Assembly: GCA_945882095.1 (NCBI GenBank)
Contig: CAMCWF010000001.1
Location: 1-64,000, forward strand
Origin: Chryseobacterium gleum
Lineage (GTDB): Bacteria > Bacteroidota > Bacteroidia > Flavobacteriales_D > Crocinitomicaceae
Length of the DNA stretch: 64,000 nt
Direction: 5' to 3'
The position numbers and the translations under genes are program-made. The notes under the pieces were generated by a model that was not told where the DNA came from, ran no database searches, and saw only the letters and a program-made list of their open reading frames with translations. Of the stretch, positions 1-64,000 are shown in pieces (the stretch's first letter is position 1; every line of letters starts with the position of its first letter).

Positions 1-326
1 ATATCTCGCAACTCTATCTCACCCGATAACTTTGCTTTATCAATTCATTTATTCTCATACTCACTTTTGACATCGCTATTAAGTAGTGTTTTTAAAAACC
101 TGTCATATCCACCTACACTTTTAATATCATTGCGGTATTTGTCTTCAACTTCAGACATCATCTTGCCGTAAAAGACCCAAATTAAGGATGTTAGAAAAGT
201 AGTTTTGCCGTAACCATTTCGTCCTGCTATTAGACTTATATTTCGCTCGGAATTTGGGTTAAAGGAAATAATATTTTCTCCTTTGTAAATTCTAAAGTCA
301 GTTAAATTTATTTTGTGAATTTTCAT
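1..326 (-). pseudogene. dndD: dndD 5' part, interrupted by in-frame TGA (runs off window)
   Basis: This is the N-terminal part of a DndD-type ATPase of the DNA phosphorothioation system, an SMC/RecF-like protein that works with DndC and DndE in exchanging backbone oxygen for sulfur. The first 93 codons hold the typical start (INLTDFRIYKGE) and a Walker A motif GRNGYGKTT near residues 35-43. A TGA at 45-47 stops the frame, but the same frame stays open to the window edge and reads IDKAKLSGEIELRD, which looks like normal continuation of the family. The start overlaps the dndC stop by 4 nt (ATGA), so the two are translationally coupled. Either the gene is inactivated by a nonsense mutation or the base is a sequence error. 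The family call is strong; the broken status rests on 14 codons. Confidence 0.65.
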
Positions 327-1687
327 AAACCTTGGTCTTTAACAAAAGATTCAATTCTGTTTTCAACATCATTATGCAAACCATATTTAGATATCAATAA
401 CGTTTTTGTTTCTTGAAGTGTAATCAGATTATCAATTAAGTCATAGTATTCCATATTATCTTGACAAACTTCACGTAATATTCTTCTTTCTGTATCATCA
501 AGTGTTTTAATACTACTTGTATTAATATCCTTATTGTAAATTTCTTTATATAGTTGACCAACACTATATTCAAAAATCCCATCACGTGTCCAAATAACTT
601 GTATTGCGATTAACTCTTGATTATTAATCAAGGTAACAAAAGGTTTTTCCTTTTGTACCATTTTTTGAATGGTCAATAAATCTTTTAAAATAGAATATCT
701 GTAATGAGGTAAATAGCTCCCATTATGAGACCCATCTTCTCTAACCGCTTCTTGTCCATTTCTTCTGGTTTCTGATCGATTTTCCGTCAAATTTCTATTT
801 TCAACCAATCTATTTCTAAAATCCATTAACGGTTGCATCCATTCCTGACCATTTGACACAAGAGCAGTCATTGATTTATCATTTTTGACTACAGTGCAAG
901 TCCAGCATCCAAACCGACTTTGACCACATGAACCATGCTCTTTATTAACGACTACAGTAGGACATTCATAATCATCAGCACTTGCGTCGGAATAAATTTT
1001 AAATAAAATCGAGTTGTCAAACCCCCATGGAGACTTAACTGAATTAATAATATACCAAATTTCTTCTAAATGAAGGTCTCGAATTGGTGCATAAACGTAT
1101 GTATTGCCAGTTGTTTGATGTTTAGATAATCGACTTCCTGTTACCTCATGTTTGCGCATCGTTTTTTCACGATTTTGACTTTCATCGTATCTGGTCCCTA
1201 GAAGGACAATAGCTTCTCCCTTTTCATCAATCTGCTCTAATAAGAAATTGGAAGTGGGACGTATTTTTAATTTATCGGTACACCACCTAAATGCGTTATT
1301 TGGAACAGGATAACCTTTTCCAATTACATTTATCCAGAATGTTTCGTCTAATTTTGGAGTCGTTTTTTGAACAATAATTGGTAAGTTTTGATCTCTTGCT
1401 GCTTCACTAATTTTAGCAAGAACATCATCAACATAATTTTCAATTATTGGATTCTCTACCATTGTATCGTTGCAAACGACATAAACAGGACGCTTTAATT
1501 GAAAAGGCGGTTCGAATTCAGTCCTAATTTTTTCTAGTGCAAGCCAAACGAGTGTTAGTAGAACTGTTGAATCTTTACCACCACTAAAACCTATAATCCA
1601 AGGCCTGTCTGACTTATCAGCGTACGCGTATTGATCTATTATTTCATCAATAATACTAATTATTTTTTTACTTTTTATGACCTTCAT
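323..1687 (-). CDS. dndC: DNA phosphorothioation system sulfurtransferase DndC
   Basis: DndC is a PAPS-reductase-like ATP pyrophosphatase that activates the DNA backbone for sulfur insertion; family members carry an iron-sulfur cluster. The 454-residue protein has the PP-loop SGGKDST at residues 35-41, and cysteines at about 136 (FRWC), 242, 254, 261 and 264 (SCGQSRFGCWTC) that fit the cluster-binding set. The length is normal for the family. It is the first gene of a minus-strand unit, followed by dndD with a 4-nt overlap. No dndB lies between it and the next minus-strand feature, the tRNA-Asp. The region is more AT-rich than the housekeeping genes further on, in keeping with horizontal transfer (inference). 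Confidence 0.9.
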   Translation of the reverse strand: MKVIKSKKIISIIDEIIDQYAYADKSDRPWIIGFSGGKDSTVLLTLVWLALEKIRTEFEPPFQLKRPVYVVCNDTMVENPIIENYVDDVLAKISEAARDQNLPIIVQKTTPKLDETFWINVIGKGYPVPNNAFRWCTDKLKIRPTSNFLLEQIDEKGEAIVLLGTRYDESQNREKTMRKHEVTGSRLSKHQTTGNTYVYAPIRDLHLEEIWYIINSVKSPWGFDNSILFKIYSDASADDYECPTVVVNKEHGSCGQSRFGCWTCTVVKNDKSMTALVSNGQEWMQPLMDFRNRLVENRNLTENRSETRRNGQEAVREDGSHNGSYLPHYRYSILKDLLTIQKMVQKEKPFVTLINNQELIAIQVIWTRDGIFEYSVGQLYKEIYNKDINTSSIKTLDDTERRILREVCQDNMEYYDLIDNLITLQETKTLLISKYGLHNDVENRIESFVKDQGL

Positions 1688-1718
1688 AAGTGACTAAAGT
1701 TTTTCAAACGATATTATT

Positions 1719-1726
1719 CAAAGATA
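1719..1726 (-). promoter_or_regulatory. -7 promoter element of dndC
   Basis: The minus strand reads TATCTTTG, an exact match to the Bacteroidota -7 consensus TAnnTTTG, about 31 nt before the dndC start codon. No TTTG -33 box is present at the usual spacing; an inverted repeat sits there instead (1746-1760). Confidence 0.55.
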
Positions 1727-1745
1727 TAAAATGTTTATGGCTTAC

Positions 1746-1760
1746 AACATAAAATATGTT
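1746..1760. promoter_or_regulatory. inverted repeat, candidate operator of dndC
   Basis: AACATA-AAA-TATGTT is a perfect 6-bp inverted repeat lying 20-34 bp upstream of the dndC -7 element, that is, over the -33 region. Its position suits a repressor or activator site. The regulator is not visible in the window. Confidence 0.35.
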
Positions 1761-1815
1761 GACAAATGTCCTCATTTTTTTATGTTTTGGAATAGAAATG
1801 AATTACTTTCATTAA

Positions 1816-1945
1816 TTACATAGGTAAAAGCAATTGTTTTAGAAAGGCGAAATCTTCAGGAGTGATTCGGCCTAGAATTTGCCAAATAAAAGGATTTAGA
1901 GTTAAGCTGCATGATTAAGTGCCTATGGATTGCTTCAAATCTCAT
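1816..1945 (-). pseudogene. decayed C-terminal gene fragment
   Basis: On the minus strand a protein-like tail ends in a TAA at 1816-1818, including the stretch PFIWQILGRITPEDF followed by AFLKQLLLPM. Upstream, in a frame shifted by one base, it is preceded by ATG-initiated MRFEAIHRHLIMQLN starting at 1945. Together they look like one ORF end broken by a single-base indel near 1890. I do not recognise the family. The fragment may be debris from earlier insertions next to the dnd genes. Confidence 0.35.
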
Positions 1946-2036
1946 TATTTGAAGTTTATTTTCATTTTTATAGACATTAAGAAAAAATGTAATAAAAACA
2001 GCTCAATCCCGTTGCCCTGCGATCAAAAGTATAGCA

Positions 2037-2312
2037 ATGAAAGACAACAGGGTATTAGACATAGAGTTCATTCGTTTACACGTCATTTATAAACATGAGA
2101 TAGTAGACCTTGATATTACTAAAAGAAATATAAAGGAGTATAAAGTTTTAATGGAATTCATCGGAGCCCAGATGGATGTATCAGATTGTCAAATCAAGAA
2201 ACTATTTAAAAAGTATTGTTTCTTTCGTGCTTGTAGAATGAATCCAAGATTAAATCATATTCCATCAGAGTTGATTTATGGTTTCTTTGATGCTAAGGAT
2301 GGTAGTAATTAA
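2037..2312 (+). CDS. hypothetical protein, 91 aa
   Basis: I do not recognise this small protein. It is lysine-rich and mostly helical in appearance, with no signal peptide, no membrane segment and four cysteines without a clear metal pattern. It starts at the first ATG of the frame and is followed 10 bp later by a second small ORF on the same strand, so the two may be co-transcribed. It lies between the dnd genes and tRNA-Asp in AT-rich DNA, so it is probably accessory cargo. It is real with moderate likelihood; no function can be given. Confidence 0.45.
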   Translation: MKDNRVLDIEFIRLHVIYKHEIVDLDITKRNIKEYKVLMEFIGAQMDVSDCQIKKLFKKYCFFRACRMNPRLNHIPSELIYGFFDAKDGSN

Positions 2313-2322
2313 ATTGAAGGTT

Positions 2323-2589
2323 ATGGAAGATTATAAAAAAAATACAATCCTGAAGGATGTATTTACACGCATTGTATTTCAATTAAATAATGGAATCGAT
2401 TCCAATTTTGACGAATACAAGAGAGTTTATGACAAAATAAATGAGGGACACAACAAATCTTTGGAAGAAATAAAAACATCTTTCTATCAAATGGCTTTCT
2501 ATATTGAGGTTAGAAAAACAACGGTTTTAAATGACATTGAGAGGGCTGAATGTGATGTATTGTATAATGAACTCCAAACTCTCATATGA
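2323..2589 (+). CDS. hypothetical protein, 88 aa
   Basis: An unrecognised, charged, helix-rich small protein beginning MEDYKKNTILKDVF. The frame is open from 2278, but that start lies inside the preceding gene; I chose the ATG at 2323 because it follows the upstream stop by 10 bp and has a purine-rich stretch (GAAGG) just before it. No membrane segment or known motif is visible. Together with the preceding ORF it forms a two-gene unit of unknown role beside the dnd locus. Confidence 0.45.
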   Translation: MEDYKKNTILKDVFTRIVFQLNNGIDSNFDEYKRVYDKINEGHNKSLEEIKTSFYQMAFYIEVRKTTVLNDIERAECDVLYNELQTLI

Positions 2590-2633
2590 TAAAATGTTTT
2601 ACAGAATGTTTTACAGATAGGGCTATTGTAAAT

Positions 2634-2670
2634 AAAAAAACCCTCGTAAATACTTGATTTACAAGGGTTT
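2634..2670 (-). terminator. terminator downstream of tRNA-Asp
   Basis: A hairpin pairs AAACCCT-c-GTAAAT with ATTTAC-a-AGGGTTT around the loop ACTTG. On the minus strand it ends in a run of T (A tract at 2634-2640), placing it as the intrinsic terminator of the tRNA-Asp transcript. Confidence 0.75.
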
Positions 2671-2686
2671 TAAGGTTTTGACCTCG

Positions 2687-2760
2687 CGGTCTGGACGGGA
2701 CTCGAACCCGCGACCCCCTGCGTGACAGGCAGGTATTCTAACCAACTGAACTACCAAACC
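2687..2760 (-). tRNA. tRNA-Asp (anticodon GTC)
   Basis: The minus strand folds as a full cloverleaf: acceptor GGTTTGG paired with CCAGACC (one G-U), D-arm GTTC/GAAT, anticodon stem CCTGC/GCAGG with loop CTGTCAC (anticodon GTC), and T-arm GCGGG TTCGAGT CCCGT. The discriminator base is G, as in tRNA-Asp. CCA is not encoded. A terminator follows. The dnd genes and unknown ORFs lie on its 3' side, the usual side for island insertion. Confidence 0.95.
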
Positions 2761-2875
2761 GTATTTTCTGTCATTTCTGACTACCGCAACAGCGATATTT
2801 GAAAAACGTGTGCTTACTTGAAAGCGGAGACAAAATTAAGTCGTTTTTTTGAATTCTCCCAATAAAATAAATTTC

Positions 2876-2910
2876 TTTGTCCAAATTTATGATTGGGTTG
2901 AGTATTTTTG
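2876..2910 (+). promoter_or_regulatory. promoter of the AsmA-family gene
   Basis: TTTG at 2876-2879 and TATTTTTG at 2903-2910 match the Bacteroidota -33 and -7 elements with a 23-bp spacer, a little longer than usual. The start codon is 20 nt further on. Confidence 0.45.
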
Positions 2911-2930
2911 TGTAACAGTCTAACAATCTC

Positions 2931-5900
2931 ATGGCACTTAAGCAATGGTTTAAATCTAAGTTTACTTCAAAATCGATTAAACGATTGCTTCTCATCTTGT
3001 TTGGATTTCCAACCCTGTTGTTTGCAGTACTCATTTTAATCGTTTATTTGAAACAAGATGACATTGTTCAATATTCACTCAAACATGCGAACAAAGATTT
3101 TAATGGAAAAATTAGCATCCATGGAAGTCACGTTGCACCTTTTGCTACTTTTCCGAACATTTCGATTGACCTGGAACATGTAAAAGTGTATGAAAGCAAA
3201 AATCGGAATGCCAGTGTGTTGCTTCATGTTGAAGATGTATATGTTGGATTCTCCTTGGTAGATATTCTAAGTGGTAATTTCAACATTAGTCGCATTTCAT
3301 TGAATGAGGGTGCCATAGATATTATACAACACAAAGACGGCTCAATTAATTTGGCAAATGCCTTGACCTCAAAGGTTCCCACGGAATCAGCCGAACAAGA
3401 TTTACACTTGGACTTAAAGTCAATTGTCTTAAAGAACATTGACATCAATAAAAGGAACGAAGCAACAGGTTTAAAGGTGGACCTCTATATTAAAAAGGCC
3501 AAATCTGCATTCAAATCCAACGCAAAACACATCGACTTTTCACTGGAAACAGATTTTATCCTGAGTGTTTTGAAGGGGAAAGACAGTACGTTTTTTAGAA
3601 ACAAACACATCAACTTCAATACAGATTTTAGGTACGTTAAACAAAAGAACACCCTAGATTTTAATCAAACCACCATAGCCTTTGAAAAAACACTTTTTGA
3701 TTTCGAAGGCAAAATATTATTGAACAAAACGGCGGATGTAAATTTTAAAATTAAAGGCCACAAACCAGATTTTAACTTGTTCCTGGCATTTGCCCCCCCA
3801 TCTTTAGCCTCGTCATTAATGGCTTACAACAACAAAGGAAAGATATTTTTCAATGCAACAGTTAAAGGCAGTACTGCACAGGGAAAACAACCGCACATTG
3901 AAGCACACTTTGGTTGCAAGGAAGGGTTTTTAGAGAACCTGAATAACCAAAAGAAAATGAAGGACATCGTTTTCAACGGCTATTTTTCGAATGGACCCAA
4001 AAACGATATGTCCAGTATGATTTTTAAAATGACCCAAATGCACTTCAAGCCTGAAATTGGTTCTTTCGACGCTTCGTTGGTGGTCAAAAATTTTCTAAAT
4101 CCCGAGGTAGACCTCAAGTTAAATTCAAAATTTGACCTGGATTTTTGGAGTAAATTTTTACAACCAAAGGGAATAAAAGACTTGAGGGGAAATGTTTCTT
4201 TGCAAATGAATTTCCATGACATCATTGATCTTAACCATCCGGAGTTAAGTTTGAAACGCCTAAATGAAGCGTATTATTCGAGATTGGTTGTAAAGGACTT
4301 CCATGCGAAGGTACCCGGTATTCCTTTTCCCATTGATCAATTAAATTTATCGGCAACTGCGCAAGGACACAACGTATCACTAAGCAACTTCTCCCTAAAA
4401 TATGGACATTCCGACCTTACAATGTCTGGAATGCTCAGCGACCTTCCAGCGCTCATTCATCAATCCAATCAACCCCTAACTGCAATGCTTAATGTACGAG
4501 CAAAGCATATGGATTTAAAAGAACTCACTGCCTTTGATACAACATTACAGGTGGATGAACAAGTTAGTAACCTGCACTTTACCGTAAAAATGAATACCAA
4601 TGCAAAATCTTTGTGTACATCGAAATACCTTCCTGAAGGGACCTTTGAGTTGATTAACGGGTTTGCAAAATTTAAGCATTACACCCACGCAATTCATGAT
4701 TTGAATGCAAAGGTTGAAATTGATCCCTTAGACCTTACGCTAAATCACCTGAGCGGATTTATTGATCACTCCGATTTTCAGTTGAATGGTACGCTGCATC
4801 ACTATGACTTTTGGTTTCAACCTAATTTAAATGGGAATGCTTCCGCACTGTTTGAATTTAATGCCAAGCAATTAAAATTAAACGAACTACTTACCTACAA
4901 TGGCAATAACTTCCTTCCTCCATCGTACAAAAATGAGGTTTTGTCTAACGTGTGGATAAAATCCCATGCGAGGATCCATTTTCACCACAGTGTTTTTGAA
5001 GGCATCGACCTAACATTGGATAAGTTAAATGGGAAGACAAATACACATCCCATCGCATTAAGCGCTTTTTCAGGTCAAGTGAGCTATAAACATGATCGAA
5101 TTACATTGAATCAAGTAGGGGGTAAACTCGGGCACTCAGACATTCACGTAAGCGGAGATTATCATTTAACGGATGTCAAACACAGAAATAAAATTACGCT
5201 GTCCTCAAAGACATTCGATTTAAATTCCTTGATCTTGCCATCAAAGCAAAAAGAACCAAGTCTGCATGGATCGGAACACGACAAAACAATGAGCCTATAT
5301 GATTACAGCTTTCCTAACATAGATGCGGTACTTAACATTGGAAGTTTTCATTACGATGCTTACGATTTAAAAAATGTACACGTCGATGTCAGGGTGTTTG
5401 ATGATCACCACATCGAGCTAAATAAAATCAAGGTAACAACCGCAGAAGGATCGATTTCGGGACATGCAGTATTTAGTGGAAGAGACAAAAAACACATTTA
5501 TTTAGCACCCGATTTGGTTATTCATCACCTTAACTTAGATAAATTCATGGTACGTTTTGATAATTTAGGGCAAGACCATCTTGTCTCAGAAAACGTTCAT
5601 GGCTTCATGGAAGGGACACTCTCCGGAAAAATTCATTTACATGCTGATTTGGTTCCCAAATTAGAAGACTCGGAGCTAAAGATTAACATGCAGTTAACCA
5701 AAGGACGTCTTGATAATTATGCACCTTTGATGGATTTGGCCAGTTATTTCGAAGATAAAAGTGTTTCCAGTGTTCGTTTTGACACCCTTACCAATGAGTT
5801 TGTTCTTAAAAATGGCAACATTACCATACCTAGGATGGTCATTAACTCCAGTTTGGGTTATTTGAAGATAGAGGGTAAACAAGCATTAACCAACAAAATG

Positions 5901-6110
5901 GACATGGATTATCACATCGGAATTCCAATGTCAATGATCAAGGAAGTCGCAAGAAACAAACTGTTTAAATCAAAAAACAAAAAGGACAAGGGCGATGATG
6001 TTGAATCGACAGAGTTTGTGGGCATAAATGACCAAACAAAATTCGTTTACGTTAGCGTAAAAGGGGATTTGGATAATTTTGAAGTGAAACTGGCAAAAAA
6101 ACAGAAATGA
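2931..6110 (+). CDS. AsmA-family outer-membrane assembly/lipid-transport-like protein
   Basis: A 1059-residue protein of the AsmA/TamB-like group found throughout Bacteroidota. A short basic N-terminus is followed by one membrane anchor (about residues 19-40, LLLILFGFPTLLFAV...), then a long periplasmic body made of beta-rich segments with many repeated amphipathic strands, as expected for the groove-shaped proteins of this group. The C-terminus (FVYVSVKGDLDNFEVKL) is typical of the AsmA C-terminal region. Family members influence outer-membrane biogenesis, probably by moving phospholipid between membranes; the exact substrate is unknown. It stands alone between tRNA-Asp and the phosphatase gene and has its own promoter. 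Confidence 0.8.
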   Translation: MALKQWFKSKFTSKSIKRLLLILFGFPTLLFAVLILIVYLKQDDIVQYSLKHANKDFNGKISIHGSHVAPFATFPNISIDLEHVKVYESKNRNASVLLHVEDVYVGFSLVDILSGNFNISRISLNEGAIDIIQHKDGSINLANALTSKVPTESAEQDLHLDLKSIVLKNIDINKRNEATGLKVDLYIKKAKSAFKSNAKHIDFSLETDFILSVLKGKDSTFFRNKHINFNTDFRYVKQKNTLDFNQTTIAFEKTLFDFEGKILLNKTADVNFKIKGHKPDFNLFLAFAPPSLASSLMAYNNKGKIFFNATVKGSTAQGKQPHIEAHFGCKEGFLENLNNQKKMKDIVFNGYFSNGPKNDMSSMIFKMTQMHFKPEIGSFDASLVVKNFLNPEVDLKLNSKFDLDFWSKFLQPKGIKDLRGNVSLQMNFHDIIDLNHPELSLKRLNEAYYSRLVVKDFHAKVPGIPFPIDQLNLSATAQGHNVSLSNFSLKYGHSDLTMSGMLSDLPALIHQSNQPLTAMLNVRAKHMDLKELTAFDTTLQVDEQVSNLHFTVKMNTNAKSLCTSKYLPEGTFELINGFAKFKHYTHAIHDLNAKVEIDPLDLTLNHLSGFIDHSDFQLNGTLHHYDFWFQPNLNGNASALFEFNAKQLKLNELLTYNGNNFLPPSYKNEVLSNVWIKSHARIHFHHSVFEGIDLTLDKLNGKTNTHPIALSAFSGQVSYKHDRITLNQVGGKLGHSDIHVSGDYHLTDVKHRNKITLSSKTFDLNSLILPSKQKEPSLHGSEHDKTMSLYDYSFPNIDAVLNIGSFHYDAYDLKNVHVDVRVFDDHHIELNKIKVTTAEGSISGHAVFSGRDKKHIYLAPDLVIHHLNLDKFMVRFDNLGQDHLVSENVHGFMEGTLSGKIHLHADLVPKLEDSELKINMQLTKGRLDNYAPLMDLASYFEDKSVSSVRFDTLTNEFVLKNGNITIPRMVINSSLGYLKIEGKQALTNKMDMDYHIGIPMSMIKEVARNKLFKSKNKKDKGDDVESTEFVGINDQTKFVYVSVKGDLDNFEVKLAKKQK

Positions 6111-6283
6111 TGCAGAGGGTTGTGATTCCCGCATGTTAGATTACCCCTACTAAACAATTCACCATACCCCCCAAAGCACGTCCTTTTTAAACACTGATGG
6201 CATGTTCAGTTTCGAATCGAATCGTGTTCCAAAACTTAAATTAAGGTTTTTGTTAGGTTAACTTTAAATTCAAGAACGTAGGC

Positions 6284-6291
6284 TACTTTCG
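6284..6291 (+). promoter_or_regulatory. -7-like element directly before the phosphatase start
   Basis: TACTTTCG differs by one base from TAnnTTTG and ends exactly 4 nt before the ATG at 6296, which would place transcription start at or next to the start codon. Confidence 0.35.
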
Positions 6292-6295
6292 GAAA

Positions 6296-8134
6296 ATGAA
6301 AATTCTATTTGTTGCCTTTTTCTTCCTTACCTCAGTCGGATTCACCCAAACGATTATTCGCGGACCCTATTTACAAACCCCAACAGACAATAGCATTGTC
6401 ATAATGTGGCGTTCAAACGTAGCTACAAATTCAACTGTTTGGTTTGGGACAGACTCAACACAATTAAATCAATCAGCTATTGGCAATAACAACAACATAA
6501 ACCATTCGGTCCAAGTAACGGGGTTGCAACCCTATACCAAATATTACTACGCGGTTGGCGATCTAGCGGTGTATGGCGGCGGAAGTGCCCAACATTTTTT
6601 CTATACGGCTCCCGTTATTGGCTCCCAAGATTCCATTCGCATATGGTCCATCGGTGACTTCGGCAAGGGAAATGCTGGGCAAATTGCTGTAAAAAATTCG
6701 TACTTAACATGGGCCGGAAATAAGCATACAAACGTGTGGTTATGGTTGGGCGACAACGTATACAATGATGGAAAGGACACTGAGTATCAAAGCAAGGTAT
6801 TTGGTTTGGAAGGATTTAAGGATGTTTTTTCGTGGTTGCCCTTCATGCCCACACCAGGAAATCACGATTACAATGAGATTTGGGCGGAAAGTGCTTTCCT
6901 AGGTATTCCTTATTCTAACATTCCGCTCGAAGACCACCAAGGACCATACTACGACATCGTGGATGTTCCAGAACAGGCTGAAGCAGGAGGCTATCCATCC
7001 AATCTTGAGGTGTTTTACTCTTTTGATTACGGGAACGTTCATTTTATCTCCTTGAACTCGGAAGTGTACGATTTTTTGAATACTGGAACGGGTGTTCAAC
7101 GAATGATTGACTACATCCATGATGATTTGTCCCAAAGCACCAGCGATTTTACCGTTGCGTATTTCCACCAACCGCCCTACTCTAAAGGATCGCACGATTC
7201 TGATGGGGCTCAAGAGCTTGTAATGAAAACCATGAGAGAAGATGTGGTGCCTATTTTAGAATCGTACGACGTGGACATTATTCTCTGCGGTCACAGCCAT
7301 GTGTTCGAACGAAGTTTTTTAATTAAAAACCACTACGGAAATAGTAGCTCTTGGAATCCGGCTACGCAACTGGTCAATGGAACGAATGGTTCAATGGCTA
7401 TGGGAACACCTTACGTTAAAGAAAAATTCAACCAACAGCACGACGGCTCAGTATACGTGGTATGCGGGAATTCAGGTAGTGAAAACTCTGATGGCACCAT
7501 GAACCACCCTGTTTTTTGCTACGATGACAATGGTGCTGGAGTGACAGGCTCTTTTATTATGGATGTGTATAGAAACCGTTTGGACGGAAAGTATTTGCGT
7601 TCAAATGGAACCATTCAAGACGAGTTTACCATTCTCAAGAAAAATATTCCGTCGATAAACATCATCGACACCCTTTGTCTTGGAGAATCAATGACCCTTT
7701 CTGCCGTGCTTTCTGGGGGTTCAGATTCCTTAAGCTTTCTTTGGGATGGCAACGGGGAAACTCAAAATCAGATCACGGTTAATCCCTTACAATCGAATGT
7801 TTACACGTGTAACGTAATAGATCATTTAACGGAGCAGCAAACTACGTCAACCTATCAAATACATGTGCAGGAATGTGTAAACAAGGTGGAGGAATCCTTC
7901 CTTAATCCATTCATCCTATTCCCAAATCCTAGTAAGGGTAAGGTTGAAATCTATGCGGAGGAAGTCATTCAAACTCTACGCGTGATGGACGAACAGGGTA
8001 AATTGGTATACCATACATTTCCTCAGAAAAACGTACTCTCGCTGTCCTTGTCACATCTTCCGGCAGGTAATTACACCTTCGAAGCAATCCTTTCAAGCGG
8101 TACCTATAGAAAATCCTTGATTTTAGCGCCATAA
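6296..8134 (+). CDS. secreted purple acid phosphatase-like metallophosphoesterase with T9SS tail
   Basis: A 612-residue exported enzyme. A signal peptide (residues 1-18, ending FTQ) is followed by a fibronectin-like purple-acid-phosphatase N-domain (RGPYLQTPTDNSIVIMW) and a calcineurin-like catalytic domain. Metal-binding motifs are visible: GDFG at about 120, GDNVY at 152, GNHD at 188, FHQPPY and GHSH further on. A spacer domain (about 460-520) leads to a T9SS type A sorting domain beginning FILFPNPSKGK. It should hydrolyse phosphate esters outside the cell or on the surface after passage through the T9SS; the natural substrate is unknown. No operon partner is close; the next gene begins about 275 bp downstream. 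Confidence 0.88.
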   Translation: MKILFVAFFFLTSVGFTQTIIRGPYLQTPTDNSIVIMWRSNVATNSTVWFGTDSTQLNQSAIGNNNNINHSVQVTGLQPYTKYYYAVGDLAVYGGGSAQHFFYTAPVIGSQDSIRIWSIGDFGKGNAGQIAVKNSYLTWAGNKHTNVWLWLGDNVYNDGKDTEYQSKVFGLEGFKDVFSWLPFMPTPGNHDYNEIWAESAFLGIPYSNIPLEDHQGPYYDIVDVPEQAEAGGYPSNLEVFYSFDYGNVHFISLNSEVYDFLNTGTGVQRMIDYIHDDLSQSTSDFTVAYFHQPPYSKGSHDSDGAQELVMKTMREDVVPILESYDVDIILCGHSHVFERSFLIKNHYGNSSSWNPATQLVNGTNGSMAMGTPYVKEKFNQQHDGSVYVVCGNSGSENSDGTMNHPVFCYDDNGAGVTGSFIMDVYRNRLDGKYLRSNGTIQDEFTILKKNIPSINIIDTLCLGESMTLSAVLSGGSDSLSFLWDGNGETQNQITVNPLQSNVYTCNVIDHLTEQQTTSTYQIHVQECVNKVEESFLNPFILFPNPSKGKVEIYAEEVIQTLRVMDEQGKLVYHTFPQKNVLSLSLSHLPAGNYTFEAILSSGTYRKSLILAP

Positions 8135-8208
8135 TTAAAAGGGCACATCATCTTCATTGATGTATTAAGACGCTATGAAGCATCCAATGTGGTCGAGGTA
8201 CTTATAAA

Positions 8209-8281
8209 GGGTCACGTTTACCGTAAGAACATCGTCATCGCCCACTAACACCTAAACCGATTAACAAACACTAAAGCGGTT
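8209..8281. repeat. intergenic repeat, copy A
   Basis: This 73-bp stretch aligns with 10810-10881 at roughly 80% identity by eye (both begin GGGTCA and share blocks ATCGTCAT, CCACTAA and ACAAACA). Both copies lie 55-75 bp after the stop codon of a T9SS-tailed gene. On the minus strand both read as a related peptide (GVSG, DDVLTVNVT in this copy after a one-base frameshift), so they may be remains of a duplicated gene end that terminates at 8165-8167 here. Confidence 0.5.
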
Positions 8282-8409
8282 CATTAGGGAAGCTCTTTGA
8301 TTAAAGACAGGAAGATTAAGAATAGGTTAATTTACAGCGCCAAAATCAATTGGATAATGTTACAAAACAGTATCTTTAAACAATTGCTTTGAAAATTGGT
8401 TATACGATT

Positions 8410-8949
8410 ATGATTTTGAAAAATAAGTTGTTGATACTCTCTTTACTCCTCCTTCCTTTTTTTGGATTTTCTCAAACCGTTCATGAGCTTGCTCGAACCG
8501 GAACGGTTGATTCCATGAACGTCCTATTAGATAAGGACCCATCCTCAGTAAACCGTTTGTCAGAGCGCGGGATCACACCCTTTGTGTTGGCATGCTATCG
8601 TGGAAATAATGACGTCGCAAAATTACTTGCACAGCGCGGTGCAGATATCAGGTATTGCGCGGCTGAAGGCTCGGCACTTTATGGCATCATTTTTAAAAAC
8701 AATTTAGAAATGCTTTCATTTGTCTTAGATCAAGGAGTTTCTCCAGACGATACCTGCCAGTTTTCACAATTTGGTAGCCCTTTGCACATGGCCATGAGCC
8801 TCAAACGCTATGAAATGGTAGACCTCCTACTTTCGAAAAATCCGAACCTGAAAATGCCCGATCAAAAAGGCCGAACGATTAAGGATTTATTATTGTTCTA
8901 TCAAGACGAACGTCTTACCACTATCTTTAAATCGCATGAAAAAAATTAG
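8410..8949 (+). CDS. exported ankyrin-repeat protein
   Basis: A 179-residue protein with a signal peptide (MILKNKLLILSLLLL..., cleavage after FGFSQ) and three to four ankyrin repeats recognisable from VHELARTGTVDSMNVLLDK, GITPFVLACYRGNNDVAKLL and SPLHMAMSLKRYEMVDLLL. The frame is open from a TTG at 8389, but the ATG at 8410 gives a clean signal peptide, so I prefer it. Ankyrin proteins bind other proteins; the partner here is unknown. The last 14 bp overlap the start of the DOMON gene in another frame, which points to co-transcription with it. A TATCTTTA element at 8371-8378 could serve as promoter. Confidence 0.75.
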   Translation: MILKNKLLILSLLLLPFFGFSQTVHELARTGTVDSMNVLLDKDPSSVNRLSERGITPFVLACYRGNNDVAKLLAQRGADIRYCAAEGSALYGIIFKNNLEMLSFVLDQGVSPDDTCQFSQFGSPLHMAMSLKRYEMVDLLLSKNPNLKMPDQKGRTIKDLLLFYQDERLTTIFKSHEKN

Positions 8950-10753
8950 TTCATTTCTTTTATTGCTTGTTTCCCTAACAGCGTTTGCTCAAACCTACAC
9001 TACAGGTACCGTTACATTGTCTAGCACGGCTGGATTGGCAATGTCTGTAAAATTAGATGTCGGAGCAAATGTTACCATGACCCTGACAGGTCCTTCTGCC
9101 CGTTGGTTTGCTGTGGGTTTTAATGCAGGATCGATGGCTGCTGGTACCGATGTGGCAGCCGTTCACAGTTCTGCTACACTGACTAATTTTGATGCATATC
9201 TCTCAGGTTATTCAGCGCCAGTTACGGATGCTCAACAGCATTGGACCATTGGTTCAAACGTAGTCGCGGGAGGAGTAAGAACCGTAATCGCAACGCGTGC
9301 GCTAAATACGGGAGACGCAAACGACCATGTATTTACAGCTGCTCCAGGTTCTATTTCGTTCATTTGGGCCAGAGCGAGTTCAAATACCTTTTCTTATGCT
9401 TATCATGGAAATACAAACCGTGGGATTTCCTCAGCCACATTTACCTTGGTTCCGGTTACTGCACCACCTACAGGTAATTCACCACAAACCGTGTGTGCGG
9501 GTGCAACACTCAATCAGCTCCAAGTAACAGGCTCTGGCATTCAATGGTACGCCAACGCTTCTGGGGGTATTCCCTTATCCAATGCAACAAACTGTGTAAA
9601 TGGAACTACCTATTATGCTTCGCAAACGGTCTCAGGACAAGAATCACAAACGCGCTTGGCGGTTACGGTTAACGTAATTAGTGCGCCAATTAACGCACCG
9701 CAAACTGGAAACTTCCCTCAGAATATTTGCAGCAACCAAAACACGATAGCGCTCAACGCAAGCAATGTGCAAGGGGCAACAGGATACCAGTGGACGGTAA
9801 ATGGCGTGAATTCAACAACCCAACAACCTGCCTTAACGATTACTCCTCAAGCCGGAGTTTCATTGATCAATATTCAGGTTGCGGCAACGAATGCCTGTGG
9901 AAATGGACCAACATCTTCCGCACAGGTTCAGGTGGTTCCGACGTATACCGTGAACCAAACCTTGAGCGCTTGTGATTCCTTGAATTGGAATGGTCAGGTC
10001 TTAACACAATCAGGAAATTATACTTTTCAAGGACAAACCCTCTCGGGTTGCGATTCCGTAGTGACTTTGCAATTGACCATTTTATCGAATACACAAAGTA
10101 ATTTGCAGTTTTCGCAATGCATTCCCTTAACCTTGAACGGACAAACGTATAACCAGAGTGGTACGTATCAACAGATTTTACCCAACCATCTCGGGTGCGA
10201 CTCCATTCTGAACATTCAGTTCAACTTAACGCAAGGTGATACGGTGTTGGTACCGATAAGCAGCTGTGATTCAGTGATTATTGGCGGACAAACCTATACG
10301 AATTCAGGTATTATTCCCGAATTATTATCGAATGTAAATGGCTGTGATTCGTTGGTTTTATGGGATATAGTAATTAATCAATCGGCGCCTTTAACGGTAT
10401 TTGACACCACCGTTACCAGTTCGTTTTCATGGAATGGTCAGATGTACACAAGTTCAGGTTCATTTACACAAACATTGAGTACCATACAAGGGTGTGATAG
10501 TTTAGTTACTGTGAATTTGACCGTTTTCACGGGGGGACTCACAGAGGATGAAACTAAATCACCATCTCCGACGGTGTTGCATCGGGGAGAGGAACTCATA
10601 TTACCCTATGGGAAATGGGTCTTGGTAGATATGAATGGACGCGCATTATGGAAAGGTACCTTAGCCGATAACCGCTTGAGATTGGATGTGCTCCCTGGGA
10701 TTTATTTCATTCGAAATGAACGAAAAGCAACACAAATCATAGTGATTGAATAA
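8936..10753 (+). CDS. secreted DOMON-domain protein with CDS-type repeats and T9SS tail
   Basis: A 605-residue exported protein. After a signal peptide (ending AFAQ) residues about 20-172 resemble a DOMON domain, a beta-sandwich that binds haem or sugar in other proteins (MTLTGPSARWFAVGFNAG, then ISFIWARASSNTFSYAYHG). Two Ig-like segments follow (about 175-345), then four imperfect repeats of about 40 residues built on ...CDSL..NGQ.Y..SG.......GCDS, and a C-terminal tail ending in GIYFIRNERKATQIIVIE that matches a T9SS type A domain. No enzyme motif is visible. It is probably a surface binding or adhesion protein; the ligand is unknown. It overlaps the ankyrin gene by 14 bp. Confidence 0.75.
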   Translation: MKKISSFLLLLVSLTAFAQTYTTGTVTLSSTAGLAMSVKLDVGANVTMTLTGPSARWFAVGFNAGSMAAGTDVAAVHSSATLTNFDAYLSGYSAPVTDAQQHWTIGSNVVAGGVRTVIATRALNTGDANDHVFTAAPGSISFIWARASSNTFSYAYHGNTNRGISSATFTLVPVTAPPTGNSPQTVCAGATLNQLQVTGSGIQWYANASGGIPLSNATNCVNGTTYYASQTVSGQESQTRLAVTVNVISAPINAPQTGNFPQNICSNQNTIALNASNVQGATGYQWTVNGVNSTTQQPALTITPQAGVSLINIQVAATNACGNGPTSSAQVQVVPTYTVNQTLSACDSLNWNGQVLTQSGNYTFQGQTLSGCDSVVTLQLTILSNTQSNLQFSQCIPLTLNGQTYNQSGTYQQILPNHLGCDSILNIQFNLTQGDTVLVPISSCDSVIIGGQTYTNSGIIPELLSNVNGCDSLVLWDIVINQSAPLTVFDTTVTSSFSWNGQMYTSSGSFTQTLSTIQGCDSLVTVNLTVFTGGLTEDETKSPSPTVLHRGEELILPYGKWVLVDMNGRALWKGTLADNRLRLDVLPGIYFIRNERKATQIIVIE

Positions 10754-10809
10754 GTGTATGAATCGGTTGCGTTTATTGGGTTTTTAGTTTTATTGTCCAA
10801 GGATCTGAC

Positions 10810-10881
10810 GGGTCATGTTAACCGTAAAAAAATCGTCATAGCCACTAATTCCTGAACCAGTTTACAAACAATAAAGGGCTT
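10810..10881. repeat. intergenic repeat, copy B
   Basis: Partner of the 8209-8281 repeat. On the minus strand it reads GSGISGYDDFFTVNMT without a frameshift and runs to a TAA at 10790-10792. It lies 57 bp after the stop of the DOMON gene. Confidence 0.5.
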
Positions 10882-10987
10882 GAAAAGTTGGTGTATTCAT
10901 AAACACTTAGCGCACCCGAAGATTGCAATGGAACGGCAAACGCTTGTGACTTACTTTTTTCCTCAGGCGCAGGAACCCTTTAATTGG

Positions 10988-11395
10988 TTACCACCGTTCC
11001 CCACTGATGTGAACGGTTCCTTTGAAATGCGCGACCAATCGCCCATCCTGGTTTTCCACCTTCACCTCATAAAGTGCTAAGGTTTTCCCCCGATGGAGTT
11101 CTTGGCATTGTACCTTCAAAACATCACCAAGTTCTACCCTTGCCGTATGGCTGATTGAGGTTTCGATGCTGTAACATTTGTATCCATGTGCATTGGCAGC
11201 AAAAGCCATTGCAGAATCGGACAAAGCGTAGGTAATCCCACCATGAACCCTTTGAAATCCATTTAACATTTCTGATTCCATTCGACATTCAAGCAAGCAG
11301 CTCCCTGCCGAAATCTCCAAAAGATCCAATCCCAACCATCGACTGTAGGCATCCTCCAGAAGCATTAAAGAAACGATGTCGTGGGGCGTTTTCAT
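10988..11395 (-). CDS. PaaI-family hotdog-fold acyl-CoA thioesterase
   Basis: A 135-residue single-domain hotdog thioesterase of the PaaI/YdiI type. The helix-bearing motif VHGGITYALSDSAMAFAAN (about residues 50-68) holds the HGG and the acidic residue used by this family for hydrolysis of aryl- or acyl-CoA. The length fits the family. It follows the metallo-hydrolase gene with a 4-nt overlap, so the two are made together. No phenylacetate pathway genes are nearby, so the in vivo substrate is open. Confidence 0.8.
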   Translation of the reverse strand: MKTPHDIVSLMLLEDAYSRWLGLDLLEISAGSCLLECRMESEMLNGFQRVHGGITYALSDSAMAFAANAHGYKCYSIETSISHTARVELGDVLKVQCQELHRGKTLALYEVKVENQDGRLVAHFKGTVHISGERW

Positions 11396-12246
11396 TGGAT
11401 TTCATTCAAACCAAAGGTGTCCCGCAAGCGGATTCCCTTTTCGGTCATTTGTAGGGTGCAGCATTCGTTGACACTGTCATGCTCTAAAAACAAAACATAT
11501 TCCTTTGCGGCTGCTTCTTCGAGAAATTTAGCTTTTTCGGTGAGCGTGATCAACGGCCTTGTATCGTAACCCATCACATAGGGCAAAGGGATGTGTCCAA
11601 CGCTCGGCAAAAGGTCCGCCATGAAAACCACCGTTTTATCCTTGTACCTTAGAAAAGGGATCATCATGCTTTCCGTATGCCCATCCACAAACAACACATC
11701 GATACCTGGAAAGGCATTGGTAACAAAATCCCCATCGCGTGAAATAAACTTCAACTGTCCACTTTCTTGAATGGGCAAGATGTTTTCCGACAAAAAGGAA
11801 GCTTTCTCCCTTGGATTCGGTGCCACAGCCCATTGCCAATGCTTTTCATTGCTCCAATACGTTGCGTTCTTAAAAACAGGACGATAACCATTTTTAGCAT
11901 CATTCCAAGCAATGCCTCCGCCACAATGGTCAAAATGTAGGTGGGTCATAAAAACATCGGTGATTTGGTCCTCATGAAAACCCAACTTTCGAATGCTGCC
12001 CATAAGCCTGTCCGATCCAAACAAATAATAATGTGAAAAAAACTTTTCAGATTGCTTATCCCCGATGCCCGTATCGATGAGTATTAAACGGTTTCCATCT
12101 TCAACAAGTAAACAACGCAAAGCCCATGAACACATGTTGTTTTCATCAGCAGGATTTGTTTTTTGCCATAATGTTTTGGGTACCACACCGAACATGGCAC
12201 CACCATCCAACTTAAAAAATCCTGTTTCAATTGTATGTATCTTCAT
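11392..12246 (-). CDS. MBL-fold metallo-hydrolase
   Basis: A 284-residue metallo-beta-lactamase-fold hydrolase with the zinc motif HLHFDHCGG near residue 100 and further ligands (VDGHTESM, FLEHD). It resembles the lactonase/quinolone-response-like branch of the superfamily (GGAMFGVVPKTLW near the N-terminus, typical of AHL-lactonase-like enzymes). No signal peptide, so it is cytoplasmic. It is coupled by a 4-nt overlap to the thioesterase gene downstream and lies 5 bp after the DUF1573 gene. The substrate cannot be told from sequence. Confidence 0.8.
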   Translation of the reverse strand: MKIHTIETGFFKLDGGAMFGVVPKTLWQKTNPADENNMCSWALRCLLVEDGNRLILIDTGIGDKQSEKFFSHYYLFGSDRLMGSIRKLGFHEDQITDVFMTHLHFDHCGGGIAWNDAKNGYRPVFKNATYWSNEKHWQWAVAPNPREKASFLSENILPIQESGQLKFISRDGDFVTNAFPGIDVLFVDGHTESMMIPFLRYKDKTVVFMADLLPSVGHIPLPYVMGYDTRPLITLTEKAKFLEEAAAKEYVLFLEHDSVNECCTLQMTEKGIRLRDTFGLNEIQ

Positions 12247-12251
12247 ATTAC

Positions 12252-12734
12252 TTAGGGTTCTACGTTGGCAAGGATTTCCAATATGACAATGCCCGGATTT
12301 GAATTTGTGAGTACGGAAATCGTTTTGTTCTGTCCACCCAATTGCGTCGACTTGGGATGAAAAGTTACCTTGATTTTATCCGAGCCATTGGGAGCAATTG
12401 GGTTTTTATTCCATTTCGGCACGGTACAACCGCAGGAAGCTTTTACATCAAAAATTTGCAATGGCTTCTTTCCAGTATTCTTAATGGTAAACTCTGTTGT
12501 ATAATCCGCGTCTGCCTTGATGTCGCCAAAATCATGTTTCAGGCGGTCAAATGCGACCAGGGTAAGGTTTGACATCCGCTCTTTTTCTTCCGCTTGCACA
12601 TCTGATAACTTTGATGACAATTCCTTCTCATTTTCTTCATTGGCCACGATGCTAGAGGCATATTTATTTTCTTTAGTAGCCTCATTACAGCCACAGAGCA
12701 GTAAACAAATCAATGAAAGATATAAAAATCGCAT
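12252..12734 (-). CDS. DUF1573 lipoprotein
   Basis: A 160-residue lipoprotein. The lipobox LLLCGC ends at Cys 16. From about residue 60 a DUF1573 Ig-like domain is seen, with the hallmark HDFGDI...FTIKNTGKKPL and SCGCTVPKW. The function of DUF1573 is not established; such proteins are common and abundant in Bacteroidota envelopes. It heads a tight minus-strand group with the metallo-hydrolase and the thioesterase (gaps of 5 bp and a 4-nt overlap), though a functional link is not evident. Confidence 0.85.
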   Translation of the reverse strand: MRFLYLSLICLLLCGCNEATKENKYASSIVANEENEKELSSKLSDVQAEEKERMSNLTLVAFDRLKHDFGDIKADADYTTEFTIKNTGKKPLQIFDVKASCGCTVPKWNKNPIAPNGSDKIKVTFHPKSTQLGGQNKTISVLTNSNPGIVILEILANVEP

Positions 12735-12760
12735 GTGTTTTTATTGAAAGTTAAAGGTAT

Positions 12761-12786
12761 AAAAAAAGTCCCTAATTGGGACTTTT
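12761..12786 (-). terminator. terminator downstream of tRNA-His
   Basis: AGTCCC-taatt-GGGACT forms a stable stem, extended by AAAA/TTTT, and the minus strand ends in a T run (A tract 12761-12767). It terminates the tRNA-His transcript. Confidence 0.75.
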
Positions 12787-12787
12787 G

Positions 12788-12862
12788 GGAGGAAGACGGG
12801 TCTCGAACCCGCGACCTTCGGAACCACAAACCGACGCTCTAACCAACTGAGCTACAACCTCC
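12788..12862 (-). tRNA. tRNA-His (anticodon GTG), with acceptor-stem mismatches
   Basis: The minus strand folds as tRNA-His: the extra G(-1) opposite C73, D-arm GCTC/GAGC, anticodon loop TTGTGGT, T-arm GCGGG TTCGAGA CCCGT. By hand pairing, positions 5-68, 6-67 and 31-39 are all T-T, which is unusual for a working tRNA. CCA is not encoded. Identity is clear from the anticodon and the G(-1)/C73 pair; the mismatches are discussed as a finding. Confidence 0.9.
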
Positions 12863-12979
12863 ATTTTAGGGGCACAAAGATATAAAATATATTCGATTTA
12901 ATAAATACATCAGGTGGATTAATAAAGAATTGGAATTTCCACTGAATTAAAAATAATTGAACAACTTGTTCGTTTCGAT

Positions 12980-12987
12980 TACTTTTG
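12980..12987 (+). promoter_or_regulatory. -7 element directly before the TonB-dependent receptor start
   Basis: TACTTTTG matches TAnnTTTG exactly and ends 4 nt before the GTG start codon, which suggests a leaderless transcript. Confidence 0.55.
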
Positions 12988-12991
12988 TTTC

Positions 12992-15613
12992 GTGAAGTTA
13001 GTTACCCTTTCATTTTTACTTTCCCTTGTCGCTTTCAGCTTTGCTCAAACCGTAACGGTAGAGGGAATCTGTGTAGATAAGAAAGGAAAGCCGCTCATTG
13101 ACGTTAAAATCTCCTTAGAAAATGACCCGTCGATTACATTGACTACCAATGAAAAAGGACGTTATGTTTTTCAAAAGTCTTTTGGAGACACCTTGTTCCT
13201 CGTTTATAAATACCAGTCTTTTACAGAAAAAAGAAAGTTCGTCGTTAACAAATCTTTGTCCCAACAGCTACCTGCGGTGCTTTTCCAGATTCAATCAAGT
13301 GAAACCGTTGTTTTACAAAGAATCAAGGACGACCCATTTGATTTGATTGAGATGCCAAAAATAGACCTACAACAAATGGTCAGTGTAGAAAAATACCTCA
13401 CCCTTACCAAACCTGCGGTTTCCAACAATGAACTTACTTCCAACTACAATGTACGCGGAGGAAACTACGATGAAAACCTGGTATATGTAAATGGATTCTT
13501 GGTCTACCGTCCCTTTTTAACCCGTTCAGGGCAACAAGAAGGAATGAGTTTTATCCACTCTGCTTTGGTGGAATCCGTAAAATTTTCTGCCGGTGGTTTT
13601 GATGCACAATATGGAGATCGCTTAAGTTCTGTATTAGACATCCATTACAAAACCCCGACCTCTTTTCGAAGTTCCGTCGCCTTATCGCTGCTCAGTGAAG
13701 AAGGTCACGTGGAAGGAAGCCTTGGAAAAAAGTTCACCTATCTCGTAGGTGCGCGTTACCGGGCGAATGGTTATTTGTTAAACTCACTGCCTACCAAAGG
13801 CGCCTACAACCCGGTTTTTGCAGACGGACAATTCTTAACCGATTATGCACTTACCCCAAAGTTAAAATGGTCGATTCTCGGACATTTTGCCTCGAACAAT
13901 TACCGTTTCGCACCCCAAACCTCTCAAACGGATTTTGGTACAGCCAATGAGGCGTATTCGTTTCGAATCTATTTTGATGGCAGAGAAAGTACGCGGTTTC
14001 AAACAGCCATGCTCGGAACGGCTTTGAAATACAGCCCCAACGAAAAAACCAACATTGACTTTTACCTAACAGGCTTTCGTTCGGATGAACGAGAGTATTT
14101 TGACATTCAAGGCCAATACTACATCAATGAATTGGAAACAGATCCTTCTAAAGAAACCTATGGAGATTCCATCGCGGTCTTGGGCATCGGAACCTTTCTA
14201 AACCATGCCAGAAACCGACTCAATGCTTTTGTTTACAATGCCTATCATGAAGGTTCGCATGTGTTTAGAAAAGACTACACTGATTTTTCGCATCAAAGGT
14301 TTGTCTATTCAGCAGTGAAATGGGGCACTGGCTATGAACTTGATATTTTCAACGACAGGATCAGCGAATGGAAAATGTTAGATTCGGCGGGATACAGCGT
14401 GCCACAAAGCAATACCAATGAGGTGGAACTTTATGAAACCTTGAAAAGTACCTTGGCACTTACAAACCATAAATTTACTGGGTATTCACAATGGGATTAT
14501 AGCCGTTCAAAAACCCTTCTTGGACAAATTGTTACCCGTTCGAAGAAAATGAAAATAAACGGCGTTAAATCCTTGAAATACTTCACCGACACCCTTCGTG
14601 AAACAGCAACCAAAGTAGCCATCAGCATAGGAACACGTACGGGTTACACTTCCGTAAACAACGAGTTCTTCGTCACACCAAGGCTTTCCCTAAGTTATTA
14701 TCCAAGGGCCTATATGGTAAAAAACAACAAAATCATAAGAAGGAATTTAAGCTATCGATTTTCTACAGGCTTGTATTACCAACCCCCTTTTTACCGCGAA
14801 TTCAGAACCATCGAAGGTTCACTTAACACCCAGGTTCAATCCCAAAAATCCTTTCACGTAGTCTTGGGAACAGATGTATATTTCAGCATGTGGCAACGTG
14901 AACGTCCTTTCAAATTTTCCGGGGAAGTGTATTACAAATACCTGTGGGACGTCAATCCATACGAGATTGAAAATGTTCGCACGCGGTATTATGCAGAAAA
15001 CAATGCAATAGCCTATGCCTATGGACTTGACCTAAATGTACATGGTGAATTTGTACCCGGCATCGAATCTTTTTTTAAAATGGGAATAATGCGAACGGAA
15101 GAGAATTTATTGGACGACAATTACAAGGAATATTTTAATGCGGCAGGGGATAAAATAATCTTTGGCATCAGTGAAGATCAAACGGTGGTTGACAGCGCAG
15201 TGGTTTATCCTGGTTATATTCCAAGACCTACGGACCAACTTTTTAATTTTGGCGCCTTGGTACAAGACCAAATGCCAGGATTGGAGAATTTCACCGTACA
15301 GATGGGATTGCAATATGGCGCTCCCCTACCCTATGGTCCTCCCGGCAGCGGTCGTTACAAGGACACCTTGCGCATGAAAGGGTATTTCCGGGTAGATTTG
15401 GGTTTTTCGTACAACCTTACCTCAAAAAAAGACACTTGGTGGCATAAACATGTACCAGAATCTATGATTTCTTTGGAGGTGTTTAATTTATTAGGCGTGA
15501 ACAATGTCCTTTCAAAGCAATGGATTCAAGACGTGGAAGGAAAGTATTACAGCGTTCCAAACTACTTAACCCAAAGAAGGGTGAATTTGAAATTTATATG
15601 CAGGTTTAATTAG
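12992..15613 (+). CDS. TonB-dependent outer-membrane receptor
   Basis: An 873-residue receptor with signal peptide (residues 1-19, ending FSFAQ), a carboxypeptidase-regulatory-like domain (about 20-85, VTVEGICVDKKGKPLIDV), a plug domain (about 115-230, YNVRGGNYDENLVYVNGF and FDAQYGDRLSSVLDI) and a long beta-barrel whose last residues end in Phe-Asn. It would take up an unknown ligand with energy from TonB. No SusD partner is adjacent, so it is not a standard polysaccharide utilisation pair. I accept the GTG start because it alone gives the complete signal peptide. Its 3' end overlaps the convergent response-regulator gene by 8 bp. Confidence 0.9.
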   Translation: MKLVTLSFLLSLVAFSFAQTVTVEGICVDKKGKPLIDVKISLENDPSITLTTNEKGRYVFQKSFGDTLFLVYKYQSFTEKRKFVVNKSLSQQLPAVLFQIQSSETVVLQRIKDDPFDLIEMPKIDLQQMVSVEKYLTLTKPAVSNNELTSNYNVRGGNYDENLVYVNGFLVYRPFLTRSGQQEGMSFIHSALVESVKFSAGGFDAQYGDRLSSVLDIHYKTPTSFRSSVALSLLSEEGHVEGSLGKKFTYLVGARYRANGYLLNSLPTKGAYNPVFADGQFLTDYALTPKLKWSILGHFASNNYRFAPQTSQTDFGTANEAYSFRIYFDGRESTRFQTAMLGTALKYSPNEKTNIDFYLTGFRSDEREYFDIQGQYYINELETDPSKETYGDSIAVLGIGTFLNHARNRLNAFVYNAYHEGSHVFRKDYTDFSHQRFVYSAVKWGTGYELDIFNDRISEWKMLDSAGYSVPQSNTNEVELYETLKSTLALTNHKFTGYSQWDYSRSKTLLGQIVTRSKKMKINGVKSLKYFTDTLRETATKVAISIGTRTGYTSVNNEFFVTPRLSLSYYPRAYMVKNNKIIRRNLSYRFSTGLYYQPPFYREFRTIEGSLNTQVQSQKSFHVVLGTDVYFSMWQRERPFKFSGEVYYKYLWDVNPYEIENVRTRYYAENNAIAYAYGLDLNVHGEFVPGIESFFKMGIMRTEENLLDDNYKEYFNAAGDKIIFGISEDQTVVDSAVVYPGYIPRPTDQLFNFGALVQDQMPGLENFTVQMGLQYGAPLPYGPPGSGRYKDTLRMKGYFRVDLGFSYNLTSKKDTWWHKHVPESMISLEVFNLLGVNNVLSKQWIQDVEGKYYSVPNYLTQRRVNLKFICRFN

Positions 15614-16277
15614 GGGCAAAAAGGAACTTATTTGGAGACACAAGCTGTGTTTTCACTGCATACATGACAATGCCCGCCGTGTTTTTTGCGCCCAATTTCC
15701 CAAGGATGTTTTTACGATGTGTATTTACGGTGTGCTTACTAAGGAAAAGCATTTCCGCGATTTGCTCATTGGTATATCCTTCAGAAATATACACGATGAT
15801 TTCATTCTCTCTTTCCGTCAACACCACAGGCTCACAAGAAAACGCATCAAAGTCGATGTCATTGATGTCTAAGTTTGCTTCATGTATTTTCTCTAAAATC
15901 TTTCCGCAAAAAAATCGATTCCCTCTGCTTGTCTCCAAAACCGCATCCGTAATCTCTCCTAAATCACAATCTTTTTTCACATAACTCATCACCCCGCTTC
16001 GAAGGGCATCTACCAACGTTTGGGCACTTTGTTCTGCTGTAATGGCAATGCATTTTAAATCGCCATTCATTTTGATGATTTTCGGAACGATGTCGATGTC
16101 AAAACCGGGAGACGTATAATCAATCAAAACAATTCCTGCGTCAAATGACAGTACCAATTCCATCAACTCTTTTGAATCTTTTGCTTCGCCAATAATGGAA
16201 ATATCCTTTTGACTACTCAATGCAGCACGCAAACCTATGCGAATCAAATCGTTACTGTCAGCTAGTATTATTTTCAC
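15606..16277 (-). CDS. NarL/LuxR-family response regulator
   Basis: A 223-residue two-domain regulator. The receiver domain has the acidic pair D7/D10, phosphoacceptor D53 (VLIDY) and the conserved lysine in YVKKD. The C-terminal domain is a LuxR-type helix-turn-helix (LTERENEIIVYISEGYTNEQIA, then LSKHTVNTHRKNI). It should activate or repress genes after phosphorylation by a histidine kinase that is not in the window. The start is GTG. A TATCTTTG element on the minus strand at 16303-16310 lies 25 nt before it. Confidence 0.9.
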   Translation of the reverse strand: MKIILADSNDLIRIGLRAALSSQKDISIIGEAKDSKELMELVLSFDAGIVLIDYTSPGFDIDIVPKIIKMNGDLKCIAITAEQSAQTLVDALRSGVMSYVKKDCDLGEITDAVLETSRGNRFFCGKILEKIHEANLDINDIDFDAFSCEPVVLTERENEIIVYISEGYTNEQIAEMLFLSKHTVNTHRKNILGKLGAKNTAGIVMYAVKTQLVSPNKFLFAPN

Positions 16278-16302
16278 TTATTTAGAATTGATTTAAACAA
16301 GG

Positions 16303-16310
16303 CAAAGATA
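16303..16310 (-). promoter_or_regulatory. -7 element of the response-regulator gene
   Basis: The minus strand reads TATCTTTG, an exact TAnnTTTG match, 25 nt before the GTG start codon. No clear -33 TTTG is visible. Confidence 0.5.
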
Positions 16311-16408
16311 GTACACCCACAGGGAATTTTAAATTTTCACGCTGTTTTTTTTTAACACGTAATAAACAAGCCCCGAGGTGGAATCAATTAGGAGAAAAAA
16401 TTGTATTG

Positions 16409-16416
16409 TATCTTTG
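16409..16416 (+). promoter_or_regulatory. -7 element directly before the Sua5 gene
   Basis: TATCTTTG matches the consensus and ends 4 nt before the ATG at 16421, so the transcript is probably leaderless. Confidence 0.55.
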
Positions 16417-16420
16417 GACC

Positions 16421-17380
16421 ATGGTGACTGAAATAACGACGGACCTTAGCCCAGCAATCAAAATACTTGAATCAGGTGGGGTGCTGGCCATTCCTACGGA
16501 AACAGTATATGGTTTAGCGGCGAATGCCTTAGTTGCCCAAGCAGTTTCTGAAATTTATCGAATTAAAGAACGCCCTGAAAACCACCCATTGATCCTGCAT
16601 TTTGGGAAGTTGGACGATGTCCTCCCCTATGTTAGCGAATTCCCTGAAGATGCAGAAAGATTGGCTACACATTTTTGGCCTGGCCCCTTAACGCTTCTTT
16701 TAAAAAAAACGGAAAAGGTACCTGGCTACCTAACAGGTGCATCCCCCTTTGTTGGGGTAAGAATACCCGCTCACCCCTTGTTGTTAACCCTTTTAAACCA
16801 AATCTCATTTCCATTGGCAGCGCCCAGTGCGAATCCCTACGGAATGGTAAGTCCCACTGAAGTTTCGCATGTCTTGCATCAACTTGGTGGAAAGATTCCA
16901 TTGATATTGGATGGTGGGCCATGCTACGAGGGCATCGAATCTACGATCGTCGGCTTTCAAGACGACAAGGCGATTGTGTATCGGTTGGGAAGTTTGGAAC
17001 TTGACGACATCGCTACCGTTCTGGGTTACATACCTGAAATTGTACATGGGTCGACCGAAAAACCACTTACCTCAGGCATGGTTAAGTTTCATTACGCCAC
17101 CCAAACCCCTTTATTTTTTATGGATGACTTCCTTCTGTATGAAGCAGATGCAGTGTATCTGTTCTTATTTGAAATCCCTTCGGGCTTTGAGGGCTTGAAC
17201 AGCAGGATTCTCAGTGAAAATCAAAGTTTGAAAGAAGTGGCAAGAAATCTTTATGCTTTTTTACATACGGCCGATGCAAGTGGTGCGTCTAAAATTTACA
17301 TTGAGCGCCCCCCCAATAAAGGAATTGGAAGCAGTATTCTGGACCGATTGCAACGTGCTACCGCAAAATTTAGGGCATAA
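16421..17380 (+). CDS. L-threonylcarbamoyladenylate synthase (Sua5/YwlC type)
   Basis: The enzyme makes threonylcarbamoyl-AMP from threonine, bicarbonate and ATP, the first step of t6A37 modification of ANN-decoding tRNAs. The N-terminal YrdC domain is complete (IPTETVYGLAANAL, HPLILHF, PGPLTLLL, GVRIPAHP, PSANPYG). A C-terminal Sua5 domain follows a linker (about residues 200-319), giving 319 aa, the length of Sua5 rather than the short TsaC form. The frame is open five codons further up, but the ATG at 16421 fits the promoter position and the family start. Confidence 0.9.
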   Translation: MVTEITTDLSPAIKILESGGVLAIPTETVYGLAANALVAQAVSEIYRIKERPENHPLILHFGKLDDVLPYVSEFPEDAERLATHFWPGPLTLLLKKTEKVPGYLTGASPFVGVRIPAHPLLLTLLNQISFPLAAPSANPYGMVSPTEVSHVLHQLGGKIPLILDGGPCYEGIESTIVGFQDDKAIVYRLGSLELDDIATVLGYIPEIVHGSTEKPLTSGMVKFHYATQTPLFFMDDFLLYEADAVYLFLFEIPSGFEGLNSRILSENQSLKEVARNLYAFLHTADASGASKIYIERPPNKGIGSSILDRLQRATAKFRA

Positions 17381-17407
17381 AAAAAGGCTCACAATGGAGC
17401 CTCTTTA
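17381..17407. terminator. bidirectional terminator between sua5 and rpmE2
   Basis: AGGCTC-acaatg-GAGCCT is flanked by an A run on the left and T-rich sequence on the right, so it can end transcripts from both converging genes. Confidence 0.7.
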
Positions 17408-17425
17408 ATATGTTTAGGGTAAACC

Positions 17426-17680
17426 TTATTTCATGGTTTTAGCATATCGATTCTTGAATTTATCGATACGTCCTGCAGTATCCACAAACTGCGCAATTCC
17501 GGTGAAGAATGGATGTGATTTATGAGAGATATCCAATTTTACCAATGGGTATTGTTTTCCATCTTCCCATTCAATGGTCTCTTTTGCCGAAGCACAAGAT
17601 GGACAAATAAATGCATAGTCGTTGGACATGTCTTTGAAAACAACCAATCTATAATCTTCCGGGTGTACGTCTTTTTTCAT
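17426..17680 (-). CDS. rpmE2: 50S ribosomal protein L31 type B
   Basis: An 84-residue L31 of the longer type B (MKKDVHPEDYRLVVFKDMSN at the start, SHPFFTG and FVDTAGRIDKF later). The frame is open further upstream, but the family always starts at MKKD, so I use the ATG at 17680; a good promoter lies just before it. Type B proteins usually lack the zinc cysteines of type A. Here a CPSC pair is present at about residues 26-29, at a place that does not match the type A ligands. The gene is monocistronic and convergent with sua5. Confidence 0.92.
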   Translation of the reverse strand: MKKDVHPEDYRLVVFKDMSNDYAFICPSCASAKETIEWEDGKQYPLVKLDISHKSHPFFTGIAQFVDTAGRIDKFKNRYAKTMK

Positions 17681-17701
17681 TTGGATCCTTAAAATGGATT
17701 G

Positions 17702-17732
17702 CAAATTTAGACATTTGTTGGGAACAACCAAA
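17702..17732 (-). promoter_or_regulatory. promoter of rpmE2
   Basis: On the minus strand TTTG (17729-17732) and TAAATTTG (17702-17709) are spaced by 19 bp, a good match to the Bacteroidota consensus, 21 nt before the start codon. Confidence 0.6.
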
Positions 17733-17840
17733 AACAAATCGCAATATTTTTGCAAACTAACACATTAACGCTGATAACTAATCCAATCTTTGGTAGCGAA
17801 AAGGCAGCATCTTTCTAACTTTACATTGAGAAAACGAACC

Positions 17841-18755
17841 ATGAAATTTGATAAACCCTACACACTTTCGGAAATCGCCTCCATCCTTTCCTGCGCTTAT
17901 ATCGGGGATGGCGATTTGGCATTGTTTGGAATCAATGAAATCCATCGGGTAGCCCATGGCGACATTCTATTTGTGGACCACCCGAAATACTACGAGAAAG
18001 CACTTCAATCCAAGGCCACGGCAATCATCATCGACAAGGAAGTGCCCTGCCCTACTGGAAAAGGCCTTTTGCTTTCAAATAATCCCTTTGACGATTTTAA
18101 CGCCCTTACACGACATTTCTCCGAAGCGGTTGTTCCACAAGCACAGATTACACCTTCTCAACCTGCAATCTACCCAGGTGTTTACATCGGCGCCAATGTT
18201 TCAATTGGAAAGAACGTTACCCTTTACCCAGGTGTGTGTGTTATGGACGGAACCATCCTCGAGGACGATGTAGTCATAGGGCCCAACACAACCTTAGGTC
18301 ACAACGCATTTTACTACAAAAAACAAGGCGGAGCCTACCATGCAATGCACAGCTGTGGCTTTGTTCACATCGAAAAAAATGTAGAAATCGGAGCAGGTTG
18401 TACCATTGACCGGGGCGTAACCGATGTGACACGCATCGGTGCAGGGACAAAAATTGACAACCAGGTTCAAATTGGACATGATACGATCATTGGAAAAAAC
18501 TGCTTGTTCGCGGCACAGGTTGGCATCGCTGGATGTGTTGTCATTGAGGATAATGTAACCTTGTGGGGACAAGTAGGTGTTACCAGCGGAATCACAATCG
18601 GCGAAGGAACCACCGTGCTAGCCCAAAGCGGGATATCAAAAGACCTAGAAGCACATAAAACCTATTTCGGTAGCCCATGTGGGGAAGCGAGAGAGAAATT
18701 TAAAGAAATGGCTGCGCTCAGACAATTGCCCGAATTGATCTATAAAATGAAATGA
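17841..18755 (+). CDS. LpxD-family UDP-3-O-acylglucosamine N-acyltransferase paralog
   Basis: A 304-residue left-handed beta-helix acyltransferase. An N-terminal LpxD-like domain (MKFDKPYTLSEIASIL, then DILFVDHPKYYEKALQSKA) is followed by many hexapeptide repeats (IGANVSIGKNVTLYPG, IGAGCTIDRGV, VQIGHDTIIGKN). It is shorter than canonical LpxD (about 340) and matches the second, shorter paralog that flavobacteria carry. It probably adds an acyl chain to a UDP-sugar in lipid A-like synthesis, but the exact acceptor of this paralog is not settled. The ATG at 17841 is chosen over 17790, whose extension is not conserved in the family. The next gene overlaps by 4 nt. Confidence 0.85.
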   Translation: MKFDKPYTLSEIASILSCAYIGDGDLALFGINEIHRVAHGDILFVDHPKYYEKALQSKATAIIIDKEVPCPTGKGLLLSNNPFDDFNALTRHFSEAVVPQAQITPSQPAIYPGVYIGANVSIGKNVTLYPGVCVMDGTILEDDVVIGPNTTLGHNAFYYKKQGGAYHAMHSCGFVHIEKNVEIGAGCTIDRGVTDVTRIGAGTKIDNQVQIGHDTIIGKNCLFAAQVGIAGCVVIEDNVTLWGQVGVTSGITIGEGTTVLAQSGISKDLEAHKTYFGSPCGEAREKFKEMAALRQLPELIYKMK

Positions 18756-19981
18756 GTGAGTTAATTCTTAAGAACTTACAAAAACAGGTTTCAATCAATG
18801 AATTGAAATTAAACGCGCTTCTAGAAATTACCACAGCAATCAACACCAACGCTGACGTTGAAAAACTACTCGGCATCTACGCCTTCATCCTTAAGGAACA
18901 ATTGCTCTTTCGAAAATTTGTACTTTTTATTGACCAGGAAGGATGGAAATGCCTTCTAAAAATTGGGGTCAAAGGAAAAATAGAACCCGAACATCACCTT
19001 GAGCAGCTGTTGCGTTTCAAAGAGATTACAGTGCTTGAAGATTCCAACTCTACCCTTTTACGTGAATTCCATTCGGTCATTCCTGTACTTCACGGAGGAA
19101 AAGCCCTGGCTTTTTTACTTCTGACAGAAATCCCGTCCACACACCAAGGCATCGAAACCTCAACCCATTTAGAATTCGCGCAGACCTTAACCAATGTGAT
19201 TTCCGTGGCAATTGAAAATAAAAAACTCGTCAAGACCATTGTTGCCAAGGAGATGATCAACAAGGACCTAGAAGTCGCCTCCGAACTTCAAAAGTTACTT
19301 TTCCCTGCGGAGCTTCCTTCGAATCGCAAAATGGACATCAGTGCTAAATTCATTCCCAGGCATGCCATAGGGGGCGACTATTACGATTTTATTCCTTTGG
19401 GGGATGATGAATACATTCTTTGCATTGCCGATGTTTCTGGGAAAGGGGTTGCTGCCGCTTTGCTAATGGCGAACTTTCAAGCTACCATTCGCACCCTGTT
19501 TCGCTACCAACGATTCGACCTCTCTTTCCTCATTGAGGAACTCAATAAAAAAGTCATGCTGACCGCAAAAGGGGAAAAATTTATCACCTTTTTTATCGGC
19601 CATTACAACGCCTACAATCGCAAACTAAAATACATCAACGCAGGTCACAATCAACCCGTATTACTCATGGGAAAAGAGTACCTCCTGCTCCACGATGGAT
19701 GCATTGGATTGGGCATGTTGGATGAATTGCCAAACATAAAAGTCGGACAAATAACATTGCCCCCAAAAAGCACCTTGGTTCTTTACACCGATGGGGTTGT
19801 TGAATTGGAAAATGAAAAAGGAGATTTCTTTGGAATTGAAGGATTGATCAAAAACATTCAGTCCTTTTCTTCCTTGAAAATGGAGGACATGAACAACATT
19901 CTTTTCTCAAAACTGGATGAATGGAAAGGCGACTTGCCGTACAGCGATGATACAGCGATTTTGTGTTGTAAGATTTTCTAA
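18752..19981 (+). CDS. PP2C/SpoIIE-type serine/threonine phosphatase
   Basis: A 409-residue protein phosphatase of the RsbU/SpoIIE kind. Residues about 1-170 look like a degenerate GAF-type sensor with a short coiled linker (LVKTIVAKEMINKDLEVASELQ). The catalytic domain has the metal motifs GGDYYDF, DVSGKGVAAALLMA, NAGHNQP, LYTDGVVE and SDDTAIL. Such phosphatases commonly act in partner-switching pathways with anti-sigma-factor antagonists; no such partner is visible here. It overlaps the LpxD paralog by 4 nt (ATGA) and the convergent porU2 by 4 nt. Confidence 0.88.
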   Translation: MSELILKNLQKQVSINELKLNALLEITTAINTNADVEKLLGIYAFILKEQLLFRKFVLFIDQEGWKCLLKIGVKGKIEPEHHLEQLLRFKEITVLEDSNSTLLREFHSVIPVLHGGKALAFLLLTEIPSTHQGIETSTHLEFAQTLTNVISVAIENKKLVKTIVAKEMINKDLEVASELQKLLFPAELPSNRKMDISAKFIPRHAIGGDYYDFIPLGDDEYILCIADVSGKGVAAALLMANFQATIRTLFRYQRFDLSFLIEELNKKVMLTAKGEKFITFFIGHYNAYNRKLKYINAGHNQPVLLMGKEYLLLHDGCIGLGMLDELPNIKVGQITLPPKSTLVLYTDGVVELENEKGDFFGIEGLIKNIQSFSSLKMEDMNNILFSKLDEWKGDLPYSDDTAILCCKIF

Positions 19982-22900
19982 CGAATGATGTACATTTTTC
20001 CCAACCCTTTGTGGAAATAAGCATCCGCGCCTGTCGACAATTGTTTAATCTCGGAACCGTTGGCTTGAACCTTCACCCGATATAAATACACCCCATTGGC
20101 CAATAAATCTCCGTATTCATCCCTGCCATCCCATGCAAATTCTGTGATGTTTCTGCCAATTCTTAACGGACCAAGTTCGTCTTCGGTAATTTCACGAACC
20201 ACCTTTCCACTGATATTCATTATCTGAATCTGCATTTGATCTGGAATTTCGGACCCCGTCAAAGTGAAAACAAATTGTGTTTTGGTAGAAAACGGATTGG
20301 GATAGTTCATGATTTGAGAAATACTGGATTCCAAACTTACTTGGAAATTGATTTTATACTCGTAATCCCCCGAAAGATTCCCAGAACGATCTGCCCCCTG
20401 AACCAGTAAAGTATAGGTACCTTCTTTGGCAAAAAGTGCAGGATAGATGATCTTAAACTTCTTATTGCTAGCGTTTGCAGGGATCCACTGCATGATGGAA
20501 TTTCCTTGCCCATCGACAAAGGGAATCTTCTTCTGAATCCCATCAGGATCGGTCACATATACTGCAAACAATGCCGTATCGGCATCGCTGTTCATTACAA
20601 GGTATGGATTTTCATCTTTTAATGAAATGAGGATTTCACTTTCGGGAGATACAATGTCATTGTTAAGTATATGCTGCCCATCGAAGGTAACGTCTAGGAT
20701 TGGGTTCAACTCCTCTCCGCCGACAATGAATCCCAATTGAAGAATGTTATTTATGTGGGTTAATTCGGGCTGATCGGTTTGCGAAAGGGTTTGGTCCGTA
20801 TAAGGATTCACTTCCACCCGAAGCCAATTCAGTCCTTTCAAATTCAAGGTGGAGATGGTAAGGGTGTCCAGTAAGTGACCATTCGCCAGTAAAGGGGCTT
20901 GCCGCGGATATGCGATGGGGTGAACGACTTGATCTTCATCAATAATGGAATATTTCACCAAGAGAGAATCCATGTTGTATTGGCTGATGTTTCGAATGTC
21001 CACAGAAAACAACAAGGGCTGACCCTCTTGCACAGAATCGTTTTGCGCAGACCAAAACATAGCCGTGGAAGGATCTATAGCAGCTTCTGGCAAAGGCGCA
21101 AAGACAACATGCCAAAAATCCAGCTGCGCCGGCGTTTGATTGGAGGAGTCTTGGTAATAAGCATTGAGTTTAACAAATGGAAATAGGGAAGCATCAATTA
21201 AATTGTTCAATTGAATGATTGAATCATGTGGCGTCATCAAGGTATCAATCACGTGGTCCAAAGAGGCAAATTGATTGTAGACCTGAACCCGAAGCCGGGT
21301 AGAATCTCCTGGCAACGCCTCCAAGGGGTCGCGTTTCCAAAACAAAGATTGCCAATCGCTAACCGGACCAATCATTGGGGTGGTTTCAAACCCTACCAAT
21401 TGAGAACCAATCAATAAGGTATCGATTAAAAGGTCTTCATTTCCATAGGTAAATTTCTCAACCACGAACGAGGGGTCTCCTTTTCGTGTGAGGAAAATAA
21501 AAGGTTTATTCACCCTTCCAGGCACGATGCTATCCGAACCTAGGTTCGCAAAAGTTTGATACAATCCCGGATTAATGGAATTCCACCAATCGTAACGGGT
21601 GGTCATTGGAGAATACACCAAGATGTAATCCCCATTTGACACAGCGTTTTCTACCATGTTTTGAAAGGCACTTAACTGCGCGGCATTGTCTTGATGAAAG
21701 GTGAAATACTTCATGGGTCTTGGTTTACACCCTGAATTGTCGTTGGCATTTCCAAAATTATGGTCAGGATTTACGACCGTTCCGTTGGGATAGGTATAAC
21801 GTGTTTCCCAAGGAATCAACGTTGCTTTATCTAAAATCGCAACATGCAGTTTTGGGGTCATATTGCACACTTCGTAATCTTGTTGTTCCCCGTTGATATA
21901 CCAAGCATTGTCATAAATCTGAGGGGCTGTTGTCGCGGTTTTTACCAAACATGAAATCCCTTTTTGGATCGGCACAAATTGTCGTTGCAATTGGACAGTA
22001 TTCATGTTAATCCCATTGAAGGAATTGTCTACAAATTGGAAGAAATCATCTTGCCCCCAGCCTTCTTTACCCGGAATGTATTGAAAGGATCGTTTTTTCC
22101 ACTGTGGAAAACCTGTATTCACGCAAACCCTCCAATAATATACCGTGCTGTCGGTAAAATGAACAGGCGCGGGCTGGTTTGTATTTACATCCGTCCATTG
22201 GTTCCAATTTACAGATTTGACACCTCCTGTACCATTGACAATTGCATAGCGCAAAAAGGGACTGTTAAAAGTATGCGTTGTATCCATTTCAAAGCGATAC
22301 CCATTCATGGAAGCCAATGGATTCAAAGTTGAGGCAAATACACGGAGCGTATCTTTTGGTACTACGGCAAAATCAATCGGCAGGATGGGTTCAATGCCAT
22401 CAATGTCGATGTTAAAGGTCTTTGCCACTTGGTTGTTATTGATTTCATCATACACTTCTGCATGGTACGAAGGGATGTCTGCAGAGATTGTGAATTGATT
22501 TAATCCAATGCCTATTAACGGATAAAGGGGGATTTTCACTTGAATTTGTTTTTCATAATCCAATCCATTCACCGTGAAAACATAATTTGAATCAGCCGCA
22601 GACCCTGGGAAATTCCGCAAAATTTGCAATGCAAAATCACCCGTAATGGATTGTCCAAGGTTGCGAAGTAAAATACTGATCTCAATGGAGTCGGTTGCCA
22701 AATCGATGTCATTGGGCCCGAAGGCGACGTGGTCAATGGTCAGTTCAATTTCTGGTTTGGTATGGGGATTTAATCTCAACATGGGGTCTCCATGTAGGGT
22801 CATTTGTGAAAACACGGACTCTGCGCTCAAGGGTTGGTTTGGATTCATAACAGAATCAATGGTATTTCGGATGTGCTCCCCAATGGTCCCGCCGTAATTG

Positions 22901-25149
22901 TGCGTACTGAACTGACGATAAAATTGATTGGAGTAGTCGTTGAGTGAACCTGAGAAACCATAGTTGATTGTCCCCAAGTATGCAATTACCCCTGCGTTTG
23001 GTGCGAGTACAAATTCCTCCGATTTGGTAGGCACGCTGTAAAAGATGTTCCCATTGTAACATGAATTCGCGATCAGCAATGGATATTTCCCTTGGTTCCC
23101 CCAATACTGCGGTTCATCTATGTTGATGTCAAATCCGCTTTGCGACGAGGTAGCATGCCCAAAAAAGTTCATAACGGTAACCCCTGATGCTATGCGGTCG
23201 GCTATTGCTTGTACCTGCACCGGTGTAAGCGGATTCCCGGATTGTTTTACAATGGTGGTTGTTTCTCCTGCAAAGTAATCACCTTCTGCGATGGCCGCCA
23301 TTCCATTCAGATACGTTTGGAAAATATATTGCTCGTTTGCATTTCCGCCGCCGGCGAAATGTAAGATTTGTTTTTGCCAGTCTTTTTGTTCGGAATTGTA
23401 CAACGACAAAGAATCTTGCGCCAACTCAAATGCCTGCACTTTTTGCAAGTAAACCTGTAATTCTGACAAGTTATTCACTGAAATCCTTCCCGTTGGAATC
23501 AGTGGAGTCCATTTATTTGTTCCGGGTAAATTGGAGGTCATGTTTTGATCACTCGAGGGCTGACCAAAGGAAGGCACCAAAGACATGGCATAGTTAATTG
23601 TATTGTTTCTGGTCCCAGGACCTGTCGCAAGGGTGGTTGAAACATTCGCTTCCCGTATGGCTTTCCCAATCAAAAACAACCCTATGGGTTTTTGTTGACT
23701 TATCGAGTGCATGAAATGGGCATACCTTCGGATGCCATTTACGTGTTTGCGAATCCCTCCGCCAAACTGATCAAACAACTCATCCACAGAGGATAAAATC
23801 ACATTGTAATCCCCACCAGAAGGGTTACTTCTGTAATTCGCATAGTCAAAAACACCTGATTCTAACGATTTTGGGTAGACAAACAAAAGGGCTTTTTCCA
23901 AGTTGGGAACACTTGCGAAATTTGTAAAATAACCTGATTGATTTACCGGTGTCAATTGAACTACACTCGCAATTGTACTTGCTGCTTGCACGACAATTTT
24001 CTGCGTCGCATAATTTGGGTCATTTGGAATTAACGCTTTATAACTCACTCCACTTTGAACTACGGGAATTTTTTTCGGTGTGGTCCCAAAAACAAACATC
24101 ATTGGAGAGGTGAGGTTTGCATTTAACAAAGACAAGTGTACCTTGGGTTGATTTAAGGCATTGTTCACACGAAATTCGGTTTTATTGGCACCCCCGAGCG
24201 ACATCGTCCTGGGGTAAACAAAAGACCAAAAATTAATGCTTTGATAATCCGAAGCCACACCCAAATCACCTAAAATATTCACTTTAAAATTGGTGGCACC
24301 ACTGGCAGGTAACCAACTTACAGGAAATTGTTTCTGCACAGCCACCGATGTATACCCTGTAAAAATCGTATCCAATAAAACTTGGTTGGTGACCCCAAGC
24401 GTGTGCTGGTTGTGGTGGTTTCCCGGTCCGGTATGGTATGCATTTGACCCCCCTACAACTACTGACCTGAACTGAACCAGCGGAGCATCAACACCGGAAT
24501 AAAGGTTATCCAAGGTCGTGGATGAATAGTTCCAGGTATAGCCACTTGCGCCATTTTGCATGGTGCTTCCCCAACCTTCCCCGGGCACAAAAAAAGAACT
24601 TGCCGCCTGACTTGAGGTTTCTCCCTCATTGTAAGCCTGGCTATTCACTTGGGATTTTTCAAACAACAAATAATTGGCAGGTTGATAAGAAATAAAATCG
24701 ATGTCACTTTCATCCGTAAATCGCAAACCAGAAGCATTGGCATTCCATGTAAAAAAGTAACGCAGGGTATCGTTGTAAAGGCTGTATTTAGGATTTCCCA
24801 TCCAAGCAGGGTCGTCATACAAAGTGGAATCCAACCAACCATCGTTTCGTTCTGCATAGAAAAAAATAAACTCGTTGGTGTCCAGAACATTATTGCCATT
24901 GTCTTGAATGTAGAGTGGCTGTTCTTTTTCCTTGCCGAAAATCTGGTATGCTCCAGATGGGATCGAACTTACAGGGATCCCTGCATTCGCCAAAGATTGG
25001 TAAGAAATTTTATAAATGCCATTTTGTACAATTGGAAAGCTGAAGTACTTCTGAGAATAGTTGATCCATTCATTGCCAAACGTTTGTGCTTTTCCTGATG
25101 GGGTTGAAAACAAAAAAATTAAGGTCAGAATGAATAATTTTCTCCTCAT
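19978..25149 (-). CDS. porU2: C25-family cysteine peptidase, putative T9SS sortase PorU2
   Basis: A 1723-residue exported protein. Signal peptide (residues 1-21), a large N-terminal beta region, then a gingipain-type C25 peptidase domain with catalytic His 665 (NFFGHATSS) and Cys 697 (IANSCYNGN). Long Ig/CARDB-like segments follow, with an ILEI-like stretch near residues 1170-1220, and the C-terminus is a T9SS sorting domain (MNYPNPFSTKTQF, GRDEYGDLLANGVYLYRV). PorU proteins cleave sorting tails of cargo and attach the cargo to the surface. This protein is much longer than classical PorU (about 1150-1300) and fits the putative PorU2 group. It is coupled to porV2 by a 4-nt overlap. The role in sorting is inferred from family and pairing. 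Confidence 0.85.
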   Translation of the reverse strand: MRRKLFILTLIFLFSTPSGKAQTFGNEWINYSQKYFSFPIVQNGIYKISYQSLANAGIPVSSIPSGAYQIFGKEKEQPLYIQDNGNNVLDTNEFIFFYAERNDGWLDSTLYDDPAWMGNPKYSLYNDTLRYFFTWNANASGLRFTDESDIDFISYQPANYLLFEKSQVNSQAYNEGETSSQAASSFFVPGEGWGSTMQNGASGYTWNYSSTTLDNLYSGVDAPLVQFRSVVVGGSNAYHTGPGNHHNQHTLGVTNQVLLDTIFTGYTSVAVQKQFPVSWLPASGATNFKVNILGDLGVASDYQSINFWSFVYPRTMSLGGANKTEFRVNNALNQPKVHLSLLNANLTSPMMFVFGTTPKKIPVVQSGVSYKALIPNDPNYATQKIVVQAASTIASVVQLTPVNQSGYFTNFASVPNLEKALLFVYPKSLESGVFDYANYRSNPSGGDYNVILSSVDELFDQFGGGIRKHVNGIRRYAHFMHSISQQKPIGLFLIGKAIREANVSTTLATGPGTRNNTINYAMSLVPSFGQPSSDQNMTSNLPGTNKWTPLIPTGRISVNNLSELQVYLQKVQAFELAQDSLSLYNSEQKDWQKQILHFAGGGNANEQYIFQTYLNGMAAIAEGDYFAGETTTIVKQSGNPLTPVQVQAIADRIASGVTVMNFFGHATSSQSGFDINIDEPQYWGNQGKYPLLIANSCYNGNIFYSVPTKSEEFVLAPNAGVIAYLGTINYGFSGSLNDYSNQFYRQFSTHNYGGTIGEHIRNTIDSVMNPNQPLSAESVFSQMTLHGDPMLRLNPHTKPEIELTIDHVAFGPNDIDLATDSIEISILLRNLGQSITGDFALQILRNFPGSAADSNYVFTVNGLDYEKQIQVKIPLYPLIGIGLNQFTISADIPSYHAEVYDEINNNQVAKTFNIDIDGIEPILPIDFAVVPKDTLRVFASTLNPLASMNGYRFEMDTTHTFNSPFLRYAIVNGTGGVKSVNWNQWTDVNTNQPAPVHFTDSTVYYWRVCVNTGFPQWKKRSFQYIPGKEGWGQDDFFQFVDNSFNGINMNTVQLQRQFVPIQKGISCLVKTATTAPQIYDNAWYINGEQQDYEVCNMTPKLHVAILDKATLIPWETRYTYPNGTVVNPDHNFGNANDNSGCKPRPMKYFTFHQDNAAQLSAFQNMVENAVSNGDYILVYSPMTTRYDWWNSINPGLYQTFANLGSDSIVPGRVNKPFIFLTRKGDPSFVVEKFTYGNEDLLIDTLLIGSQLVGFETTPMIGPVSDWQSLFWKRDPLEALPGDSTRLRVQVYNQFASLDHVIDTLMTPHDSIIQLNNLIDASLFPFVKLNAYYQDSSNQTPAQLDFWHVVFAPLPEAAIDPSTAMFWSAQNDSVQEGQPLLFSVDIRNISQYNMDSLLVKYSIIDEDQVVHPIAYPRQAPLLANGHLLDTLTISTLNLKGLNWLRVEVNPYTDQTLSQTDQPELTHINNILQLGFIVGGEELNPILDVTFDGQHILNNDIVSPESEILISLKDENPYLVMNSDADTALFAVYVTDPDGIQKKIPFVDGQGNSIMQWIPANASNKKFKIIYPALFAKEGTYTLLVQGADRSGNLSGDYEYKINFQVSLESSISQIMNYPNPFSTKTQFVFTLTGSEIPDQMQIQIMNISGKVVREITEDELGPLRIGRNITEFAWDGRDEYGDLLANGVYLYRVKVQANGSEIKQLSTGADAYFHKGLGKMYIIR

Positions 25150-26234
25150 GCCTTCTTTTTAGGTTGCTTGATTTTGAACTTAAGGGAGAAAATGTGGGTG
25201 TAATAACTTGCATCGGATGCGCCTAATTTTGTAAAGGCGTAGTCTAGGTAGAATCCTTTAATGCCAATTCCTACTCCCATGTTTGGTTGGAAGCCCCATT
25301 GAGACACGCCGTCAATGTTGGAAGATCTTTGGATGGAGGAAACCCCTCCGCGCAACCTTACAATGTCTTTGTACCCAAATTGCACGCCGAGGTGAGGGTC
25401 AATCGAAATGGGATTTAGGCTGATGGCAACGTTTCTTTTTCCATCGGTTGTAAAATCAAAATCCATTTCGGTCATGAAGGAAAATCCTTTTTCTGCCTTC
25501 CCAAGGGCATGGTTGTAGGAAATTCCTCCGATAAATCTTGGCAGGGATAATTCCAATCCATTTGCTGGTAGGTCGTTGCCCGTGGTTAAAAAAACTTGTT
25601 GCATTTCTGGTGAAAGGTTAAAAATCCATGCGTTGAACGTTGAGGTTACGTCACGGGCCATGAATCCGAAGTTCCAATGCTCATTAGGGGCATACTTAAC
25701 ACCTGCATCCAATCCAAACCCCCAAGACTTTGCGAAATCTCCAACACGTCTATGAATGATTTTAACGGTACCTCCAACCGAAAGTCCGACCGGTTTCAAT
25801 TTCTTGGCAAAAGAACCCATAAACGCGTAGTCTCCTGCTGAGAAGGTGGTGATTTTATCGTAGTCTATACGCCCATCATTGTCAATCAATTGCGTGGTAT
25901 TAGGGATGTCGTCTACCCCGAAGCGTAGGAAGGTAAAACCAATCACGCCTTTTTCTCCGAGGGAATGCGCGACACCAATGTGGTCGTATTTGGCAATTCC
26001 TGCAAAATACTCTGAATGCATGGCCGTAACTTGAAGCCACTGGTTAACCGATGTCAATCCCGCAGGATTCCAATAGGCCGCACCTACATCATTTGTCGAA
26101 GCAACGACCGCGTTTCCCATGGAAAAGGCATCCGCTCCTACCCCAAGGTGTAGGAATTCATTTGAATATTTCGGGGCTTGGGAAAAGGTGAAAATGGAAA
26201 GACAAGTGAAAAGAATCGCAAAAAGGTTTCTCAT
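25146..26234 (-). CDS. porV2: putative type IX sorting protein PorV2 (outer-membrane barrel)
   Basis: A 362-residue outer-membrane barrel of the PorV/PorQ (FadL-like, UPF0164) family. A signal peptide (MRNLFAILFTCLSIFTFSQ) is followed by the family opening LHLGVGADAFSMGNAVVA and AAYWNPAGL, and by alternating beta-strands to the end. The frame is open for 35 more codons upstream, but only the ATG at 26234 gives a proper signal peptide. PorV hands cargo from the translocon to PorU; pairing with porU2 here (4-nt overlap, same strand) suggests a dedicated second PorU/PorV pair. No other T9SS machinery gene lies in the window. Confidence 0.85.
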   Translation of the reverse strand: MRNLFAILFTCLSIFTFSQAPKYSNEFLHLGVGADAFSMGNAVVASTNDVGAAYWNPAGLTSVNQWLQVTAMHSEYFAGIAKYDHIGVAHSLGEKGVIGFTFLRFGVDDIPNTTQLIDNDGRIDYDKITTFSAGDYAFMGSFAKKLKPVGLSVGGTVKIIHRRVGDFAKSWGFGLDAGVKYAPNEHWNFGFMARDVTSTFNAWIFNLSPEMQQVFLTTGNDLPANGLELSLPRFIGGISYNHALGKAEKGFSFMTEMDFDFTTDGKRNVAISLNPISIDPHLGVQFGYKDIVRLRGGVSSIQRSSNIDGVSQWGFQPNMGVGIGIKGFYLDYAFTKLGASDASYYTHIFSLKFKIKQPKKKA

Positions 26235-26363
26235 TGTAAATTTTTGAGCCACTAAACCCATATTTCTCATTAATATTTTAGTTGCGACCATTTTTATTTC
26301 GAAGCATAAATATAAAGTATTTTGCTGTAAATTCGCCAACCTTCGAATCTATTTAGGTAAGTT

Positions 26364-27110
26364 ATGTTCAATCTCCCAAACTTAATTACTTCCGGAAATT
26401 TTCTCTGCGGCATATTGAGCATCCTTTGCGCTTCTTCAGGACAAATGGAGATTGCCATCGCGTTATTGTTCATTGCTTTGGCGTTGGATTTCGCCGATGG
26501 ATTTGTGGCAAGAAAACTTAACATCACCTCTGAATTTGGAAAACAATTGGATTCGTTGGCAGATATTGTTTCTTTCGGTGTTGCGCCTGGCGTATTGATG
26601 TTTATTACCATTCGGTGGAGCCAACATGATGCGAATGTGCTTTTCCGCGACCTAGCCGACGCATCCCAATGGTATGCATTTGCAGCAATGAGCATTCCTT
26701 TTTTCTCCCTTTTCAGGTTGGCGAAATTCAACCTTGACCTACGTCAAACCGATAAATTCATCGGAATCCCTACCCCTCTTAACACCTTGTTTTTTCTCTT
26801 TTTTCCTTTGTATTCCTTAACGCTTTCTCCTGAAATGGCTGAGACATCGCCTTGGTTTTTAAATCCTGTGTTTATGGCATCCCTTTCCCTGTTTTTTCCC
26901 CTGCTATTAATTGCAAACATCCCCTTAATTGCCCTAAAGTTTTCACACTTTGCGTGGAAAGGAAATGAGTTCAGGTATGCATTGTTGGCGATTTCGTTGA
27001 TAACAATCTTGTTTTTACAGATGTACGCGTTGCCAATAATTGTACTTTTGTATCTGTTATTATCTTTCATAGATTATTTTATTACCAGAAATCATGAGAT
27101 TCAAAGCTGA
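26364..27110 (+). CDS. pssA: CDP-diacylglycerol-serine O-phosphatidyltransferase
   Basis: A 248-residue integral membrane enzyme of phospholipid synthesis that joins serine to CDP-diacylglycerol to give phosphatidylserine, the precursor of phosphatidylethanolamine. The CDP-alcohol phosphotransferase signature is complete (DFADGFVARKL...SEFGKQLDSLADIVSFGVAPG, about residues 49-80). Six or more hydrophobic segments are visible. The start codon follows a short gap divergent from porV2. Its last 17 bp overlap the purS start, so pssA, purS and the aldehyde dehydrogenase form one transcript. Confidence 0.93.
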   Translation: MFNLPNLITSGNFLCGILSILCASSGQMEIAIALLFIALALDFADGFVARKLNITSEFGKQLDSLADIVSFGVAPGVLMFITIRWSQHDANVLFRDLADASQWYAFAAMSIPFFSLFRLAKFNLDLRQTDKFIGIPTPLNTLFFLFFPLYSLTLSPEMAETSPWFLNPVFMASLSLFFPLLLIANIPLIALKFSHFAWKGNEFRYALLAISLITILFLQMYALPIIVLLYLLLSFIDYFITRNHEIQS

Positions 27111-27345
27111 AATTGATGTAATGCCCATGGAGGCACTCTTAGATCCCCAAGGAAAAGCAGTAACCCTTGCCATGTCCACCATTGGACTTTCCGAAATTCA
27201 AGGCGTACGCATTGGCCGTCACATTCGCTTGTTTATTGAAGCCGATTCAATGGAAAATGCCACCCAAAAAGTAGATCAAGCTTGCAAACAAATGTTGGCA
27301 AACCAAATCATGGAATCCTACGAATTTTCGATCGAAGTTGCCTAA
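27094..27345 (+). CDS. purS: phosphoribosylformylglycinamidine synthase subunit PurS
   Basis: An 83-residue PurS, the small structural subunit of the three-part FGAM synthase (PurL-PurQ-PurS) of purine synthesis. The sequence is the classic compact ferredoxin-like fold (VTLAMSTIGLSEIQGVRIGRHIRLFIEA). It starts inside the 3' end of pssA (17-bp overlap) and is followed by an aldehyde dehydrogenase. purL and purQ are not in the window. Confidence 0.9.
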   Translation: MRFKAEIDVMPMEALLDPQGKAVTLAMSTIGLSEIQGVRIGRHIRLFIEADSMENATQKVDQACKQMLANQIMESYEFSIEVA

Positions 27346-27351
27346 CCCTTG

Positions 27352-28749
27352 ATGCCCGGATTTCAGTCTTTCAATTGCCGTAGCGGCAAGTCCAACCCAA
27401 CCCTTTATCATTCAGATTCCTTAGAATCCCTGGGTCTCTGCTTAACTTCTTCAGTGGAAGCTCACGAATCAGGCGCATTGAAAGATAATCAAACGCGAAT
27501 TCAATTGCTTCAGACCATCCTCTCCCATGCAATGGCGAAAAAGGAGGTCATTGCCAAACATTATTGTGAGGAAAGCAGCCTCGACCTTGTTCGTTTCGAA
27601 GTGGAATTCGAAAGGAGCCTTGAACAAATTTCCCATTTTATTCAAAGTTTATTGCATTTTGAGCCATCGATTGACCTTTTATCGGACCGTAGAATTGAAA
27701 AACGCACCATCGCAATTGGTCCCGTCGCTGTGCTTGGCGCATCAAACTTTCCCCTGGCTTACTCAACTCTGGGTGGAGATGTCATGGGCGCGCTTGCGGC
27801 AGGATGCCCTGTAATTGTTAAAGGACACCCATACCACCCAGGAACCAGCCTGCTTTGTGCAGAAGTTATTCACGACGCGGTTGCAGCATTGAACCTTCCG
27901 AAAGGTGTTTTTAGCCACGTTTTAGACGATGGTTTCAGCTTAGCAGAATCCCTTGTGGCAGACCCAAGGGTCAAAGCCGTTGGATTTACCGGAAGCTTTG
28001 AAGGGGGAATGGCACTGTTTCGCTTGACACAACTAAGAGAGGAACCCATTCCTTTCTTTGCAGAAATGGGGAGTTTGAACCCCGTCATTATACATCCCAG
28101 TGTTTCGGGACTTGAAAAACATATAAAAAATTTGGCATTGGCCGTTGCAAACGAAGCAGGACAATACTGCACGAAGCCTGGTTTGGTGTTTTGCCCTGAA
28201 GAAATATGGAACGAAGCGCTCGGTTTGTTTAGCGCATTTTTGAAAGGTATTGAATCACATCCAATGTTACATCCTGCCATCCATTCAAATTACGTTGGAC
28301 ACCTGGCACGGTTAAAAAAACTTGCAAACGTATCCTTTGAAACAGAAACCTTGCCGGACCATTTTGGTCAAAAAGCATTTTTATGCTTAGACATCCAAGA
28401 ATTTGTCGCAAACCCAACTTTTTCAGAAGAAGTTTTTGGTCCTTTTTGCATTTGGGTGCGCTACACATCCGAAGAAAGCTTGCAGGGCGCTTTCAAGAAA
28501 TTAAAAGGTCAACTAACGACAACGTTTTTAGGGGATGAAGATTCCCTTCATCCCCAATGGCGAAACCAACTTGAGAACCGGTGTGGAAGACTGGTTTTTA
28601 ATGGGGTGCCCACGGGGGTTAAAATCGTGCAATCCATGCACCACGGAGGACCTTTTCCCTCCACCACAGACCCAAGATTTTCGGCTGTCGGAATGGATTC
28701 TATGAAAAGATTTCAACGAAACATTGCCATACAAAACAGTTTGTGGTGA
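27352..28749 (+). CDS. NADP-type aldehyde dehydrogenase (2,5-dioxopentanoate dehydrogenase-like)
   Basis: A 465-residue aldehyde dehydrogenase. The nucleotide site (GFTGS), catalytic Glu in AEMGSLNP and catalytic Cys in GQYCTKPG are present, and the overall look (IGPVAVLGASNFPLAYS, VGMDSMKRFQRNIAIQN) matches alpha-ketoglutaric semialdehyde dehydrogenases. These oxidise 2,5-dioxopentanoate to 2-oxoglutarate in sugar-acid or hydroxyproline breakdown. No other gene of such a pathway is nearby, so the substrate is tentative. The ATG at 27352 is preferred to the TTG one codon earlier. It follows purS by 6 bp. Confidence 0.82.
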   Translation: MPGFQSFNCRSGKSNPTLYHSDSLESLGLCLTSSVEAHESGALKDNQTRIQLLQTILSHAMAKKEVIAKHYCEESSLDLVRFEVEFERSLEQISHFIQSLLHFEPSIDLLSDRRIEKRTIAIGPVAVLGASNFPLAYSTLGGDVMGALAAGCPVIVKGHPYHPGTSLLCAEVIHDAVAALNLPKGVFSHVLDDGFSLAESLVADPRVKAVGFTGSFEGGMALFRLTQLREEPIPFFAEMGSLNPVIIHPSVSGLEKHIKNLALAVANEAGQYCTKPGLVFCPEEIWNEALGLFSAFLKGIESHPMLHPAIHSNYVGHLARLKKLANVSFETETLPDHFGQKAFLCLDIQEFVANPTFSEEVFGPFCIWVRYTSEESLQGAFKKLKGQLTTTFLGDEDSLHPQWRNQLENRCGRLVFNGVPTGVKIVQSMHHGGPFPSTTDPRFSAVGMDSMKRFQRNIAIQNSLW

Positions 28750-28770
28750 CGTATTTTTTTTCTACTTTTG
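28740..28770 (+). promoter_or_regulatory. promoter of the coiled-coil gene
   Basis: TTTG at 28740-28743 and TACTTTTG at 28763-28770 are spaced by 19 bp, a full match to the Bacteroidota consensus, 19 nt before the ATG at 28790. The -33 box lies in the end of the upstream gene. Confidence 0.65.
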
Positions 28771-28789
28771 TTATAAAAAATCACGCAAA

Positions 28790-29743
28790 ATGTCTGAGAA
28801 TCAATCAAAATCATCGAATTTACTTTACCTCGTTATCATCGGTTTATTGCTGGTTAGTTTGGGAGCTGTCACCTACATGTGGTCGAACAAAAGAACCGAA
28901 CTTAGCGATTGTAAAAACGACAATTTGGTACTCAAATCCGATATGGAAGGGATGAACCAAATGTTGGAAGGATATGTGGGTGGACTTTCGCATGATTTAA
29001 AGACGGATTTCAAGAACATGTTGGATACCTATGACAAACTGATTGAAATGGATCACAGTAAGGCTGATAGCCTCAACAAGCAAAAGGCAAACATCAATGC
29101 ATTGTTGAAACAAATGAATACCAACAAAAAACTTTCCGCAAGAGACTTAATGAACTTGAAAAAAGAAAATGAGGCTTTGCGTTCAATCATGAGAAGTTAT
29201 GTACGCCAAATTGATTCATTGAACACCTTAAACATCAAACTTACCTCTGTCTTGGACGAAACCAACACCAAACTTACGGTGACTACTACAGAGCGCGATG
29301 AATTCAAAAGAGAGTCGGAACAAAAAACAGAACAAATCAAAAAAGGATCTAAGCTTCAAGCCTATGGATTTAGCACGGAAGGTCTTCGCATGAAAATGAA
29401 CAATACGACAGAACCATCCACCAAAGCGAAAAACATTGTTCAAATACGTTCTTCGTTTACCATTGGGGAAAACCAAATCGCGTCGACAGGCAGGAAGGTG
29501 GTTTATCTACAAATCACAGCGCCAAGCGGGGCCGTTCTCCAATCCAAGTCAAATTATGTTACGGATACAGATCAAGGCCAACAAGCGTATTCCGACAAAA
29601 AAGAAATCGACTACAACAACCAAGCGATTGACCTTACCATATATTACGACTTGAAAGGTCAAGATGCAGAAAGAGGAAATTATAAAGTTCGCATTTTCTG
29701 CGATGGCCAACTCATTGGAACCGATAACCTTGCTTTGAAATAA
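28790..29743 (+). CDS. membrane-anchored coiled-coil protein, unknown function
   Basis: A 317-residue protein with one N-terminal membrane segment (about residues 11-31, LYLVIIGLLLVSLGAVTYMW), a long coiled coil (about 35-190, rich in K/E/N/D heptads) and a globular beta-rich C-terminal domain (about 200-317, VQIRSSFTIGENQIASTGRKV). The architecture is common in flavobacterial envelope proteins but no function is assigned. It has its own promoter and is joined to the enoyl-CoA hydratase gene through a TAATG stop-start overlap. The frame is open upstream to 28724 but the ATG at 28790 fits the promoter. Confidence 0.75.
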   Translation: MSENQSKSSNLLYLVIIGLLLVSLGAVTYMWSNKRTELSDCKNDNLVLKSDMEGMNQMLEGYVGGLSHDLKTDFKNMLDTYDKLIEMDHSKADSLNKQKANINALLKQMNTNKKLSARDLMNLKKENEALRSIMRSYVRQIDSLNTLNIKLTSVLDETNTKLTVTTTERDEFKRESEQKTEQIKKGSKLQAYGFSTEGLRMKMNNTTEPSTKAKNIVQIRSSFTIGENQIASTGRKVVYLQITAPSGAVLQSKSNYVTDTDQGQQAYSDKKEIDYNNQAIDLTIYYDLKGQDAERGNYKVRIFCDGQLIGTDNLALK

Positions 29744-30507
29744 TGACAAACACCGAAGGGAACGTTAGCATCGAAGTTGCTGACAACATTGCAACCATAA
29801 CATTCGGTCACCCCGCCAGCAATTCAATGCCGGGAATCCTGCTCCAAACCTTGGCAGAAACGATTTCACAAGCAAATCAAAATCCGCTGGTTCATGTGAT
29901 TGTATTGAAATCAGAAGGAGAGAAACCCTTTTGCGCTGGGGCAAGTTTTGACGAATTGATCTCCATTCAAAACCTAGAGGAAGGCAAGAAATTCTTCTCC
30001 GGATTCGCAAACGTAATCAACGCATGTCGGACTGCTGATAAACTCATCCTTGGAAGAATTCAGGGAAAGGCAGTGGGAGGTGGCGTAGGCATTGCTTCCG
30101 CAACCGATTATTGTTTTGCGACAGACAAGGCAGCGGTAAAACTTTCCGAGCTGGCCGTTGGGATTGGTCCTTTTGTGGTGGGTCCTGCCGTTGAAAGAAA
30201 AATAGGGCTTTCCGCAATGAGCGAACTGGCCATCAATGCGACAGAGTGGCGATCAGCAGAATGGGCGCAATCAAAAGGTTTGTATACCGAAGTTTTCACC
30301 GACATCACATCCATGGACAACGCGATCCAAATTTTAGCCCATAAATTGGCGCATTCCAATCCGGAAGCCATGAAATCGCTAAAGAAAATATTTTGGAAAG
30401 GCACTGAACATTGGGATACCTTGCTAATGGAGCGTGCGGAAATCAGCGGAACCTTGGTTTTGAGTGATTTTACAAGAAATGCAATTCAAGCATTTAAAGC
30501 GAAATAA
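29743..30507 (+). CDS. enoyl-CoA hydratase/isomerase family protein
   Basis: A 254-residue crotonase-fold enzyme. Seen are the oxyanion-hole stretches SEGEKPFCAGASFDEL and GRIQGKAVGGGVGIASATDYCFA (about residues 62-70 and 105-125). The usual catalytic glutamate at the hydratase site is not obvious: SELAVGIGPFVVGP replaces the more common E-x-x-x-G-L-x-P pattern, so isomerase, hydratase or another crotonase reaction is possible. It overlaps the stop of the coiled-coil gene by one base (TAATG). Confidence 0.8.
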   Translation: MTNTEGNVSIEVADNIATITFGHPASNSMPGILLQTLAETISQANQNPLVHVIVLKSEGEKPFCAGASFDELISIQNLEEGKKFFSGFANVINACRTADKLILGRIQGKAVGGGVGIASATDYCFATDKAAVKLSELAVGIGPFVVGPAVERKIGLSAMSELAINATEWRSAEWAQSKGLYTEVFTDITSMDNAIQILAHKLAHSNPEAMKSLKKIFWKGTEHWDTLLMERAEISGTLVLSDFTRNAIQAFKAK

Positions 30508-30531
30508 ATTTTAAGGAATTTTCAGATTCGC

Positions 30532-30563
30532 TTTGCATTATTAAAACTTAACGTCTATCTTTG
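30532..30563 (+). promoter_or_regulatory. promoter of rplM-rpsI
   Basis: TTTG at 30532-30535 and TATCTTTG at 30556-30563 with a 20-bp spacer fit the Bacteroidota consensus; a leader of about 35-40 nt precedes rplM. Confidence 0.65.
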
Positions 30564-30604
30564 CACCCCCTTAAATTTGGGAAAAAGAACAAAAACGTTA
30601 CACA

Positions 30605-31060
30605 GTGGATACTTTAAGTTACAGAACTATTTCAGGAAACGCTGCAACCGCAAACAAAAAATGGTTTGTTATCGATGCAGAAGGTAAAACCGTAGGTAGA
30701 TTGGCAAGTACAGTTGCTAAAATCATCCGAGGTAAATACAAAACCAATTTTACGCCGCATGCAGATTGTGGTGACAATGTCATCATCATCAATGCAGAGA
30801 AGATTTCATTTTCGGGAACGAAACTAAGTCAAAAAGAATATATTCGCTATTCTGGATACCCAGGTGGACAACGTTTCACTTCTGCTGAAGACATGTTGAG
30901 AAAACATCCTGAAAGATTGATCGAGAAAGCGGTAAAAGGAATGTTGCCAAAAAACACGTTGGGCAGAAAACTGTTCACAAATTTAAAGGTATACAAAGGT
31001 GGGACGCACAACCATGAAGCGCAACAGCCCGAATTATTAAACTTAGACACTATTAAATAA
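30605..31060 (+). CDS. rplM: 50S ribosomal protein L13
   Basis: A 151-residue L13, an early-assembly large-subunit protein. Typical segments are visible: WFVIDAEGKTVGRLAS, IIRGKYKTNFTPH, GDNVIIINAEKISF and RLIEKAVKGMLPKN. The start is GTG (GTG GAT ACT). It lies 3 bp before rpsI, the conserved pairing of these two genes, and has a good promoter upstream. Confidence 0.97.
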   Translation: MDTLSYRTISGNAATANKKWFVIDAEGKTVGRLASTVAKIIRGKYKTNFTPHADCGDNVIIINAEKISFSGTKLSQKEYIRYSGYPGGQRFTSAEDMLRKHPERLIEKAVKGMLPKNTLGRKLFTNLKVYKGGTHNHEAQQPELLNLDTIK

Positions 31061-31063
31061 GAT

Positions 31064-31450
31064 ATGGACATTATCAACGCTTTAGGTAGAAGAAAAACTG
31101 CAGTCGCAAGGGTCTATCTTTCAAAAGGAAACGGAGAAATTTCTATCAACAACAAAACTTTCACGGAATTTTTTCCGGTGGATGTTCTTCAAACTAAAGT
31201 AAACCAACCCTTCCAACTTACAGGGACCGCAGGAGAATACAATGTGAAAGCTACCGTAAACGGTGGTGGAATCAACGGTCAAGCTGAAGCTGTTCGTTTG
31301 GGCATCTCACGTGCATTGGTTGAAATCAATGAGGAATACAAAACATTGTTAAGGGCAGAAGGCCTGATGACAAGAGACCCGAGAATGGTAGAACGTAAAA
31401 AACCAGGACAACCCAAAGCAAGAAAAAAATTCCAGTTCTCCAAGCGTTAA
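31064..31450 (+). CDS. rpsI: 30S ribosomal protein S9
   Basis: A 128-residue S9 with the conserved start ALGRRKTAVARVYL and the basic C-terminus ending KKFQFSKR, which reaches the P-site tRNA. It is co-transcribed with rplM. The normal length and termini show that it is intact. Confidence 0.97.
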   Translation: MDIINALGRRKTAVARVYLSKGNGEISINNKTFTEFFPVDVLQTKVNQPFQLTGTAGEYNVKATVNGGGINGQAEAVRLGISRALVEINEEYKTLLRAEGLMTRDPRMVERKKPGQPKARKKFQFSKR

Positions 31451-31478
31451 TCACTTGGATTTGGAAGTTTAGTATCCA

Positions 31479-31509
31479 AATTGTTGAGCACCTTATCCCC
31501 TCAGCAATT
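31479..31509 (+). promoter_or_regulatory. stem-loop in the rpsI-rpsB gap, candidate S2 leader
   Basis: AATTGTTGAG pairs with CTCAGCAATT over 10 bp (one G-U) around an 11-nt loop CACCTTATCCC. A smaller stem (TTGGAT/ATCCAA, 31455-31479) lies just before it. No T run follows, so it is not an ordinary terminator. An autoregulatory leader for the rpsB-tsf operon is a reasonable guess. Confidence 0.35.
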
Positions 31510-31538
31510 GCTTAAATTAGGAAAGTAAACAAAAACAT

Positions 31539-32624
31539 ATGTCAAAATTAAAATTCGAAACGCTTTTAGAAGCTGGTGTTCATTTTGGACACTTAAAAAG
31601 AAAATGGAATCCGGCCATGGCGCCTTACATCTTTGAAGAAAAGAAAGGGATTCACATCATCGACCTTAACAAAACCATTGTTCATTTGGATCAAGCTTGC
31701 GCTGCCATGAAACAAATTGCCAAATCTGGTAAAAAAGTTTTGTTCGTTGCAACCAAAAAACAAGCGAAAGAAATTGTAGCACAACGCGTTGCCAAAATCG
31801 GAATGCCTTATGTTACAGAGCGTTGGTCTGGTGGAATGTTGACCAATTTTCAAACCACACGTAAATCCATCCGTAAAATGGCGACCATCGACAAAATGAA
31901 GTCTGATGGTACTTGGGATACTTTGAACAAACGTGAAAAACTTTTTAAAACCCGTCAAAGAGAAAAATTGGAAAAAACATTTGGTTCCATCTCTGACATG
32001 ACACGTCAACCTGCCGCCATCTTTATCGTTGATATCCTTAAAGAACACATCGCGTTGGCTGAAGCAAAAAGACTGAACATCCCAACGTTTGCGATTGTAG
32101 ATACGAATTCCAACCCAAAACTGGTTGATTTCCCTATCCCAGCAAATGACGATGCGACGAAATCCATCTCTTTGATTCTCGAAGAAATTTGTTCTGCCAT
32201 CCAAGACGGATTGGAAGACCGTAAAAATACCAAGGGAGACAAAGAAGATGCCTCAGAAGCCTCTGATGATGTAGTTACAGAAATCAAGACTCCTAAAGTT
32301 GAAGTAAAAACAGCTGCAACCGTTGTTGAAGAAGTAGCACCTGAAGCCGTTGTGGAAGAAGTAGCTCCTGAAGCCGTTGTGGAACAAGCAACTCCTGAAG
32401 CCGTTGTGGAAGAAACAGCTCCTGAAGAAGTTGTTGAAGAAGCAGCTCCTGAAGCCGTTGTTGAAGAAACAGCTCCTGAAGCCGTTGTGGAAGAAGCAGC
32501 TCCTGAAGCCGTTGTTGAAGAAGTAGCTCCTAATGCCGTTGTTGAAGAAACAGCTCCTGAAGCGGTTACCGAAGAAGTTGAAGCACCTGCAGATCAAAAA
32601 GACACACACACTGAAGAAAATTAA
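31539..32624 (+). CDS. rpsB: 30S ribosomal protein S2 with long acidic repeat tail
   Basis: The first 245 residues or so are a normal S2 (LLEAGVHFGHLKRKWNPAM, ERWSGGMLTNFQT, DTNSNPKLVDFPIPANDDA). A tail of about 115 residues follows that is absent from most S2 proteins. It holds nine units of nine residues on the pattern EE(V/T/A)APEAVV (32328-32570) and ends in DKDTHTEEN-like acidic sequence. S2 is needed for 30S assembly and binds S1 in other bacteria. The tail is probably unstructured and acidic; its job is unknown. It is followed 24 bp later by tsf, the conserved operon partner. Confidence 0.95.
   Translation: MSKLKFETLLEAGVHFGHLKRKWNPAMAPYIFEEKKGIHIIDLNKTIVHLDQACAAMKQIAKSGKKVLFVATKKQAKEIVAQRVAKIGMPYVTERWSGGMLTNFQTTRKSIRKMATIDKMKSDGTWDTLNKREKLFKTRQREKLEKTFGSISDMTRQPAAIFIVDILKEHIALAEAKRLNIPTFAIVDTNSNPKLVDFPIPANDDATKSISLILEEICSAIQDGLEDRKNTKGDKEDASEASDDVVTEIKTPKVEVKTAATVVEEVAPEAVVEEVAPEAVVEQATPEAVVEETAPEEVVEEAAPEAVVEETAPEAVVEEAAPEAVVEEVAPNAVVEETAPEAVTEEVEAPADQKDTHTEEN
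32328..32570 (+). repeat. 27-bp tandem repeat array inside rpsB (9 units)
   Basis: Nine in-frame units of 27 bp encode EEVAPEAVV and close variants (EQATPEAVV, EETAPEEVV, EEVAPNAVV). Units differ from each other by a few bases, so the array is partly diverged. Confidence 0.9.
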
Positions 32625-32648
32625 TTCGTAACCATAAACCTTTATATC

Positions 32649-33479
32649 ATGGCAATAACTGCATCAGACGTAAACAAACTAAGACAGCAAACTGGCGCTG
32701 GAATGATGGATTGTAAAAATGCATTAACAGAAGCAAATGGTGACTTCGAAACTGCAATTGACATCCTTCGCAAAAAAGGACAAAAAATCGCCGCAAAAAG
32801 AGGTGAAAACGAAGCGAAAGAAGGAATCATCATTTCTCAAGCATCAAACGACGGAAAATCAGGGGTAATTTTAACCTTAAACTGTGAAACCGATTTCGTT
32901 GCGAAGAATGATGGATATGTTTCTTTGGTACAAAGCATTGTGGACATCGCCTTGGATAAATTACCTGAAAATGCTGAAGTGTTAAAATCGCTTCCATATG
33001 ACGATCGTTTAACCATTGACGAAAAAATCACTGAGCAAATCGGTGTGATCGGTGAAAAATTAGACCTATCCAATTACACGGTATTGAAAGCAGACAAAGT
33101 TGTTTCTTACAATCACCCTGGAAATCAATTGGCTACATTGGTAGGACTTAACATCAACACAGAAGAAGCGGCAGAAGCGGGAAGACAAGTTGCAATGCAA
33201 ATTGCTGCGATGAACCCAATCGCGCTTGATAAAAATGGCGTTGATGAAAGAACCATTGAAAGAGAAATTGAAATCGGTAAAGAGCTTGCAATCCAAGAAG
33301 GTAAACCGGCTGAAATGGCAGAAAAAATTGCCATGGGAAGGTTAAACAAGTTTTTTCAAGAAAATACTTTGTTGAGTCAAGCGTTTGTACGCGACAACAA
33401 ACTCACTGTAGAGCAGTTTCTCAACAACACTGAGAAAGGCCTCACCGTCACTGACTTTAAAAGATTTTCATTAAGTTAA
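32649..33479 (+). CDS. tsf: translation elongation factor Ts
   Basis: A 276-residue EF-Ts, the nucleotide-exchange factor of EF-Tu. The N-terminal UBA-like domain (VNKLRQQTGAGMMDCKNALTEANGDFETAIDILR) and the core motif LNCETDFVAKN are complete. It lies in the rpsB-tsf operon, and a strong terminator follows at 33482-33512. Confidence 0.97.
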   Translation: MAITASDVNKLRQQTGAGMMDCKNALTEANGDFETAIDILRKKGQKIAAKRGENEAKEGIIISQASNDGKSGVILTLNCETDFVAKNDGYVSLVQSIVDIALDKLPENAEVLKSLPYDDRLTIDEKITEQIGVIGEKLDLSNYTVLKADKVVSYNHPGNQLATLVGLNINTEEAAEAGRQVAMQIAAMNPIALDKNGVDERTIEREIEIGKELAIQEGKPAEMAEKIAMGRLNKFFQENTLLSQAFVRDNKLTVEQFLNNTEKGLTVTDFKRFSLS

Positions 33480-33481
33480 TC

Positions 33482-33512
33482 AAAAAACCCCGAGCCATCG
33501 GGGTTTTTTTTT
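33482..33512 (+). terminator. terminator of the rpsB-tsf transcript
   Basis: CCCCGA-gcca-TCGGGG is a perfect stem followed by nine T, directly after the tsf stop codon; an A run on the left makes it usable on the other strand as well. Confidence 0.9.
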
Positions 33513-33542
33513 GCCTATAAAAAGCGTTTTTAATTATCTTTG
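33510..33542 (+). promoter_or_regulatory. promoter of pyrH-frr
   Basis: TTTG at 33510-33513 (in the end of the terminator T run) and TATCTTTG at 33535-33542, spacer 21 bp. The pyrH ATG lies 13 nt after the -7 box, so the leader is very short. Confidence 0.6.
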
Positions 33543-33555
33543 ACCCATACGAATC

Positions 33556-34263
33556 ATGAAATATAAAAGAATCCTGCTAAAACTGAGTGGTGAATCCCTC
33601 ATGGGCGACAAGCAATTTGGCATCGACAATCATAGAATTTCCAGCTACGCGGAACAAATCAAGGAAATCCATTCCATGGGAATTGAAATCGCCATTGTCA
33701 TTGGAGGCGGTAACATTTTCAGGGGTGTACAAGCTGAGCAAGGCGGCATGGACCGTACGCATGGCGATTACATGGGCATGTTAGCTACGATGATCAATTC
33801 TATGGCTTTACAAGCGGCCCTCGAAGCCATTGGCATGCAAACAAGGTTATTGTCGGCCATAGAAATGAAGGCCATTGCCGAACCTTTCATTCGAAGAAGG
33901 GCTGTAAGACACCTCGAAAAAGGCCGTGTCGTTATTTTTGGTGCAGGAACCGGTAACCCTTATTTCACTACAGACTCTGCAGCTTCATTGCGTGCCATTG
34001 AAATCAACGCCGATGTTATCCTCAAAGGAACGCGTGTGGATGGCATTTATACGGCAGATCCTTTCAAGGATCCGAGTGCAACAAAATACGAGGAAATCAC
34101 TTTCGACGAAGTGTATCGCTTGGGATTGAATGTCATGGACCTTACCGCCTTTACCCTTTGCAAAGAAAATGACCTCCCCATCATCGTGTTTGACATGGAT
34201 ACACCAGGGAACTTGAAAGCCTTAATGAACGAAGAAAAAGTTGGTACTTTAGTACAAAATTAA
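33556..34263 (+). CDS. pyrH: UMP kinase
   Basis: A 235-residue UMP kinase of the amino-acid-kinase fold, making UDP from UMP in pyrimidine supply. Conserved parts: [55 protein letters not shown] and [13 protein letters not shown]. It has its own promoter after the tsf terminator and is followed by frr after 7 bp, the usual gene order rpsB-tsf-pyrH-frr. Confidence 0.97.
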
Positions 34264-34270
34264 TACGCTT

Positions 34271-34834
34271 ATGACGGAAGAACTAGACTTGGTTTTTGAT
34301 GAATTCAAATCATGCAGCCAAAAAACCCTTTCTCACCTTGAAGTTGAATTGACCAAGGTACGCGCAGGAAAAGCAACCCCAGCAATGCTTAACGGCGTGA
34401 TGGTAGAATATTACGGATCCATGACGCCCTTGCAACAAGTGGCCAATGTCTCTACCTCAGATGCCCGAACCATCATTGTGCAACCGTGGGAAAAGCCCTT
34501 GTTGAACGACATCGCCAAAGGCATTATGAATGCGAATTTGGGATTAAATCCACAGAGCAACGGAGAGCAGCTGATCATTTCTGTACCCCCACTAACGGAA
34601 GAACGTCGCCGCGACTTGGTGAAACGTGCGAAATCAGAGTGCGAAAACGCAAAAGTTGGAATTCGCACCCACCGGAAAGACGCCATGGACATGGTTAAAG
34701 ACCTGAAAACAGATGGCTTGTCTGAAGACATGGCAAAAACAGCAGAGCAAAGCATCCAGGACATCACCAATGGCTACATCAAACAAATCGACGAAGTATT
34801 TGAAGGGAAGGAAAAAGACATCATGACGGTGTAA
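34271..34834 (+). CDS. frr: ribosome recycling factor
   Basis: A 187-residue RRF that splits post-termination ribosomes with EF-G. Typical stretches are LTKVRAGKATPAMLNGV, VQPWEKPLLNDIAKGIMNANLGLNP, PPLTEERRRDLVK and IRTHRKDAMDMVK. It is co-transcribed with pyrH. Confidence 0.97.
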   Translation: MTEELDLVFDEFKSCSQKTLSHLEVELTKVRAGKATPAMLNGVMVEYYGSMTPLQQVANVSTSDARTIIVQPWEKPLLNDIAKGIMNANLGLNPQSNGEQLIISVPPLTEERRRDLVKRAKSECENAKVGIRTHRKDAMDMVKDLKTDGLSEDMAKTAEQSIQDITNGYIKQIDEVFEGKEKDIMTV

Positions 34835-35042
34835 TACCGCAGCACCAACCCTCCGCGCAACCTACTTTTAGGAGAAAAATCTCAAAAGCCTTTTTCTCAC
34901 TCTCGTTTTTAACGATCTCAATAACATCTGCGTAGTTTTCAAAACGAAAGTGGGCAATAGTGAACCTTCCGAAAAAACATGCCTCAACACTTAAAAAATA
35001 GTCGCATTTTTGCATTACATACCTTGACAGCTGCGCAATCAC

Positions 35043-36176
35043 ATGAAACCAGTACGCCTTTTAAACCATTTTTTTGAGAATGAAAAAGCATCGGGACTCA
35101 TTTTGGTTTTCGCGACCGTGGTTTCGCTTGTGCTTGCTAATTCTACCTGGCAAACAGACTATCTCAAATTTTGGCATTTCGGCTTGGGCGGCCAGAGCCT
35201 CGTTCATTGGATAAATGATGGACTCATGTCTGTCTTTTTTCTGTTGATTGGCTTGGAATTAAAAAAAGAGTTACGTCATGGCGAACTTTCCGACAGAAAA
35301 AATGCCACGTTGCCGTTCTTTGGCGCTTTGGGTGGAATGCTCCTTCCGGCAGGATTGTTTTTATTGCTCAACTTCGGGACCAACACCCAAGCGGGTGCGG
35401 GAATTCCAATGGCCACAGACATTGCCTTTGCCATTGGCATCTTATCCCTTTTAGGCAACAGGGTGCCGACATCATTAAAAATCTTCCTTACAGCCTTGGC
35501 AGTACTGGACGACTTAGGTGCTATTCTGATCATTGCCATTTTTTATACAACGTCAATTTCTCTTCTGCATCTATTCACTGCCATTGCTATTTTCGGATTT
35601 CTACTCATTCTTAATAGACTAAAAGTTCGCAACCTTGTTCCGTATTTGGTTGGCGGGTTACTTATGTGGTATTTTATGTTGCATTCAGGCGTTCACGCCA
35701 CCGTAACAGGGGTGTTGTTGGCATTTGCCATTCCATTTGGCAACAATGGAAAAAATTCTCCATCCGACAGGCTTCAGCGTTTCTTACAAAAACCCGTTGC
35801 TTTTTTTATCCTTCCATTGTTTGCCATAGCCAATACATGCATTGCAGTGGGCGACAGTTGGCAAATGGGTATGAGACATACAAACACCTTGGGGATCATG
35901 GCAGGACTTATCATCGGAAAGCCTTTAGGCATTTGGCTCTTTTCATTTATTGGGGTTCGCACGGGGCTTTGTGTGTTGCCCAAAGACTTGAAATGGAAAA
36001 ACATTGTGGGTGCCGGTTTTTTAGGCGGTATTGGCTTCACCATGTCAATCTTTATAACCCTTCTTGCTTTTGAAAATGAAGCGCTCGTAAACCATTCCAA
36101 AATTGCCATTCTCATTGCTTCATTCATAGCAGGAACAATTGGTTTCACCTTCCTGAAAATGACGCTTAAAAAGTAA
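35043..36176 (+). CDS. nhaA: Na+/H+ antiporter NhaA
   Basis: A 377-residue inner-membrane antiporter that exports sodium in exchange for protons. Family marks: NDGLMSVFFLLIGLELKKE, GIPMATDIAFAIGIL with the ion-binding aspartates, and ALAVLDDLGAILIIA. About eleven to twelve hydrophobic segments are visible. Its length is standard. The next gene (a small exported protein) begins 9 bp after its stop, so they may share a transcript. Confidence 0.95.
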   Translation: MKPVRLLNHFFENEKASGLILVFATVVSLVLANSTWQTDYLKFWHFGLGGQSLVHWINDGLMSVFFLLIGLELKKELRHGELSDRKNATLPFFGALGGMLLPAGLFLLLNFGTNTQAGAGIPMATDIAFAIGILSLLGNRVPTSLKIFLTALAVLDDLGAILIIAIFYTTSISLLHLFTAIAIFGFLLILNRLKVRNLVPYLVGGLLMWYFMLHSGVHATVTGVLLAFAIPFGNNGKNSPSDRLQRFLQKPVAFFILPLFAIANTCIAVGDSWQMGMRHTNTLGIMAGLIIGKPLGIWLFSFIGVRTGLCVLPKDLKWKNIVGAGFLGGIGFTMSIFITLLAFENEALVNHSKIAILIASFIAGTIGFTFLKMTLKK

Positions 36177-36185
36177 TTTTACAAT

Positions 36186-36818
36186 ATGAAAACAAACGCA
36201 ACCCTTCAACCAACGCTTCTCTTGTGCTTATTTCTGTTTTTCCAAATGGATTGTTTCGCTCAAAACTACTTTGTCACCTCGGCAAAAGACACCGTAGCAT
36301 GCAGCCAAATTAATTTTTTCGATACCAATGCGCAAGGAAGAATGATTGACCTTGAATATGTCAACCAAGCAAATGAAACCGTTCGATTGAAGAAGGATGC
36401 CATTCCGGAAATCACAATGCTTTGCCAAGACGGTGCTATCTATTTAAGAATGCCTTTGAATCTAAAAAAACCTGACGGGTATTACCGTTATGGAAAACGT
36501 ATCGTAAGCGGTAAAATCACAGTGGATGTCTTTGACGATGTTCAGACAAGCTACAGGCTCAAACAAAATTTTGATGGATCCTTCAACGGACAAGGGGTGA
36601 TGAAAGAAACCAGGGAAGGCATGTACATGCGACACGTTAAGATGCCCGACGGTACGATTTACGAAGTCTCCGGGCTTGGAGGAATTAAAGCAGTGAAATC
36701 CATCAGGGGTTACATGTTTGAATGTGACCTATACGAAAAAGAATACTTTTCAAATCCCAAATACCAAAGTTGTACCTTCGAAGAAGCAGTCATTGATTAC
36801 AATAAGATGTGCCCTTGA
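36186..36818 (+). CDS. hypothetical exported protein
   Basis: A 210-residue protein with a signal peptide (hydrophobic core TLLLCLFLFFQM, likely cleavage after CFAQ). The mature part has no motif I recognise; it contains a few cysteines (TVACSQ, EITMLCQ, FECDLY, YQSCTF, KMCP) that could form disulfides in the periplasm. It starts 9 bp after nhaA. Presence of the signal peptide and good codon structure make it a real gene; no function can be given. Confidence 0.7.
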   Translation: MKTNATLQPTLLLCLFLFFQMDCFAQNYFVTSAKDTVACSQINFFDTNAQGRMIDLEYVNQANETVRLKKDAIPEITMLCQDGAIYLRMPLNLKKPDGYYRYGKRIVSGKITVDVFDDVQTSYRLKQNFDGSFNGQGVMKETREGMYMRHVKMPDGTIYEVSGLGGIKAVKSIRGYMFECDLYEKEYFSNPKYQSCTFEEAVIDYNKMCP

Positions 36819-36840
36819 TTCCCTTGTAGGCACAAAACGT

Positions 36841-36960
36841 TCAGGAAAAATCTAAATTCACCCTCCCAAGTTGGTTTACCCATCGTTCGGATTTACTTAC
36901 AATGACATCAATCGCTTTCCTTAAGTGATCTAGGTAAAAAAAATCCGATGGAATCTTGTC
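36841..36960 (-). pseudogene. decayed C-terminal gene fragment
   Basis: In the gap before arsR the minus strand holds 39 open codons ending in TGA (36841-36843), bounded upstream by TAA, without any ATG. The peptide looks strongly protein-like (SDFFYLDHLRKAIDV followed by SKSERWVNQLGRVN). I do not recognise the family. It is best read as the last piece of a lost gene. Confidence 0.35.
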
Positions 36961-36981
36961 TTACGCAAGATATTTATCGTA

Positions 36982-36993
36982 ATATTGCAATAT
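36982..36993. promoter_or_regulatory. palindrome upstream of arsR, candidate ArsR operator
   Basis: ATATTGCAATAT is a perfect 12-bp palindrome 11 bp before the arsR start codon, with a related half (CGTAATAT) overlapping to the left. The place fits autorepression by the ArsR-type protein. Confidence 0.45.
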
Positions 36994-37004
36994 AACAATT
37001 TACT

Positions 37005-37331
37005 ATGGGGGCTACCAAGTCCGAACATTTTACAGACAATCAAAATGCAATTGCGCTGCTCGCCAAAGCCTTAGGGCATCCAGCAAGAATAGCGATTTTA
37101 GAATATTTAATGAAGGCAGAGAATTGTATTTGTGGTGACATCGTGAATGAATTGCCATTGGCGCAACCCACCGTGTCTCAACACCTAAAAGAACTTAAAA
37201 ATGCTGGACTCATCAAAGGAAATGTTGAAGGAAATGCAATTTGTTATTGCATAGATGAAGAAGCCTTGATAAAACTTCAATCCTATTTCGCTTCGATTTT
37301 GGGAAAAATAAAACAGAACAAATGCTGCTAA
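37005..37331 (+). CDS. ArsR/SmtB-family metalloregulator
   Basis: A 108-residue winged-helix repressor. The HTH is clear ([32 protein letters not shown], about residues 43-75). A Cys pair ENCICGDI in the alpha-3 position (about 41-43) is the arsenite-binding motif type of ArsR, and a C-terminal KCC could add ligands. It starts the small arsenic-type operon with DUF6428, a membrane peptide and ArsC, and probably represses it from the palindrome upstream. Confidence 0.88.
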
Positions 37332-37403
37332 CCCATTCAATTTACCAAAATGCAATGATCACAAATCGATTTACAGCTCAATCAATCTTAATAAAACAAT
37401 AAA

Positions 37404-37871
37404 ATGACACTTGAACAAATAAAGAAACACCTAGGCTCAGTTCAAACCTTAACATTTGAGCTTCAAAACGGAACGCTTGTTCCCGAACATTTCCATGTAA
37501 CAGAAGTTGGTGTTGTCACGAAACACTACATTGACTGCGGCGGTACCATCAGGATGGAGAAGGTAGCAAATTTTCAATTATGGGACGCCAATGATTATGA
37601 TCACCGTTTAAAACCAGGAAAATTGCTCAACATCATTAAACTTTCAGAAGAAAAAATAGGCATGGAGAATTTGGAAATTGAAGTTGAATATCAAAGTAAG
37701 ACCATCGGGAAATATGATTTAGGTTTCAATGGGAAAAACTTCATTCTTCTTTCCAAAAAGACAGCCTGTTTGGCCTCTGACAGCTGTGGCATACCAAAAG
37801 AACAATTAAAAGAAAGTGTACCAGAATTACCCACTCAAAATGCTTGCACGCCAGGGAGTGGCTGCTGTTAA
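37404..37871 (+). CDS. DUF6428-type protein of the arsenic operon
   Basis: A 155-residue soluble protein that I take for DUF6428, a family usually found beside ArsR and arsenate reductase. The conserved part is residues about 1-125 (FELQNGTLVPEHFHVTEVGVVTKHYIDCGG). The tail has several cysteines (ACLASDSC, ACTPGSGCC), which suits binding of arsenite or another thiol-reactive ion. The molecular function is unknown. It is 3 bp upstream of a short membrane peptide gene. Confidence 0.75.
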   Translation: MTLEQIKKHLGSVQTLTFELQNGTLVPEHFHVTEVGVVTKHYIDCGGTIRMEKVANFQLWDANDYDHRLKPGKLLNIIKLSEEKIGMENLEIEVEYQSKTIGKYDLGFNGKNFILLSKKTACLASDSCGIPKEQLKESVPELPTQNACTPGSGCC

Positions 37872-37874
37872 CGT

Positions 37875-38030
37875 ATGAAACAAATCATCGCTTATTTAGG
37901 CAGACACAAAAGATTTCTGTTGATCATCCTCGGGATTGTCACCCTTAATTTTGCTTATGGTTTTGATGCAAGATTCACCATCATAAACCTTCTTTGGATA
38001 GCAATCAGCGTACTAAAAATAGACAGATGA
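37875..38030 (+). CDS. small membrane protein, 51 aa
   Basis: A short ORF (MKQIIAYLGRHKRF at the start, ending LKIDR) between the DUF6428 gene and arsC. Two hydrophobic stretches (about residues 14-28 and 35-48) suggest a two-pass membrane peptide. It begins 3 bp after the upstream stop and its stop overlaps the arsC start by 4 nt (ATGA), a layout that speaks for translation as part of the operon. No family is recognised. Confidence 0.6.
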   Translation: MKQIIAYLGRHKRFLLIILGIVTLNFAYGFDARFTIINLLWIAISVLKIDR

Positions 38031-38446
38031 AAAAAGTATTGATTTTATGCACCGGAAACAGTTGTCGAAGTCAGATTGCCGAAGCGTACCTGCGAACTTT
38101 CGCGGGGGAGAAAGCAGAAATTTACAGTGCAGGAGTTGAAACGCACGGGGTGAATCCCCGCGCAATTGCAACCATGTTAGAGGACGGCATTGACCTTTCA
38201 AAACACACTTCAAACAACGTTGAAGAATATTTCAACATAGACTTCGATTTTGTAATCACCGTTTGCGACAATGCAAAGGAACGTTGTCCGTACTTTCCTA
38301 CAAAAGCATTAACGTTCCATCAAAACTTTCCCGATCCTGCAAAGGCAATCGGAACGGAAACTGAAATTTTAGCACAATTTCGCAGCGTGCGAGAAATGAT
38401 AAAAACCTTTTCACGGCGATTCGTGTCCGACCATTTGACGGAATGA
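38027..38446 (+). CDS. arsC: arsenate reductase, low-molecular-weight phosphatase family
   Basis: A 139-residue ArsC of the thioredoxin-coupled, LMW-phosphatase-fold kind. The P-loop CTGNSCRSQIAEA (about residues 8-20) has the catalytic Cys and Arg, and the second pair sits in VCDNAKERCPYFP (about 83-95). It reduces arsenate to arsenite with a cysteine relay. The ATG at 38027 is chosen because the extension up to 37994 lies in the preceding gene. No arsenite efflux gene follows directly. Confidence 0.88.
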   Translation: MKKVLILCTGNSCRSQIAEAYLRTFAGEKAEIYSAGVETHGVNPRAIATMLEDGIDLSKHTSNNVEEYFNIDFDFVITVCDNAKERCPYFPTKALTFHQNFPDPAKAIGTETEILAQFRSVREMIKTFSRRFVSDHLTE

Positions 38447-38533
38447 CGCAGAAGGTTTTAAAACCAAAGTTTTCTTAACGGGAATGTACTCGAAGCAAAT
38501 AGACCTTGCTTTTCCTGTCGAAGCAGCGACCTG

Positions 38534-39697
38534 TTAAAGTGTCCCTCTGTTGTCCTGTTCGCGCTCTATCGCTTCAAACAATGCCTTGAAGTTTCCTTTT
38601 CCGAAAGATTGGGCACCCTTGCGTTGAATAACCTCAAAGAACATTGTTGGTCGGTCCAAAACAGGTTTTGTAAACAACTGAAGCAAATACCCTTCGTCGT
38701 CTCGGTCGATCAAAATGCCATGCGACTTGAGCAATTCAATGTCTTCGTCAATGGCTCCTACCCTTTCCAATAGGTCATCGTAATACGTTTCTGGAACGTA
38801 TAAAAATTCAACACCCCTGTCGCGCATTGCGGACACGGTAGCCACAATGTCATCCGTTGCCACTGCAATGTGCTGAACCCCTGGTCCATTGTAAAAATCG
38901 AGGTATTCCTCAATCTGTGATTTCTTTTTTCCTTCTGCAGGTTCATTGATTGGGAATTTGATGCGGCCATTCCCGTTGCTCATTACCTTCGACATGAGTG
39001 CTGTAAATTCTGTTGAGATGTCATTGTCATCAAAAGAAATGATTTGGGCAAAGCCCATCACTTTTGCATAAAATTCCACCCATTGATTCATTTCGTTCCA
39101 ACCAACATTACCTACCATGTGGTCAATGAACTTAAGACCCACCGGAGCTGGATTGTAGTGGGTTGTCCATTTTCTAAATCCGGGTAAGAAAACCCCCTCA
39201 TAACCTTGTCGTTCAACGAAAATATGTACGGTCTCACCGTAGGTATAGATGCCAGAACGTACCACATACCCATGTTCATCTGCTTCTCTGGTTGGTTCCA
39301 TGTAGGAAACCGCACCTCGTTTGATGGTTTCTTCATAGGCCTTGGTAGCGTCTTCTACCCAAAGCGCAACGACCTTAACGCCATCCCCATGTTTAAGGAT
39401 GTGTGCATTGATTTCACCTGTTTCTGTCAAAGGCGTAGTCAATACCAATCGAATTTTACCTTGTCTTAATACATAAGAAACCCTGTCCTTCATCCCTGTT
39501 TCTAATCCGGCGTACGCTTCCGATTGAAATCCAAATGCCGTTTTGTAATACAGTGCCGATTGTTTTGCATTCCCAACGTATAACTCGACATAATCAGTCC
39601 CTAACAACGGGAGGAAATCTCCCGCCTCGTCAAAGATTTTTTTCATGCTATACTCATAATTGGCAATGTCCTTAAGGTTTTTTATTTCTTCGCTCAT
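38534..39697 (-). CDS. hppD: 4-hydroxyphenylpyruvate dioxygenase
   Basis: A 387-residue Fe(II) enzyme that turns 4-hydroxyphenylpyruvate, from tyrosine, into homogentisate. Two vicinal-oxygen-chelate halves are present; the second holds the metal ligands in VGPGVQHIAVA-like sequence (NGPGVQHIAVATDDI), GYLLQLFTKP and FFEVIQRKGAQSFGKGNFKALFEAIE. It lies 27 bp downstream of hmgA on the same strand, so the two successive steps are co-expressed. Confidence 0.95.
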   Translation of the reverse strand: MSEEIKNLKDIANYEYSMKKIFDEAGDFLPLLGTDYVELYVGNAKQSALYYKTAFGFQSEAYAGLETGMKDRVSYVLRQGKIRLVLTTPLTETGEINAHILKHGDGVKVVALWVEDATKAYEETIKRGAVSYMEPTREADEHGYVVRSGIYTYGETVHIFVERQGYEGVFLPGFRKWTTHYNPAPVGLKFIDHMVGNVGWNEMNQWVEFYAKVMGFAQIISFDDNDISTEFTALMSKVMSNGNGRIKFPINEPAEGKKKSQIEEYLDFYNGPGVQHIAVATDDIVATVSAMRDRGVEFLYVPETYYDDLLERVGAIDEDIELLKSHGILIDRDDEGYLLQLFTKPVLDRPTMFFEVIQRKGAQSFGKGNFKALFEAIEREQDNRGTL

Positions 39698-39724
39698 GCT
39701 GTTTTTTTTACAAAGTTATTTATT

Positions 39725-40882
39725 CTAGTGAATCCAAGATTTTTCATATCCTTCCACTTTCAATCCTAGGGCTTGGGTTGTGAGTTTAAGGGGGCGAAAG
39801 GTATCGATCATCACGGCAAGTTCTTGCGTTTCTGTCTTACCAATGCTTCTTTCATAAGCGCCTGGGTGAGGACCGTGGGGAATTCCCGCAGGATGTAAAG
39901 TGATTTGTCCTTTTTCGATGTTGTTTCTGCTCATAAAATCACCATCCACATAATACAGTACTTCATCAGAATCGATGTTGCTGTGGTTGTAAGGTGCAGG
40001 AATGGAATCCGGATGGTAATCGTACAATCTTGGAACGAACGAGCACATTACAAAACCTGCCGTTTCAAAAGTTTGGTGAACAGGAGGCGGTTGGTGTACC
40101 CTACCGGTGATGGGTTCAAAATCATGTATGGAAAAGGCGTACGGATAATTATAGCCATCCCAACCAATTACATTGAAAGGATGGTGGGCATACACATAGT
40201 TGTAAACCATATCTTGCTTCTTAATTTTGATTAAGAAATCGCCGACTTCGGAATGCGTTTCTAATTCATGCGGGGGACGTATGTCACGTTCACAATATGG
40301 AGAATGCTCCAACAGCTGACCAAACCAATTGCGGTAGCGTTTTGGGGTATACACCGGACTGAAGGATTGAACAATAAAGAGTCGATTGTTTGCATCGTTA
40401 AAATGAATTTGATAAATCATTCCCCTTGGAATCACCAAGTAATCTCCGTAGGCAAAATTGATGTTGCCCAACTGGGTTTTCAACACGCCGCTGCCTTGAT
40501 GTACGAAGAAAACCTCATCGGCATCCGCATTTTTATAAAAGCAATCGGTCATGGAAGCAGTAGGGCCAGCCAATTCGATGTAACAATCTGAATTTACCAA
40601 TAAGGGTGTTCTGCTTTTCAAAAAGTCGGCATTGGGTTCCAATTGAAAACCTTGCAAGGAAAACATCGCTAGGTTCTTATCCACTGCGATTTCTGGAGCA
40701 ACAGATTCTGAACCCAAAATTTCTTTCACCACGGTAGGTGGATGAACGTGGTACAATAGGGAGGACATGCCTTCAAATCCTACAGTTCCAAACAATTGCT
40801 CGTGGTATAATTCACCATTGGGTTGTCTAAAAACCGTGTGTCTCTTTGGTGGAATTTGTCCAAGCTGCTTGTAAAATGGCAT
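39725..40882 (-). CDS. hmgA: homogentisate 1,2-dioxygenase
   Basis: A 385-residue ring-cleaving dioxygenase that opens homogentisate to maleylacetoacetate. Bacteroidota forms are shorter than the human or proteobacterial type. Iron ligands are expected in SFVPRLYDYHPDSIPAPYNHSNIDSDE and in the HPAGIPHGPHPGAYE stretch. It is the first gene of the hmgA-hppD unit and has a consensus promoter upstream. The last pathway steps (maleylacetoacetate isomerase, fumarylacetoacetase) are not in the window. Confidence 0.93.
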   Translation of the reverse strand: MPFYKQLGQIPPKRHTVFRQPNGELYHEQLFGTVGFEGMSSLLYHVHPPTVVKEILGSESVAPEIAVDKNLAMFSLQGFQLEPNADFLKSRTPLLVNSDCYIELAGPTASMTDCFYKNADADEVFFVHQGSGVLKTQLGNINFAYGDYLVIPRGMIYQIHFNDANNRLFIVQSFSPVYTPKRYRNWFGQLLEHSPYCERDIRPPHELETHSEVGDFLIKIKKQDMVYNYVYAHHPFNVIGWDGYNYPYAFSIHDFEPITGRVHQPPPVHQTFETAGFVMCSFVPRLYDYHPDSIPAPYNHSNIDSDEVLYYVDGDFMSRNNIEKGQITLHPAGIPHGPHPGAYERSIGKTETQELAVMIDTFRPLKLTTQALGLKVEGYEKSWIH

Positions 40883-40913
40883 ATGTACTATTTTATGTTA
40901 ATGATTATCCAAC

Positions 40914-40945
40914 CAAAAATACCTCAGTTCAAAGCAACGCCCAAA
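40914..40945 (-). promoter_or_regulatory. promoter of hmgA-hppD
   Basis: On the minus strand TTTG (40942-40945) and TATTTTTG (40914-40921) with a 20-bp spacer match the Bacteroidota consensus, 31 nt before the hmgA start. Confidence 0.6.
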
Positions 40946-40995
40946 TGATTTTAATCAGTTTTTTAAAAAAAAACAATTTTAGAAAAGAACTTACT

Positions 40996-41003
40996 TAAAT
41001 TTG
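40996..41003 (+). promoter_or_regulatory. -7 element of the threonine dehydrogenase gene
   Basis: TAAATTTG matches TAnnTTTG and lies 11 nt before the ATG; no clear -33 TTTG is seen. Confidence 0.45.
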
Positions 41004-41014
41004 TTCTACTCATT

Positions 41015-41953
41015 ATGGCAAAAACAATCATCATAGGCGCATGCGGTCAAATAGGTACCGAGCTCACGTTGGCACTGCGTCAAAAATACGGAAACGATCA
41101 GGTTATCGCGGCAGATTTGAAAGAAACCTGTCCTGAAATCCTCAACGAAGGCCCTTACGTTCAAATGGACATTTTGAACAAGGAATTTGTATGTGAATAC
41201 CTTAAAAACCATGAAATCACTACGGTTTACTTGCTCGCCGCTTTGTTGTCAGCGACCGCTGAGAAAAACCCGGCTTTTGCATGGAAATTAAACATGGAAG
41301 GACTGTTCACCATTTTGGACCTTGCCAAAGAAGGGTTTGTTAAAAAAATCTTTTGGCCCAGTTCGATTGCAGTATTCGGTCCCACCACCCCAGCAGACAA
41401 TACGCCTCAGCACACCATCATGGAACCCTCTACCGTTTACGGAATTTCAAAACAAGCAGGCGAACGTTGGTGCGAATATTATTTCAATACATTTGGCGTG
41501 GATGTCAGGAGCATTCGCTACCCAGGTTTGATTTCCTACAAAAGTTTACCCGGTGGAGGAACGACAGATTACGCGGTCGATATTTTCTACCAAGCAAAAA
41601 AGACTGGGAATTTCGAATGTTTCCTAAAGGAAGACACCGCCCTACCGATGATGTTTATGGAGGATGCCATCCATGCAACCCTGCAACTGATGGATGCCCC
41701 AAGTGAACAAATCAAGATCCGTTCAGCATATAACTTGGCTGGTATCAGCTTCAATCCGAAGACGCTTTCCGATGAAATCAAGAAACACATGCCTGAATTC
41801 GCCATTTCCTATGCGCCCGATTTTAGGCAAGCCATTGCAGACTCTTGGCCGAATTCTATAGACGACAGCTACGCTCAAAAAGATTGGGGATGGCAACACA
41901 AGTATGAATTAGCTGCTTTGGTAGATGTCATGCTGAAAAATGTATCCGTCTAA
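41015..41953 (+). CDS. short-chain L-threonine 3-dehydrogenase (NAD-dependent epimerase family)
   Basis: A 312-residue extended SDR enzyme. The Rossmann motif IIGACGQIGTELTLAL (about residues 5-20), catalytic Ser in FWPSSIAVFG and the YGISK catalytic pair are present. The stretch RYPGLISYKSLPGGGTTDYAVD is the hallmark of UDP-galactose-epimerase-like threonine dehydrogenases known from Cytophaga and Flavobacterium. It oxidises threonine to 2-amino-3-ketobutyrate. It is divergent from hmgA-hppD; a shared amino-acid catabolic theme is possible. Confidence 0.88.
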   Translation: MAKTIIIGACGQIGTELTLALRQKYGNDQVIAADLKETCPEILNEGPYVQMDILNKEFVCEYLKNHEITTVYLLAALLSATAEKNPAFAWKLNMEGLFTILDLAKEGFVKKIFWPSSIAVFGPTTPADNTPQHTIMEPSTVYGISKQAGERWCEYYFNTFGVDVRSIRYPGLISYKSLPGGGTTDYAVDIFYQAKKTGNFECFLKEDTALPMMFMEDAIHATLQLMDAPSEQIKIRSAYNLAGISFNPKTLSDEIKKHMPEFAISYAPDFRQAIADSWPNSIDDSYAQKDWGWQHKYELAALVDVMLKNVSV

Positions 41954-41965
41954 AAAAAAAAAATT

Positions 41966-42035
41966 CATTTTGTTTAATATTTTTTGTGATTTGTTAAACA
42001 CATTTTGTTTAACTTTGTAGCATCATTGTTAAACA
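41966..42035. promoter_or_regulatory. two tandem 35-bp palindromic operator units
   Basis: Units 41966-42000 and 42001-42035 each begin CATTTTGTTTAA and end TTGTTAAACA, with a diverged 13-bp centre. In each, TGTTTAA and TTAAACA form an inverted repeat separated by 16 bp. The second unit contains the -7 box (TAACTTTG, 42010-42017) and the likely transcription start of the sigma-carotenoid cluster, so a bound protein would block the promoter. A MerR/CarH-like regulator is a guess only; none is in the window. Confidence 0.7.
41990..42017 (+). promoter_or_regulatory. promoter of the sigma factor-carotenoid cluster
   Basis: TTTG at 41990-41993 and TAACTTTG at 42010-42017 (16-bp spacer) fit the Bacteroidota -33/-7 elements. 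The start codon is 24 nt after the -7 box. Confidence 0.6.
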
Positions 42036-42041
42036 GAATTT

Positions 42042-42554
42042 ATGTCAACCATAGAATTTAACGAAGCACTAACAGACCTTCAGGGGAATTTACAATCCTT
42101 TGCGTACAATTTCACCAGAAACCAAGAAGATGCTCAAGACCTTACCCAGGAAACTTTGCTGAAGGCGATATCCTACCGAAGTTATTACACGCCCAACACG
42201 AACTTTAAGGCATGGGTTTTTACCATCATGCGAAACATTTTCATCAACCAATACAGGAGAAAAGTTAAGTCGAGAACCATATTTGATTTTTCAAACGACG
42301 GGTATTTGATGGCGAACAACATGAGTACGCATGAATCGCCTTTGGAGCAGATTTCAGTAAAAGATATTTTACAAAAAATCGAAGGTTTGAATGACGAATT
42401 AAGGATTCCTTTCGAGATGCACTTCGAAGGATTCAAATATAAAGAGATAGCAATTCACTTAAATTTGCCAATTGGAACAATTAAGAGCCGTATCTTTATC
42501 GCGCGAAAAAAACTGATGGAACAACTTCCAGGTTATCATTTTTCGGCAAATTAA
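42042..42554 (+). CDS. RNA polymerase ECF-type sigma factor
   Basis: A 170-residue ECF sigma factor. Region 2 (NFTRNQEDAQDLTQETLLKAIS, FKAWVFTIMRNIFINQYRRK) and region 4 (IPFEMHFEGFKYKEIAIHLNLPIGTIKSRI) are complete. No anti-sigma gene is adjacent. It begins the cluster and its stop lies 1 bp before crtI, so it is probably co-transcribed with the carotenoid genes and may control them or its own promoter. Confidence 0.9.
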   Translation: MSTIEFNEALTDLQGNLQSFAYNFTRNQEDAQDLTQETLLKAISYRSYYTPNTNFKAWVFTIMRNIFINQYRRKVKSRTIFDFSNDGYLMANNMSTHESPLEQISVKDILQKIEGLNDELRIPFEMHFEGFKYKEIAIHLNLPIGTIKSRIFIARKKLMEQLPGYHFSAN

Positions 42555-42555
42555 T

Positions 42556-44031
42556 ATGAGCAAAAAGGCAACAGTATTAGGGGCAGGGATTTCCGGATTG
42601 TCCGCAGCGTCGTTTATGGCAAAAGCAGGTTGGGAAGTTACCATACTGGAGAAAAATTCCAGCATTGGAGGCCGCGCCCGACAATTCACAGAAATGGGGT
42701 TTACCTTCGACATGGGTCCAAGCTGGTATTGGATGCCCGATGTATTTGAAAGGTTTTACAACCAGTTTGGGCACACAGCCTCTGACTTTTACGAACTCAA
42801 ACGCTTGGATCCTTCTTACCGCGTTTACTGGCCTGACAAAACCTACACGGACATTCCCGCAGAATTATCCGCCTTGTGCGTTTGGTTCGAATCCCTTGAA
42901 GCCGGTAGCGCAAAAAAACTGGAGGCTTTTTTGGCTGAGGCAAAATATAAGTATGAAGTAGGTATGAAAGATTTGGTATACAAACCCAGCTTGAAACTTA
43001 CAGAATTTGTCGATTTCCGCCTGTTGAAAGGACTTTTTTCAATGGACTTAACAACCTCCTTTTCGAAGTACATCCGAAAGTACTTCTCCCATCCAAAAAT
43101 ACTATCGCTTTTGGAATTCCCTGTGCTGTTTTTAGGTGCTTTGCCTGAAGAAACACCTGCCTTGTATTCCCTTATGAACTATGCTGACATCGAATTGGGG
43201 ACTTGGTACCCAATGGGAGGGATGTATAAATTTATAGAAGCGTTTGAAAAAATTGCCGTTTCGCAAGGGGTTAAAATCATTACCAATGCGGAGGTGGTCG
43301 ACATTGAAAAAACAGGAAAAAATGCAACTGCAGCAGTACTTGCAGATGGTACTCGGTATGAAAGTGATGTATTCATTTCCAGTGCGGATTATCACCACAC
43401 AGACAAAAACATTTTAAAGGATGCGTCCAATTATTCTGATGCCTATTGGGATAAAAAAACGATGGCGCCTTCTTGCTTGATTTATTACATCGGACTGACG
43501 GAACGCGTAAAGAATTTGGAACATCACAACTTGTTTTTTGACAAGAGCCTCGCAGTGCATGGAAAAGAAATTTACAAAACCCCGATTTGGCCAAGCGATC
43601 CTTTGTTTTATATGAGTGTGCCCTCCCTTACAGACCCTACCCTTGCGCCTGAAGGAATGGAAAACCTATTTTTCTTAATTCCGATTGCACCGAATTTACC
43701 AGACAACGAAGAAACGCGTCAACAGTATTTTGAAAAAATTACAGAAAGATTGTTTGAACTCACCGGCAATGACATCCGAGGTAAAATCGCTTACCAAAAA
43801 AGTTATTCGATTACGGATTTTAAGAAAGATTATCACGCCTTCAAAGGAAATGCGTACGGATTGGCAAATACGCTAAACCAAACCGCCATCTTCAAACCCC
43901 GCATCAAAAGCAAACATTTGAAAAACTTCTATTTTACAGGCCAACTTACCGTACCAGGTCCGGGCGTGCCACCGTGCATTGTTTCAGGAGAGGTTGTTGC
44001 GAATGAAATTAATAAAAACTTTCGCCTATGA
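42556..44031 (+). CDS. crtI: phytoene desaturase
   Basis: A 491-residue FAD-dependent desaturase that turns phytoene into lycopene or a related polyene. The dinucleotide motif VLGAGISGLSAASFMAKAG and IGGRARQFTEMGF lie at the N-terminus, and the C-terminal FAD motif (YFTGQLTVPGPGVPPCIVSGE) is typical of CrtI. It overlaps crtB by 4 nt. No cyclase or hydroxylase gene follows, so the end product is not known from this window. Confidence 0.93.
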   Translation: MSKKATVLGAGISGLSAASFMAKAGWEVTILEKNSSIGGRARQFTEMGFTFDMGPSWYWMPDVFERFYNQFGHTASDFYELKRLDPSYRVYWPDKTYTDIPAELSALCVWFESLEAGSAKKLEAFLAEAKYKYEVGMKDLVYKPSLKLTEFVDFRLLKGLFSMDLTTSFSKYIRKYFSHPKILSLLEFPVLFLGALPEETPALYSLMNYADIELGTWYPMGGMYKFIEAFEKIAVSQGVKIITNAEVVDIEKTGKNATAAVLADGTRYESDVFISSADYHHTDKNILKDASNYSDAYWDKKTMAPSCLIYYIGLTERVKNLEHHNLFFDKSLAVHGKEIYKTPIWPSDPLFYMSVPSLTDPTLAPEGMENLFFLIPIAPNLPDNEETRQQYFEKITERLFELTGNDIRGKIAYQKSYSITDFKKDYHAFKGNAYGLANTLNQTAIFKPRIKSKHLKNFYFTGQLTVPGPGVPPCIVSGEVVANEINKNFRL

Positions 44032-44864
44032 AAATGACTTTCGATGAACTGAGTATCGAAATGAGTACACTGACCACAAAGAAATACAGTACCTCTTTCT
44101 CATTAGGAATAAAAACACTGAACAAAGACCTACAAAAACCGATTTATGCAATCTATGGCTTTGTTCGATTTGCTGACGAAATCGTAGACTCATTTCAAGC
44201 ATACGATTCCCTGGTTTTGTTAGAAGATTTCAAAGCGCAAACCTACCGTGCCATTGAACAAAAGATATCCCTCAACCCCATCTTGAATAGCTTTCAATGG
44301 GTGGTAAACAAGTACCAAATTCCGATGGAGTTAATTGAGACCTTTCTCGCTTCCATGGAAATGGACCTTACCGAACATGACTACGACGAAGAAAAATACA
44401 AGCTGTACATTCTTGGTTCTGCGGAGGTTGTTGGCTTAATGTGTTTGAAAGTCTTTGTCTCCGGCGATGAACAAGAATACAACAGACTGAAAGATGCAGC
44501 TATGAAACTTGGTTCTGCCTTTCAAAAAATTAATTTTTTACGCGATTTAAATGCAGATTTCCACCACCTCGGAAGGGTGTATTTCCCTGGAATTGCGATG
44601 GAACATTTTAACGATGAAATAAAAGCATCCATTGAAGTTGACATCGAAAAAGATTTTCAAGAAGGCTTCTTAGGCATTCAACAGTTGCCAAAAAAGGCAC
44701 GCGCTGGGGTATATTTGGCGTATCAATACTATTACAAACTTTTCCTGAAAATTAAAAAAACGTCAGCAGAAGTTATCCTGAACGAACGCATTCGTATACC
44801 GAACAACAAGAAAATCCAAATCCTTCTTGCTTCTTACTTTAAGAATAATTTAAACCTACTATGA
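44028..44864 (+). CDS. crtB: phytoene synthase
   Basis: A 278-residue squalene/phytoene synthase that joins two geranylgeranyl diphosphates into phytoene. The two aspartate-rich motifs are visible (FVRFADEIVDSF near residue 45 and NFLRDLNADFHHLGRVYFP near 170). It overlaps crtI before and idi after by 4 nt each, giving a translationally coupled chain. Confidence 0.93.
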   Translation: MKMTFDELSIEMSTLTTKKYSTSFSLGIKTLNKDLQKPIYAIYGFVRFADEIVDSFQAYDSLVLLEDFKAQTYRAIEQKISLNPILNSFQWVVNKYQIPMELIETFLASMEMDLTEHDYDEEKYKLYILGSAEVVGLMCLKVFVSGDEQEYNRLKDAAMKLGSAFQKINFLRDLNADFHHLGRVYFPGIAMEHFNDEIKASIEVDIEKDFQEGFLGIQQLPKKARAGVYLAYQYYYKLFLKIKKTSAEVILNERIRIPNNKKIQILLASYFKNNLNLL

Positions 44865-45391
44865 GCATGCAATCCGTCATCTTGGTGGATGAACATGACA
44901 ACGCGTTAGGCTCCATGGAAAAAATGGAAGCCCACCACGAGGGAAAGCTTCACAGGGCGTTTTCTGTCTTTATTTTCAACGGTAACAACGAATTGCTTTT
45001 ACAAAAAAGAGCATTAGGAAAATACCATTCTGAAGGATTGTGGACCAACACTTGCTGCAGTCACCCCTCACCTGGAGAAACCGTAATCGAAGCCGCAAAC
45101 AGAAGGCTACAAGAAGAAATGGGATTGCAAACCTTTTTGACAACACTGTTTCACTTTACCTATTTCGCTGAACTTGACAATCAATTAATTGAACACGAAC
45201 TTGACCACGTGCTCATTGGCCATTCGGATGATGAACCCAAGCTCAACCCATTGGAAGTTTCTGAATATCGTTGGGAATCCGTAGATGCAATAAAGAAAGA
45301 AATGGAGGCTAATCCTGAACAATTCACAGTATGGTTTAAGAAAATCATTTTGGAATATCAACAAAAATTTAAACAAACAACATTCGCATGA
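44861..45391 (+). CDS. idi: isopentenyl-diphosphate delta-isomerase, type 1
   Basis: A 176-residue Nudix-fold type 1 isomerase that converts isopentenyl to dimethylallyl diphosphate, feeding carotenoid precursors. The catalytic Cys is in TNTCCSHPSPGE and the catalytic glutamate region is IEHELDHVLIG. It overlaps crtB and the pterin-synthase gene by 4 nt each, which fits co-production for pigment synthesis. Confidence 0.93.
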   Translation: MSMQSVILVDEHDNALGSMEKMEAHHEGKLHRAFSVFIFNGNNELLLQKRALGKYHSEGLWTNTCCSHPSPGETVIEAANRRLQEEMGLQTFLTTLFHFTYFAELDNQLIEHELDHVLIGHSDDEPKLNPLEVSEYRWESVDAIKKEMEANPEQFTVWFKKIILEYQQKFKQTTFA

Positions 45392-45792
45392 AAATCGTAA
45401 GAAGAGTAACATTCAACTCAGCACATAGACTTTACCGCAAGGATTGGAGTGATGAAAAAAACCAAGAAGTATTTGGCCTTTGCAACAACCCGAATTTTCA
45501 TGGACATAATTATGTTATGGAAGTAGGCATTGAAGGACCCATTGACCCTGAAACGGGATTCATTTTAGACGTGAAAGTCATCAAACGCATTCTTTCGGAA
45601 GAAATCATCGAGCGCTTCGACCATCGCAACCTCAACCTAGACTGTCCAGAATTTCATTCTTTAAATCCCACGGTTGAAAACATTGCATGTGTATGCTACG
45701 ATCTACTGGAACCTAGGTTTTCTCAGTATGGAAAGCTGTCGCTTAAATTGTATGAAACCGAAAGCAACTGGGTAGAATACGCCGGGAAATAA
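45388..45792 (+). CDS. 6-pyruvoyl-tetrahydropterin synthase/QueD-family protein
   Basis: A 134-residue enzyme of the PTPS/6-carboxy-tetrahydropterin-synthase family. Zinc ligands are visible in FNSAHR and FHGHNY (His at about 13, 39 and 41), the catalytic Cys in GLCNNPNFHGH, and further active-site parts in FDHRNLN, PTVENIA and YETESN. It could act in queuosine, folate or biopterin synthesis. Its place, coupled to idi by 4 nt and directly before the photolyase, suggests supply of a pterin cofactor, which is inference. Confidence 0.85.
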   Translation: MKIVRRVTFNSAHRLYRKDWSDEKNQEVFGLCNNPNFHGHNYVMEVGIEGPIDPETGFILDVKVIKRILSEEIIERFDHRNLNLDCPEFHSLNPTVENIACVCYDLLEPRFSQYGKLSLKLYETESNWVEYAGK

Positions 45793-45842
45793 CCTGTAAC
45801 TTCTAACCGAAAACATAAGCTCGCCAGGGTTGTTAGTATGCT

Positions 45843-47141
45843 ATGACAAAATCTATTTTTTGGCACCGTAGAGATTTACGCATCGAAGACAATGCCGGAT
45901 TGTACAAAGCCTGTACTAAGTCCGAAGCGGTGCAGCCTGTGTTTATTTTTGACACACAAATTTTAAGTGAATTGGAACCCAACGATGCAAGGGTTGAATT
46001 TATCCATGAACAAATTGAAAGGCTTGCTACAGAATATAAAAACCTTGGGGTATGTCTTCAAGTAGAAATAGGAAACCCGACAGAAATCATTCCTCGCCTC
46101 GCTGCGGAACTGAACGTAGATACAGTCGTGACCAACCGCGATTACGAACCCTATGCCTTGCAGCGCGACAAACACATTCACGAATTGTTGAAAGCACAAG
46201 GAATTGAATTTATTGGCGCAAAGGACCACGTGGTTTTCGAGAAAAATGAGGTTGTTAAAGCCGATGGCTTACCCTACACTGTATTCACGCCCTATTCCCG
46301 AAAATGGAAGGAAGCCCTTTCACAACACCCTATTCAATCCTACGATTCTGTCGCATCACTGCGTTCGGTAAAGGGAATTGCAATGGAAAAACCAATACCC
46401 ACCTTACTGCAATTGGGATTCACCCCTTCTGGAATTTCTTTTCCAACCACCCGCGTCGAGGACCTTTTGATAGAAAAATACAGCGACCAAAGGAATTTTC
46501 CCGCCATTCCAGGAACCTCTAAACTTGGCCTTCACTTGCGATTTGGAACCTTGAGCATCAGAAAACTTGTCATGCGCGCTTGTGGTTTAAACGAAACCTT
46601 TTTGAACGAACTCATTTGGCGAGAGTTTTACCAAATGATCATTTTCCATTTTCCACATACCGTAACCAAGGCTTTTAAACCCGTATACGATGCCATCGTT
46701 TGGGAAAACAATCCCAAGGATTTTCAGCGCTGGTGCGAAGGAACAACTGGCTATCCACTTGTAGATGCAGGCATGCGAGAACTTAACGCGACGGGGTTTA
46801 TGCACAACCGTGTACGCATGGTAACCTCAAGTTTCCTAACAAAGCATCTTTTGATTGATTGGCGTCAAGGAGAGGCGTATTTTGCCAAAAAACTACTCGA
46901 TTTTGAACTGGCCAGCAACGTCGGTGGATGGCAGTGGGCAGCAGGTTCTGGCACGGATGCAGCGCCTTATTTTCGTGTGTTTAATCCTACTGCTCAACAA
47001 GAAAAGTTTGACCCCAAATTTGCCTATGTAAAAAGGTGGGTGCCAGAATTTGGTACACCCGCCTACCCAAAACCCATTGTTGAACATAGCTTTGCAAGAA
47101 ATAGAATTTTAGAACGGTACAAAAGTGCATTAAACCCATAA
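45843..47141 (+). CDS. phr: class I deoxyribodipyrimidine photolyase
   Basis: A 432-residue cryptochrome/photolyase-family enzyme that repairs UV-made pyrimidine dimers with light. The N-terminal antenna domain (WHRRDLRIEDNAGLYKA, FIFDTQIL) and the C-terminal FAD domain (LHLRFGTLSIR, ELIWREFYQMI, HNRVRMVTSSFLTKHLLIDWR, NVGGWQWAAGSGTDAAPYFRVFNP) are complete. It follows the pterin synthase by 50 bp and precedes a peroxiredoxin by 2 bp, consistent with a photoprotection cluster. Confidence 0.93.
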   Translation: MTKSIFWHRRDLRIEDNAGLYKACTKSEAVQPVFIFDTQILSELEPNDARVEFIHEQIERLATEYKNLGVCLQVEIGNPTEIIPRLAAELNVDTVVTNRDYEPYALQRDKHIHELLKAQGIEFIGAKDHVVFEKNEVVKADGLPYTVFTPYSRKWKEALSQHPIQSYDSVASLRSVKGIAMEKPIPTLLQLGFTPSGISFPTTRVEDLLIEKYSDQRNFPAIPGTSKLGLHLRFGTLSIRKLVMRACGLNETFLNELIWREFYQMIIFHFPHTVTKAFKPVYDAIVWENNPKDFQRWCEGTTGYPLVDAGMRELNATGFMHNRVRMVTSSFLTKHLLIDWRQGEAYFAKKLLDFELASNVGGWQWAAGSGTDAAPYFRVFNPTAQQEKFDPKFAYVKRWVPEFGTPAYPKPIVEHSFARNRILERYKSALNP

Positions 47142-47143
47142 TC

Positions 47144-47602
47144 ATGTTAAAAATCGGAGACCCCTGTCCTACTTTCACCTTGGTGAATCAAGAAAATAAA
47201 GAAATCAACCTTGCAGATTTCATCGGAAAAAAAATTCTTGTCGTGTATTTCTATCCAAAGGACAATACGCCTGGATGCACGAAAGAAGCCTGCAGTTTCC
47301 GGGACCGTTACGAAGATTTCAAAGACCTTGGATGTGAAGTTTTTGGCATTTCTTCGGACGATGCGAAATCTCATCAAACCTTTAGCACGCAATACAACCT
47401 ACCTTTTTCTTTGCTATCCGATTCGGACCAAAAGGTTAGAAAAGCATTTGAAGTGCCCACGAATCTTTTTGGACTTTTGCCGGGCAGAGTCACCTACATT
47501 ATCGATTTAGCGGGGAAAATTCAAGGGATTTACAACAGCCAAACGCAACCGGTGAAACACATCACACAAGCGTTGGACAAAGTGAAATCCATGATTGCCT
47601 AG
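47144..47602 (+). CDS. bcp: thioredoxin-dependent thiol peroxidase (BCP-type peroxiredoxin)
   Basis: A 152-residue peroxiredoxin that reduces peroxides. The active-site motif FYPKDNTPGCTKEACSFRD holds the peroxidatic Cys (about 45) and the nearby resolving Cys (about 50) of the BCP/PrxQ group. It begins 2 bp after the photolyase stop, so it belongs to the same transcript and may protect against photo-oxidative stress. Confidence 0.93.
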   Translation: MLKIGDPCPTFTLVNQENKEINLADFIGKKILVVYFYPKDNTPGCTKEACSFRDRYEDFKDLGCEVFGISSDDAKSHQTFSTQYNLPFSLLSDSDQKVRKAFEVPTNLFGLLPGRVTYIIDLAGKIQGIYNSQTQPVKHITQALDKVKSMIA

Positions 47603-47672
47603 GTTCTGGTAATTTTAAAACGGGGCTTCGACTAAACGCTCAGCCGCCGTTTTAGCACCTAGGGGAAGGGAT

Positions 47673-48815
47673 TTACGCCGTCAAAATTCCTCTGGAAATT
47701 ACAATCTTTTGCACTTCTGAGGTCCCTTCATAAATCTGGGTAATTTTGGCATCGCGCATCAAACGTTCAACGTGGTATTCTTTTACAAAACCATAGCCAC
47801 CATGAATTTGAACGGCTTCAACGGTTTGTGTCATTGCGACTTTAGAAGCATACAATTTTGCCATTGCACCCGATTGGTCATAGTTTCTACCGTTGTCTTT
47901 ATCCAACGCTGATTTATACACCAACAGTCGAGCAGCCTCAATTTCAGTAGCCATATCAGCCAACTTGAAAGCAATTGCTTGGTGCTTGTAGATCTCTTTT
48001 CCGAAAGCCTTTCTTTCTTTTGCATACGCAGCCGATAACTCAAATCCACCAGCGGCGATTCCCAATGCTTGGGCAGCAATCCCGATTCTTCCACCGCTCA
48101 ATACTTTCATCGCGAATTTGAATCCGAAACCATCTTCACCGATTCTGTTTTCTTTCGGAACCTTTACATCATTGAATAACAATGTATGGGTATCACTTCC
48201 GCGAATTCCCAATTTATCTTCTTTCGCACCTATGATAAAACCGTCCATACCTTTTTCAATGATCAAAGCATTGATTCCTTTGTGTCCTAATTCCACATTG
48301 GTTTGTGCGATCACTAAATAAATCGAAGCGGTAGACCCATTGGTTATCCAATTCTTAGTACCATTCAACACATAATGATCTCCGTGGTCAATTGCTGTGG
48401 TACGCTGTGAAGTTGCATCTGAACCTGCTTCGGGCTCGGAAAGGCAAAACGCGCCAATTTTCTCTCCTTTTGCCAAAGGAACCAAATACTTTTCTTTTTG
48501 TTCTTCGGTACCAAAAGTTTCTAAACCCCAGCATACCAATGAGTTGTTTACAGACATGCATACAGAAGCAGAAGCATCGACTTTAGAAATCTCCTCCATC
48601 GCCAACACATAGGAAAGGGTATCCATACCACTACCGCCGTATTTCGGATCTACCATCATTCCCATAAATCCCAATTCTCCCAACTGTTTCATTTCCTCTG
48701 TTGGAAATTTTTGCAGGTTGTCGCGCTCAATTACGCCTGGTTTTAATACGTTTTGGGCAAAATCTCTCGCCGCTTCTTTCACTGCTAAATGCTCCTCGGT
48801 TAATTCAAAATGCAT
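47673..48815 (-). CDS. acyl-CoA dehydrogenase
   Basis: A 380-residue flavoprotein of beta-oxidation, probably short- to medium-chain. Motifs: FCLSEPEAGSDATSQRT, WITNGSTA, LGIRGSDTHTLLF, KERKAFGK, VQIHGGYGFVKEYHVERLMRDAKI and the catalytic Glu in IYEGTSEVQ. The frame is open further upstream but the family starts at MHFELTEEHL, so I use the ATG at 48815. A TACTTTTG element lies upstream on the same strand (48844-48851), close to the divergent anmK start. Confidence 0.93.
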   Translation of the reverse strand: MHFELTEEHLAVKEAARDFAQNVLKPGVIERDNLQKFPTEEMKQLGELGFMGMMVDPKYGGSGMDTLSYVLAMEEISKVDASASVCMSVNNSLVCWGLETFGTEEQKEKYLVPLAKGEKIGAFCLSEPEAGSDATSQRTTAIDHGDHYVLNGTKNWITNGSTASIYLVIAQTNVELGHKGINALIIEKGMDGFIIGAKEDKLGIRGSDTHTLLFNDVKVPKENRIGEDGFGFKFAMKVLSGGRIGIAAQALGIAAGGFELSAAYAKERKAFGKEIYKHQAIAFKLADMATEIEAARLLVYKSALDKDNGRNYDQSGAMAKLYASKVAMTQTVEAVQIHGGYGFVKEYHVERLMRDAKITQIYEGTSEVQKIVISRGILTA

Positions 48816-48843
48816 ATTAATCTTGATTAGATTTTTACTTTTA

Positions 48844-48851
48844 CAAAAGTA
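48844..48851 (-). promoter_or_regulatory. -7 element of the acyl-CoA dehydrogenase gene
   Basis: The minus strand reads TACTTTTG, an exact TAnnTTTG match, 28 nt before the start codon. No -33 TTTG is visible at the usual spacing. Confidence 0.45.
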
Positions 48852-48879
48852 ATTGAATTTTCGTTTTGTAACCACATTT

Positions 48880-49953
48880 ATGACTAAAACCATAAGGCTT
48901 ATCGGATTGATGTCTGGAACTTCACTCGACGGATTGGATGTCGCGCATGTTGAATTTAACATAACAGGTGAACACTACACTTTTCAACTCATACATTCAA
49001 AAACCTACGAACTTCCTGTATCCATTAAACACCAACTCGAAAGCATACCCAACGCATTGGCACATTCTGTTTTTAAACTGAACCAAGAAATAGGAAGTCA
49101 TTATGCCGATTGTGTGAATGCCTTTATCTCTGAACATCGCATCGAAAAAAACACCCTTTCAGCCATTGCCTCTCACGGCCAAACCGTCTTTCATCAACCT
49201 CATCTTGGTTACACCGTCCAATTGGGTTGTGGTACCACACTGGCCTATCGCACCGGAATCCAAGTGATAAATAACTTTCGGGCTTTAGACATTGCTGCAG
49301 GTGGACAAGGCGCACCGCTCGTACCGATTGGAGACCATTTGCTTTTTCAAGGCCTTGCTGAAGGATTTTTAAACATCGGGGGATTTGCAAACCTGTCTTT
49401 TGTGCGCGACACAAAAAATGTTGCCTATGACATCGGCCCTGGAAATTTACCTCTAAATGCCTATGCCCAAAAACTGGGCTTTGCTTACGATGACAATGGA
49501 CTATTAAGCAAATCGGGAATCATAAATCAAGCCCTGCTTACTGACTTGAATAACCTGGCCTATTACAATTTAGCTGCACCAAAATCCTTGGGTACGGAAT
49601 GGTTGATGAATTCCTTTTATCCTTTGATTCCAAATGACCTAGACCCTCACAGCGTAATCGCAACCCTGTGTGAGCACATAGCCCAAAGGATTGCCCGAGA
49701 AATAAATCACCACAAACTGGAAAGCATTTATGTTACCGGCGGCGGCGCTCACAACACGTATTTGTTGGATAGAATTCAAAACTACACAAGCTGTAAATGG
49801 GTCATTCCCAACAAGGAAATCATTGATTTTAAGGAAGCCATCATTTTTGCTTTTTTGGGTTTGCGCTATTTGGAAGGTAAGCACAATGCCTTAGCCTCGG
49901 TCACAGGAGCCCAAAAAAATGTGTGTGGTGGAAGCCTACATCTCCCTTTCTAA
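48880..49953 (+). CDS. anmK: anhydro-N-acetylmuramic acid kinase
   Basis: A 357-residue enzyme that opens and phosphorylates 1,6-anhydro-MurNAc during peptidoglycan recycling. The nucleotide motif GLMSGTSLDGLDVAHVEF is at the N-terminus, and AIASHGQTVFHQP, GGFANLSFV and YDIGPGNLPLNAY follow. The start at 48880 (MTKTIRLIG) is preferred over 48853 because the extra nine residues are not part of the family. Confidence 0.93.
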   Translation: MTKTIRLIGLMSGTSLDGLDVAHVEFNITGEHYTFQLIHSKTYELPVSIKHQLESIPNALAHSVFKLNQEIGSHYADCVNAFISEHRIEKNTLSAIASHGQTVFHQPHLGYTVQLGCGTTLAYRTGIQVINNFRALDIAAGGQGAPLVPIGDHLLFQGLAEGFLNIGGFANLSFVRDTKNVAYDIGPGNLPLNAYAQKLGFAYDDNGLLSKSGIINQALLTDLNNLAYYNLAAPKSLGTEWLMNSFYPLIPNDLDPHSVIATLCEHIAQRIAREINHHKLESIYVTGGGAHNTYLLDRIQNYTSCKWVIPNKEIIDFKEAIIFAFLGLRYLEGKHNALASVTGAQKNVCGGSLHLPF

Positions 49954-49960
49954 GGTTTAT

Positions 49961-49992
49961 TCACACGTGTGATGTTGGAAAAATATCCAACA
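49961..49992. promoter_or_regulatory. two adjacent palindromes before the amino-acid dehydrogenase
   Basis: TCACACGTGTGA (49961-49972) is a perfect 12-bp palindrome directly followed by TGTTGGA-aaaata-TCCAACA (49973-49992), a perfect inverted repeat with 7-bp arms. Neither has a T run. A weak -7 box (TAACTTTA, 50019-50026) lies 27 bp downstream, so both sit where an activator or repressor would bind. A hairpin for anmK termination is an alternative for the second. Confidence 0.4.
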
Positions 49993-50051
49993 CTCGGAAA
50001 ATCAATGGACATTCAAAGTAACTTTATCCTCAGAAAAAACACAACCACGCC

Positions 50052-51281
50052 ATGATCGAATTATTAAAAAACTTTGAGAACAAACGTCCAGAAATCGTTT
50101 TTGAATGGAAGGATCCCGAAACCGAAGCTGTTGGATGGGTGGTAATCAATAGTTTACGTGGCGGAGCAGCAGGGGGAGGCACACGGATGCGCATTGGATT
50201 AGACAAACGCGAGGTTGAATCCTTGGCAAAAACCATGGAAGTAAAATTTACCGTTGCTGGTCCTGCGATTGGCGGCGCGAAATCCGGAATTTGCTTTGAC
50301 CCCAACGATCCAAGAAAGGAAGGCGTTTTGCGGAGGTGGTTTGCAGCGGTTACGCCTTTACTCAAAACCTATTACGGTACAGGGGGGGATTTAAACGTAG
50401 ATGAAATTCACGAAGTAATTCCAATCACAGCATCCTGCGGTGTTTTACATCCCCAAGAAGGTGTATTCAATGGCCATTTTAAACCGAATGATACCGATAA
50501 AATGAACCGCATCGGTCAGTTGCAAAAGGGGGTGCTAAAAAACATTACATCAAATGTATTAAGTCCAGACCCTTCGCGAAACTTCGTGGTAGCGGACATG
50601 ATAACAGGATACGGTGTAGCGGTTTCCATTCAACATTATTACAGAATTTGGGGCGGAGCGCTTAAAGACAAGAAGGTCTTAATCCAAGGATGGGGGAATG
50701 TGGGTTCTGCAGCAGCATTTTACCTATCTCAAGCAGGGGCAAAAGTAGTTGGAATCATTGACCGAGTGGGTGGTCTTCTCAACGAGGAAGGGTTTTCATT
50801 CGAAGAAATACGCACGCTTTTTCTGGAGAAAAATGGAAATACCCTTTCGCATCCCCATTTGCTTTCCTACGAAGAAATCAATGAGAAAATTTGGGACATA
50901 CCTGCAGATATTTTTGTGCCTTGTGCAGGAAGCCGCATGATCACAATGGACCAATTAAAAAGAATGCTAAAAGGTAAAGTTCAGGTAATCTCTTCCGGCG
51001 CCAATGTTCCTTTTGCAGACCCAGAGATTTTCTTCGGCGCCATAGCAGAATACGCCGATGCACATTTGTCACTCATTCCTGATTTTATTGCCAATTGCGG
51101 AATGGCCAGGGTTTTTGCCTATTTGATGGGTACAGATTTACCTGAATTGGAAGAATCTTTGATATTCAACGACACGGAGAAAATCATTTCCGATGCTTTA
51201 GAAAAGGTTCATGCAGCGAACCCTTCTTCTCGTAAGATCGCGAATGCGGCCTTTGAAATCGCATTAAAGCAACTAACGTAA
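50052..51281 (+). CDS. Glu/Leu/Phe/Val-family amino-acid dehydrogenase
   Basis: A 409-residue NAD-linked enzyme of the leucine/valine-dehydrogenase branch. The catalytic part (LRGGAAGGGTRMRIG, GPAIGGAKSGICFDP with the active-site Lys, GTGGDLNVDE) and the Rossmann part (VLIQGWGNVGSAAAFYLSQAGA) are complete. It carries out reversible oxidative deamination of a branched-chain or related amino acid. Two palindromes precede it. Confidence 0.88.
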   Translation: MIELLKNFENKRPEIVFEWKDPETEAVGWVVINSLRGGAAGGGTRMRIGLDKREVESLAKTMEVKFTVAGPAIGGAKSGICFDPNDPRKEGVLRRWFAAVTPLLKTYYGTGGDLNVDEIHEVIPITASCGVLHPQEGVFNGHFKPNDTDKMNRIGQLQKGVLKNITSNVLSPDPSRNFVVADMITGYGVAVSIQHYYRIWGGALKDKKVLIQGWGNVGSAAAFYLSQAGAKVVGIIDRVGGLLNEEGFSFEEIRTLFLEKNGNTLSHPHLLSYEEINEKIWDIPADIFVPCAGSRMITMDQLKRMLKGKVQVISSGANVPFADPEIFFGAIAEYADAHLSLIPDFIANCGMARVFAYLMGTDLPELEESLIFNDTEKIISDALEKVHAANPSSRKIANAAFEIALKQLT

Positions 51282-51348
51282 ATGAAAATCGTAACCTTCA
51301 GGCAAGCCAATGTTGTAACTTTTTAATTCTAATGACGATATAACCATT

Positions 51349-52116
51349 ATGGCCACAATTCAACCTAACCAAAACTGGTATGTTCAAAGCAATCCAAAAG
51401 ATGTCCGTAACAGTCTTATCATTTCGACGGGATCTATTTTGTTGTTGGTTTTACTCTTGTTTCTCATTACCTACACAACCCCTGACCCTCCGCCCGTTGC
51501 GCACCTTTTGTTAGAGGAGGAGGTTTTACAAGATGTTGAGGTTGAAGCTTTGTTAATTGCAGATGGTGGTTCAGCAGAAGGTGGGGGGACTCCTTCCAAC
51601 GATGAACGTTCTGAACCTATGGAACAAACCGAACAACTTTTAACGTACAAAGGGCAAGAACCCACTCAAAGTGGGAAATCAAACCACACCACAGGCAACA
51701 ATGCCAACAATCCTTCAAGTTCACCACACAAAGCAAACAATCCTTTTGGAGACGGAGGCACCGGAGGGGGCGAAGGCGGTGGAAATGGCGATTTATTTGG
51801 AAATGGACATGGTACTGGTGGCGAAGGAAATGGAGAAGGCGATGGATACGGCGATGGCCGCGATAGAATTCGAATCAATGACCCAGTTCTCCCAAAATAC
51901 AATACAGACATCGACCTTAAGGTGCATTTGAAACTTACCGTTTCAGGATCAGGTGATGTAACCAATGCTGTCTGCATTAAATCCAAAACCACCACAACCG
52001 ACCAATCCATCATAAACGATGTGGTTCGACAAGTAATCAAGCAAGTGCGTTATAAAAAAGACGCCAAAGACCGTCCAGCCTTTTGCTTTTTCACCGTGAA
52101 AGTGAATGCCAACTAA
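51349..52116 (+). CDS. TonB-like energy-transducer protein
   Basis: A 255-residue protein with one N-terminal membrane segment (about residues 25-43, LLLVLLLFLITY), an acidic then Gly/Asn-rich flexible linker (about 70-170, repeats of GGE, GNG, GDG), and a compact C-terminal domain (about 175-255) shaped like a TonB C-terminal domain (LKLTVSGSGDVTNAV, VVRQVIKQVRYKKD). It may connect the inner membrane to outer-membrane receptors. exbB/exbD are not adjacent in the window. Its stop overlaps the folC start by 11 bp. Confidence 0.7.
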   Translation: MATIQPNQNWYVQSNPKDVRNSLIISTGSILLLVLLLFLITYTTPDPPPVAHLLLEEEVLQDVEVEALLIADGGSAEGGGTPSNDERSEPMEQTEQLLTYKGQEPTQSGKSNHTTGNNANNPSSSPHKANNPFGDGGTGGGEGGGNGDLFGNGHGTGGEGNGEGDGYGDGRDRIRINDPVLPKYNTDIDLKVHLKLTVSGSGDVTNAVCIKSKTTTTDQSIINDVVRQVIKQVRYKKDAKDRPAFCFFTVKVNAN

Positions 52117-53347
52117 GTATTCCATTTCCATTCAATGGTTATTCCAACAATTTCCATCTTACCAAAACCTTGGAGCTCAAGCGTATAAACCCGGACTCGA
52201 AAACACCCGGAACATTTTAGCGCACTTTGAAAATCCTGAAAAAGACTTAACCTTCATACACGTTGCGGGGACCAACGGAAAGGGATCAACGTGTGCGTTT
52301 ATCCATTCTTTTCTTCAACAAAAAGGGTTGAAAGTTGGCCTGTTTACTTCACCTCACTTGGTAGATTTTCGGGAGCGAATACGCATCAACGGAAAAGCAA
52401 TATCGGAAACAGCGGTCATTGATTTTATTGAGCAGGTTCGTCCATTGGAATTGGACCTTTCCTTTTTCGAGATCACCTTGGCGATGGCTTTGGTTTATTT
52501 CAAAGAACAACGATGCGATTATGTCGTACTCGAAACCGGGTTGGGGGGTAGGCTCGACGCTACCAATGTTGTTACCCCTGCCCTATCGATCATCACCAAC
52601 ATTGGATTTGACCACCAGGCTTTTCTTGGGAATACCTTGTTGGAAATTGCGGGAGAAAAAGCAGGAATCATTAAACCTGGCGTCCCTGCGATTTGCGGAG
52701 AAGAAAATCCAACGCTTCAATCTGTATTCAAACAAAAAGCAGAAGCAGAAGGAGCGACCATTTACTTCAGTAACCACAGAATCACAGACGAAGAAAATTT
52801 ACTCCCCTCCTACCAACGTAAAAATGCAGCCTTGGCAATGGAGGGTCTTTCCTTATTGGGATTCGATGTGATGGCATTTGATGTCATTGAAACCTGGAAG
52901 ACATTGTTTCCCCAAACCGGCTTCATGGGCCGTTTGTTTCCATCACCAACCCTACCGAACGTGTGGTATGACGCTTCACACAATGCAGAAGGATTCAATA
53001 CAACCATAGCATCATTGGTACAAATGGGAATCACAAAACCGCTCGTTGTTTTTGGGGCATCTAACGACAAATCGCTTGCGCATTTAATTGAAAGCAGAAA
53101 TAAGGTCGCCTATTGGTATTTCTCTGAATTTAGCAATACGCGAAGTTACCGCACCCTAGAACTTAAGGATACCGTTGCATCGTTGGGATTTGAAACGCAT
53201 GAAATTTTTCAAGATGTGAATGACGCCATCCTCGAAGCGATAAACAAACGAAGTGAAGGGCAAGGCATTCTCGTTACTGGCAGTTTCTTTTTACTGAGTG
53301 ATTGCAGAGAAATACAGCAGTTGATGCGCCATCAATTGGCCCAATGA
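52106..53347 (+). CDS. folC: folylpolyglutamate/dihydrofolate synthase
   Basis: A 413-residue Mur-ligase-like enzyme that adds glutamate to folates. The P-loop region HVAGTNGKGSTCAF (about residues 50-63), TSPHLVDFRERI and ETGLGGRLDATN are conserved; the C-terminal domain shows YDASHNAEGF. It overlaps the TonB-like gene by 11 bp at the start and the convergent rsmG by 16 bp at the end. Confidence 0.93.
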   Translation: MPTKYSISIQWLFQQFPSYQNLGAQAYKPGLENTRNILAHFENPEKDLTFIHVAGTNGKGSTCAFIHSFLQQKGLKVGLFTSPHLVDFRERIRINGKAISETAVIDFIEQVRPLELDLSFFEITLAMALVYFKEQRCDYVVLETGLGGRLDATNVVTPALSIITNIGFDHQAFLGNTLLEIAGEKAGIIKPGVPAICGEENPTLQSVFKQKAEAEGATIYFSNHRITDEENLLPSYQRKNAALAMEGLSLLGFDVMAFDVIETWKTLFPQTGFMGRLFPSPTLPNVWYDASHNAEGFNTTIASLVQMGITKPLVVFGASNDKSLAHLIESRNKVAYWYFSEFSNTRSYRTLELKDTVASLGFETHEIFQDVNDAILEAINKRSEGQGILVTGSFFLLSDCREIQQLMRHQLAQ

Positions 53348-53955
53348 ATTACCTTTTTGGTATCAAAAAAGTCCTCTTCGAAGTGGTTTTTTAAGGGGTG
53401 TTCAACAATCTTTCCTTTAATCCCTTTGAACTCATCGCTAAGGTCCCCGCCTTTTAGGTAAAGAATACCAAAGGGAAACCCACCCTCGTCTTTGCCTTTC
53501 TTGATTTTATCCCTTACCCATTCCACAAAGACGGGCATGGCTGTAACCGCACGCGAAACCACAAAATCAAACATCCCTGGGATTTGTTCTGCCCTTGCAT
53601 GATGACCTGTAACATTGGATAATCCCAAAGCTGAAGCAACTTCATTTACGACTTTAATTTTTTTACCGATGGAATCTACCAATACGAATTGCGATTCTGG
53701 AAAAAGGATGGCCAATGGAATCCCCGGAAATCCACCGCCTGTGCCTACATCCAACACCTTCATTCCGGGTTTAAACGCATATACTTTTGCGATGCCAAGG
53801 GAATGGAGTACGTGGCGTTCATAAAAATTATCGGTGTCTTTCCGCGAGATGACGTTGATTTGTTCATTCCAGAACCGATACAACGCTAACAATTCTTGGA
53901 ATTGATGTCTTTGCTGTTCGCTTATCTCTGGGAAGTAATGTACAATCCTGTCCAC
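53332..53955 (-). CDS. rsmG: 16S rRNA (guanine527-N7)-methyltransferase RsmG
   Basis: A 207-residue SAM-dependent methyltransferase that makes m7G527 in 16S rRNA. Family marks: FWNEQINVISRKDTDNFYERHVLHSL, VLDVGTGGGFPGIPLAIL and FVVSRAVTAM. It is the last gene of a minus-strand unit with the sigma factor (1 bp upstream) and the glycosyltransferase. Its end overlaps the convergent folC. Confidence 0.95.
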   Translation of the reverse strand: MDRIVHYFPEISEQQRHQFQELLALYRFWNEQINVISRKDTDNFYERHVLHSLGIAKVYAFKPGMKVLDVGTGGGFPGIPLAILFPESQFVLVDSIGKKIKVVNEVASALGLSNVTGHHARAEQIPGMFDFVVSRAVTAMPVFVEWVRDKIKKGKDEGGFPFGILYLKGGDLSDEFKGIKGKIVEHPLKNHFEEDFFDTKKVIHWAN

Positions 53956-53956
53956 A

Positions 53957-54562
53957 TCAAATGGTATCCCTTGTTTTTTCCATCATGTTTGCTAAGAAAT
54001 CTCTTGCGCGAAACAATTGAGCTTTTACGGTTCCGAGTGGCAGATTCAATTCTACGGCAATTTCTTCGTAACTCAATTCCTCAAAATATCTTTTTTCGAC
54101 CAGTTCGCGGTACCTCGGCTTTAGTTTGCTTACCAATAAGCGCATGTGTAATACCTTTTGATCGTAGATCAAGGACTCTTCCGGGTTATTTACGTTTGCT
54201 TTCGCATCAATGCGCATGGTTCCCCCATTGGAGGTTTGAATGCCGCTGTCCATAGATAAAACATGAACTCTTTTCTTTCGGATGAAATCGATGCAATTGT
54301 TTGAAGCAATTTTAAACAACCAGGTGCTGAAGGCAAAGCTAGGGGAATATTGATCGATTCTGTTAAACGCTTTTCCAAAGGCCTCCAAGGTTAAATCCTC
54401 CGCATCATCTGAGTTTTTTACCATTTTCAGCATCATATAATAGATCGATTCTCGGTAACGATCCATCAGCTCCGCATAAGCAGATTGCTCTCCTTTTTTT
54501 GCGGCTTCAACAAGAATATAATCCTTTTGTGCTTTTTCAGATAAGTGTTCTGTCGTTACCAT
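53957..54562 (-). CDS. ECF-type RNA polymerase sigma factor
   Basis: A 201-residue ECF sigma factor. Region 2 (RYRESIYYMMLKMVKNSDDAEDLTLEAFGKAFN, FSTWLFKIASNNCIDFIRKKR) and region 4 (YFEELSYEEIAVELNLPLGTVKAQLFRARDFL) are complete. No anti-sigma gene is adjacent. It overlaps the glycosyltransferase gene by 7 bp upstream and is 1 bp from rsmG. Confidence 0.92.
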   Translation of the reverse strand: MVTTEHLSEKAQKDYILVEAAKKGEQSAYAELMDRYRESIYYMMLKMVKNSDDAEDLTLEAFGKAFNRIDQYSPSFAFSTWLFKIASNNCIDFIRKKRVHVLSMDSGIQTSNGGTMRIDAKANVNNPEESLIYDQKVLHMRLLVSKLKPRYRELVEKRYFEELSYEEIAVELNLPLGTVKAQLFRARDFLANMMEKTRDTI

Positions 54563-55686
54563 TTATTTTTCGGTTTTCTTAATTGCGTTACATAAACCAG
54601 TGGAATCGAAATCGCGTACATTAAATCCCAATAAGGAAAAAACAAAGCGAGTCCTTTTTCATCCAATTTTACCATTGCCTTTCCTTGGATGCACCATTTT
54701 AGCAAAAGGATAAATACCATGGCTTGGCATGAAAAAATCCAATTTTCATCCAACAACGACAAAATAACAAAGGAAACGTGGAGTAAAAACAAGCTCATCG
54801 GATATATTCCTAACAACGCTTTTTTGAAAACCTTGTAATTACCCGCTGTTGAATAATGTCTTGCCTTTTGATGCAACCAATCTTTTAATGATTTTTCCGC
54901 ACCAGAGGGACAAAAGGAATTGGGGTGTATCTGGATTTTCGCTTGGGTTTTGTGAGCTGCATCCTGGACAAACAAGTCATCATCGCCTGAAGAGATGTGG
55001 CTGTGGGCGTTAAATCCATTCACCGAATCGTACACCTTTCTTGTATACGCGATGTTGCGTCCCACGCCCATATATGGAATGTTAGCCAGCGCAAAGGAAA
55101 AATAATTCATTCCAATCCATGCGGCATCGAAGCGAAAACACCTGTTTAGAAATCCTTTTTCCTTGAAAAGAGGACCATAGCCCAACACCAATTCTTGGGA
55201 ATCAGAAAAGGAGGAGGCCATGGAACGCAACCAATCTATAGAGGCGGGCCTACAATCGGCATCGGTAAAAAGAAAATGGTCATATTGTGCTTGTTCAATC
55301 CCCACAGACAGAGGGTGTTTTTTTCCATGCAGCTGGGCGCTGTAGTCATTCAACTCAATCAAACGAAGGTTGGAGTGAGAGGATTGAAATTTTTCAACGA
55401 TTTGTTTACTCTCATCTTGAGAATGGTTGTTGACAATGATGATTTCGAATGTGGGATAGGATTGCTTTAGCAAAATCGGAAGAAGAACGGACAGGTTTTC
55501 TTGTTCGTTCCGTGCCGCAACGATGATGCTTACTGAGGGCGTGAAAGGTGAAGCATTTGCTGTGGATTTATAAAAGGCAAGCCTTCCAAAAAGCAGTGTC
55601 ACGAACAAGAATTGAATGAAAAAAGAAGTGACAAAAAGGATTTGAGACCCGGTTACCAACCAATTTGGTGCATCTAAAATCCACAT
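54556..55686 (-). CDS. membrane-bound family 2 glycosyltransferase
   Basis: A 376-residue glycosyltransferase. After an N-terminal membrane segment (about residues 12-38), the GT-A domain shows VSIIVAARNEQENLSVLLPILL, IIIVNNHSQDES and FTDADCRPAS (the DxD-like site), and the C-terminal third has two or three more membrane segments. It probably adds sugar to a lipid or glycan at the cytoplasmic face; the donor and acceptor are unknown. It leads the unit with the sigma factor and rsmG. Confidence 0.85.
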   Translation of the reverse strand: MWILDAPNWLVTGSQILFVTSFFIQFLFVTLLFGRLAFYKSTANASPFTPSVSIIVAARNEQENLSVLLPILLKQSYPTFEIIIVNNHSQDESKQIVEKFQSSHSNLRLIELNDYSAQLHGKKHPLSVGIEQAQYDHFLFTDADCRPASIDWLRSMASSFSDSQELVLGYGPLFKEKGFLNRCFRFDAAWIGMNYFSFALANIPYMGVGRNIAYTRKVYDSVNGFNAHSHISSGDDDLFVQDAAHKTQAKIQIHPNSFCPSGAEKSLKDWLHQKARHYSTAGNYKVFKKALLGIYPMSLFLLHVSFVILSLLDENWIFSCQAMVFILLLKWCIQGKAMVKLDEKGLALFFPYWDLMYAISIPLVYVTQLRKPKNKW

Positions 55687-55731
55687 GAGGTCTAGTTTTA
55701 TACAAAGATGGGGGTGGTTTACAAATAGCAG

Positions 55732-55739
55732 TATCTTTA
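55732..55739 (+). promoter_or_regulatory. -7-like element of tgt-lptG
   Basis: TATCTTTA differs in one base from TAnnTTTG and lies 24 nt before the tgt start codon. Confidence 0.3.
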
Positions 55740-55763
55740 CGCCGGGTATTTATTAACATTGTT

Positions 55764-56894
55764 ATGCACTTTGAAAAAATTCTAACGGACACACAAAGCA
55801 AGGCGCGACTGGGGAGGTTGCATACAGACCATGGAATGATTGAAACGCCCATTTTTATGCCTGTAGGTACGGCAGGAAGTGTTAAAGCGGTTCATCAACA
55901 AGAATTAAGGGAAGACATTAATGCACAAATCATTCTTGGGAACACGTATCATTTATATTTGAGACCTGGCATTGAGGTTTTGGAAAAAGCGGGTGGACTT
56001 CACCAGTTTATGAATTGGGAGCGCCCCATCCTTACAGACAGCGGAGGGTATCAGGTGTATTCCCTAGCGGGTACACGCAAAATCATGGAGGACGGGGTAC
56101 GTTTTCAATCCCATTTGGATGGCAGTTACCATTTGTTCACGCCAGAATTTGCCATCGACATTCAACGAAGCATTGGTGCAGATATCATTATGGCCTTTGA
56201 TGAGTGTACGCCTTACCCCTGCGATTACACGTATGCAAAAGAATCCTTGAAACTGACCCACAATTGGTTAAAGCGATGCTTTACCCGCATGGATGAAACC
56301 GAGCCAAAATATGGGTATAACCAGACTTTGTTTCCAATTGTTCAAGGCAGTGTTTATAAAGATTTGAGGACTGAATCCGCAGAATTTATGTCTGATTTTG
56401 GAGACGTTGGCATTGCCATAGGAGGATTGTCCGTCGGTGAACCCGAAGATGAGCTCTATGCCATGACCGACATTGTCACCGACATCTTACCAAAAGAAAA
56501 GGCCCGCTATCTTATGGGGGTGGGTACACCTTGGAATCTCCTCGAATGCATTGCTTTGGGAATCGATATGTTCGATTGCGTAATGCCAAGTCGAAATGCG
56601 CGACACGGGATGCTCTATACCTGGGAAGGAACCATCAACATCAAAAATGAAAAATGGGTAATGGATTTTAGTCCGCTTCAAGAAAACAGCACGGTTTGGG
56701 TGGACCGCGTATATTCAAAAGCCTATTTAAGACATTTGATCAAATGCCAAGAAATTTTAGGATTTCAAATCGCAACCATTCACAATTTGTCCTTTTACCT
56801 CGAACTGATGGCGGCCGCAAGGAAGCACATTGCCGATGGTGATTTTGTGGAATGGAAAAATACCGTGGTTAAAAAGCTTTCTCAAAGATTGTAA
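55764..56894 (+). CDS. tgt: queuine tRNA-ribosyltransferase, zinc cysteines replaced
   Basis: A 376-residue Tgt that swaps guanine 34 of QUN-decoding tRNAs for the queuosine precursor. The substrate-binding region ILTDSGGYQVYSLAG, the nucleophile Asp in FDCVMPSRNARHG and VQGSVYKDLR are conserved. The usual zinc site C-x-C-x-x-C is absent: at the matching place the protein reads NSTVWVDRVYSKAYLRHL, with no cysteine, while the later His (ATIHNL) remains. I recall similar sequences in Bacteroidota relatives, so this is probably a lineage feature, not damage. It shares one base with the lptG start (TAATG). Confidence 0.92.
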   Translation: MHFEKILTDTQSKARLGRLHTDHGMIETPIFMPVGTAGSVKAVHQQELREDINAQIILGNTYHLYLRPGIEVLEKAGGLHQFMNWERPILTDSGGYQVYSLAGTRKIMEDGVRFQSHLDGSYHLFTPEFAIDIQRSIGADIIMAFDECTPYPCDYTYAKESLKLTHNWLKRCFTRMDETEPKYGYNQTLFPIVQGSVYKDLRTESAEFMSDFGDVGIAIGGLSVGEPEDELYAMTDIVTDILPKEKARYLMGVGTPWNLLECIALGIDMFDCVMPSRNARHGMLYTWEGTINIKNEKWVMDFSPLQENSTVWVDRVYSKAYLRHLIKCQEILGFQIATIHNLSFYLELMAAARKHIADGDFVEWKNTVVKKLSQRL

Positions 56895-57970
56895 TGCTGA
56901 AGATTCTCGATAAATACATCATCCGTAAATTCCTAAGCACTTTTTTCTTCATGCTTGGAATCATCATGTTGTTTGCAATGGTGTTCGATGTTTCAGAAAA
57001 ACTCAGTGAGTTCATTTCCAACAAAGCGCCCGTTTCAGCGATAATCTTTGAATACTATGTAAGTTTTTTACTTTTCCACGGGAACATGTTTTCTTCGATG
57101 ATTGTTTTTATTTCGGTCATCTGGTTTACGGCGAAGATGGCACAAGACACGGAAATCATTCCGATGTGGTTCTCAGGAAAGCCCATTACAAGGTTTCTTC
57201 GTCCTTACATGATTGCCGCGAGTGTCCTGATGGTACTTTCGCTCTTACTGAATCATTTTATTGTACCCTCGGCCAATAAGCTGCGGTTGGGATTTGAAGA
57301 GAAATATTACCGGGATGTAATGATGGTTGAAAATTACCATGCAGATTATCCTGGGAACAAATCTGTTTATTTTTCAAATTATACGAACGAAGAAGGTAGG
57401 GTTACGAACTTTGTCTTTCAAGAATGGAGTGACACGAATCAACCGGTGTTTTTTCTAAAGGCGGATGAGGCCTACAACTTGCCGGGCACCCACAGCTGGA
57501 AATTAAAACAGGTGTATTTTAAAACCTTTGATTTCCCAAAAGGCAAATTAACTTTTCGGGCAAAAATGGACACGACCTTAGATTTTTCCATGGGCGAGAT
57601 GGCCCAGCGAGAGAATGTTGCTGAAACTATGACTTACCCCGAATTATCCCGATTGATCAGTAGAGAAAAACAAAAGGGATCTTCTCGTGTGCCGTATTAT
57701 GAAATAGAAATGCATCAACGTACATCCTATCCCTTTGCCACATATATTCTAACCATAATTGGAGTTTCGGTCGCCTCACGTAAAAAACGCGGTGGGATTG
57801 GTTTGAACATTGCCATCGGGCTTGGATTTGTATTTATTTACATTTTTGCGATGAAAGTCATGGCAGTTGCTGCCTTGAATGTTGGACTTCCGGCCCTTAT
57901 TGCAGTATGGACGCCGAATTTACTCTTTGGAATCCTTGCTTTTTTCCTATATAGAACTGCTCAGAAATGA
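56894..57970 (+). CDS. LPS export permease LptG/YjgP-YjgQ family
   Basis: A 358-residue membrane protein of the YjgP/YjgQ family, part of the LptBFG transporter that pulls lipopolysaccharide from the inner membrane. Three N-terminal and three C-terminal hydrophobic segments flank a periplasmic beta domain (about residues 130-260). LDKYIIRKFLSTFFFMLG at the start is typical. It could be LptF or LptG; sequence alone does not decide. It starts on the last base of tgt (TAATG). Confidence 0.88.
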   Translation: MLKILDKYIIRKFLSTFFFMLGIIMLFAMVFDVSEKLSEFISNKAPVSAIIFEYYVSFLLFHGNMFSSMIVFISVIWFTAKMAQDTEIIPMWFSGKPITRFLRPYMIAASVLMVLSLLLNHFIVPSANKLRLGFEEKYYRDVMMVENYHADYPGNKSVYFSNYTNEEGRVTNFVFQEWSDTNQPVFFLKADEAYNLPGTHSWKLKQVYFKTFDFPKGKLTFRAKMDTTLDFSMGEMAQRENVAETMTYPELSRLISREKQKGSSRVPYYEIEMHQRTSYPFATYILTIIGVSVASRKKRGGIGLNIAIGLGFVFIYIFAMKVMAVAALNVGLPALIAVWTPNLLFGILAFFLYRTAQK

Positions 57971-58125
57971 TTCGTTTATAAGTAGTTACGCGTAGCATCA
58001 TCCACAAAACTGCGTACAGCCACCCACGTAACATAGCGTAATTACCAAACACGCTGCTTGAATTTTCACCCACCTTTTTAAATGGTCTTCATCTTTGTCT
58101 CAGAAACCAATTAAAAAAAATAAAA

Positions 58126-60261
58126 ATGAAAACCAACATCAACGCTAAACTATTTATTACAGGTTTATTTGCTCTGGCAACCTTCAATGCCAATGCACAA
58201 TCCAACGCAAGAGTTTGGGCCCGGGTAAGTGACCAACAAAGCACTCCGCGCGTAACTTCGGAAGGGCGAATTGAATCCGACAACCCAGCCTTTACAAATG
58301 CATTAAATGAAATTGGCATTACCCATGTAACCCAAGCACTCTCAAATTCCAAAAATGAGAACTTGCGAAATGTATATCAATTCAATTGTAATTGCGACGA
58401 ATCAACCTTGGAGCGAACGCTTAAAAACTTTCCAAGTGTTATCACTGAAATCGCCCGTGCACCAGAATACAGAACCTTATATACGCCAAATGATTACAAC
58501 ACGGAATTCAGTTCAAACTACGCATTGGAGTTAATAAAAGCACCACAAGCATGGAATCTTACACATTCAAATGCAAATATTATTGTTGGAATCAGTGATG
58601 AGAACATCAATCCGAATCACGAGGAATTGGCTGGGAAAATCACGCATTATGACTTCCATAATGCTGCCCCCACAGAACACGGAACCGCGGTGTCAATTAT
58701 CGCAGCAGGAAAAACGGACAATGTTGTAGGATTGAGTTCCATTGGATTTAATTCTTCGATTGCGTTCTACCAAATGAATTTCAATCAATTGTTGGCAGCA
58801 AGTTACGCTGGAATTGATGTCTTAAATGTAAGTTGGTTCTCTGGGTGTTCATTCAGTCAATTCGAGCAAGATGTGATTGATGAAGTTTATGCGAATGGAA
58901 CTTTTATCGTAGCAGCCGCGGGAAATGGCACCACTTGTGGCGACCCAAATGCATTGGCTTATCCTGCTTCTTATGACCATGTTTTCTCCGTTACAAGCAT
59001 TGGAGAATTCGACAATCACGAGGAGTCTATTGGTGATGCACAAAGTACCCACCAACACAATTCGCGTGTAGATTTAAGCGCACCTGGATACAAAGTAAAT
59101 ATTTCCGATTCTCCTGTTAACTACACCTATGGATCTGGCTCCTCTTATGCCGCCCCTTACGTAACAGGAACCATTGCCTTAATGTTAAGTGTTAACCCTT
59201 GTTTAGATAACAACGAAATAGAACACATACTCAAGGCAAGTTCAGTCAATATTGATGCGCTTAACCCTTCTTATGCAGGTACTATTGGTACAGGAAGATT
59301 AAATGCAAATGCGGCAGTTTCCATGGCGATAGCAACACCAAGTGATATAGATGTTGTTACCATTGTAGATAATGCTTGTATAGAAGGACAAGGATCAGTT
59401 ACCATTTCTGCTTCACAAGGTCAAGAACCATATCAAGTAAATACAACCAGCGGACAATCCGAGTTTTATTTTAGCGACCTGAATTCAGGAAGCTACACAT
59501 ACCAAATTACAGATGCGCATGGATGTATTGTAACTTCTACAGCAGTCGTAAGCAACGGTACACCAACGATCCAACAAGCAACTACGAATAACGTAAGCTG
59601 CAATGGTGGGAGTAATGGTTCAGTAGTCTTAATGGTTGACGGTGGAAATCCAAGCTATACATACAACTGGAGTAATGGTTTCACAACCGAAAACAACACT
59701 GACCTTGGTGCAGGAACCTATTCAGTACAAATTACCGATGCCAATGGATGCACTACCAGCGGAACGTATGTTATCGATGAACCAGCAGCTATTGAAATAA
59801 CCCCTATCGTTAGTGCTGATTTTGGAAACAATGACGGAAGCATTGACCTTAACGTAAGCGGTGGAACACCAGGATACTCTTATGAATGGTCCAACGGACA
59901 AACAACGGAAGATTTGTTTGGATTAGCTGCCGGAACGTATAGTGTAATTACAATCGATGGAAATGGATGTGAAACAAGTACGTCCGTGGAAGTCGCAAAC
60001 GAATCTTCGGCCGACGTAACATCTCTTGGATTGATTGCCTTAAATGTATATCCGAATCCAACCAATGCTGATGCTAAAGTACAGTGGAATGGAAACGTAA
60101 CAAAAGTTATAGTTACAGAACAAAGTGGGCGGATTGTAATGGCTAAACCGACAACTAACGTTAACAGCATGCTGATTCAAAACCTAGAGGCTGGACTGTA
60201 TATCATTACCGTTAAAGGGCCAAACGGATTATCTGCAACAAAACAACTGGTGGTATTATAG
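58126..60261 (+). CDS. secreted S8-family subtilase with SprB-like repeats and T9SS tail
   Basis: A 711-residue exported protease. A signal peptide (ending NANAQ at 25) and a short propeptide-like segment (30-110) precede a subtilisin domain: Asp 158 (VGISDEN), His 185 (TEHGTAVS), Asn in AAAGNGT, and Ser 340 (SGSSYAAPYVTGT). The Asp motif lacks the usual D-[ST]-G, but the triad positions are otherwise standard. Two repeats of the SprB type (SCNGGSNGSV...YNWSNG...GTYSVQITDANGC) and a T9SS type A tail (LNVYPNPTNADAKV) follow. It would digest protein outside the cell or on the surface. A terminator lies after the stop. Confidence 0.88.
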   Translation: MKTNINAKLFITGLFALATFNANAQSNARVWARVSDQQSTPRVTSEGRIESDNPAFTNALNEIGITHVTQALSNSKNENLRNVYQFNCNCDESTLERTLKNFPSVITEIARAPEYRTLYTPNDYNTEFSSNYALELIKAPQAWNLTHSNANIIVGISDENINPNHEELAGKITHYDFHNAAPTEHGTAVSIIAAGKTDNVVGLSSIGFNSSIAFYQMNFNQLLAASYAGIDVLNVSWFSGCSFSQFEQDVIDEVYANGTFIVAAAGNGTTCGDPNALAYPASYDHVFSVTSIGEFDNHEESIGDAQSTHQHNSRVDLSAPGYKVNISDSPVNYTYGSGSSYAAPYVTGTIALMLSVNPCLDNNEIEHILKASSVNIDALNPSYAGTIGTGRLNANAAVSMAIATPSDIDVVTIVDNACIEGQGSVTISASQGQEPYQVNTTSGQSEFYFSDLNSGSYTYQITDAHGCIVTSTAVVSNGTPTIQQATTNNVSCNGGSNGSVVLMVDGGNPSYTYNWSNGFTTENNTDLGAGTYSVQITDANGCTTSGTYVIDEPAAIEITPIVSADFGNNDGSIDLNVSGGTPGYSYEWSNGQTTEDLFGLAAGTYSVITIDGNGCETSTSVEVANESSADVTSLGLIALNVYPNPTNADAKVQWNGNVTKVIVTEQSGRIVMAKPTTNVNSMLIQNLEAGLYIITVKGPNGLSATKQLVVL

Positions 60262-60280
60262 ACACGAGATTGAATAATAT

Positions 60281-60309
60281 AAAAAAAGGGGCTCTGGCCC
60301 CTTTTTTTT
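60281..60309. terminator. terminator after the subtilase gene
   Basis: GGGGC-tctg-GCCCC flanked by seven A and eight T forms a strong intrinsic terminator usable on both strands. Confidence 0.9.
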
Positions 60310-60349
60310 ATATAAATTCATTCTAACATTAACCATCTTAATCCTAATA

Positions 60350-61765
60350 ATGAAAACTATTTTACTTCCCATATTTTTGCTTTCTTATCTAAATATACTG
60401 TGTCAACAATGGATCGACCAACAGTATGCATACGACAGTACATTAAATGAACCTTATGGCACTTCGATTGATTTCAATGGAAACACCGTCAATTTAGCCC
60501 TGGACATCTATGAACCTAAATGTCCTGTGAATTCTCAAATTTCACGTTGGCCCCTGCTTATCGTAATCCATGGAGGGGCTTTTATCGAGGGATCAAAAAA
60601 CGATGCAAGCGTTCAAGACTATTGTAAAGAATTTGCCAGAAGAGGATACGTAACCGCAAGCATTTCTTATCGCTTAGGTTTTATTTCTGATGAAAATACT
60701 TGGAGCTGTAATTATCCGAGCTATAATTGTTTGTTTGCGAGTGATACGGCTGAATGGATCAGGGCAAATTATCGTGGTATTCAAGACGCAAAAGGCGCAC
60801 TTCGTTATTTGATTAATAGGAACCAACAATTCTCAATTGATACAAATAACGTATTTCTTGTTGGGGAAAGTGCTGGTTCTTTTATTGCCTTGGGTGTTGG
60901 TTTAATGAACGATATGCAAGAGCGTCCGTCATCTACTTTTGCATTACCCTCATTACCTGCACCGAATGCAAATATGTCCAACTGTACACATAATGTTGGG
61001 GAAGTTTTCACAGCGAGTATTTCTCGTCCAGATTTGGGGGATATTGATGGCGATATTGAACCATCACAAGTGCATTATACCATTAAGGGTATCGGGAATA
61101 TGTTCGGGGCAATGTTCAACAACTTATTGATAAACCATCCTGCCAATGTCGCTAAACCAGCCATTTATTCCTATCATCAACCTTGCGATATAATTGTGCC
61201 AATAGATAGCAAGGAGGTTTTCTGGGGATTAGATTGGTGTATGACCAATGGATATAATTGTTACGCAATAGCCAATACTCCAATTGTTCACGGAAGCCAA
61301 AAAATCAGTGACTGGAATAATCAAGGAAATTATGGCTACAACATTCAAAACAATTTCACTGCAAACAATTTTCCAAATCAATTTGCTTTCGTATCTGGAA
61401 GTTGTTTAGATCAGGTGAACAATCCTTGCCATGCCTATGACAATATGAATTTGAGACAACTCCAAATGGCAACTTTTTTCGCCCCAATGATAACCAGTAA
61501 TGAAATTTGTCAATCGCTATCGTTAATTGAACCAACTTATTATTTCAACCTTTATCCGAATCCCTCGCAGGATAACGTATCGCTCTATACAAACGTTACA
61601 GGTCAGATAACTATCGAAATTCTTGATCTTGCAGGAAAATCAATTCTGACAAATTACAACCCATCCGGTTCAATTTCACTTGTGAATTTGAAGCAAGGCA
61701 TGTACCTTGTTAAGGTTGAATCCGATGGAAAAACTGTAGGGCTAATTCGGTTAATAAAAAACTAG
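60350..61765 (+). CDS. secreted alpha/beta-hydrolase (carboxylesterase-like) with T9SS tail
   Basis: A 471-residue exported esterase. A signal peptide (1-18) precedes an alpha/beta-hydrolase domain with the oxyanion motif IHGGAFIEGSKND and the nucleophile elbow VGESAGSF (about residues 176-183). An insertion follows, a likely catalytic His is in IVHGSQKI, and the C-terminal tail beginning FNLYPNPSQDNVS is a T9SS type A domain. The substrate is unknown; carboxylesterases of this kind often deacetylate or de-esterify polymers. It is convergent with pdhB (4-bp overlap). Confidence 0.85.
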   Translation: MKTILLPIFLLSYLNILCQQWIDQQYAYDSTLNEPYGTSIDFNGNTVNLALDIYEPKCPVNSQISRWPLLIVIHGGAFIEGSKNDASVQDYCKEFARRGYVTASISYRLGFISDENTWSCNYPSYNCLFASDTAEWIRANYRGIQDAKGALRYLINRNQQFSIDTNNVFLVGESAGSFIALGVGLMNDMQERPSSTFALPSLPAPNANMSNCTHNVGEVFTASISRPDLGDIDGDIEPSQVHYTIKGIGNMFGAMFNNLLINHPANVAKPAIYSYHQPCDIIVPIDSKEVFWGLDWCMTNGYNCYAIANTPIVHGSQKISDWNNQGNYGYNIQNNFTANNFPNQFAFVSGSCLDQVNNPCHAYDNMNLRQLQMATFFAPMITSNEICQSLSLIEPTYYFNLYPNPSQDNVSLYTNVTGQITIEILDLAGKSILTNYNPSGSISLVNLKQGMYLVKVESDGKTVGLIRLIKN

Positions 61766-62745
61766 GATGCTATATAAAGTGTTCTTTTAACTGCTTTAAT
61801 CAGGCGATTCACATTGGGCAGGGCCTCATCAATTAAGGTTGGAGAAAAAGCAAAAGGGGTATCTGTTTGGGTCACTCGTTCTACGGGCGCATCTAAGAAA
61901 TCAAACGCATAACGTTGCAAGTGGTAGGCAATTTCTGAAGAGATGCTCGCCAAAGGCCAAGATTCTTCAACGATTACACAACGGTTGGTTTTTCTCACTG
62001 ATTCCACAACAGTTTTGTAATCTAGGGGGCGAATTGTTCTCAAATCAATGATTTCAACACTGATGTTGTCCTTTGCCAATTCTTCCGCAGCGGCTTGAGC
62101 TACTTTAATGATTTTTCCAAAAGACACAATGGTAACATCGGTCCCTTTTCTTATGACATTTGCAACCCCAATCGGAATGATAAATTCTCCTTCAGGCACT
62201 TCACCTTTTTCACCATACATTTTTTCAGATTCAAGAAAAACGACAGGATCTTCATCTCGAATGGCGGCTTTCAACAAACCTTTGGCATCCGCAGGATTTG
62301 AAGGGGTAATCACTTTCAACCCAGGAACGTGCGCATAAAATGCTTCAAAACTTTGTGAGTGGGTTGCAGCGAGCTGTCCGGCTGTTCCGTTTCCTCCTCG
62401 AAATACAATTGGGCAATGGTATTGACCGCCTGACATCTGAAGCATTTTCGCTGCCGAATTAATAATTTGATCTGCAGCAAGTATAGCGAAATTCCATGTC
62501 ATAAATTCAACAATCGGTCGCAGTCCATTCATGGAAGCACCTACGGCAATTCCTGTAAAACCAAGCTCAGCAATTGGTGTGTCGATCACCCTTTTGGCAC
62601 CAAACTCATCCAACATTCCTTGCGAAACTTTGTAGGCTCCATTGTATTCTGCCACTTCTTCACCCAATAGAAACACACTGTGGTCTCTTCTCATTTCTTC
62701 AGACATTGCCTCTCTGAGGGCTTCGCGAAATTGAAGTACTTTCAT
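61762..62745 (-). CDS. pdhB: pyruvate dehydrogenase E1 component, beta subunit
   Basis: A 327-residue E1-beta, the thiamine-diphosphate-binding partner of E1-alpha in the pyruvate dehydrogenase complex. Typical segments: LLGEEVAEYNGAYKVSQGM, DTPIAELGFTGIAVGA, MTWNFAILAADQIINSAAKM, and EIIDLRTIRPLD. It makes acetyl-CoA from pyruvate. E1-alpha is not next to it; the upstream neighbour on the strand is clpX after 55 bp. Confidence 0.94.
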   Translation of the reverse strand: MKVLQFREALREAMSEEMRRDHSVFLLGEEVAEYNGAYKVSQGMLDEFGAKRVIDTPIAELGFTGIAVGASMNGLRPIVEFMTWNFAILAADQIINSAAKMLQMSGGQYHCPIVFRGGNGTAGQLAATHSQSFEAFYAHVPGLKVITPSNPADAKGLLKAAIRDEDPVVFLESEKMYGEKGEVPEGEFIIPIGVANVIRKGTDVTIVSFGKIIKVAQAAAEELAKDNISVEIIDLRTIRPLDYKTVVESVRKTNRCVIVEESWPLASISSEIAYHLQRYAFDFLDAPVERVTQTDTPFAFSPTLIDEALPNVNRLIKAVKRTLYIAS

Positions 62746-62800
62746 TTGATAAAAATTTGAATGCGCGTAAAGTTAATAATCTATTGACAAAATTCCGCAA

Positions 62801-64000
62801 TTATGCAGCCTTTAATCGATTGAGTTTTGTCTTATTAAATGCAGCCATTGCATAGGCTTCATCCACATGAAATTTCTTTTTCTGGCTTGAGGGAAGTTCA
62901 TACATAGCTTCCATAAAAATGGCTTCACAAATGGAACGTAAGCCCCTTGCTCCCAATTTCAATTCAATCGCTTTGTCGACGATAAAATCCAGGACTTTTT
63001 GGTCAAAGGTGAGTGTGATGCCATCGAGTTCAAAAACGCGGACAAATTGTTTCATCAGGGCATTTTTGGGTTCTGTTAGGATTCTTCTCAAGGCCTTTTT
63101 ATCCAAGGGCTCCAAATAACTCAACACAGGAAACCTTCCTATTAACTCTGGAATCAACCCAAACCCGCGCAAGTCTGCAGGAGAAATGTATTGAAGCAGT
63201 TCATTTTGTTCCACCTTATCATCGGAGCCATTTCTAAATCCAATGATGTTTTTATTGATGCGGGTGGCGATTAAATTCTCGATGCCGTCGAAGGCTCCAC
63301 CACAGATAAAGAGAATGTTTTTTGTATCAACGGGAATCATTTTTTGATCCGGATGCTTTCTTCCACCTTGGGGCGGCACATTTACAATGGTACCTTCAAG
63401 TAATTTCAATAGCGCTTGTTGTACCCCTTCGCCTGAAACGTCTCTTGTAATGGAAGGATTGTCACTTTTACGTGCAATTTTATCAATTTCATCAATAAAA
63501 ACGATGCCTTTTTGGGCTTTGTCTACATTGTAATCTGCGCCTTGAAGTAAACGTGTTAGGATGCTCTCAACGTCTTCACCGACATAACCCGCTTCTGTCA
63601 GGACAGTTGCATCTACGATGCAAAACGGTACCTTAAGCAATCGAGCAATGGTTTTGGCAAGCAAAGTCTTTCCTGTACCTGTACGACCTACCAAAATGAT
63701 GTTAGACTTTTCAATTTCTACTTCATTCGCGTCGTTTTGGTCCAATAAGCGCTTGTAGTGGTTGTACACAGCGACACTCAGTACTTTCTTTGCAGCATCT
63801 TGTCCAATGACGTATTCATCGACCTTGGCTTTAAGTTCTTTGGGTTTTAGGGGATTGATTTCGACCCCTTCCTCCACGCCTTTTTGGACCGTGTTTTTAC
63901 TTTCTTCGGTAATGATTCGATTGGCTTGAACGACGCAAGATTCACAAATGTGACCAGAAATACCGGCGATAAGAATGGCAGGTTCGGCGACTTTTTTACC
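62801..64000 (-). CDS. clpX: ATP-dependent protease ATPase subunit ClpX (5' end outside window)
   Basis: The AAA+ unfoldase of ClpXP. All of the ATPase is present ([16 protein letters not shown] Walker [16 protein letters not shown] Walker [19 protein letters not shown]-like pore parts and [13 protein letters not shown]). Upstream of the GTG at 63877 the frame stays open to the window edge for 41 codons and contains HICESC, the second half of the N-terminal zinc finger, so the true start is beyond 64000. Internal GTG is not the start. Confidence 0.96.

Follow-up and report, generated by a model that had tools for sequence, protein, structure and literature searches.

A 70-bp element in front of a carotenoid gene run, at positions 41966 to 42035 of the window (the whole 64,000-nucleotide stretch of DNA analyzed here), is most likely a two-module operator for a MerR regulator of the CarH/LitR type. 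The regulator would be a 299-residue protein encoded elsewhere in the same genome, acting as a dark-state repressor under B12-type control by light. Binding by this protein, repression rather than activation, dependence on cobalamin and light, and cooperation between the two units are what we infer from the sequence. A wider picture, in our judgment about equally likely to be right or wrong, is an undescribed light regulon of Bacteroidota, in which a B12-type photoreceptor repressor would read a wide 30-bp inverted repeat rather than direct repeats, two assemblies, phased in whole helical turns with the promoter and with one another, would lock the crt promoter, and rhodopsin phototrophy, photolyase, and pterin supply would be set together.

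The two units abut on the + strand, at 41966 to 42000 and 42001 to 42035. Each is 35 bp long, reads CATTTTGTTTAA-N13-TTGTTAAACA, and carries a left arm TGTTTAA and a right arm TTAAACA separated by a gap of 16 bp (arms at 41971 to 41977 and 41994 to 42000 in unit 1 and at 42006 to 42012 and 42029 to 42035 in unit 2). A preliminary description of this DNA had proposed such a palindrome in each unit, and it was present at both positions; the proposed half-site spacing of 23, 12, and 23 bp was likewise reproduced from the arm coordinates, as the distances between arm centers. The same description had spoken of an exact tandem 35-bp unit. Its coordinates hold and the arms are identical, but the whole units match at only 25 of 35 bases (the first 12 and the last 10 are shared), so the repeat is called exact for the arms only. 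A -7 promoter box of the TAnnTTTG type, TAACTTTG, lies at 42010 to 42017 on the + strand, within unit 2 as had been claimed (consensus taken from PMC9723704, in part), and unit 2 probably covers the transcription start as well. In overlapping the core promoter, with the -7 box within unit 2, the inverted repeat has the form of a MerR-type palindromic operator. Unit 1 begins 12 bases past the end of the upstream ORF, an epimerase gene. A run of 12 A residues at 41952 to 41963, directly 5' of unit 1, is possibly an UP-like element.

The first gene after the operator encodes an ECF-type sigma factor (42042 to 42554; Sigma70_r2 and Sigma70_r4_2 over the cut-off). It is followed, also on the + strand, by genes for a crtI-type phytoene desaturase (42556 to 44031; NCBIfam CrtID, 704 bits versus a cut-off of 640), a crtB-type phytoene synthase (44028 to 44864; SQS_PSY, 1.4e-42), an isopentenyl-diphosphate isomerase of the Nudix type (44861 to 45391; NF002995 and TIGR02150 over the cut-off), a 6-pyruvoyl-tetrahydropterin synthase (PTPS) family protein (45388 to 45792; PF01242, 1.8e-31), and a DNA photolyase (45843 to 47141; PF00875 and PF03441). 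The crtB-type protein scores below the CrtB and HpnD equivalog cut-offs and is named by its position after crtI. The genes from the ECF factor to the photolyase presumably form one operon, of which a peroxiredoxin-like (bcp) ORF at 47144 to 47602 (+ strand; name read from the sequence alone) may be the last gene.

The pattern TGTTTAA-N16-TTAAACA has three exact copies in the 2.35-Mb assembly of the genome (G000, 96.7% complete), versus no exact match there for a reversed control pattern. Two of these are the crt units, and the third precedes a rhodopsin gene. Across 120 genomes of the family, the exact pattern was found 221 times, versus 13 for the reversed control (tallied by eye). Five dinucleotide shuffles of each of the 150 upstream regions described below gave no unit at a gap of 16, versus 149 in the real sequences. 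When up to three mismatches were allowed, there was no excess in the window (13 matches versus 10.9 expected) or in the genome (384 versus 502 for the control), and the half-site TTGTTWAAC was weakly enriched in the window (7 versus 3.5). The distinctive feature is the complete exact arrangement only. A one-mismatch copy at 57 to 86 of locus L004 (G000:C35) lies within a long Gly-rich coding frame and is taken as chance.

In total, 182 loci were examined, 150 with and 32 without a match to the window's ECF factor. The 150 ECF upstreams form 67 ECF80 clusters and are not independent, because the window's own promoter entered twice (L078 and L291) and some loci share sequences. At L152 to L213 the ECF match is 39 to 51% identical and the link to crt rests on crtI as the locus query; at L294 to L333 the ECF gene and its upstream region were covered, crt genes aside. 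Conservation in the crt promoters of relatives, on which the earlier proposal was in part to stand or fall, was found: 120 of the 150 ECF upstreams, mostly those of crt operons, keep at least one exact unit (gap of 16 or 17), and it is absent from 30. With up to two mismatches allowed per unit, 105 of the 150 had two units, 44 had one, and one had none. Exact arms stood at a gap of 16 in 149 cases, of 17 in 27, and of 15 in one, and none were found at gaps of 10 to 14 or 18 to 23 in these upstreams. Named loci with units include those of Crocinitomicaceae/Cryomorphaceae, Sediminibacterium, other Chitinophagaceae, Pontibacter, Algoriphagus, Belliella, and Marivirga; two Hymenobacter loci had no exact unit. 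A phylum search for two exact units 0 to 30 bp apart, which is an overly strict criterion, returned 4 of 395 genomes.

The element can also be read as direct repeats of TTGTTWAAC spaced 21, 14, and 21 bp, which is conceivable because GTTWAAC is nearly self-palindromic. This reading was rejected, since the orientation of the arms is fixed: all 149 gap-16 units carry inverted arms, TGTTTAA on the left and TTAAACA on the right. Arms of the form TGTTAAA or TTTAACA occurred in the 150 upstreams not once at a gap of 16 and twice at a gap of 17, beside 27 standard ones.

The regulator, left as unknown in the preliminary description, can be narrowed to one CarH-like gene outside the window (G000:C10:22905-23801). 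It encodes a protein of 299 residues with MerR and B12-binding parts and is the only CarH-like gene found in the genome, which has two MerR_1 genes, the second (L016) encoding a short MerR protein. An N-terminal MerR winged helix (PF13411, 2.8e-13) and a four-helix cobalamin cap (B12-binding_2; PF02607, 4.2e-9) were both over the cut-off. The C-terminal Rossmann B12 domain stayed below the Pfam cut-off (20.1 versus 32.1) and was recognized by its fold, with model residues 83 to 290 matching CarH. The AlphaFold model (pLDDT 90.4) matched CarH (5c8d) at 5.0e-15 in Foldseek, and in VIA-align its cobalamin part aligned to CarH with a Z score of 18.2 and an rmsd of 2.3 over 197 residues; domains of light-independent methionine synthase (MetH) and AppA also match the model, with Z scores of 14 to 15. 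Superposition of the whole chain on CarH was poor (TM 0.57, rmsd 9.3). By sequence, the protein matched the CarH/LitR of T. thermophilus in the PDB (about 6e-21). The NCBIfam CarH equivalog NF052513 was not reached (103.6 versus a cut-off of 400 bits), so the protein is filed as CarH/LitR-like and not as CarH itself.

The same operator and protein could nevertheless work independently of B12 or under another trigger, such as a partner protein, singlet oxygen, or cobalamin supply, in the manner of CarA or class II LitR; we regard this as unlikely. The motif W-x9-EH and the lower-ligand His, taken here as the cobalamin-contact residues, argue against it: in 58 regulator sequences, the own protein included, W is kept in 55, E and H in 58 each, and the lower His in all 58. 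The last Gly of ExHxxG is Ser in the own protein and Ser, Gly, and Ala in 28, 26, and 4 of the 58, respectively. A cob(I)alamin adenosyltransferase family gene in the same genome also speaks for the use of B12. On the other side, CarA carries a canonical B12 motif that it does not need (PMC8156234, in part), CarA binds without B12, and class II LitR acts through a LOV partner (PMC8156234 and PMC9758184, in part). In addition, the position of T. thermophilus His132 is Leu in the own protein and His in 0 of the 58 sequences, so that, unlike in T. thermophilus CarH, the residue of the bis-His light state is missing here. This position, however, varies among other light-responsive cobalamin proteins (PMC11796333, in part).

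For the B12-dependent repressor that we prefer, the following sequence of events is proposed. While it is dark, both 30-bp inverted repeats would be occupied by the regulator, which would probably carry adenosylcobalamin. Its presence on unit 2 would mask the -7 box and the transcription start, keeping the ECF-crtI-crtB-idi-PTPS-photolyase genes off. Light would break the cobalamin bond and release the regulator. The pigment, pterin, and photolyase genes would then be turned on, as would the rhodopsin gene through its single unit.

Activation instead of repression, by a classical MerR-like remodeling of a promoter with a weak -33 element, is in our estimate slightly less probable still than a B12-independent regulator. 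Most members of the MerR family activate at long-spacer promoters (PMC9478572, in part), no conserved -33 box was evident by eye in the class alignments, and both the lone rhodopsin unit and unit 1 lie, again by eye, upstream of a -7-like box. Unit 2, in contrast, spans the -7 box and probably also the point where transcription starts, and a protein bound there would block the polymerase; CarH, CarA, and PmlR2, too, are described as repressors (PMC9304148 and PMC9758184, in part).

Across genomes, the exact operator goes together with the protein. With CarH-like proteins called at an E value of at most 1e-20, it was found in 89 of the 97 family genomes that encode the protein versus 4 of the 23 that do not (Fisher 2.5e-12, n = 120, kinship between genomes ignored), 3 of the 23 being counted as negative from their absence among the matches listed. 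The four regulator-negative genomes with an exact operator are 59 to 83% complete. Ten genomes at least 92% complete, from six genera (g2, g7, g10, g11, g15, and g19), are without either, and their congeners have both. Of the 97 regulator-positive family genomes, eight lack an exact site, four of them belonging to g7 and two to g2; degenerate sites, as at L105, may explain some of these. In a phylum sample of 395 genomes, CarH-like genes were found in 78, two of them from the own genus. With the own genus left out, the exact site occurred in 56 of 76 genomes with the protein, 20 being without it, versus 3 of 78 without the protein, negatives that were picked by hand (28 from the same class and 50 from others), are mostly absent among the matches listed, and are not matched to the positives in base composition. 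The reversed control matched 12 of the 76 positive and 3 of the 78 negative genomes (by eye), so chance hits are somewhat more likely among the positives.

An exact unit (spacer of 16 or 17) lay within 1.5 kb of the regulator gene at 6 of the 30 family loci and at 17 of the 28 phylum loci. In the genome of the window, the regulator gene is unlinked, and no operator was found in the 250 bp upstream of it. Taken as a predicted binder, a MerR/LitR-type protein, which had been suggested from the promoter, is supported by co-occurrence, adjacency, and domain content. In genus g11, the regulator gene and an exact site are close together in seven genomes (G010, G046, G059, G088, G104, G112, and G118), and G030, G070, and G096 have neither.

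The same comparison bears on the ECF sigma factor, to which the operator could belong through autoregulation, or on some other transcription factor as owner of the site. The ECF gene is the first one downstream, both here and in the relatives that have it. However, the exact operator occurs in 30 of 31 family genomes that have the regulator and no ECF match (1e-20). Four genomes have the ECF factor and no regulator; G043 and G078 (99% complete) are without the site, and G028 (82% complete) and G101 (80%) each have an exact one. Moreover, 4 of 30 phylum loci (L380, L384, L385, and L388) show the order regulator-operator-crtI with no ECF match, so the ECF factor is not a needed part of the system. 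The operator tracks the CarH-like regulator, not the ECF factor; it persists without the latter and is missing with it alone (G043 and G078), and the ECF factor was rejected as the binder, this whole reading being very improbable. At the four regulator-operator-crtI loci, one or two bases lie between the operator and the crtI match. The LitR-LitS circuit of Streptomyces puts an ECF factor linked to crt genes under the control of a light regulator. The present case differs from that circuit in phylum, and the ECF gene here heads the crt gene run and is without a match in some relatives. A structural role of the palindromes in RNA or DNA, such as termination of the epimerase gene that ends just ahead of unit 1, is hardly credible and was rejected, since the units are conserved before unrelated genes with other neighbors, the arms are weak and A+T, and the site tracks one DNA-binding protein.

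The CarH proteins of T. thermophilus, Bacillus megaterium, and Myxococcales share with the CarH/LitR-like regulator a MerR DNA-binding domain and a cobalamin-binding domain of the same fold, and their operator likewise lies across the core promoter of a carotenoid operon. TAAACA, the half-site found here, also fits the TnnACA core of the CarH repeats (PMC9304148 and PMC8156234, in part). In T. thermophilus and B. megaterium, however, the CarH operators consist of three and four tandem 11-bp direct repeats, respectively (same sources, in part), whereas the present operator is built of two modules, each a 30-bp inverted repeat, with no such tandem repeats; exact TTAAACA direct repeats at 11 bp were found in 0 of the 150 upstreams (exact half-sites searched). 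Unlike with CarH, the operon here is led by an ECF factor, and the gene set includes rhodopsin. The CarA operator at Pcrt of Myxococcus xanthus, which is about 55 bp long and bound cooperatively by two dimers (PMC9304148 and PMC8156234, in part), is similar in layout: it has two modules, with one inverted repeat upstream of the promoter and one overlapping it. There, CarA is suggested to read direct repeats (same sources, in part), whereas the inverted arrangement here is kept across distant relatives.

Class II LitR of Pseudomonas (PplR1 and PmlR2), basically a repressor, also has two sites at the promoter studied, and its light-inducible set holds photolyase, folE, and cryptochrome genes (PMC9758184, in part). 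Unlike the present operator, its site is TGTACA-N12-TGTACA, with 18 bp between arm centers versus 23 here; unlike the present regulator, it has no more of the B12 domain than the four-helix part and serves as the effector of a LOV photoreceptor (same source, in part). MliR of Bizionia, a MerR protein without an effector domain that is tied to iron (PMC9478572, in part), was rejected as a member of the regulator's family. Earlier work mentions a MerR gene within a flavobacterial crt cluster (PMC11855829, in part). Neither this operator nor any CarH/LitR operator of Bacteroidota, nor the gene set behind it, was found in the PMC literature among the matches listed, subscription papers aside. A CarH/LitR-like regulator acting on this site would use a new type of operator, being neither the direct repeats of CarH nor the LitR site of Pseudomonas.

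A study of a Chryseobacterium whose carotenoids are induced by light found neither car nor lit genes and proposed an unknown regulator (PMC7064467, in part). For the light control of rhodopsin, carotenoid, and repair genes in Bacteroidota, a candidate regulator, an exact site, and a predicted gene set are supplied here, and the candidate applies to the many relatives that carry it. If true, this would be a second way in which the CarH fold reads DNA, of relevance to the assembly of B12 photoreceptors on DNA, and the system could serve as an optogenetic part for Bacteroidota.

The preliminary description had placed the two units on a fixed helical register. One sequence gives no such register, because 35 bp is 3.3 turns and not a whole number; the spacing classes of relatives, about 10 bp apart, do fit the idea, but came about through only some five changes. 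With unit pairs called at up to two mismatches per unit, the distance between unit centers was 33 to 35.5 bp at 51 loci (20 ECF80 clusters), 44 to 46 bp at 10 loci (4 clusters), 51 to 57.5 bp at 23 loci (15 clusters), and 63 to 65 bp at 20 loci (12 clusters), with one outlier at 95 bp. The best period was 10.0 bp (R 0.81 over 51 ECF80 clusters, as high in 0 of 2,000 uniform draws), a periodicity sought only after the data were seen; smaller sets gave P values of 0.0035 (13 clusters) and 0.069 (10 ECF55 clusters). A quick ECF tree, weak at many of its branches and with near-copies limited to two per ECF80 cluster and class, requires at least five changes to account for the classes.

The -7 box offers a rival cause for this spacing. 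In 51 representatives, TAnnTTTG starts at -6 (11 cases), +4 (13), +14/+15 (4), or -19 (2) relative to the left arm of unit 2 and is not found in 21; the offset of the window (+4) is shared by 8 of 20 cluster representatives in the 34 class and 5 of 15 in the 55 class. The registers -6, +4, and +14/15 each reuse operator bases (flank TTTG, arm TA, and flank TTTG, respectively), and steps near 10 bp could therefore arise without phasing. Phasing as proof of cooperativity is weakened by this base sharing, and helical phasing is held as suggestive only. Less exposed to the objection is how far the -7 box stands from the left arm of unit 1, about 37 to 40 bp in the 34 class and about 55 to 62 bp in the others. 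Seven exact pairs at other places, spaced 42 (five pairs), 43, and 54 bp, fit the 10-bp classes roughly; of the five with an assigned gene, four are at PTPS genes and one is near crtI. Helix-phased cooperation between the units is plausible on these spacings.

The third site of the genome (G000:C2:31318-31347) is centered 117 bp from the start of a gene for a 238-aa rhodopsin. Among 23 family rhodopsin upstreams, the own included and three partial loci left out, 9 have an exact unit (spacer of 16 or 17) within 250 bp and 15 have a unit at up to one mismatch; in 6, nothing closer than three mismatches was found. At L127 (G052:C6), a single rhodopsin gene is preceded by three units, of which two abut and one has a spacer of 17.

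The genes behind the sites were surveyed at 92 selected loci, which hold 100 distinct exact sites among the matches listed. The start of a target-class gene, regardless of orientation, lies within 500 bp of 83 of the 100 sites, a count that describes the set and does not test it, because the target classes were drawn from the sites themselves. The targets were ECF (16), PTPS (13), TetR-type (7), CarH-like (6), fasciclin (6), photolyase (5), rhodopsin (4), crtI (3), crtB (3), SDR (3), GPx (3), a 162-aa family without a Pfam match (3), DXS (2), TonB-type receptor (2), SOUL (2), DUF4397 (2), GCH1 (1), CRP-like (1), and BBP2 (1). Genes related to light, with pterin and photolyase genes among them, had been proposed as targets from the window; this is supported, with sites before PTPS, GTP cyclohydrolase I, and photolyase genes. 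Class II LitR makes the photolyase, folE, and cryptochrome genes of Pseudomonas putida inducible by light, and the P. mendocina cluster includes an SDR gene (PMC9758184, in part). The occurrence of one and the same site before pigment, rhodopsin, DNA-repair, and pterin genes of many related bacteria points to what would be a shared sunlight-response switch. Genus g19 has an enlarged set, with 10 sites in G052, 9 in G083, and 8 each in G075 and G107; they precede fasciclin, SOUL, glutathione peroxidase, SDR, TetR-type, and PTPS genes and the 162-aa family without a Pfam match.
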